Virus record (IMG/VR): IMGVR_UViG_3300046777_000501
Span: 1 to 21,916 of that record
Length of the DNA stretch: 21,916 nt
Direction: 5' to 3' (one strand)
Source of the DNA: a virus
Shown here: positions 1 to 21,916 of the stretch, in pieces
How the letters are laid out: each line of letters begins with the position of its first letter
How positions within the stretch are numbered: the stretch's first letter is position 1
Program-made: the position numbers and the translations under genes
Notes under the pieces: generated by a model
Told to the model about the DNA's origin: nothing
Databases searched by the model: none
What the model saw: only the letters and a program-made list of their open reading frames with translations

Positions 1-1
1 A

Positions 2-325
2 TGGGAACTCTTCCTTGATGGATTTCGTAATGTCCTGTATATTCTTGACTGTTATGATGATGGTGATGAATGGGGTTATGATGAGTTCTGGGAGAGTTTG
101 AGTATTGGTTGGTTTGAGGAATACATCTATCCTTATGATGACCCATACAATCTAACCATCAGTCCAGAACGTAAGTTGAGGTTAGCACAAGAACTACCAA
201 AGATTACTCTATCAGTAGAGGACTATGATGAACTTGTGCGACGAATCAATGAACCACAAGACCCTGCTGTGGTGGAGAGAATTAAAGAACTTATGAATCG
301 TAAAGCACCCTGGGATGATGACTGA
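2..325 (+). CDS. Hypothetical phage protein, 5' end cut by window edge
   Basis: The frame is open from base 2 to the TGA at 323-325, about 107 codons with no plausible ATG start in view, so the beginning lies outside the window. The product is acidic and aromatic-rich. Its C-terminal part (ITLSVEDYDELVRRI, then a Pro-containing stretch ending APWDDD) resembles the short tail seen in DUF1778-like phage proteins and antitoxin-type proteins; that likeness is from memory and weak. It overlaps the next gene by 11 bases, as is typical here. Function unknown. Confidence 0.75.
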   Translation, partial: WELFLDGFRNVLYILDCYDDGDEWGYDEFWESLSIGWFEEYIYPYDDPYNLTISPERKLRLAQELPKITLSVEDYDELVRRINEPQDPAVVERIKELMNRKAPWDDD

Positions 326-497
326 AAAGGATAAAATCTTTTACAATGTCTGGTGCTGTGCTCATCGTCGTCGGTACGCTGCGAAACTCAAACAAGATTG
401 GGAATTGTATAGCCGTGAACACCAAACTTTGCTGATGTGCCTTAAAATAGCAACGTGGACAACCTTTGATTCTGAAAAACCTCATTACCTAAAATGA
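315..497 (+). CDS. Small basic hypothetical protein (60 aa)
   Basis: A 60-aa ORF starting inside the end of the previous gene (ATG at 315, or 318 immediately after) and ending in an overlap with the next start at 494. The product is basic (HRRRYAAKLK) with two Cys and several Trp/Tyr. No signal peptide, membrane segment or known domain is visible. Its place in an unbroken overlapping gene chain is the main evidence that it is real. Function unknown. Confidence 0.65.
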   Translation: MMTEKDKIFYNVWCCAHRRRYAAKLKQDWELYSREHQTLLMCLKIATWTTFDSEKPHYLK

Positions 498-667
498 AAG
501 TTACTGAACACAACCTTACTGATTGGAATCTAAACGAAGAAGAACTTAATGCACTTATTTCTCTCTCAAAAGAGAAGATGAAGTCCTGTGAAGACAAAAT
601 GTGTGAGTTATTCTACGGAATGCTCGCAGGCAAACTGATTATTATGAAAAATGACTCCAACGTTTAA
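494..667 (+). CDS. Small hypothetical protein (57 aa)
   Basis: ATG at 494 overlaps the preceding stop; TAA at 665-667. The product is 57 aa, begins MKVTEHNLTDW and is predicted mostly helical, with an acidic middle and two Cys. The 17-base overlap with the next ORF and the lack of gaps fit the phage's packed style. No family recognised. Confidence 0.6.
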   Translation: MKVTEHNLTDWNLNEEELNALISLSKEKMKSCEDKMCELFYGMLAGKLIIMKNDSNV

Positions 668-842
668 ACAAACTTGTGATAAACCTTATGATCGCCACGA
701 CTATAAGGTTATTTTTGAAGATGGCAAAGAGGTCATCTTTGATAACTATGAAGATGTCCAACTCACTTGGTTTCAACGTGGTGGAAACTTTTTGAGTCAT
801 ATTGAAGTATTAGACAAAAAGAAAAGTAAGGGGTTTAAATGA
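651..842 (+). CDS. Small hypothetical cyanophage-type protein (63 aa)
   Basis: A 63-aa product with a central beta-rich segment (YKVIFEDGKEVIFDNYEDV) followed by WFQRGGNFLSHIEVLDKKK. This pattern, in which a short strand-turn-strand protein ends in Lys-rich residues, is common among cyanophage small proteins. It overlaps both neighbours (start inside the 494-667 gene, ATGA with the gene at 839). Function unknown. Confidence 0.7.
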   Translation: MTPTFKQTCDKPYDRHDYKVIFEDGKEVIFDNYEDVQLTWFQRGGNFLSHIEVLDKKKSKGFK

Positions 843-1033
843 TTTCAATATATGATTTGATGCACGATGAGCGTCGTTATGGTTGGGTAGTGGATAGTCG
901 CTATCAGTGGATAAATCTATTGACCAAAATGGAACAAAACAACCCACAACGCTTTGAAGAGTTTAAGTATTCTAAAGCAACAATTTATCATCACATAGAT
1001 AGATTGAATCAGGAGCAAAACACTTACGACTAA
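839..1033 (+). CDS. Small hypothetical protein (64 aa)
   Basis: Begins with ATGA coupling to the previous gene and ends at 1033, which is also the first base of the next ATG, so it is translationally coupled on both sides. The product is charged, with two Trp and a helical C-terminal half (NNPQRFEEFKYSKATIY). No recognised domain. Confidence 0.65.
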   Translation: MISIYDLMHDERRYGWVVDSRYQWINLLTKMEQNNPQRFEEFKYSKATIYHHIDRLNQEQNTYD

Positions 1034-1506
1034 TGAGCGAAGTAACTTTTAAGAAACACAGAGTATTTCGTGAAACAGAAGCAGTTGTCTTCTATGATAT
1101 TTCTGTAGATGGTTCTAATGCACAAGACCTTGTGTGTCACACTGGTCCTGCAATCTCTCCACCTGATGATATTGTAGGAGCAAAACAATTTTATATTCAC
1201 TATCATCAGATTGACCATAATCGTGTTCTATCTGGTCTTCGCACATTTGAGTTGGTGAATCCTGAGTGGCGTTATCCTTATCACATCGTACATCTGAATC
1301 GTTCTTCTGGTGCTCTGGTGATTCCTAAGATGACCTTCCATCGTTCCTATTCAGGTGCTGAAGGATCTATCGTGATTAACCAGGCAATCCGTGATGACGA
1401 GTTTGATCCAGAGACAGAGTTTGTTCCAGTATCCGCAGCAAAGAACCCAGACCTCTATCATATTCTTGCACACGAAAAACCCGTCATTCATACACTTGGA
1501 GAATAA
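1033..1506 (+). CDS. Cupin-like (RmlC-like jelly-roll) protein
   Basis: A 157-aa protein. Seen: YIHYHQID at about residues 54-61, a strand-rich middle, then FHRSYSGAEGSIVIN at about 102-116 and a closing 'fD..teF' segment. In RmlC-like sugar epimerase/isomerase cupins the HxHQxD strand and the FHR..SG..GSI.iN strand are adjacent features of the barrel; His56, His58 and His103 are the likely metal or active-site positions. With the RmlB-type dehydratase 1.5 kb downstream, a role in nucleotide-sugar conversion is plausible. A non-catalytic cupin is also possible. Family assignment is from remembered motifs and the substrate is unknown. Confidence 0.6.
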   Translation: MSEVTFKKHRVFRETEAVVFYDISVDGSNAQDLVCHTGPAISPPDDIVGAKQFYIHYHQIDHNRVLSGLRTFELVNPEWRYPYHIVHLNRSSGALVIPKMTFHRSYSGAEGSIVINQAIRDDEFDPETEFVPVSAAKNPDLYHILAHEKPVIHTLGE

Positions 1507-1508
1507 AC

Positions 1509-1904
1509 ATGGGTATGTTTGATTACTTTCGCTCATCATATGATTTGGGTGAGCAGTTTACAAATACTATTTGCCAAACCAAAGATATTGAGGATGGTAT
1601 TGGTGGCACAATGACTAACTATTGGTTAGACCCCAATGGTCTTTTGTGGTATCCAAGTTATATTGGTTGTCACACATTTGAAGTATATGAAGAGGGGCAT
1701 CCAAAGTATAATCCCAATATGAAATGGGCAAACCACGAATGGATACCAACTGGTGTGCATGGCAGGTATCAACCACACTTGTTGACAAAGTATATTGAAA
1801 TCTATCCTTCTGAATGGAAAGGAGCATGGGAAGATTGGCCACGTTGTAGATTGCATCTTAAATATGGTAGACTTATGGATTATGAAGACGTGACTGGAAG
1901 ATGA
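1509..1904 (+). CDS. Hypothetical phage protein MGMFDY type (131 aa)
   Basis: A 131-aa product beginning MGMFDYFRSSYDLG, a start shared by many small phage and cyanophage proteins of unknown role. It is unusually rich in Trp, Tyr and Pro, with a Cys-containing N-terminal third, which suggests a compact beta-rich fold. It starts two bases after the previous stop and overlaps the oxygenase gene by ATGA, so it is probably co-transcribed and coupled with it. No catalytic motif seen. Confidence 0.75.
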   Translation: MGMFDYFRSSYDLGEQFTNTICQTKDIEDGIGGTMTNYWLDPNGLLWYPSYIGCHTFEVYEEGHPKYNPNMKWANHEWIPTGVHGRYQPHLLTKYIEIYPSEWKGAWEDWPRCRLHLKYGRLMDYEDVTGR

Positions 1905-2674
1905 AAAGACATGGATTTATAAAAGTTCTTACTGAAGAACAATGTAAAATTGCTGTAAATACTGTTGATGATCTTTATGAGCATTGGGTCAGGAGAGAAC
2001 CCGAACCATGGGATTTTTACACAATAGGATCGACTAGTTATCAGGAGGGAATGTTAGAAGCTCCACAATATATTAAACAGATGGAAAAAATGAATCCGAT
2101 CCTAAAGGATAAATTTGGTTGGATTTATAATATTGTTCTTGAAAAACTTTCCGAGCATTTAGGTCCTTGTGAATTGATTGATGATCTAGCTTACCCTGGA
2201 TTTCATGTTGTTGGGCATCCCCCTGGACAACTTAATAATAAATTGACAATGAAATTGACACAAAAACCTTTGATGAAAATTCATGAGGATAGACCTTATG
2301 CACATCAAAAGGCAAGAATGACATGGGGAAAATTTACTGATGTGACAATTCATAACGCCTTGTCTTGGACATTGTTGCTTGAATCTCCATCTTGTGGTAG
2401 TGGTTTATGTGTTTGGAATGATTCTGAATTATCTAAGTATGATCAAAATAAAGAATTATCTGATTATGTTAAGGGTCTAAGTCATTATAAGGATTATAAA
2501 AATCATAGACCACCAGATAATGTGGTATCATATAGACTTGGGGAAGCATTTTTTTATGCTGGAATCTTACTACACCAGATTTCACCTGCTTCTTTATTTC
2601 TAGATAATGAAAGGAGAATTACCATGCAAGGACATGGACTTTTATGTGATGGTATTTGGAGGATTTATTTCTAA
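1901..2674 (+). CDS. 2-oxoglutarate/Fe(II)-dependent oxygenase-like protein
   Basis: A 257-aa protein with the ordered motifs of 2OG-Fe(II) oxygenases: H128-E-D130 (HxD, in KIHEDRPY), distal His225 in LLHQISP, and Arg239 in NERRITMQGHG as the 2-oxoglutarate anchor. These would bind iron with two His and one Asp and support hydroxylation using O2 and 2-oxoglutarate. The substrate cannot be told; proteins, sugars or lipids are possible. Cyanophages commonly carry such oxygenases. It is noticeably more AT-rich than the genes on either side, which may mark a separate acquisition. The start is coupled by ATGA to the preceding gene. Confidence 0.75.
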   Translation: MKRHGFIKVLTEEQCKIAVNTVDDLYEHWVRREPEPWDFYTIGSTSYQEGMLEAPQYIKQMEKMNPILKDKFGWIYNIVLEKLSEHLGPCELIDDLAYPGFHVVGHPPGQLNNKLTMKLTQKPLMKIHEDRPYAHQKARMTWGKFTDVTIHNALSWTLLLESPSCGSGLCVWNDSELSKYDQNKELSDYVKGLSHYKDYKNHRPPDNVVSYRLGEAFFYAGILLHQISPASLFLDNERRITMQGHGLLCDGIWRIYF

Positions 2675-2835
2675 TGAATTTTACACAAGAACAATATAAA
2701 TTAATCTTTACTGCTGTTCGTCGTTATCAGCTAGAAAAGACTGCCCTGAATGGAAAAGAGTATCAAGACTGCAACGAAATACTTGACGAACTCTTTGATT
2801 CCGTGTATACTCAAAACCGAGAGCAATCGACTTAA
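2674..2835 (+). CDS. Small hypothetical cyanophage protein (53 aa)
   Basis: ATG at 2674 shares a base with the oxygenase stop and its TAA at 2833-2835 overlaps the next ATG. The 53-aa product (MNFTQEQYKLIFTAVRRYQ onward) looks fully helical: an amphipathic helix, a GKEY turn and an acidic second helix. Very similar small helical proteins are common in cyanophages by my recollection. Its 3' end carries a sigma70-like promoter (2783-2811). Confidence 0.75.
   Translation: MNFTQEQYKLIFTAVRRYQLEKTALNGKEYQDCNEILDELFDSVYTQNREQST
2783..2811 (+). promoter_or_regulatory. Sigma70-like early promoter inside a gene
   Basis: TTGACG (2783-2788), 17-bp spacer, TATACT (2806-2811): five of six matches in each box at ideal spacing. 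A transcript would start near 2818 and give a short leader for the genes at 2835 and 3010 (the dehydratase). It lies wholly inside the 3' end of the 2674-2835 gene. Confidence 0.65.
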
Positions 2836-3008
2836 TGGACAACAACGAAGAATTTCCTTTTGATCAGTTCCCCTGGAAACTAGTCTACAAAGATGGGAAT
2901 GAGACACGTAAATGCTATTTTGAATCCGAAGATCATCGTAAAAAGCATATCGAACGCTACAAATTGAAGAAAAAAGACATTAAACTTAGTTACAAATATG
3001 AGGAGTGA
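2835..3008 (+). CDS. Small basic hypothetical protein (57 aa)
   Basis: A 57-aa product with an acidic N-terminus (MDNNEEFPFDQFPWK), a beta-hairpin-like KLVYKDGNETRKCYF and a Lys-rich helical tail. The start overlaps the previous stop. The stop at 3006-3008 is embedded in the purine-rich GAGGAGTGAA stretch that serves as ribosome binding site for the dehydratase. The type is familiar from cyanophage genomes. Function unknown. Confidence 0.75.
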   Translation: MDNNEEFPFDQFPWKLVYKDGNETRKCYFESEDHRKKHIERYKLKKKDIKLSYKYEE

Positions 3009-3009
3009 A

Positions 3010-4038
3010 ATGACTAAAAGAGCACTTATTACTGGTGGAGCAGGGTTTATTGCTCACCACCTGATTGGACAAATTTTAAAAAATACGGATTGGGAAGTCA
3101 TTACACTTGATCGTTTGGATTACAGTGGTAATCTCAATCGTCTTCATGATTTGATGCTTTCTTTCGATCCTGTAGTTAGGAAGCGTGTTAAGATTGTCCA
3201 TCATGATTTGAAAGCAGAACTTAATCCTCTTGTTCGTAGTGAAGTTGGGAAAGTAGATTATATCCTGCATCTTGCTGCTGGTTCACATGTTGATCGTAGC
3301 ATTGAATATCCCATGGAGTTTGTCATGGACAATGTTGTGGCAACCTGCAACATTTTAGAATTCGCCCGTACTCAAAAAGATAATCTTGAGAGATTTATTT
3401 ACTTTGGTACTGATGAAGTTTTTGGTCCTGCACCAAATGGTATTAAGTACAAAGAAAATGATCGGTATAATGCCACCAATCCTTATAGTGCGACCAAGGC
3501 AGGTGGTGAAGAACTTGCTGTGGCATATGAGAATACTTACAATCTCCCCATTTATATTACCCATACAATGAATGTATTTGGTGAGCGTCAGCATCCTGAG
3601 AAGTACATTCCAATGTGCATTAAACGAATTCGTGATGGTGAAACTGTCACAATTCATAGTGACTCCACACGAACTATTCCTGGATCACGCCACTACATTC
3701 ACGCCGAAGATGTTGCATCTGCTGTTCTCTTTCTGTTGAATTATGAAGGTAAGTTCGAACCTACTTGGGGTGGTGCTAAATGCCCTAAGTTTAACATTGT
3801 TGGAGCGGAAGAACTCAACAATCTGGAGTTGGCACAAATCATTGCCCAAGCCCAAGGAAAAGAACTGAAGTATGAACTTGTCGATTTTCATTCTTCACGT
3901 CCTGGACATGACTTGCGTTATGCACTGGATGGTGATAAAATGAAACAACTGGGTTGGGTTCCTGCTAAATCTGTTCGGGAACGTATCTCTGAGGTTACAA
4001 ATTGGACTCTGGAAAACGAACGCTGGATTACTCTATGA
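3010..4038 (+). CDS. rfbB: dTDP-glucose 4,6-dehydratase-like (extended SDR)
   Basis: A 342-aa extended short-chain dehydrogenase. From the ATG at 3010: nucleotide-binding ITGGAGFIAHH near the N-terminus (GxxGxxA variant), AAGSHVDRSI as in RmlB enzymes, the catalytic T134-D-E in FGTDEVFG, and Y159-xxx-K163 in NPYSATKAGGEE. RmlB converts dTDP-glucose to the 4-keto-6-deoxy sugar using bound NAD; here it would act in the cytoplasm on nucleotide sugars for glycan or LPS remodelling. I chose 3010 rather than the upstream in-frame ATG at 2998 because GAGGAG sits 5-10 bases before it. Length is normal. UDP-sugar 4-epimerase or another SDR sugar enzyme is the alternative, but the TDE motif favours a 4,6-dehydratase. 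Confidence 0.88.
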   Translation: MTKRALITGGAGFIAHHLIGQILKNTDWEVITLDRLDYSGNLNRLHDLMLSFDPVVRKRVKIVHHDLKAELNPLVRSEVGKVDYILHLAAGSHVDRSIEYPMEFVMDNVVATCNILEFARTQKDNLERFIYFGTDEVFGPAPNGIKYKENDRYNATNPYSATKAGGEELAVAYENTYNLPIYITHTMNVFGERQHPEKYIPMCIKRIRDGETVTIHSDSTRTIPGSRHYIHAEDVASAVLFLLNYEGKFEPTWGGAKCPKFNIVGAEELNNLELAQIIAQAQGKELKYELVDFHSSRPGHDLRYALDGDKMKQLGWVPAKSVRERISEVTNWTLENERWITL

Positions 4039-4193
4039 CACTACGAACTTTTACCGATAAGAACGGAAATGAGTGGAACTGGGAAGAAACTCCCGAAGTT
4101 GCTGAAGCACTTAAAAAACTCCATTCAGGAGACTATCAAGGTCCACTCTATGCTCCTCATCCTGATTTGAAGAATGGAAAAGAAACTAATTGA
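4035..4193 (+). CDS. Small hypothetical protein (52 aa)
   Basis: ATG at 4035 overlaps the dehydratase stop (ATGA). The 52-aa product, starting MTLRTFTDKNGNEWNWEETP, is hydrophilic with three Trp/Tyr clusters and a PLYAPHPDL segment; no Cys or membrane segment. An upstream in-frame start inside the dehydratase gene is less likely than the coupled one. Function unknown. Confidence 0.65.
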   Translation: MTLRTFTDKNGNEWNWEETPEVAEALKKLHSGDYQGPLYAPHPDLKNGKETN

Positions 4194-4380
4194 TGATGCC
4201 TTCTACGTTGATGAAAGAAAGTATGGACTCTGGTATTCCACTGATAAAGATGGCAACGGACTTATCACATCTCTCACTGAAGAGTCGTGTATATCAGCAA
4301 CCCGTTTTTATCTTAAAGGACGGCAGGAAGGTTTCGCTGAATCCAAAATCTATGAGTCTGAAGTAGGTGGAAAACTCTGA
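4174..4380 (+). CDS. Small hypothetical protein (68 aa)
   Basis: A 68-aa product with a mixed strand/helix look: FYVDERKYGLWYSTDKDGNG forms a probable beta-hairpin, followed by a helix containing SCISATRFYLKG. It overlaps the previous gene by 20 bases and contains the GTG start of the next. The composition is ordinary for this genome. No family named. Confidence 0.7.
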   Translation: MEKKLIDDAFYVDERKYGLWYSTDKDGNGLITSLTEESCISATRFYLKGRQEGFAESKIYESEVGGKL

Positions 4381-4531
4381 TTATCCGTATCACGTATTAG
4401 ATCCTACAACTCCTTGGTATGAGTGGTTATGTTATTGTGAGATCTGTCATCAATTGGATGTTAAAGATCAACCAAGCATAAGACGCTATATGGCATATAG
4501 AAATTATTTGAAATCTGTAGGTGTATTATGA
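4367..4531 (+). CDS. Small CxxC-containing protein with GTG start (54 aa)
   Basis: The only start available after an in-frame TAG (4364-4366) is GTG at 4367. The 54-aa product begins MENSDYPYHVLDPTTPWYEW and contains CYCEIC, three Cys in a row that could bind zinc, then a helical tail. It fills an otherwise unexplained 147-base gap between two genes and overlaps both, which supports reality. Function unknown. Confidence 0.55.
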   Translation: MENSDYPYHVLDPTTPWYEWLCYCEICHQLDVKDQPSIRRYMAYRNYLKSVGVL

Positions 4532-4758
4532 TGATCAAAAGATTTGTTGATTGGTTCTTTTCCCCTTCTCAAAAACCAATTGTAGAAGAGATTGATATCT
4601 ATTCAAAGTTGATCGAACTTCAAGAACGAGTTGAGGCACTTGAAGCAGAAAATGTGGAAACATCTAATTGTTTGTATGAACTAATGAATTCTATTGATGC
4701 TGTCGATGCACGTATAGATATACTGACTATAGAAAAATGGACTGATAAAGATGTATGA
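4528..4758 (+). CDS. Short coiled-coil protein (76 aa)
   Basis: The 76-aa product starts MMIKRFVDWFF, an aromatic N-terminal helix that might touch a membrane, followed by a heptad-like coiled coil (YSKLIELQERVEALEAENVE) and a second helix. The start is coupled to the preceding TGA. Two adjacent ATGs (4528, 4531) are possible. Proteins of this plan are common in cyanophages. Function unknown. Confidence 0.7.
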   Translation: MMIKRFVDWFFSPSQKPIVEEIDIYSKLIELQERVEALEAENVETSNCLYELMNSIDAVDARIDILTIEKWTDKDV

Positions 4759-4936
4759 TCTAGATTGCTTTGAAAAAGCACTTGCACACTTTGGAACCCG
4801 AGTAGATATTATTGTTGCTCTTGAAATGGGTGATAAAATTGGTGCTGACGAAGCATATAAAATGATCAAAGAAGAACTCAAACAACTCAAAAAGATTCGT
4901 AAAAAGCATAAGGATACCGACTGCGATGAGTGCTGA
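4751..4936 (+). CDS. Small helical hypothetical protein (61 aa)
   Basis: A 61-aa all-helical protein: MYDLDCFEKALAHFGTRVD, then IIVALEMGDKIGADEAYKMI, then a strongly basic helix (KQLKKIRKKHK) and a Cys-containing end. The pattern is familiar from cyanophage early-region proteins, from memory. It overlaps both neighbours by 8-11 bases. Confidence 0.75.
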   Translation: MYDLDCFEKALAHFGTRVDIIVALEMGDKIGADEAYKMIKEELKQLKKIRKKHKDTDCDEC

Positions 4937-5087
4937 TAGTCTTAAAATAACACAAAATGAAGATGGGTCATTTACAATGGATTGGGATCCAGAAGATCCA
5001 AATTGGAAGTGGTTGAATGGGTTGACTTCCAAAGAGATTCAGGTTATTATGGAACAAGCAATCAAGGATTATCTCAATGACCTCTGA
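4926..5087 (+). CDS. Small acidic Trp-rich protein (53 aa)
   Basis: ATG at 4926 lies within the last codons of the previous gene; TGA at 5085-5087 lies within the next gene. The product, MSADSLKITQNEDGSFTMDW and onward, has a DWDPEDPNWKW Trp cluster and a C-terminal amphipathic helix. Small proteins of this form recur in cyanophages. Function unknown. Confidence 0.75.
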   Translation: MSADSLKITQNEDGSFTMDWDPEDPNWKWLNGLTSKEIQVIMEQAIKDYLNDL

Positions 5088-5679
5088 TTTTGATTATAAA
5101 AAGTATTCACTTGAAAAACTCCAAGAGTGGGTTCACGATGCTTTAAGTTCTGGAGAAGCATCACCTCATGAAATTTATTCTGCCATTCGTGAAGCGGTGC
5201 AGGAAGATTATCAATACTATAAAGATCACGCTAATCGTGCATTGGGACTGCTTGAACTTATGAGCGGTCATCGTCCCGTAAAAGATACTTCAATTCTTCA
5301 ATGCGATAAAGACGATAAATCTCCAGAATGTCAAGAAGCATGGAATAGTTTTTGGGAAGAAAACTATTATCCAGAAGAATATCGAGGATCTTCAGTAAGT
5401 AGTGTAAATCTTCAAAAAGAAGTAGAGGAGATTCGTAAAGCTGGTGGATATGAGTGGACACCAGAAGTAAAACAAGACAAAGTAAAAAAATGGGTTCTTC
5501 CTGTTGAAGAACTTAGAGATGAAGATACTGGTGAAGATGAATATTGCTTAACATTCCCCGATGATCTTCTAGAAGCATCAGATCTTAAAGAAGGAGATCA
5601 AGTTGAGTGGGTTGATAAAGGTGATGGTTCGTATTTACTGCGTAAGGTAACTAAACCACTTGGAATGGATGAGTGCTGA
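5077..5679 (+). CDS. Two-part protein with AbrB-like C-terminal domain
   Basis: A 200-aa protein. Residues 1-65 are helical (YSLEKLQEWVHDALSSGEAS...), residues 66-130 are acidic and Cys-containing, and residues about 143-193 read WVLPVEELRDEDTGEDEYCL followed by FPDDLLEASDLKEGDQVEW and a DGSYLLRKV strand. The last part resembles the swapped-hairpin AbrB/MazE DNA-binding fold (LPx.l...l.L.eGD.v.w). It could be a phage DNA-binding or transcription-modulating protein, but the domain here is acidic, so protein binding is equally possible. Coupled to its neighbours by short overlaps. Confidence 0.6.
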   Translation: MTSDFDYKKYSLEKLQEWVHDALSSGEASPHEIYSAIREAVQEDYQYYKDHANRALGLLELMSGHRPVKDTSILQCDKDDKSPECQEAWNSFWEENYYPEEYRGSSVSSVNLQKEVEEIRKAGGYEWTPEVKQDKVKKWVLPVEELRDEDTGEDEYCLTFPDDLLEASDLKEGDQVEWVDKGDGSYLLRKVTKPLGMDEC

Positions 5680-5924
5680 TGGCAGACCTTTGGTTATTGC
5701 AATTATCAGCAATTGCTCCCATTGTTGGTGGATTGTGTATTGATAATTTTGTCAAAATGCAGGGTGATCTCTGCAACTTTAGACAACCACCTGATGTTGT
5801 GCTAAAATATGATAGACAAAACCCAGAAGATGCTTGCTATCGTGATGGCATCTTTTATCCTCGCTGTAAAGACTTGGAAAATCCCGAAGTTCTCCGTTAT
5901 CACAATTTACTTTATAAGAAATAA
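5679..5924 (+). CDS. Small protein with hydrophobic N-terminus (81 aa)
   Basis: ATG at 5679 shares the last base of the previous TGA, so I prefer it to the GTG two codons upstream. Residues 4-22 (LWLLQLSAIAPIVGGLCID) are hydrophobic and could be a membrane anchor or uncleaved signal. The rest is soluble with four Cys, including CYRDGIFYPRC, which suggests a disulfide if exported. Function unknown; an envelope-associated phage protein is a guess. Confidence 0.65.
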   Translation: MADLWLLQLSAIAPIVGGLCIDNFVKMQGDLCNFRQPPDVVLKYDRQNPEDACYRDGIFYPRCKDLENPEVLRYHNLLYKK

Positions 5925-5926
5925 CA

Positions 5927-6160
5927 ATGGCACTATCACAATCTGTTGAAGAATCCCTGAAAGAAGCAGAAGCAGCACTGCGTAATGCTCTGGCATATGC
6001 TGCACGTCAAGAACGCCCAATGGTTTGTAGTGTAATTGCAGACCTTATTAGCCGTATTGAATCACTGCAAACAACTGATAGTCTGCTAGATAAACTGGAA
6101 AACCGCAAACCAGGGGATTCTGGATTCTTCGGTTCATTCTTTAATAATGGAGATGACTAA
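5927..6160 (+). CDS. Small helical hypothetical protein (77 aa)
   Basis: The 77-aa product begins MALSQSVEESLKEAEAALRN, a long Ala/Glu-rich helix, continues with a second helix (VCSVIADLISRIESLQ) and ends GFFGSFFNNGDD. The helical hairpin form is typical of small oligomeric phage proteins. The stop at 6158-6160 overlaps the ketosynthase start, so the two are probably translated together. Function unknown. Confidence 0.75.
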   Translation: MALSQSVEESLKEAEAALRNALAYAARQERPMVCSVIADLISRIESLQTTDSLLDKLENRKPGDSGFFGSFFNNGDD

Positions 6161-7350
6161 TGGTTAATCCTGTTCATGTTGTTGGATATGGCATGATTGA
6201 TTCTTTGGGGAACAATCCAAAAGATTGTTTCTCAAGGTTTTTGGATGATGTAGATTACTCTGTTGATTTTCAACCTATGATTGATCGTGGGGAGAAGATC
6301 ACCAGAGGACTAATGGTGGACTATGAGACTTTAAAACTTCCAGAACTTGATAGTAAACTTGCAAAGACCTATACTAGGTCACAACTACTGGCGTTTCATG
6401 CAGTAGAACAAGCACTTCAAATGTCTGGTCTTAAACCGCAACAAGAAGTTGCGGTTATTTTTTCTTCAGCATCCAATTCATACGAGTCTGGTAATAAAAT
6501 TGTAGGTGATCTTTATGCTGGCAAAAGAGTTAATCTTCGTAAGTTGGTTAATATTTTGCCTGATATGATTCCTTCACATTTATGTGGACATTATGGATTC
6601 ATGGGGGCATCTGTTTCTATGCTTGCATCGTGTGCAACTTCACTCTTTACGATGGAGTATGCTCAACGCCTGTGTGATGAATATGAATACGTTGTGGTTG
6701 GATCTTCTGACTATAATGTGAATGTGGAATTGATGCTGTATTTTCAGGCACTAGGTGCTCTTGGAAATGAGAATTGCCCCTTTGATGATAGACGAACTGG
6801 ATTTATGATGGGTGATGGTGCTGGTTGCCTAATCCTACAATCAAGTGAGAAGGTGAAAGAGTATGGTAGCACTATTCATGCCACACTATATCCAGCAGGA
6901 ATGGCGTCTGATGCACTAGATATGACTGCACCAGCAATGGATGCTAGAGGTGCTAAGATAGCGATTACAAAGGCACTAAAGAATGCTGATAAGCATAGTC
7001 CAATGCCAATGTTCATTGATGCAGTATCTGGTCATGCCACATCTACATTTGTTGGTGATCCAGTTGAATACATGGCAATCACAGATATTCTGGATAATAC
7101 TCCCATTTATGCTCCAAAGAGTAAAATTGGACATACGATTGGTGCCGCTAGTGTTCTTGAAACAATCTATGCGATTGAGTCTATGAAGAACAAAGTGATT
7201 CCCCATATCCAGAACCTAAATAAATGTTCACTTGACAAGAAAGGGTGTCTTGTTAAGGAGAATCAAGAATTACCAAATAAAGTGCTTCGTACTCTGAACA
7301 ATTCATTTGCCTTTGGTGGTAAGTGTATCAGTCAAGTTATCGAAGTGTGA
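6160..7350 (+). CDS. FabF-like beta-ketoacyl synthase
   Basis: A 396-aa protein with the full thiolase-fold ketosynthase set: nucleophile Cys158 in LASCATSLFTMEYA, His292 in SGHATSTFVGDPVEY (the HGTxT...GDP motif), Lys320 and His325 in KSKIGHTIGAAS, and the NSFAFGG gate loop near 381-387. It should therefore be catalytically competent for decarboxylative Claisen condensation on an acyl carrier protein. No acyl carrier protein, malonyltransferase or ketoreductase lies nearby, so it would have to use host partners or act alone on an unusual acyl substrate. FabF is about 410 aa, so length is normal. It is coupled upstream and followed after 27 bases by three hydroxylase-like genes. Confidence 0.9.
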   Translation: MVNPVHVVGYGMIDSLGNNPKDCFSRFLDDVDYSVDFQPMIDRGEKITRGLMVDYETLKLPELDSKLAKTYTRSQLLAFHAVEQALQMSGLKPQQEVAVIFSSASNSYESGNKIVGDLYAGKRVNLRKLVNILPDMIPSHLCGHYGFMGASVSMLASCATSLFTMEYAQRLCDEYEYVVVGSSDYNVNVELMLYFQALGALGNENCPFDDRRTGFMMGDGAGCLILQSSEKVKEYGSTIHATLYPAGMASDALDMTAPAMDARGAKIAITKALKNADKHSPMPMFIDAVSGHATSTFVGDPVEYMAITDILDNTPIYAPKSKIGHTIGAASVLETIYAIESMKNKVIPHIQNLNKCSLDKKGCLVKENQELPNKVLRTLNNSFAFGGKCISQVIEV

Positions 7351-7356
7351 TATAAT
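7351..7356 (+). promoter_or_regulatory. Extended -10 promoter before hydroxylase trio
   Basis: TGATATAAT with the TATAAT at 7351-7356 directly after the ketosynthase stop; no clear -35. A GGAG ribosome binding site follows at about 7365, 9 bases before the ATG at 7378. It would give the hydroxylase trio its own transcript. Confidence 0.5.
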
Positions 7357-7377
7357 AACATTAGTGGAGATTTAACT

Positions 7378-8052
7378 ATGTCAGAACCTGCTTTTTGGGA
7401 TTTTAAACTAAAACAAAGTCGTGAGCCAATTTGTGCTTCGATGATTGAAAATTTCGATAAACTTTATATTGAGTTGACTCACTTTGCTGGAATGGCAGCA
7501 CATTGGTCACTCCCCTATTTTAATCCTCTTGTGGTGGATCCTGACAATGGTGATCAGACTCCACTATACACTGGTAATTGGACAACTCTTCCTGTTGGAT
7601 ATGTTGATGAAGAAAGATCTGTAAGTCCAGAGTTTCTTGACTTTAAAGCAGAACAGGAAAAGAAACTAGATATGAATCTTGATGATACAATTAGGAGACT
7701 TCGTAAGCGTGGTCTTCCTATTCTTCATGGTCTTATTTGGCGAGCAGAAAGAGATAAGAAACTTGCCAATGCTTTCCTGGGTACACTTCATCCTGGTGCT
7801 GTTGTGAATCGCCACAAAGGGTGGACAAAAGAATATGTTCGTGTACATCTTGCTCTCTCTTGGGATGATGATGCCGCAACAATAACTGTTGGTGATGAGA
7901 CTAGAACATGGATGGATGGTGATATCCTGGCATTCCGAGATCAGGGACCATATTTTATCAGTATGAAGAACGAGAGTAAGGATCAAGAAAGACTTTATCT
8001 TTCTTTTGATTTGAGTGTGGATTATCTGAAAGAGTACATTGATATCGAATGA
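7378..8052 (+). CDS. Aspartyl/asparaginyl beta-hydroxylase-like, distal His missing
   Basis: A 224-aa protein with the core of the Asp/Asn beta-hydroxylase family (cupin, Fe(II)/2OG): LHPGAVVNRHKGW (proximal His146), YVRVHLALSW, ITVGDETRTWMDGDILAFRD, and ERLYLSFDL with Arg205. The distal iron ligand, His195 and His179 in its two downstream paralogues (GPYYHSVVH, GPLKHSVVH), is Ile194 here (GPYFISMKN). AspH-type enzymes use only two His for iron, so this copy may be inactive, regulatory or altered in chemistry. It has a good GGAG site and starts the three-gene block. Confidence 0.8.
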   Translation: MSEPAFWDFKLKQSREPICASMIENFDKLYIELTHFAGMAAHWSLPYFNPLVVDPDNGDQTPLYTGNWTTLPVGYVDEERSVSPEFLDFKAEQEKKLDMNLDDTIRRLRKRGLPILHGLIWRAERDKKLANAFLGTLHPGAVVNRHKGWTKEYVRVHLALSWDDDAATITVGDETRTWMDGDILAFRDQGPYFISMKNESKDQERLYLSFDLSVDYLKEYIDIE

Positions 8053-8717
8053 CACACGAACCAGAATTTTGGGAAGATTATTTGATGGAGGAACCCATAT
8101 GCCGCAGATTTATGCGGTATTGGAGATTTATTAAGTGGGAACTGATTATTAAATCTAAGTTATTTCCAAAAGTTGGGGGATCTTCATATAAATGGATGAA
8201 CCCATATCCAAAGTATAAGATTGAAGATCCAGAAACTGGTAAAAAGGTAAAAATGTATGATAATACTTGGGATGTTCTAGCTCTTTCTAGATTCAGCGAA
8301 TCATATCATCATGAGGTGAATATGATCGTCAAAAAGTTACAGGGTGGAAAGGATCTTGATACTTTAATTGATCAGTATCGGTGGATTCTTACTCCTGTAA
8401 TTCATAATATTATCAAAGGTCCAGAAAAAGATGGAATACTTGCCAATATGTTCTTAAGTATGGTATCCCCTGGAACAATCATTCGTCCTCATCAAGGATA
8501 CTCCAAGGATTATATGAGAGTTCATTTATGCCTTGTTGAAGATCCTGGATGTACAATAACTGTAGGAGAAGTGACAAAAACTTGGAAGAATGGTAAAATA
8601 TTAGCATTTAAAGATGGTGGACCATACTATCATAGCGTTGTTCACAACGGAAAGAAAGATAGATATGTCATGTCATTTGATCTTAGACTAGATTACCTGG
8701 AGAAATATCTAAAATGA
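8049..8717 (+). CDS. Aspartyl/asparaginyl beta-hydroxylase-like protein, copy 2
   Basis: A 222-aa paralogue of the previous gene, coupled by ATGA. Family motifs are complete: SPGTIIRPHQGYSKDYMRVH (proximal His148 and the RVHL strand), CTITVGEVTKTWKNGKILAF, then GPYYHSVVHNG with distal His195 and DRYVMSFDL with Arg205 for 2-oxoglutarate. Expected reaction: O2- and 2-oxoglutarate-dependent hydroxylation, perhaps of an Asp or Asn side chain or a small molecule. The N-terminal 110 residues are divergent between the paralogues and probably set substrate choice. Confidence 0.85.
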   Translation: MTHEPEFWEDYLMEEPICRRFMRYWRFIKWELIIKSKLFPKVGGSSYKWMNPYPKYKIEDPETGKKVKMYDNTWDVLALSRFSESYHHEVNMIVKKLQGGKDLDTLIDQYRWILTPVIHNIIKGPEKDGILANMFLSMVSPGTIIRPHQGYSKDYMRVHLCLVEDPGCTITVGEVTKTWKNGKILAFKDGGPYYHSVVHNGKKDRYVMSFDLRLDYLEKYLK

Positions 8718-9346
8718 GTCAAAATCAAAAAATAGCATTCTGGGATCCATATTTTGAGGATGTCCCAGTTTATAATGAATTAATTGAGAATTATCCTGCA
8801 ATCAGAGAAGAAATTTTAAATTTCTGTGAAGCTCCTTTATCTTTATTTGATTATCCAAGATATCAAATTGATGGTAGGAATTTATATGAACATTATTGGA
8901 AAGCTGCTCCTTTAACTAAGTTTGAAGGAGAATTCATGTCTTCTTATGCTACTGACCAAGAAAGAGCATTTCTGAATGTAATTATTCAAAATTCTAGAAA
9001 AAAATGTCCTATTACCACTGACATACTTAGTAAGTATGAGGAACAATTGGATGTTCTTTGCAATTCATTTATTAGTCGATTAGTTCCTGGTTCCGTTATC
9101 AATCCACATACGGGATGGACAGATAATTATATGAGAATTCATCTTGGTATTTCTTGTGATCCTGGATGTAGAATTACAGTTGGTGCTGAAACAAGAACTT
9201 GGGAAGATGGTAAAATTCTAGCATTCAAAGATGGTGGACCTCTCAAACATTCTGTTGTTCATGGTGGAACAAAAGAAAGAATTATTCTATCCTGCGATGT
9301 AAAAATTACATATCTTCAAAGGTATGTTGCAGAGTTGCATTATTAA
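8714..9346 (+). CDS. Aspartyl/asparaginyl beta-hydroxylase-like protein, copy 3
   Basis: A 210-aa third paralogue, again overlapping by ATGA. Motifs: VPGSVINPHTGWTDNYMRIH with proximal His132, CRITVGAETRTWEDGKILAF, GPLKHSVVHGG with distal His179, and ERIILSCDV with Arg189. Both iron ligands and the 2-oxoglutarate Arg are present, so activity is expected. AT content is high in this gene and rises toward its 3' end, after which transcription may end or restart (56 bases without a gene). Confidence 0.85.
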   Translation: MSQNQKIAFWDPYFEDVPVYNELIENYPAIREEILNFCEAPLSLFDYPRYQIDGRNLYEHYWKAAPLTKFEGEFMSSYATDQERAFLNVIIQNSRKKCPITTDILSKYEEQLDVLCNSFISRLVPGSVINPHTGWTDNYMRIHLGISCDPGCRITVGAETRTWEDGKILAFKDGGPLKHSVVHGGTKERIILSCDVKITYLQRYVAELHY

Positions 9347-9402
9347 TAATTGTAACGTGATCCCAAAGAAAACATTAAGTTTCTAGATAGTATTATATTG
9401 GA

Positions 9403-9642
9403 ATGCTAACATTGGGACACACTGCAAGAAACACTATGACTCTAGCAAAAACTGGCACAGAAGTTCTTACAAAAGAAGAATGGGATGAACTTGTTGCGCT
9501 TAAAGAAGCAATTAGCTACTCTCCACAGACAGTTTCTGCAGAAAAAATGGAAAAGTTTGCTGAACTTATGGTTCGTTCACTTGAGGGTAAATGTGATCCT
9601 CCTGCTCCAAAGAACTGGAGAGGTTCTTCTTTGAGTGAATAA
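9403..9642 (+). CDS. Small hypothetical protein (79 aa, or 68 aa from 9436)
   Basis: The frame is open from ATG 9403, but a second ATG at 9436 (MTLAKTGTEVLTKEEWDELV) may be the real start, because the upstream TATTATATT at about 9390 would place a transcript start near 9403. The product is helical, acidic and ends with a Pro/Trp-containing tail (CDPPAPKNWRGSS). No known domain. It sits alone between the hydroxylase block and CP12. Confidence 0.6.
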   Translation: MLTLGHTARNTMTLAKTGTEVLTKEEWDELVALKEAISYSPQTVSAEKMEKFAELMVRSLEGKCDPPAPKNWRGSSLSE

Positions 9643-9645
9643 AAA

Positions 9646-9652
9646 ATAAATA
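9646..9652 (+). promoter_or_regulatory. T4-late-like ATAAATA element before CP12
   Basis: An AAAAAATAAATATATC stretch lies 20-30 bases before the CP12 ATG. ATAAATA is the core of the T4-type late promoter (TATAAATA). A run of A/T this rich could contain it by chance, and no good sigma70 pair is visible, so this call is tentative. Confidence 0.35.
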
Positions 9653-9672
9653 TATCAATACGATACAAAACT

Positions 9673-9885
9673 ATGGATAACATTAATCAACATATTCAGA
9701 AGGATGAGGATCTTCTGAATGATCCTATGATTTCTCCACAAGCAAGGAGACACACTGAAGAAGAATTAGAAGCACTTAAAGCATATAAAGTAAATCATCC
9801 AGAAGATTCCCACGATCCTACTCCACTGGAACTTTATTGCGATACACATCCTGACGCACCAGAATGTAAAATCTATGAAGACTGA
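9673..9885 (+). CDS. cp12: CP12-like Calvin-cycle inhibitor
   Basis: A 70-aa hydrophilic, probably intrinsically disordered protein. Its end, LELYCDTHPDAPECKIYED (residues about 52-70), matches the C-terminal CP12 module: a Cys pair around a Pro turn that forms a redox-sensitive disulfide loop and binds GAPDH. The helical HTEEELEALKAY segment stands where CP12 has its AWDxVEEL core, and the N-terminal Cys pair of plant-type CP12 is absent. CP12 ties GAPDH and phosphoribulokinase into an inactive complex; phage copies are thought to shut off the host Calvin cycle and favour NADPH for nucleotide synthesis. Its presence strongly supports a cyanobacterial host. Confidence 0.85.
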   Translation: MDNINQHIQKDEDLLNDPMISPQARRHTEEELEALKAYKVNHPEDSHDPTPLELYCDTHPDAPECKIYED

Positions 9886-9896
9886 GGACAGTTAGA

Positions 9897-9968
9897 GAAC
9901 TGGCACAAGGGGTCTCCTGGTTCGCTGGGAGACCCATTATAATATGTGAGTAATCGACAGACGCCCTC
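9897..9968 (+). promoter_or_regulatory. Stem-loop/promoter cassette A (PeSL-like)
   Basis: Order: head AACTGGCACAAGG (from 9899), perfect stem GGTCTCC...GGAGACC around a short loop (about 9911-9935), TATAAT at 9938-9943, then leader GAGTAATCGACAGACGCC just before the ATG at 9969. The same order recurs at eight other places in this window. The stem may also stop upstream CP12 transcripts. Confidence 0.7.
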
Positions 9969-10355
9969 ATGGCAACCCGCGCTCGCATCGGTCTTGAACT
10001 TGCTGATGGTTCTATCCTGTCTGCCTATCACCACTGGGATGGTTATGAGTCCTGGTTGGGTCGTATCCTGAAGACGCACTATAATAGCAAAGAACTTGCC
10101 GCCGAACTGATTGATGGTGGTGATATGTCTGTTGCTTGGAATGATGACCATCAACCTGAGTATTATTCTGCTCGTGGTGAAGATACTCCTCCTCGCCTTG
10201 ATAAGGATCTGTGTGAGTATCTTCTTCCTGACAACAGCGAAGAGTATGCATATGTCTTCCGTAGTGGTGAATGGGTCTGCTACAATATGCACCAGTTTGA
10301 TGATAGCAAACTGCCTGAAGTTGTAGAGATTCCTTCTGGAGCACTGGCGGTTTAG
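9969..10355 (+). CDS. Conserved-looking phage hypothetical protein (128 aa)
   Basis: A 128-aa protein beginning MATRARIGLELADGSILSAY, then YHHWDGYESWLGRIL and a GGDMSVAW segment. This 'sensory' N-terminus with HHWDGY is found in many phage proteins of unknown role, including cyanophages (recollection). The C-terminal half is acidic with EYAYVFRSGEWVCYN. No catalytic motif or membrane segment. Driven by cassette A, alone before the next cassette. It is more GC-rich, with C/G-ending codons, than the genes before 9885. Confidence 0.75.
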   Translation: MATRARIGLELADGSILSAYHHWDGYESWLGRILKTHYNSKELAAELIDGGDMSVAWNDDHQPEYYSARGEDTPPRLDKDLCEYLLPDNSEEYAYVFRSGEWVCYNMHQFDDSKLPEVVEIPSGALAV

Positions 10356-10395
10356 TCCGCTTTCTGTTATAATACCCAAGTAGTTGAGGATCATT
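10344..10395 (+). promoter_or_regulatory. Stem-loop/promoter cassette B
   Basis: ACTGGCGG head overlapping the end of the 9969 gene, hairpin GCGG-tttagt-CCGC (about 10347-10360), extended -10 TGTTATAATAC (TATAAT 10368-10373), and leader AAGTAGTTGAGGATCATT ending at the ATG at 10396, with TTGAGGA as ribosome binding site. Confidence 0.6.
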
Positions 10396-10521
10396 ATGGA
10401 CCTGTCTGAACTGATTGATGAACTGCGGGAAATCGCAATGTATGAGTCTGATCCCCAAGATTGGATGGGATACTTGGAGTCTGACGACTCCTGGGTGCCA
10501 GATCACGAACTGGCATACTGA
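10396..10521 (+). CDS. Very small acidic protein (41 aa)
   Basis: ATG at 10396 follows cassette B by 22 bases and a GAGGA site. The 41-aa product starts MDLSELIDELREIAMYESDP, a helix, and ends with SWVPDHELAY; it is strongly acidic. Its 3' end carries the head of cassette C (AACTGGCATAC). Having its own promoter and ribosome site supports reality. Function unknown. Confidence 0.6.
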   Translation: MDLSELIDELREIAMYESDPQDWMGYLESDDSWVPDHELAY

Positions 10522-10573
10522 CCTCTCAGATCCCTCTGGGATGCCCTATAATACGTTCATACGCAACAAGGCA
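10509..10573 (+). promoter_or_regulatory. Stem-loop/promoter cassette C
   Basis: AACTGGCATAC head (10509-10519) overlapping the previous stop, stem ATCCC-tct-GGGAT (10532-10543) inside a longer GGCAT/ATGCC pairing, CCCTATAATACG with TATAAT at 10547-10552, then a 21-base leader to the ATG at 10574. Same layout as cassettes A and E. Confidence 0.65.
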
Positions 10574-11017
10574 ATGACCACCACCTTCGCTGAATACGCC
10601 GCTGCTGCTGAGGCACGGAAAGACATCGCTGCTGCTGTTCTGGGGCACACCTATGCTCTGTGTGAGGCACTGCGCCAGAATTATATTGAGCATTCTATTC
10701 GTATGCACAAGCACTCTATGGATAGTAATCTTGATAACCTTGAGTATCATCAGGCACAGATTGATAAACTGAAGCAGGGCACTTGCGATTATGAGTTCTA
10801 CCCTGAGACTGGTCGTAAGTATCACAAAATCATTATGAATGCGAATGGTTCGCGTTCTGTCCACGCTTTTGTGGATAAGAAGACTGGTCAAGTGTATAAG
10901 TCTGCAAGTTGGAAAGCACCTGCGAAAGGTGTTCGCTATGATCTTCGCATCATTGAGCAGCGTGAATGGTTGCTTCAAAATGCTGACTGGGCAGGTTCCT
11001 ACCTTTATGCTCGCTGA
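10574..11017 (+). CDS. Hypothetical protein (147 aa), cassette-driven
   Basis: The frame is open further upstream to 10415, but cassette C's promoter at 10547 makes the ATG at 10574 the sensible start (MTTTFAEYAAAAEARKDIAA). The product has a long Ala-rich helical N-terminal half to about residue 75, a Cys/Tyr turn (GTCDYEFYPETGRKY), then a basic C-terminal part (VHAFVDKKTGQVYKSASWKA) typical of a small nucleic-acid or capsid-surface binding fold. That last idea is only suggestive. Its stop overlaps the next ATG. Confidence 0.75.
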   Translation: MTTTFAEYAAAAEARKDIAAAVLGHTYALCEALRQNYIEHSIRMHKHSMDSNLDNLEYHQAQIDKLKQGTCDYEFYPETGRKYHKIIMNANGSRSVHAFVDKKTGQVYKSASWKAPAKGVRYDLRIIEQREWLLQNADWAGSYLYAR

Positions 11018-11280
11018 TGTACATTCCAACTCAACAATTCCTTAAAATGACTTACGCCAACGAAATCCGTGAATTGACCATTACCAAGTCCCTGAGACTG
11101 CTACGTGATGGTTTCAAGAGTGAGTTTGCTACGTCTGTGTTTGCTGATGAGCGGACAATGGAACTCTTTGGACAACTTGCTTCCGAATTTGTTGATGATA
11201 ACATTCCTGTAGTTGATGAAGACAATCGTATGGACCTTGCTATGATGCTGCTGGAGTCTTTGGATGTTATTGCCCGATGA
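11017..11280 (+). CDS. Helical hypothetical protein (87 aa)
   Basis: ATG at 11017 overlaps the previous TGA; a second ATG at 11047 (MTYANEIRELTITKSLRLLR) may be the true start, since neither has a clear Shine-Dalgarno. The product is helical with an acidic C-terminal half (ASEFVDDNIPVVDEDNRMDL). No known domain. Confidence 0.65.
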   Translation: MYIPTQQFLKMTYANEIRELTITKSLRLLRDGFKSEFATSVFADERTMELFGQLASEFVDDNIPVVDEDNRMDLAMMLLESLDVIAR

Positions 11281-11411
11281 CTGCTAAAGAAAAACTTCTG
11301 TTTGTCTCTTCGTTTATCTGGTTTCTTCACTGGGGTCAATGTCTTACATCACGTATTCTGGATACGGTTATTCTAAACGCCTCTGTGAGGACGTTACCAC
11401 TTGGTTTCTGA
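11277..11411 (+). CDS. Possible tiny hydrophobic protein (44 aa)
   Basis: ATGA coupling with the previous gene, 44 codons, product beginning MTAKEKLLFVSSFIWFLHWG with a hydrophobic stretch. It overlaps the next, stronger gene by 73 bases in another frame, so it may be only a leader peptide or chance. It would otherwise leave 58 bases without a gene, which is unusual here. Confidence 0.35.
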   Translation: MTAKEKLLFVSSFIWFLHWGQCLTSRILDTVILNASVRTLPLGF

Positions 11412-11815
11412 ATAGGTTTCTGCCCCGCCACAAGATTGAGGTGGAGATTCTTCATCGTGGTCTGCGTCGTGAACAAGTTTATGGGTATTGTGACTATGTG
11501 GGAGAATCGCGTCGTCCTCGTGAGTTTTTAATTGAACTCAACACCCATATGTCTGAGGAGTTGTATATAAAAACTCTTTTGCATGAACTGGTCCACCTGC
11601 GGCAGTGGGTAGTAGGTTCGTTGCGGTCCAAGCGTGGAAAAATGTATTATGGTAAAGAATGCATGGAAGATGTGGACTATTGGGATCAACCCCACGAAAT
11701 AGAGGCACGGGAGCAGGAAGAAACCCTATATCTGGAGTACCTGTTTGAGAAGAACGGGTGGACAGATCATCAAGTGGCACAGTTCTTCCCCAACCGCCTG
11801 ATGGTGGCAGTATAA
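11339..11815 (+). CDS. Zinc metallopeptidase-like protein (HExxH)
   Basis: A 158-aa protein with L-H82-E-L-V-H86-L in LLHELVHLRQW, the zincin HExxH helix, and QPHEIEAREQE about 35 residues later, where Glu121 or Glu123 would be the third zinc ligand (as in SprT-like and gluzincin folds). It begins MSYITYSGYGYSKRLCEDVT. Small SprT/WLM-type zincins occur in phages; a host protein as substrate is a guess. No signal peptide, so it would act in the cytoplasm. The 3' end carries cassette D's head. Confidence 0.75.
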   Translation: MSYITYSGYGYSKRLCEDVTTWFLNRFLPRHKIEVEILHRGLRREQVYGYCDYVGESRRPREFLIELNTHMSEELYIKTLLHELVHLRQWVVGSLRSKRGKMYYGKECMEDVDYWDQPHEIEAREQEETLYLEYLFEKNGWTDHQVAQFFPNRLMVAV

Positions 11816-11838
11816 TTACAAGGTAATCAAGAAAACCA
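11772..11838 (+). promoter_or_regulatory. Promoter cassette D, embedded in a gene end
   Basis: AAGTGGCACAG head at 11772, inside the metallopeptidase coding region, then a C-rich segment, TATAAT at 11811-11816 overlapping that gene's TAA, and leader TACAAGGTAATCAAGAAAACC to the ATG at 11839. The leader is a clear relative of the AAGGTAATCGAGAGAC leader in cassettes E and F. No strong hairpin is left. Confidence 0.55.
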
Positions 11839-12405
11839 ATGAACATTTTCGACATCCCTAACGCAATTCGTGTTGGTGAGGTTACTCTGAATGGAAGTGA
11901 ATATAATGGAAATAAGTATGTCTTCCATAAAAAGAGTTTGGGGTTGGTTTATGATATTAACTTTCCGAAAGAACTTAAGCGTAAGCATGTATCTCTTGTC
12001 TATATTTTGTGTGTGAACGGAGAGATCTACAAGATCGGTCAAAGTTCTTGTGGTAGTGGCATTGAAGGAACCATGGGTTTCTATTTGAAGTCTGGTCAAG
12101 ATGATCCTGGCATCAACAGATTTGCAATCAACTGGTTCATGAGAGAAGAACTTAATAAGGGAAATAAAGTAGAAGTTTTTATGATCTATATGGAACCCAT
12201 TGAGATTGAGGTTCCTGGTCTGTTCAAGAGTGAGAAAATGATTGTGCCTGTGAGTGCAAAAGGTATTGAACAAAACTGCCTGATGCAGTATAATTCTATT
12301 GAGGGATGTTATCCTAAATGGAATTATCAGGAAACTGGTATTGCTCTTCCTGATTCTATTCATGAGGCATTCGGGCAGTATAAAATCGATCGTAAGAATA
12401 AATGA
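11839..12405 (+). CDS. Putative GIY-YIG-like nuclease
   Basis: A 188-aa protein. Residues 51-69, VSLVYILCVNGEIYKIGQS, fit the GIY-YIG core (VYIL for GIY, IYKIG for YIG, about ten residues apart), and a later Glu144 with IEQNCLMQYNSIEG followed by YPKWN fits the family's metal-binding Glu and 'P..N' end. It overlaps the Dam-type methyltransferase gene by ATGA. In the GIY-YIG family this arrangement is seen in some type II restriction endonucleases, so a phage restriction partner or homing-type enzyme is proposed. The match is partial; the catalytic Arg is not certain. Confidence 0.5.
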   Translation: MNIFDIPNAIRVGEVTLNGSEYNGNKYVFHKKSLGLVYDINFPKELKRKHVSLVYILCVNGEIYKIGQSSCGSGIEGTMGFYLKSGQDDPGINRFAINWFMREELNKGNKVEVFMIYMEPIEIEVPGLFKSEKMIVPVSAKGIEQNCLMQYNSIEGCYPKWNYQETGIALPDSIHEAFGQYKIDRKNK

Positions 12406-13304
12406 AGACTCCTATTCGTTACGCTGGTGGTAAGTCTAAAGCGTACAAGATTATCACACAATATATTCCCAGACTTCCATATCCACAACGTATTATTTCA
12501 CCATTCATTGGTGGTGGTAGTTTAGAGTCTAAGTGGGCATCTGAACTTGGAGTTCCTGTTTATGGGTTCGACATCTTTGATGCTCTGGTCAACTTCTGGA
12601 ATGTTCTTCTGTCTTCTCCGAATGAGTTGGCAGATAAACTCCAGGAGTTGACTCCTACGAAGGAAAAATATGCTGAGATCAAAGAATTGCTGTTGCAGTG
12701 GGAATATACTCAGGATATGCTCAAAGATTGGCACACAGATTACTACAAACGTGATGCCATTAAACTGGATGATCTGACTGCTGCAGCATATTATTACTTC
12801 AATCATAATCTGTCCTATGGACCAATGTATCTTGGTTGGATGAGTAAGATCTATGAAAGTCAGACCAAATGGGATAAGATGGTTCACAATATCAGGTCCT
12901 ATAAAAATAAGGATCTACATGTAGAAAAGGCATCGTTTGTTGATGTTATCCCAGAGCATTCGAATGATTTGCTCTATCTTGATCCACCATATTATTTGGA
13001 TAAAGATTCTGATAATAAAATGCTGAAGGGAATGTATCCAAATTGCAATATTGATGTGCATCATACTGGATTTGATCATGAGAAGTTGAGAGATCTGTTG
13101 CACAATCATAAGGGTAGTTTCATTCTGTCTTACAATAATTGTGAAACGATTCGTGAATACTACAAAGATTTTGATCAGTATTTCCCAGAATGGCATTATT
13201 CCTATCAGTTAGGAGAGACACGTATTGGTGATAATCGTATTATCTCTGGGGGCAACAATACTAAAGAGTCGCATGAGATTCTGATTGTGAAGGTAGACGG
13301 TTGA
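12402..13304 (+). CDS. dam: DNA adenine-N6 methyltransferase (Dam/D12 class)
   Basis: A 300-aa class D12 (alpha group) adenine methyltransferase: KTPIRYAGGKSKA at residues 2-14 (SAM-binding FxxGxK-type), ISPFIGGGSLE at 32-42 (motif I/'FxGxG'), and LLYLDPPYYLD at 190-200 with catalytic D194-P-P-Y197. Length matches T4 Dam and host Dam (about 260-280) with a small extension. Likely target GATC or a related site, though the target cannot be read from the motifs. It would protect phage DNA from host or its own restriction; the overlapping upstream gene looks like a nuclease. Confidence 0.9.
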   Translation: MKTPIRYAGGKSKAYKIITQYIPRLPYPQRIISPFIGGGSLESKWASELGVPVYGFDIFDALVNFWNVLLSSPNELADKLQELTPTKEKYAEIKELLLQWEYTQDMLKDWHTDYYKRDAIKLDDLTAAAYYYFNHNLSYGPMYLGWMSKIYESQTKWDKMVHNIRSYKNKDLHVEKASFVDVIPEHSNDLLYLDPPYYLDKDSDNKMLKGMYPNCNIDVHHTGFDHEKLRDLLHNHKGSFILSYNNCETIREYYKDFDQYFPEWHYSYQLGETRIGDNRIISGGNNTKESHEILIVKVDG

Positions 13305-13306
13305 AC

Positions 13307-13375
13307 AAGTGGCACAGGGGTTGTTGAGACCCCTTCTCTTTGCCCTATAATACTAAGGTAATCGAGAGACGCCCA
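13307..13375 (+). promoter_or_regulatory. Stem-loop/promoter cassette E
   Basis: AAGTGGCACAGG head at 13307, stem GGGGT-tgttgag-ACCCC, TTGAGA (13324-13329) at 16 bp from TATAAT (13346-13351), and leader TAAGGTAATCGAGAGACGCC ending at the ATG at 13376. The stretch from CCTATAATAC through GAGAGAC is identical to cassette F. The hairpin with its C/T tail could also end transcripts from the methyltransferase gene. Confidence 0.75.
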
Positions 13376-13756
13376 ATGGTCACCGACACTACCACTGATG
13401 CCCAACTGCGCCGCACCATTCAGAAAAAGATTGAGAATGAAATGCCGCTGCAACTTCTGAAGCGGATTGTTTATGAAGTTCGTTGTGAAGAAATGGGCAT
13501 CCGCCCTGATGATTGGAAACTCTATCCCGAGAAAACTGATACGATTGATCCCATTTTGATGTCCGATTTCTATAATTATGTTCTCAACTTTTATGGTGAG
13601 AATGGTATCTACAACATGGGAGCTACGTTGGACATGGTGATGGAAGCCACACAGAAATACATTAACTCTAGCGATGAGTTTTGTGGCGATAGTTTCGATC
13701 GTGAAGCAGTTCGTGATATTTTAATTGACATGTATCAACTCAAGTTTCCTGTCTAA
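13376..13756 (+). CDS. Hypothetical protein (126 aa), cassette-driven
   Basis: The frame is open from 13340, but cassette E's leader ends at the ATG at 13376, which I take as the start (MVTDTTTDAQLRRTIQKKIE). The 126-aa product is helical, with a charged N-terminal coil, EEMGIRPDDWKLYPEK turn and a C-terminal helical bundle. No catalytic motif. Its stop overlaps the next start. Confidence 0.75.
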   Translation: MVTDTTTDAQLRRTIQKKIENEMPLQLLKRIVYEVRCEEMGIRPDDWKLYPEKTDTIDPILMSDFYNYVLNFYGENGIYNMGATLDMVMEATQKYINSSDEFCGDSFDREAVRDILIDMYQLKFPV

Positions 13757-13911
13757 TGATGAATCACATTTACATCAAACAATTTGCGAATCGTTGGTAT
13801 TTGGTCTGGTCTGATACTGGACGCACGATTGCATCTTTTCCATCTGAATTTGAGGCTTACGCTGCCCGCAGATCTATGATAGAATATAACAAAACTGGAG
13901 GAAATCAATGA
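13756..13911 (+). CDS. Small hypothetical protein (51 aa)
   Basis: ATG at 13756 (or 13759) shares a base with the previous TAA. The product MMNHIYIKQFANRWYLVWSD has a compact beta-hairpin look followed by an Ala/Arg-rich helix. A strong GGAGG lies at its 3' end and serves the next gene. Function unknown. Confidence 0.65.
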   Translation: MMNHIYIKQFANRWYLVWSDTGRTIASFPSEFEAYAARRSMIEYNKTGGNQ

Positions 13912-14072
13912 GTTACTACTGGACTCTAAAAATGAATAACGCAACTAATCGTCGTGTCGAAAAACTTCAAAATGAGGGTGTGAATGTGAACACTTCGACT
14001 CATGAAGGACGACAGTTGATTGGTTATAATTATCTTGAACTTGTTGCCGATTATGATGGGGTGACGGAATGA
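13908..14072 (+). CDS. Small hypothetical protein (54 aa)
   Basis: It has one of the best ribosome binding sites in the window (GGAGG six bases before the ATG at 13908). The 54-aa product MSYYWTLKMNNATNRRVEKL contains a basic helix, then an acidic strand-like end. The stop overlaps the next start by ATGA. No family recognised. Confidence 0.7.
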   Translation: MSYYWTLKMNNATNRRVEKLQNEGVNVNTSTHEGRQLIGYNYLELVADYDGVTE

Positions 14073-14263
14073 GTGATTTATCTCTTGAGAAAGTTGTTGG
14101 TTGGTCCCTGATTGTGGGTATTGCTGCTAACACTCTTATGTGCCTGAATCTGTATCGTCAAATTGGTGATCTTGAGTATAAGGTTTATCAACTGGATAGC
14201 AATTTAAATTCTGCGATTCAATCTTTGAGTCGTGATGTTTGGGAACTGAAGATTAAACAATGA
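14069..14263 (+). CDS. Single-pass membrane protein with coiled tail (64 aa)
   Basis: Residues about 8-28 (KVVGWSLIVGIAANTLMCLN) form one hydrophobic helix, followed by a heptad-like tail (LEYKVYQLDSNLNSAIQSLS). The plan resembles small phage membrane or spanin-like anchors, but nothing ties it to lysis. ATGA-coupled to the previous and next genes; the following gene encodes an exported protein, so both may work at the envelope. Confidence 0.7.
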   Translation: MSDLSLEKVVGWSLIVGIAANTLMCLNLYRQIGDLEYKVYQLDSNLNSAIQSLSRDVWELKIKQ

Positions 14264-14664
14264 AACACCTTCTTGCTCTTGCCGCTGTCTTGATTGCATC
14301 TCCTGTATTTGCTACTCCTTCTTCGGATGAGAGTAAATACACTCCAACTGCACCCAAAATTTATCGCCCGTTCACTTATGAAACTCCCTGTATGTTGGAA
14401 TATAGGGATCAAACTTATCCTGATGTGTGTAAGGTAGTTGAAACCCGTGAGACTGGTGGAGCACTTCGCACTCGCAATATCTTTTCCAATCGATTTCGTT
14501 TGACGATTAAGGGTCGCTTTGATAAACAGAAAGGTTATATGACTTGGGATAGTCACAACAAACGTGAATACAAGTGGGAATATAAAATTGGTGGCAATCA
14601 AGATTCGGGTGCCTGGACCTATGTAATGCCTGGTTTTCTTGTTCAAAATGTATCTTGGGATTGA
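14260..14664 (+). CDS. Exported hypothetical protein with signal peptide
   Basis: A 134-aa protein with a textbook Sec signal: MKHLLALAAVLIASPVFA, cleavage expected after Ala18 (VFA-TPS). The mature part is about 116 aa, polar, with two Cys (CMLEYRDQTYPDVC) that could form a disulfide in the periplasm, and beta-rich strands after residue 70 (RFRLTIKGRF, YKWEYKIGG). Cyanophages often carry such small periplasmic proteins of unknown role; superinfection exclusion or host envelope modification is possible but unproven. Confidence 0.75.
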   Translation: MKHLLALAAVLIASPVFATPSSDESKYTPTAPKIYRPFTYETPCMLEYRDQTYPDVCKVVETRETGGALRTRNIFSNRFRLTIKGRFDKQKGYMTWDSHNKREYKWEYKIGGNQDSGAWTYVMPGFLVQNVSWD

Positions 14665-14873
14665 TGACAATGACTGAAGTAAATGTACAACTGAATGTTC
14701 ATGAAATTGGTGTGATTCTATCTGCACTGCAGGAACTCAACCTGCGTGAAGAAAATAGAATTGCACGGGAATATGGAAGTGTGCCAGCACTTTATAACAA
14801 ACTCTACTCGCTCTGGGAGCAGATGGACAGTTCGCAAACTGGTCTACGGAACGACGTGGTGCCGTCCTTCTGA
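14664..14873 (+). CDS. Small helical hypothetical protein (69 aa)
   Basis: ATG at 14664 overlaps the previous stop; an ATG two codons on (14670) is the alternative. The product VQLNVHEIGVILSALQELNL and onward is helical and ends in a segment (DSSQTGLRNDVVPSF) that is translated through cassette F's stem. So the promoter cassette has been absorbed into this gene's end. Confidence 0.65.
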   Translation: MTMTEVNVQLNVHEIGVILSALQELNLREENRIAREYGSVPALYNKLYSLWEQMDSSQTGLRNDVVPSF

Positions 14874-14905
14874 CCTATAATACTAAGGTAATCGAGAGAC
14901 ACCCC
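14834..14905 (+). promoter_or_regulatory. Stem-loop/promoter cassette F
   Basis: Head AAACTGGTC overlapping the previous gene, a GGTC...GACC outer pairing with inner GACG/CGTC, TATAAT at 14876-14881, and leader TAAGGTAATCGAGAGACACC up to the ATG at 14906. Identical to cassette E over 27 bases from CCTATAATAC onward although the stem sequence differs. Confidence 0.75.
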
Positions 14906-15127
14906 ATGCAACTGATCCAAGGCGCCATGCAGGTTGACTTCTATCCCGCCGCTGGTCTGACCGACAAGTTTGTTCAGGTTGTGAGTTTTGATGGTGCTGA
15001 GATGAGCGAGCGTCTGATCTCTAAGCGTGAGATGCAGCGTCAGGCAGATGAGCGTATCAATCAGTATGGTTATCAAGTGACCAAGTTTCACACTTCCCCC
15101 CGTATCAAAATGATGGTGTGCTGCTGA
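14906..15127 (+). CDS. Small hypothetical protein (73 aa), cassette-driven
   Basis: Starts 25 bases after cassette F's TATAAT. The 73-aa product MQLIQGAMQVDFYPAAGLTD has a beta-rich N-terminal half and a basic, Gln/Arg-rich helix (RQADERINQYGYQ), ending MMVCC. The shape suggests a small binding protein. The stop overlaps the next ATG. Function unknown. Confidence 0.7.
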   Translation: MQLIQGAMQVDFYPAAGLTDKFVQVVSFDGAEMSERLISKREMQRQADERINQYGYQVTKFHTSPRIKMMVCC

Positions 15128-15264
15128 TGACTCGCAAATATGTTTTCTATGGTGCCCTGATTGCGATTGGCATGTTGAGTTACAACTATTGGTTAATTCA
15201 ACGTGACAATCGCATGTTTGACTCTTACTATTGTCAGACGATAGGATGTGCCAATGAACGATGA
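15127..15264 (+). CDS. Single-pass membrane protein (45 aa)
   Basis: The 45-aa product is MTRKYVFYGALIAIGMLSYN, continuing into a charged C-terminal half with two Cys. One hydrophobic helix (residues about 5-24) after a positively charged start gives an N-in orientation. It fills the 126-base gap between two genes and overlaps both. Function unknown; small membrane proteins are frequent in this part of the window. Confidence 0.6.
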   Translation: MTRKYVFYGALIAIGMLSYNYWLIQRDNRMFDSYYCQTIGCANER

Positions 15265-15436
15265 AGACATTACCCAATTTATTAAAGCATTTGAGGATTT
15301 TATGAGTCATTCCGAAACTGAGATCAATGCCCATGAAAAGTGGGAAGAGGCAAGGAATTACACCGAAATGCTGTATGAACAGAAGGCAGCAGAACTTGAG
15401 ATTACGGTTGATTATTACATGGCAGAGTTTGTATGA
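15254..15436 (+). CDS. Acidic helical protein (60 aa)
   Basis: ATG at 15254 with AGGATG a few bases before is preferred over the upstream GTG. The 60-aa product MNDEDITQFIKAFEDFMSHS is acidic and helical with a Tyr-rich end. It overlaps the membrane protein gene and the next gene. No domain recognised. Confidence 0.65.
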   Translation: MNDEDITQFIKAFEDFMSHSETEINAHEKWEEARNYTEMLYEQKAAELEITVDYYMAEFV

Positions 15437-15603
15437 ATGAGCAGACGAAACTGATTCTTGCACTTATACAGATTGATAATCTAACCTCACTGATTGCTGA
15501 GAATGAGTATCAGAAGTTTTTGTATTCTCATCTGATTCAAGTCCAAGTTGAACTGAAAAGGCAGTTGACAAATCTAAATCATTCATCTACAATTAAGGAG
15601 TAA
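15433..15603 (+). CDS. Small helical hypothetical protein (56 aa)
   Basis: ATGA coupling with the previous gene. The product MNEQTKLILALIQIDNLTSL is amphipathic and helical, with a second helix (FLYSHLIQVQVELKRQ). Its 3' end contains a very good sigma70 promoter (15565-15593), so this gene both closes one operon and hosts the start of the next. Function unknown. Confidence 0.7.
   Translation: MNEQTKLILALIQIDNLTSLIAENEYQKFLYSHLIQVQVELKRQLTNLNHSSTIKE
15565..15593 (+). promoter_or_regulatory. Strong sigma70-like promoter
   Basis: TTGACA (15565-15570), 17-bp spacer, TACAAT (15588-15593). Consensus -35 and five-of-six -10 at ideal spacing; the transcript would start near 15600 and lead into the ATG at 15617. 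AAGGAG lies between, but 16 bases before the ATG, too far to be ideal. Confidence 0.8.
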
Positions 15604-15616
15604 TTTACACATAACA

Positions 15617-15862
15617 ATGAAGTACATTTATTTGGTTGACTATTGGGTTCCTTTTCCCTCATCTGAGTATGGTGGAATCATCAATGTGATTGCCGAGGAT
15701 GATCAGGAATGCTTCGATCTTTTAACAAACAAGTCTCTGGAAGAGACGCGAATGTTTGATGAAAAGTATGAAGATCGTGTGATGCCAAACATTGTCAAGG
15801 CACCAAGATTTGCTCTTGTGGATGATGAAGAGTCCCGCATTGTTGACATTTTTCTGACATAA
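15617..15862 (+). CDS. Hypothetical protein (81 aa), promoter-proximal
   Basis: First gene after the strong promoter at 15565. The 81-aa product starts MKYIYLVDYWVPFPSSEYGG, an aromatic beta-strand start, continues with an acidic helix (DDQECFDLLTNKSLEETRMF) and ends with a strand (RFALVDDEESRIVDIFL). A ferredoxin-like beta-alpha-beta fold would fit. Similar proteins occur in cyanophages (recollection). Likely early. Confidence 0.75.
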   Translation: MKYIYLVDYWVPFPSSEYGGIINVIAEDDQECFDLLTNKSLEETRMFDEKYEDRVMPNIVKAPRFALVDDEESRIVDIFLT

Positions 15863-15870
15863 ATTATAAA
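15843..15870 (+). promoter_or_regulatory. Sigma70-like promoter at gene end
   Basis: TTGACA (15843-15848), 16-bp spacer, TATAAA (15865-15870). The -35 lies in the last codons of the previous gene. The transcript would start near 15878 and give a leader of about 12 bases before the ATG at 15890. Confidence 0.65.
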
Positions 15871-15889
15871 GTAACATTCAGTAATAAAC

Positions 15890-16162
15890 ATGTCCGAACA
15901 AAAATTTTATCGTATCTTGCAAGAGTTTACTGATGGATGGGATTTGGTTGCACCTAGACTGACCAAAGAACAATCTGATGAACTCCTCAACACTCTATTG
16001 AACACTGGTGTTAATCCAGATCATTTAAAGGTGGTTGATGAACCAAATCCAGAAGAACCAAATGATGATAGAGCGTACAGACCTTTTATTCCGAAAGAGA
16101 GTTCAACCGAAGACATTCCAATTCAAGGAACTTGGCCTCCTCCAACTCCAGTCGAAGAATAA
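15890..16162 (+). CDS. Hypothetical protein with Pro/Glu-rich tail (90 aa)
   Basis: A 90-aa product: a helical N-terminal domain (MSEQKFYRILQEFTDGWDLV), an EQSDELLNTLLNTGVNPDHL segment with a helix-turn that resembles small protein-binding repeats, then a disordered Pro/Asp/Glu-rich tail (EPNPEEPNDDRA..., ...WPPPTPVEE). Has its own upstream promoter. Function unknown; the tail suggests a protein-interaction role. Confidence 0.7.
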   Translation: MSEQKFYRILQEFTDGWDLVAPRLTKEQSDELLNTLLNTGVNPDHLKVVDEPNPEEPNDDRAYRPFIPKESSTEDIPIQGTWPPPTPVEE

Positions 16163-16169
16163 TTGACAC

Positions 16170-16451
16170 ATGATGATTGAGTTTCCCCACAAGGCACCGA
16201 AAGGAATGTATTATGAGCAGACAGAGTTTAAACGCAATGTTATTGCTATCTGGATTCATTATCAGCGTCGGTTTGATTACAATTTGGGTGATCCCGTCCG
16301 TTGTATCTGGGGATTCTACAACACCAAAAAAAGAGTCTATCATGCCCCCGTCAACTCCAAAACCATTGGATCAGTCGTGGACATAAATGATACCACGCCG
16401 TATTCTGCAATGATTCCAAAGCAAACTCCACTTGAATCTGCATTTGTATGA
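16170..16451 (+). CDS. Conserved-looking cyanophage hypothetical protein (93 aa)
   Basis: A 93-aa product beginning MMIEFPHKAPKGMYYEQTEF, with VIAIWIHYQRRFDYNLGDPV and a C-terminal segment ending LESAFV. I recognise this form from cyanophage genomes but know no function. The central RCIWGFYNTKKRVYHAP strand pair is basic and aromatic, which could suit nucleic-acid binding. A second frame inside it encodes a possible membrane peptide (16213-16386). Confidence 0.8.
   Translation: MMIEFPHKAPKGMYYEQTEFKRNVIAIWIHYQRRFDYNLGDPVRCIWGFYNTKKRVYHAPVNSKTIGSVVDINDTTPYSAMIPKQTPLESAFV
16213..16386 (+). CDS. Possible nested membrane peptide (57 aa)
   Basis: Within the 16170-16451 gene, in another frame, ATG at 16213 with AAGGAATG upstream opens 57 codons: MSRQSLNAMLLLSGFIISVG, a strong membrane helix extending to about residue 33, then a Pro/Thr/Ser-rich tail. 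Out-of-frame genes of this kind occur in phages, but hydrophobic shadow frames are common too. No independent evidence. Confidence 0.25.
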   Translation: MSRQSLNAMLLLSGFIISVGLITIWVIPSVVSGDSTTPKKESIMPPSTPKPLDQSWT

Positions 16452-16741
16452 ACTACACACCTCAAGTCAATGATTATGTCATCTGGACCAAAGGTGTGGA
16501 AGGATGGGTGTATTTCAAAGATAAAGAATACATCACGATTGAACAATCTGTACGTCCAAAGGATGATGTCAATTATCGGTGTTGTTCTCTTCATCGCAAT
16601 GAAAGAGTGCTTGTGCTTTGTTATCCAGAACAATGGAAAGAACTGACCTATGTAAGATCAAGAGATTCAAGATATGAAGAAGAAAAAGACATTCTGGAGA
16701 TTGTGGGCGAAGTCATTGGGGGAGAAAGCGACGAAAAATGA
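16448..16741 (+). CDS. Hypothetical SH3-like beta protein (97 aa)
   Basis: A 97-aa product: MNYTPQVNDYVIWTKGVEGW, then VYFKDKEYITIEQSVRPKDD and CCSLHRNERVLVLCYPEQW, a series of short strands as in small barrels, followed by an acidic helix (YEEEKDILEIVGEVIGG). Tight coupling to both neighbours. The type is common in cyanophages (recollection). Function unknown. Confidence 0.75.
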   Translation: MNYTPQVNDYVIWTKGVEGWVYFKDKEYITIEQSVRPKDDVNYRCCSLHRNERVLVLCYPEQWKELTYVRSRDSRYEEEKDILEIVGEVIGGESDEK

Positions 16742-16916
16742 CAGAGAATCAGATCACATTGCTGGTATACGGAGCATTATATTCGCTACTTATCTCATTA
16801 CTAATCTATTCATTATTGCAGGCGTCATAAGACATTGGAATGACAATGAAATACCAAGTTGTATATTACAAATCGAAGAAGAACAAAACGACAAAACAAA
16901 CCGCAATTTTCTATAA
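16674..16916 (+). CDS. Basic-headed single-pass membrane protein (80 aa)
   Basis: ATG at 16674 lies within the previous gene and overlaps it by 68 bases. The product starts MKKKKTFWRLWAKSLGEKAT, then one membrane helix (IRSIIFATYLITNLFIIAGV) and an acidic tail. The basic head and single helix give a cytoplasmic N-terminus. Known-looking cyanophage small membrane protein, role unknown. Confidence 0.65.
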   Translation: MKKKKTFWRLWAKSLGEKATKNDRESDHIAGIRSIIFATYLITNLFIIAGVIRHWNDNEIPSCILQIEEEQNDKTNRNFL

Positions 16917-16995
16917 CATTGAGGATGCTACATTATGGGAACAACACGTGAAGAATTCAGGTTTTCTGAACAGCGAAATTATACCCGTGTTCTGA
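16846..16995 (+). CDS. Small basic protein overlapping its neighbours (49 aa)
   Basis: ATG at 16846 (or 16840) gives MKYQVVYYKSKKNKTTKQTA, then IFYNIEDATLWEQHVKNSGF and IIPVF: a beta-alpha-beta mini-protein of the kind common in cyanophages. It overlaps the membrane protein gene by 71 bases and the next gene by 61, in different frames. Long overlaps raise doubt, but the protein's regular fold-like pattern argues that it is real. Confidence 0.65.
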   Translation: MKYQVVYYKSKKNKTTKQTAIFYNIEDATLWEQHVKNSGFLNSEIIPVF

Positions 16996-17195
16996 TACCT
17001 GTTTATTGTGTATTATCTGCCATTGTTGGTTATGCACTGGCAGGACCAATGGCAGAAACCAGCACAGTCAATCGTACACTGAAATTGTGCAATGAAAAAC
17101 CATTGGAATGCAAGTTCAAGTATGACATGGTGAGGTATCAAGAAACGGGACAAATCCCCTACAAAGAGGTAAAGGCAGTTAAGGACTCTAAATAA
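16935..17195 (+). CDS. Membrane protein MGTTREEF type (86 aa)
   Basis: An 86-aa product beginning MGTTREEFRFSEQRNYTRVL, with one membrane helix (LIPVYCVLSAIVGYALAGPM, residues about 20-39) and an exported part with two Cys (CNEKPLEC) that may form a disulfide. I recall close equivalents in cyanophages. Function unknown; envelope location inferred. Confidence 0.75.
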   Translation: MGTTREEFRFSEQRNYTRVLIPVYCVLSAIVGYALAGPMAETSTVNRTLKLCNEKPLECKFKYDMVRYQETGQIPYKEVKAVKDSK

Positions 17196-17218
17196 CAAAA
17201 AGAGTTTCTTTCTGATCA

Positions 17219-18340
17219 ATGTCGGTTGCCATATCCACGACTCCATTGTATTCATCTGGTCCAATCAGTTTTTCTTCATTAAGAACTGAATTTCAACAAC
17301 CAGTGAATCCTGGTCAAATTTCTGCATCTGAATTAAGAAGAATCACCGCAACGGATAACACTGATCCAGTTGTACCTGACGCAACAGAAAATGCTCAGAT
17401 TACGACTGCAAATGATTGGAAGGCACAATCATTCCGTTATTCGATCAAGCGTTATGATATCATTCAATCTGGAACCGATGTGAACACACCATCGACTCCT
17501 TCTGCGAATGGTATCAATCTTGAGAATAATGTTTATTGGAATAATAATTTAACCAAGAACATTAAGAAGAGAGCTTACGTTACTGGTACATGTGCCAACA
17601 TTTCAACAGGTGCTTATGGTGCATCTTTTAATGCAACTGCCTACAATTTAAAGATTCATGTTGATGGATTTGTTTATGGGCAAGGTGGATTAGGAGCACC
17701 AAAAACTGGTGGTCAAATTAAAGGATCAAATGGTGGACCTGCATTGTATGTGAATTCATCTGGAGGATCTGTAGAAATCATTGTAGGTGGATCTGCAAGA
17801 ATCTGGGCTGGTGGTGCTGGTGGTAGTCGCGGTGCCACTGGTGCAACAGGAAGTTCTGGACAATGTACGACTTATTATAATCAAGATACTGCACAAGGAT
17901 GCCCAAGTCCTCCTGCATGTAATGCTGGATCCACCAAGGATAATGGAACCAGACAAGTTAGTCCATCTCCTTGTTACACACAATTCAAGGGTCCGACATA
18001 TTATCCTTATGTACGTCAGTGTGAATATTCTCAGACATTTGCCGTTCCTGGTGCTCCTGGTGGTGCTGGTGGTAAAGGTGGCGATGGACAAGGTTACAGT
18101 GTCACAAGAACCGATGCTCCATTTTTAGGACAAACTGATGGACCTGATGTTGGTACAAATGGTGGATGTCCAACTTATGGTGGAACGGGCAATAATGGAG
18201 ATAGAGGATCAAATGGTGGTGATTGGGGAACTGATTCTGCTGCCACAAATCTATCTGCTGGTGGTACTGCTGGAAGAGCAATTACTGGATCCAATTATAC
18301 AACAACAGGCGCCACATCAAATATCAAAGGTTTTTACTAA
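17219..18340 (+). CDS. Gly-rich tail-fibre/adhesin-like protein
   Basis: A 373-aa protein. N-terminal segment PLYSSGPISFSSLRTEFQQP resembles the 'ISFSxLR' start shared by cyanophage fibre and structural proteins. Residues about 100-200 are beta-rich. The rest is Gly-rich: short collagen-like GXY runs (GSRGATGATGSSGQ, PGAPGGAGGKGGDGQG), with a Cys-rich insertion of six Cys between about 213 and 270. The Gly-rich part is like the polyglycine adhesin tips of T-even gp38-type proteins. Likely role: host surface recognition in the virion. It could instead be another virion-associated structural protein. No clear Shine-Dalgarno. Confidence 0.65.
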   Translation: MSVAISTTPLYSSGPISFSSLRTEFQQPVNPGQISASELRRITATDNTDPVVPDATENAQITTANDWKAQSFRYSIKRYDIIQSGTDVNTPSTPSANGINLENNVYWNNNLTKNIKKRAYVTGTCANISTGAYGASFNATAYNLKIHVDGFVYGQGGLGAPKTGGQIKGSNGGPALYVNSSGGSVEIIVGGSARIWAGGAGGSRGATGATGSSGQCTTYYNQDTAQGCPSPPACNAGSTKDNGTRQVSPSPCYTQFKGPTYYPYVRQCEYSQTFAVPGAPGGAGGKGGDGQGYSVTRTDAPFLGQTDGPDVGTNGGCPTYGGTGNNGDRGSNGGDWGTDSAATNLSAGGTAGRAITGSNYTTTGATSNIKGFY

Positions 18341-18347
18341 TTTGTGT

Positions 18348-18353
18348 TATAAT
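18348..18353 (+). promoter_or_regulatory. Extended -10 promoter TGTTATAAT
   Basis: TGTTATAATAG with TATAAT at 18348-18353, 23 bases before the ATG at 18377. No good -35. TTTGGAGAATCATTAG follows, giving GGAG as ribosome binding site. Confidence 0.5.
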
Positions 18354-18376
18354 AGTAGTATTTGGAGAATCATTAG

Positions 18377-19201
18377 ATGGCAGAGAGTGAATATCCCTCA
18401 TTAGGTGATCAGGGAAAAAATCTGGCAAAGTTTACATTTGAAGTTTTAAAGGAAGCATTCAAAGGTGGAACTGAATCTCTCTTTGTGAATGAAGAGATTC
18501 AACGCAAACGTCTGGATATTTGTAGAGCATGTAATTACTTCGATCCTGATCAAGGTCGTTGTAGACATTGTGGTTGTTTCCTTGCTTATAAGGTTCGCTT
18601 CTCATTAGAATCCTGTCCTCTTGAGAAATGGACAGTGAGTGAGGAAGATTGGATGGAAAAAACATTCGATCAATTCAAGGAAAAGATTCTGAATCCAGAT
18701 CCAGAAACTCCACGTCCACGATTCCCATTTGAAAAGGAATTGGGTACAAAGTATAGTTGGACAATGCCTGAACCTGATGGTCGTACATTGCACTGGTATT
18801 GGAATGGTTCGATGTGGGAATTCGATGAAACTCCTGATGAACCCAATTATAGTGAAGAAGAAGTAGAAGCACATCGTTTGATGATTGAAGAACAACAACG
18901 TCAGTTTCAGTCGGATACTACTGGATTTGTTGATCATCCTATTATGCAACAAGATTCTCCAGATGTAATGATGTGGAAAAAAATGGAGAGAGAAAGACTC
19001 ATTGCAGAGGGTATTGATCCTGATGTATTGGATCAAAAAGATGAGAAAGATGAACAGCAAATTGATGAAGATACAAACTATTTGATTGATTCTATTATTG
19101 ATGAGATTGCAATGAATACACTGGAATCTGTTGTTGAAGAAGAGGTAAAACCTAAGAAAAAGAGAGGTAGACCAAAGAAGGTGAAAAATACCGAAAATTG
19201 A
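18377..19201 (+). CDS. Cys-cluster protein with C-terminal AT-hook
   Basis: A 274-aa protein. Residues 46-85 contain C49-xx-C52, C62-xx-C65-x-C67 and C80 (ICRAC, CRHCGC, ESCPLEKW), a probable zinc ribbon of a kind seen in cyanophage virion or tail-associated proteins. A Trp-rich segment follows (HWYWNGSMWEFDE at about 132-146), then a long acidic helical region, and the C-terminus is KKKRGRPKKVK (260-270), a classic AT-hook that binds the minor groove of AT-rich DNA. AT-rich DNA with inverted repeats lies directly downstream. Family not recognised with certainty. It ends at a good terminator. Confidence 0.75.
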   Translation: MAESEYPSLGDQGKNLAKFTFEVLKEAFKGGTESLFVNEEIQRKRLDICRACNYFDPDQGRCRHCGCFLAYKVRFSLESCPLEKWTVSEEDWMEKTFDQFKEKILNPDPETPRPRFPFEKELGTKYSWTMPEPDGRTLHWYWNGSMWEFDETPDEPNYSEEEVEAHRLMIEEQQRQFQSDTTGFVDHPIMQQDSPDVMMWKKMERERLIAEGIDPDVLDQKDEKDEQQIDEDTNYLIDSIIDEIAMNTLESVVEEEVKPKKKRGRPKKVKNTEN

Positions 19202-19208
19202 CTAAATT

Positions 19209-19229
19209 ACCCCTTTTTAGGGGTTTTTT
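19209..19229 (+). terminator. Rho-independent terminator
   Basis: Six-bp stem ACCCCT/AGGGGT with a TTTT loop (19209-19224) followed by a T run to 19229, eight bases after the TGA at 19201. Closes the fibre/Cys-cluster gene block. Confidence 0.85.
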
Positions 19230-19230
19230 A

Positions 19231-19345
19231 ATGTAAATTTAATTAAAAAATATATTAAAAAACATATATTGCTATTTTATTTGATTCTCAATAAGTGAAT
19301 AATTAATGAGAATCAATAGTGTATTATAGTTGAGAATAAGTCTTC
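19231..19345. other. AT-rich non-coding block
   Basis: About 115 bases, almost wholly A and T, without a plausible gene on either strand. It holds A/T homopolymer-like runs, the 10-bp inverted repeat at 19281-19316 and a TTGAGAATAAG element (19330-19340) found again at 20043-20053. It would melt easily. It ends abruptly against the GC-rich hairpin at 19409. Confidence 0.7.
19281..19316. repeat. 10-bp perfect inverted repeat in AT-rich block
   Basis: TTGATTCTCA at 19281-19290 and its exact reverse complement TGAGAATCAA at 19307-19316, separated by 16 A/T-rich bases. The left arm belongs to a 14-bp element TTGATTCTCAATAA that recurs unchanged at 20018-20031. Confidence 0.8.
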
Positions 19346-19408
19346 TAAATGCTCATAAATGCCTCCAGGTCTTGTGAGCTTAGCGAGCGTATCATAAGAC
19401 GCGCAGTT

Positions 19409-19450
19409 TGTCAAGCCCCGCCGCCGCACCAAAATCCAGGGGGGTTGACA
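19409..19450 (+). repeat. GC-rich hairpin overlapping the -35
   Basis: TGTCAA (19409-19414) pairs perfectly with TTGACA (19445-19450), and the adjoining CCCC (19416-19419) with GGGG. The loop includes CGCCGCCGCACC. The right arm is the -35 box of the promoter at 19445. The GC content contrasts sharply with the AT-rich block before it. Position just upstream of an early-type promoter fits the PeSL cassettes. Confidence 0.7.
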
Positions 19451-19473
19451 ATCTTATAAGACTATGGTAGAAT
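19445..19473 (+). promoter_or_regulatory. Near-perfect sigma70 promoter P1
   Basis: TTGACA (19445-19450), 17-bp spacer containing the palindrome TCTTATAAGA (19452-19461), TAGAAT (19468-19473). Best promoter in the window. The first CTCGACTAG repeat starts at 19474, directly after the -10, so a bound protein there would overlap the transcription start near 19480. Confidence 0.85.
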
Positions 19474-19725
19474 CTCGACTAGATGTTACGAGAAGCACAC
19501 AAATCTCGACGAGAATACATATATATCATTATGATCTCGACGAGAACGTGCATCATAAGGGCTTGCAATCTCGTCGAGCTATATGCTATAATACACAAGT
19601 CAATCAATCTCGACGAGCTTATGTACGACGACTACGATATCGACTATACATTCAGCAACGATTATAATCTCGACGAGGATTCATACTACGAGAATTATGC
19701 ACGAGGTGATGCAGATCTCGACGAG
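19474..19725. repeat. Array of seven CTCGACGAG near-palindromes
   Basis: Copies at 19474 (CTCGACTAG, one mismatch), 19505, 19536, 19570 (reverse orientation, CTCGTCGAG), 19609, 19669 and 19717, each nine bases. Intervals are 31, 31, 34, 39, 60 and 48. All are preceded by AT; six of seven share [A/G]AT. The first three are spaced out of frame; the last four are all in the frame of the downstream acidic ORF, reading Leu-Asp-Glu or Leu-Val-Glu. The 9-mer is CTCG-A-CGAG, a perfect 4-bp palindrome around one central base. Confidence 0.9.
19563..19592 (+). promoter_or_regulatory. Possible promoter P2 inside repeat array
   Basis: TTGCAA (19563-19568), 18-bp spacer that contains the inverted repeat copy CTCGTCGAG, TATAAT (19587-19592) in CTATAATAC, the same -10 context as the stem-loop cassettes. 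It would drive the ORF at 19621 with a leader of about 20 bases. Confidence 0.55.
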
Positions 19726-19782
19726 GATTATGCACGAGATGGGCAAGACTACGAAGGTCTTGCATATCGTCATTATGCATGA
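19621..19782 (+). CDS. Very acidic Asp/Tyr-rich small protein (53 aa)
   Basis: The frame is open from 19483, but its first part is encoded by promoter and array DNA; the CTATAATAC at 19586 makes ATG 19621 the likely start. The 53-aa product (MYDDYDIDYTFSNDY, later NLDEDSYYENYARGDADLDE) has about 13 Asp, 4 Glu, 11 Tyr and only 3 Arg, a net charge near -14. Such composition resembles small phage DNA mimics that block restriction or nucleoid proteins (for example Ocr-like roles), but no homology is claimed. Two CTCGACGAG repeats in the ORF encode Leu-Asp-Glu. No good ribosome binding site. Confidence 0.45.
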   Translation: MYDDYDIDYTFSNDYNLDEDSYYENYARGDADLDEDYARDGQDYEGLAYRHYA

Positions 19783-19788
19783 TACAAT
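19760..19788 (+). promoter_or_regulatory. Possible promoter for the 52-aa gene
   Basis: TTGCAT (19760-19765), 17-bp spacer, TACAAT (19783-19788). Weak -35, good -10 at ideal spacing. The start would be near 19795, 19 bases before the ATG at 19814. Confidence 0.4.
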
Positions 19789-19813
19789 CTAGTACACACA
19801 CCACGAGATTCTT

Positions 19814-19972
19814 ATGCATACTACACCTACAAAACGCATACTACGTGTTACACTAGATCTTATGTGTTATGATGATCTAGAACTAGATGGTATTGATTGG
19901 CGTGAGATGCTACACCTAGAAGGTGATGAAGAGGTACATGTTAGCATCAAAGATTACACCGATATCTTCTAG
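19814..19972 (+). CDS. Small hypothetical protein (52 aa)
   Basis: ATG at 19814 gives MHTTPTKRILRVTLDLMCYD, followed by DLELDGIDWREMLHLEGDEE and a strand ending SIKDYTDIF. The strand-helix-strand pattern and the form are familiar from cyanophage early proteins (recollection). Weak GAG ribosome site. CTA is used for Leu much more than in other genes here. The stop TAG at 19970-19972 lies inside the left arm of the long inverted repeat. Confidence 0.7.
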   Translation: MHTTPTKRILRVTLDLMCYDDLELDGIDWREMLHLEGDEEVHVSIKDYTDIF

Positions 19973-20079
19973 TGTGCCAGTTTGGAGATTGGTCTTATTC
20001 TCAATTACTAGTACTTATTGATTCTCAATAATGATATGCTTATTGAGAATAAGACCAATTGGAGAACTGGCACACTAGA
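19968..20079. repeat. Long imperfect inverted repeat (about 37-bp arms)
   Basis: Left arm 19968-20004, right arm 20043-20079, complementary except for one 6-base internal mismatch block; loop 20005-20042. The mismatch is not random: both arms read TTGGAGA in the same direction, so it is a direct repeat inside inverted arms. The loop holds another hairpin, TTATTGA-ttc-TCAATAA (20015-20031). The outer 12 bases (AGTGTGCCAGTT / AACTGGCACACT) contain the head sequence of the promoter cassettes. Confidence 0.9.
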
Positions 20080-20132
20080 TCGCCCAGGACCCACGTGATG
20101 GGTTATATTACCTTCGTTGACACAAATTGATC
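20065..20132 (+). promoter_or_regulatory. Stem-loop/promoter cassette G
   Basis: Head AACTGGCACAC (the right arm of the long inverted repeat), stem ACCCA-cgtga-TGGGT (about 20089-20103), GTTATATTACC as -10-like element (TATATT 20104-20109), and a short leader to the ATG at 20133. Confidence 0.55.
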
Positions 20133-20291
20133 ATGACTGAGGTTAAAGTTCGTGTCGAAACTTACGATGGTTGTGTGACCTTTTGGTATGAGAAGTCTAG
20201 AGTCAAGAATCCTACCGAAGTTGTGTGCAATCGTGTTACAAACCAGTTGATGGGTTTGAATATTAAAGAGGTGAGTGTGACAGTTGCATAA
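20133..20291 (+). CDS. Small beta-rich hypothetical protein (52 aa)
   Basis: A 52-aa product MTEVKVRVETYDGCVTFWYE, then KSRVKNPTEVVCNRVTNQLM and a final strand (IKEVSVTVA): a beta-hairpin, helix, strand plan. Preceded by cassette G and followed by cassette H, so it forms a single-gene unit. No family recognised. Confidence 0.7.
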   Translation: MTEVKVRVETYDGCVTFWYEKSRVKNPTEVVCNRVTNQLMGLNIKEVSVTVA

Positions 20292-20359
20292 GTGGCACAA
20301 GGGAGGTTGCAATGCCCCCCAGACCCTGATAAATTACATTCGTCCCTGAGAGACACACC
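20290..20359 (+). promoter_or_regulatory. Stem-loop/promoter cassette H
   Basis: Head AAGTGGCACAAGGGAGG overlapping the previous stop, a G-run/C-run pairing (GGGAGG with CCCCCC, loop TTGCAATG), GATAAATTAC as -10-like element (about 20329), and leader ending CTGAGAGACACACC at the ATG at 20360. GATAAAT also resembles a T4-type late box. Confidence 0.6.
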
Positions 20360-20485
20360 ATGTTTGATGAACTCTGGTCTGAAATCCAAGATGCTCCTGG
20401 TGAGATTTTTGACCTCGACATTCCTGAACTTCGTGATGAAAAGTTCGATGTCAATGAGTACCTGAACGCTAACTACGATTACTGA
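20360..20485 (+). CDS. Very small acidic protein (41 aa)
   Basis: Directly after cassette H with GAGAGAC as ribosome site. The 41-aa product MFDELWSEIQDAPGEIFDLD is acidic and continues with a NEYLNANYDY end. Its stop overlaps the next ATG. Tiny acidic proteins like this follow cassettes elsewhere (10396). Function unknown. Confidence 0.7.
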   Translation: MFDELWSEIQDAPGEIFDLDIPELRDEKFDVNEYLNANYDY

Positions 20486-20634
20486 TGAACTATCTTACTC
20501 CCGACGATCTTAACAATCTGATTCGTTTGGTTGAAGATAACAACCAATACAATGATGATGAGGATAAAGAGTTCTGGAATGACATTCTCATTCGTCTGAA
20601 TCAAACCTACCGCCACTGTCTTGATGAGTTCTGA
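20485..20634 (+). CDS. Small helical acidic protein (49 aa)
   Basis: TGATG coupling with the previous gene. The 49-aa product MNYLTPDDLNNLIRLVEDNN is helical and acidic, with a Cys/His pair near the end (YRHCLDEF). One base separates its stop from the next ATG at 20636. Function unknown. Confidence 0.7.
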   Translation: MNYLTPDDLNNLIRLVEDNNQYNDDEDKEFWNDILIRLNQTYRHCLDEF

Positions 20635-20635
20635 A

Positions 20636-20851
20636 ATGACCCTTACTTCCCAGCAACTTGGCCAACTCGTTGAAAACTACGCCGAGCGTATTGTTGATGA
20701 GATGGATGTAAAGTGTTTGATTCAATTTGCGTATGATACCATTGTGGAAAATCTATCTCACTTGAATGAGGAAGATGTTCTCAATGAGATCGCCAATGTG
20801 TATGATGAGGATGTGATTCAAGAATTGATTGAGAGTGTGACGGTTCAGTAA
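20636..20851 (+). CDS. Helical hypothetical protein (71 aa)
   Basis: I chose ATG 20636, just after the previous stop, over an upstream TTG. The product MTLTSQQLGQLVENYAERIV, then LIQFAYDTIVENLSHLNEED and a helical acidic end, is an all-helical small protein of a type I recall from many cyanophages. Last gene before cassette I. Function unknown. Confidence 0.75.
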   Translation: MTLTSQQLGQLVENYAERIVDEMDVKCLIQFAYDTIVENLSHLNEEDVLNEIANVYDEDVIQELIESVTVQ

Positions 20852-20901
20852 GTGGCACAAGGGGGGTTGCGGTTCGCCGTGCCCCCTGTTATCTTAAGAG
20901 T
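20852..20901 (+). promoter_or_regulatory. Stem-loop/promoter cassette I
   Basis: Head AGTGGCACAAGG right after the previous stop, strong hairpin GGGGG...CCCCC with inner CGG-TTCG-CCG (about 20862-20886), then TTATCTTAAGAGT before the ATG at 20902. No clear TATAAT, so the -10 may be TTATCT. The stem could also act as terminator or 5' mRNA stabiliser. Confidence 0.55.
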
Positions 20902-21804
20902 ATGAAAAACACCCACCTCGAACACCCCGAAGATTCCATCCTGACGGGAGATCTTTCCGTGCTGGATTGGTTTACTGCTCCTGGCAATCTGAGCGTTAAG
21001 ATTGATGGCGCCCCTGCAATTGTGTGGGGTACGAATCCTGCCAATGGTGAATTCTTTGTAGGAACCAAGGCAGTATTTAACAAAAAGAAAATTCGTATCG
21101 CTCACAATCATGAGGAGATCGATCAATTCTATCAAGGTGAAGTCGCAGCAATTCTTCACGCTTGCTTTGATTGGTTGCCTCGTTTCGAATGTATCTATCA
21201 AGGCGATTTTATTGGTTTTGGTGGTAGTGATGAGTATACTCCTAATACGATTACTTATAAGTTTCCTGAGGTAATTTCCCAGAAAATTATCATCGCTCCG
21301 CACACTTGCTATTATGCTGAGAGCGATCTTCGTGATGCTCAGGCATTCCCTGATCGTAGCATCTGGACTGACACTGAGATGGTGAAGTTCGTGAAACCTG
21401 ATGCATACATTTTGTACAATCAGGAGTCCTTCGCTGATGTGAAAGAGGTTGTAGATTTCGCCCGTCAAATGTCTACTGCCTGTGAGTTCGTTTCTGATAA
21501 GGAAGCGGCAAAGATCAAACAGCAACTTAATGCTCTCATTCGTTCTGGTGAGCAAATCACTGCGGAGAATGTGAATGAGTTTGATTGTGACATTAACCTG
21601 ATTCGTTTGTGGTTGCTGGTGAAGAGCATCAAAGATGATTGTCTCTTCCTCTGCCGCAATGCTGGTCCTGCCGCTTACATCGGATACAACAGGATTGATG
21701 CTGAGGGTTATGTCATGAGCAATGAGTTTGGTATGTTTAAACTGGTCAATCGTGAGGTCTTCGCTTATGCAAACTTCAACAATGGTCGATTCCAAAATGT
21801 CTAA
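20902..21804 (+). CDS. KxDG nucleotidyltransferase (RNA/DNA ligase-like) protein
   Basis: A 300-aa protein. LSVKIDGAPAIVWG at 30-43 contains the KxDG motif I; Lys33 would carry the AMP. FECIYQGDFIGFG at 95-107 fits motif III, and near the C-terminus EGYVM (about 268-272) and MFKLVN (about 278-283) fit motifs IV and V. Order and spacing match the ligase/capping superfamily. A real end-joining enzyme is possible, but several phage families with this core have no proven ligase activity, and the spacing between III and IV is long (helical insertion about 140-250). Would act on nucleic acid in the cytoplasm. Confidence 0.7.
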   Translation: MKNTHLEHPEDSILTGDLSVLDWFTAPGNLSVKIDGAPAIVWGTNPANGEFFVGTKAVFNKKKIRIAHNHEEIDQFYQGEVAAILHACFDWLPRFECIYQGDFIGFGGSDEYTPNTITYKFPEVISQKIIIAPHTCYYAESDLRDAQAFPDRSIWTDTEMVKFVKPDAYILYNQESFADVKEVVDFARQMSTACEFVSDKEAAKIKQQLNALIRSGEQITAENVNEFDCDINLIRLWLLVKSIKDDCLFLCRNAGPAAYIGYNRIDAEGYVMSNEFGMFKLVNREVFAYANFNNGRFQNV

Positions 21805-21913
21805 AATTGTTGTGGGAATTGTGTTAGTAACTATTTTCTGGCACCCCCTGCAGCCGTTCCGCCATGTGACAGCTGACGCACTGTCCCTGGCTGCCGACAT
21901 CATCAGGGACTGA
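21797..21913 (+). CDS. Small membrane protein (38 aa)
   Basis: ATG at 21797 overlaps the ligase-like gene; an in-frame ATG at 21782 is the alternative. The product MSKIVVGIVLVTIFWHPLQP has one hydrophobic helix (residues 4-16), then RHVTADALSLAADIIRD. This short protein with a conserved-looking second half is familiar from cyanophages (recollection). The window ends three bases after its stop. Confidence 0.7.
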   Translation: MSKIVVGIVLVTIFWHPLQPFRHVTADALSLAADIIRD

Positions 21914-21916
21914 CCC

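Follow-up and report, generated by a model that had tools for sequence, protein, structure and literature searches.

Organization of the locus

The window, as we call the whole stretch of 21,916 nucleotides analysed here, is an IMG/VR virus fragment whose annotated relatives are Synechococcus phages, mostly Kyanoviridae (T4-like cyanophages). Downstream of a terminated gene with a DUF6171 domain, and running from a promoter into the first of two small genes, lie seven copies of the near-palindrome CTCGWCGAG, six exact and one with a single mismatch (Table 1), and there is no other exact copy in the whole 21.9-kb record. The region upstream of this array (around 19281..19340) is conserved among relatives. 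On either side of the two-gene unit, at 19281-19340 and 19968-20079, stand repeats of the type TTATTGAGAAT/ATTCTCAATAA that by eye resemble Fur boxes, and TTATTGAGAAT is 7-fold enriched upstream of the array locus (136 loci). Structure prediction for the acidic ORF immediately after the array gave no confident fold (pLDDT 62).

Table 1. Features of the array locus, in coordinates of the window
Feature	Position	Strand	Basis or remark
Upstream gene with DUF6171 domain	18377-19201		Pfam
Terminator-like hairpin with T tail, ends upstream gene	19209..19224	+	Consensus scan
Inverted repeat TTGATTCTCAATAA / TTAATGAGAATCAA and TTGAGAATAAG	19281..19340	.	Fur-box-like by eye
Promoter P1: TTGACA 19445-19450, 17-bp spacer, TAGAAT 19468-19473	19445..19473	+	Consensus scan, 11/12 matches
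Putative operator 1, CTCGACTAG, one mismatch, immediately 3' of P1 -10	19474..19482	+	Placement identical in AG-345-L05
Putative operator 2, CTCGACGAG	19505..19513	+	
Putative operator 3, CTCGACGAG, upstream of P2 -35	19536..19544	+	Conserved position
Promoter P2: TTGCAA 19563-19568, 18-bp spacer, extended TATAAT 19587-19592	19563..19592	+	
Putative operator 4, CTCGTCGAG (T centre; - strand reads CTCGACGAG), within P2 spacer	19570..19578	-	
Putative operator 5, CTCGACGAG, end 3 bp before ATG	19609..19617	+	
53-aa acidic ORF, MYDDYDIDYT...LDED...ARDGQDYEGLAYRHYA	19621..19782	+	Start and end conserved, 54 aligned homologs
Putative operator 6, in-frame Leu-Asp-Glu	19669..19677	+	
Putative operator 7, in-frame Leu-Asp-Glu	19717..19725	+	
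Half-site CGAGAT, in frame (ARD)	19735..19740	+	
52-aa conserved small protein phrog_12516, second gene after array	19814..19972	+	
Long imperfect inverted repeat, 38-nt arms, 87% complementary, closes two-gene unit	19968..20079	.	

A recount bore out the positions of the seven 9-mers (one mismatched, one inverted) that the original prediction had placed at 19474-19725, with start-to-start spacings of 31, 31, 34, 39, 60 and 48 bp, and the array does begin right after the -10 element of a promoter. The mismatched form CTCGACTAG is the main form in phage P-SSM2 and is frequent in S-T4, so the first copy need not be decayed. With regard to the concern that shuffled sequence might often yield such arrays, dinucleotide shuffles contain 1.47 copies on average when one mismatch is allowed, and seven were reached in 0 of 100.

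Two further claims about the spacing hold only in part. The last four copies had been assigned to a coding frame, and the frame is indeed common to all of them, but no more than two, those at 19669 and 19717, are within a gene. Because the conserved gene begins at the ATG at 19621, the multiple-of-three spacing covers fewer copies than had been claimed: the copies at 19570 and 19609 share the frame of the gene but lie upstream of its start, and the former, which had been read as Leu-Val-Glu, sits within the spacer of the second promoter, P2. As for a spacing of three helical turns, distances of 31-33 and 42-43 bp dominate but there is no sharp 10.5-bp period, which leaves the pattern suggestive only; strict helical phasing was rejected, periods of 9.1 to 10.5 bp fitting equally well.

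Two other regions of the window deserve mention in their own right. Adjacent endonuclease-like and DNA adenine methylase genes at 11839-13304 form the part of the window nearest to known isolates, at about 74% DNA identity to S-SCSM2R, whose annotation names the two genes in this way. Three consecutive similar ORFs of about 210-224 aa at 7378-9346 share the motifs ...VHL.LS.D..... and FKDGGP and, judged by eye, form a tandem gene family.

Recurrence of the array in T4-like cyanophages

The array recurs in cyanophages, both in viral contigs and in isolates. When viral contigs were scanned for pairs of neighbouring copies, at least 120 loci matched, against 1 for the reversed-pattern control, and the loci among the matches listed carry clusters of two to eight copies. 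The isolated T4-like cyanophages S-SRM01, S-T4 and P-SSM2 have the array at the same place, and in S-SKS1 it is degenerate, with two full copies and many CGAGAT half-sites. These arrays are restricted to a few kilobases per genome. In the 240.8-kb genome of S-SRM01 all 11 copies fall into three clusters at 85.5-91.0 kb (within about 5.4 kb), S-T4 has an array of five, mostly CTCGACTAG, and P-SSM2 has 4 CTCGACKAG copies in 252 kb, all inside 138 bp. A genome-wide pattern search found no cluster in DSL-LC03, S-CAM7, S-B05, S-SCSM1, SynMITS9220M01, Bellamy, S-SM2 and S-SCSM2R, and a second such search found none in Sf-CH8, ACG-2014f and S-PM2. We found no description of the array in an open-access library of papers, and a literature search with the exact sequence returned only primers and unrelated work.

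Two further possibilities were discarded. An HNH homing endonuclease adjoins the array of S-SRM01 but is absent beside the array in the window and in S-T4. A host-genome origin was rejected as well, the listed prokaryote matches being nearly all high-GC coding coincidences; the exceptions among them, L201 and L223, also encode the neighbouring gene of the phages and have the look of phage fragments that were misbinned or have integrated. On the contig L201, which was assigned to a Flavobacteriales MAG, the array is accompanied by the small conserved gene and the AbrB-like gene, and this contig resembles a misbinned piece of a cyanophage.

Conserved layout and selection on the DNA

A common order of promoter, array, short acidic ORF and phrog_12516 small protein is found in 94 loci, of which 82 are distinct after removal of duplicates; counts over these homologous loci are not independent, since the loci share ancestry. 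The acidic ORF, homologs of which are also present in S-SRM01, S-T4 and S-SKS1, ends in LAYRHYA or similar. We called a sigma70-type promoter in 73 of the 82 distinct loci, and multiple palindromic sites lie over it: its 17-18-bp spacer holds a full site in 68 of the 73 and a half-site-like CGAG in the remaining five. In P-SSM2 and AG-345-F15 this promoter is near-perfect with the site in its spacer, TTGACA-AT-CTCGACTAG-ATCTG[GC]-TATAAT, the P-SSM2 promoter itself reading TTGACA-AT-CTCGACTAG-ATCTGG-TATAAT. In 79 of the 82 distinct loci another site stops 0-9 bp short of the ATG, and one or two are usually in frame within the acidic ORF as Leu-Asp-Glu. In a set of 68 loci found via proteins instead of the motif, 57 have at least three sites. 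Three of these loci have no called promoter, and the spacers of the other 65 contain a full site in 48 cases, only a half-site in 11 and neither in 6.

Inside the ORF the copies fall in the Leu-Asp-Glu frame in 120 of 121 cases. Leu-Asp-Glu is encoded as CTCGACGAG in 114 of 142 occurrences (80%), as compared with 5.2% expected from the codons elsewhere in the same ORFs. Most loci in this test had been found through the motif, and it was therefore repeated on the protein-found loci, where Leu-Asp-Glu is written CTCGACGAG in 64 of 98 occurrences. The alignment columns of the sites carry 1.66 bits against 0.97 for other columns, a difference inflated by the partly motif-based choice of loci. Because the use of CTCGACGAG is far above codon expectation, the DNA itself is selected, and these counts show that the motif is maintained as DNA and is not a by-product of the acidic protein. 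The proposal that one motif serves as both a promoter-type array and a coding sequence is therefore well supported by the comparison of layout, frame and codon counts.

Half-sites and phages without the full array

The unit of the site is a 13-bp palindrome, ATCTCG-W-CGAGAT, of which some phages have one half only. The half-site ACGAGAT replaces the full array at six loci (L361, L375, L376, L380, L386 and L387) and ACGAGAA does so at two (L373 and L390); in most of these half-site loci the promoter spacer and the position before the ATG are again occupied. In relatives of S-SKS1, whose own array is chiefly CGAGAT, this half-site alone builds the array. The pattern suggests a single binding system in which the site has shifted between a palindromic and a half-site form.

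The original prediction had named, as a sign of chance or lineage noise, related phages that lose the 9-mers while keeping the flanking genes. Some phages do keep the small gene without the 9-mers, but those looked at in detail either lack the acidic ORF as well or have half-site arrays at the same positions, with Sf-CH8 as the exception. Bellamy and SynMITS9220M01, which have neither array nor acidic ORF, show a plain promoter before the small conserved gene. In Sf-CH8 full operators are missing, but the acidic ORF and the second gene are retained, as is an AbrB-fold protein that is 71% identical to that of S-T4.

Many genomes carry one to three additional arrays in intergenic gaps, 1-5 kb apart. 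Among 33 such secondary arrays, one has a sigma70-type promoter with the site in its spacer and 32 have none. They fit auxiliary operators and equally a non-transcriptional function; distant arrays in promoter-less gaps might act as auxiliary operators for looping or as a roadblock.

Interpretation of the array

We consider it probable, on the strength of sequence comparison, that the sites of the array are operators through which a DNA-binding regulator controls a strong, host-type sigma70 promoter in a small-gene region of T4-like cyanophages. Repressor or activator operators had been among the functions originally proposed, and they are the best-supported candidate because the site lies in the promoter spacer in nearly every relative, although the iterons of a replication origin, also proposed, remain a serious rival. 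Palindromes in a 17-18-bp spacer and over the transcription start occupy classical repressor positions. Activation by DNA distortion of the MerR type uses 19-bp spacers, and the optimal spacer length found here speaks against it. In the window the sites would overlap the transcription start of P1, fill the spacer of P2, flank its -35 element and adjoin the start codon. RNA polymerase should be blocked by a protein at these positions, which makes repression the likeliest effect. Protein binding, repression and an early shut-off are all inferred, the timing because a strong host-type promoter sits among small genes; the promoter would be shut off once the regulator has accumulated. An alternative use of the same sites would be immunity against co-infecting relatives. 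To our knowledge, the MotA/AsiA system of T4 is missing from T4-like cyanophages. A more far-reaching version, which we think unlikely, is that these phages, regarded as strictly lytic, possess an immunity-like repression circuit in which a phage repressor of a new kind bridges the arrays over the promoter and those kilobases away, the array being embedded in a protein gene so that promoter and coding sequence form one evolving element.

The palindromes might instead be the iterons of a replication origin, with AT-rich melting, host DnaA boxes and transcription from the promoter that primes or activates replication. Lambda ori is a precedent for iterons within coding sequence, and the repeats are palindromic with iteron-like spacing. 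The 900 bp that precede the second gene show a 10-fold enrichment of the DnaA-box-like TTWTCCACA (0.41 vs 0.041/kb, 136 loci). In 18 of the 136 loci (the window is not among the 18) these boxes form clusters with spacings of 11 or 21 bp, and the genomes of S-SKS1 (151414-151456) and S-SM2 (58064-58085) have their sole clusters at this locus; this enrichment and these sole clusters keep the origin reading alive. However, S-SM2 has no array, so array and boxes are separable and the boxes may mark a separate feature. An origin also does not require a site locked in the promoter spacer in nearly all relatives, and a single genome can carry several arrays. In P-SSM2 the cumulative GC skew peaks about 300 bp or less from the array, but origins are not usually marked by a maximum, and the extremes of other genomes are at least 10 kb away. 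GC skew was rejected as evidence of an origin: several genomes have extremes close to the locus, S-SKS1 and SynMITS9220M01 do not, and the sign is wrong. No phage initiator protein was recognised in our gene-content comparison. Overall, we judge an origin unlikely but deserving of serious attention. The region of DnaA-box-like enrichment corresponds to 19201-19440 of the window, and such boxes in T4-like cyanophages may possibly indicate a replication origin or a DnaA-controlled promoter.

The other readings are less probable still. A host regulator could bind the sites, either exploited for expression or titrated by a decoy array; the promoters are of host type, Fur-box-like repeats adjoin the array, and cyanophage genes are wired to host regulators such as PhoB. 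Yet we know of no cyanobacterial regulator that matches the motif, and in a one-genome-per-species scan of prokaryotes the matches listed include no cyanobacterium and are almost only high-GC, mostly with two copies, as expected from Leu-Asp-Glu codons; we hold a host regulator to be improbable. Action in RNA, on the translation or mRNA stability of the acidic ORF, seems more doubtful again, even though one copy abuts the ATG, copies share one orientation in most arrays and the half-sites of the S-SKS1 type are unidirectional: that promoter does not transcribe the copies upstream of the -35 and in the spacer, and a palindrome with a one-base centre forms no hairpin. A structured RNA was discarded because neither the window nor the surroundings of the AbrB-like gene matched Rfam. 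Hardly credible is an origin by chance, codon preference or lineage noise. Some Leu-Asp-Glu codons are to be expected in a neighbouring ORF rich in Asp and Glu, but the shuffles, the reversed-pattern control, the clustering in a single region of whole genomes and the codon test all speak against it, and recurrence in distant phages refutes it.

A candidate regulator

If the sites are operators, the leading candidate for their regulator, albeit a weak one that we think doubtful, is a phage protein of about 58 aa with an AbrB/MazE fold, encoded about 3-9 kb downstream of the array. In a comparison of gene content between four array phages and four without, gp185, the S-SRM01 version of this protein, was the only plausible non-antisense S-SRM01 gene present in the former and missing in the latter, but with more queries a weak match appeared in S-SM2, so its absence from array-less phages is not strict. 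Loci fetched via the AbrB-like protein and covering the region upstream of the second gene have the array in 19 of 19 cases, and array loci fetched via the second gene with at least about 9 kb downstream encode the AbrB-like protein in 18 of 18; as the two regions are syntenic, this co-occurrence shows linkage rather than function. In P-SSM2, where it is P-SSM2_102, and in AG-345-F15 the protein was found before arrays were sought there.

The AlphaFold model of the candidate (pLDDT 82) has the swapped-hairpin beta-beta-alpha-beta-beta fold, and its best structural matches are AbrB, MazE and SpoVT, with modest Z scores of 5 to 7. Pfam MazE_antitoxin matches 21 of 44 homologs with a best E value of 1.4e-4, the listed members falling short of the curated cut-off, and a PDB profile search with the AbrB-like alignment found no sequence relative. 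Basic residues of the kind that contact DNA are scarce in the N-terminal hairpin, where only Lys2 and Lys3 are frequent, and the protein is very acidic, with a mean net charge of about -9. In none of 105 distinct loci is the AbrB-like gene preceded by an operator within 400 bp. Sf-CH8, with the protein but without full operators, counts against the candidate.

The leader of the AbrB-like gene is strongly conserved in two versions, CTAACCTACAAAGTGTTACG and CTAAGCTATAAACGACCCA (L396, L402, L408, L417, L313 and L127), with no Rfam match where scanned. The window itself has, at 5077-5679, a 200-aa ORF with a C-terminal AbrB/MazE-like domain (Pfam E 3e-4, phrog_661 E 1e-6).

Implications and comparison with known systems

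T4-like cyanophages are abundant in seas and lakes, and the control of their transcription is poorly known. A conserved and genome-specific family of operators would give a direct handle on a regulator, and possibly on early shut-off or immunity to co-infection. It would also show with unusual clarity how regulatory sites within a small gene come under selection at the codon level.

A purely formal analogy may be drawn with AbrB and its acidic antirepressor AbbA, in that an AbrB/MazE-fold protein co-occurs with an array that would control a small acidic protein; the difference is that here the AbrB-fold protein is itself very acidic. Gp5.7 of T7, a small DNA-binding phage protein that shuts off early promoters of the host RNA polymerase, is a possible functional analogue, as it silences the phage's own early sigma70 promoters (PMC5569994). 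Gp5.7 differs in being winged-helix-like and in binding RNA polymerase, and the parts of that paper considered here describe no comparable operator array (PMC5569994). Origins of the lambda type resemble the locus in their palindromic repeats in coding sequence, AT-rich flank and nearby promoter, but the locus studied here keeps one repeat fixed within the promoter spacer and belongs to genomes with more than one array. The array is also similar to the multi-site repressor operators of temperate phages, such as OL/OR of lambda: a strong sigma70 promoter is covered by several palindromes, and additional arrays lie a few kilobases off. It departs from OL/OR in that the phages are T4-like and regarded as lytic, the sites number up to eight and run in frame into a gene, the repressor is putative, and half-sites take the place of the palindrome in some relatives.
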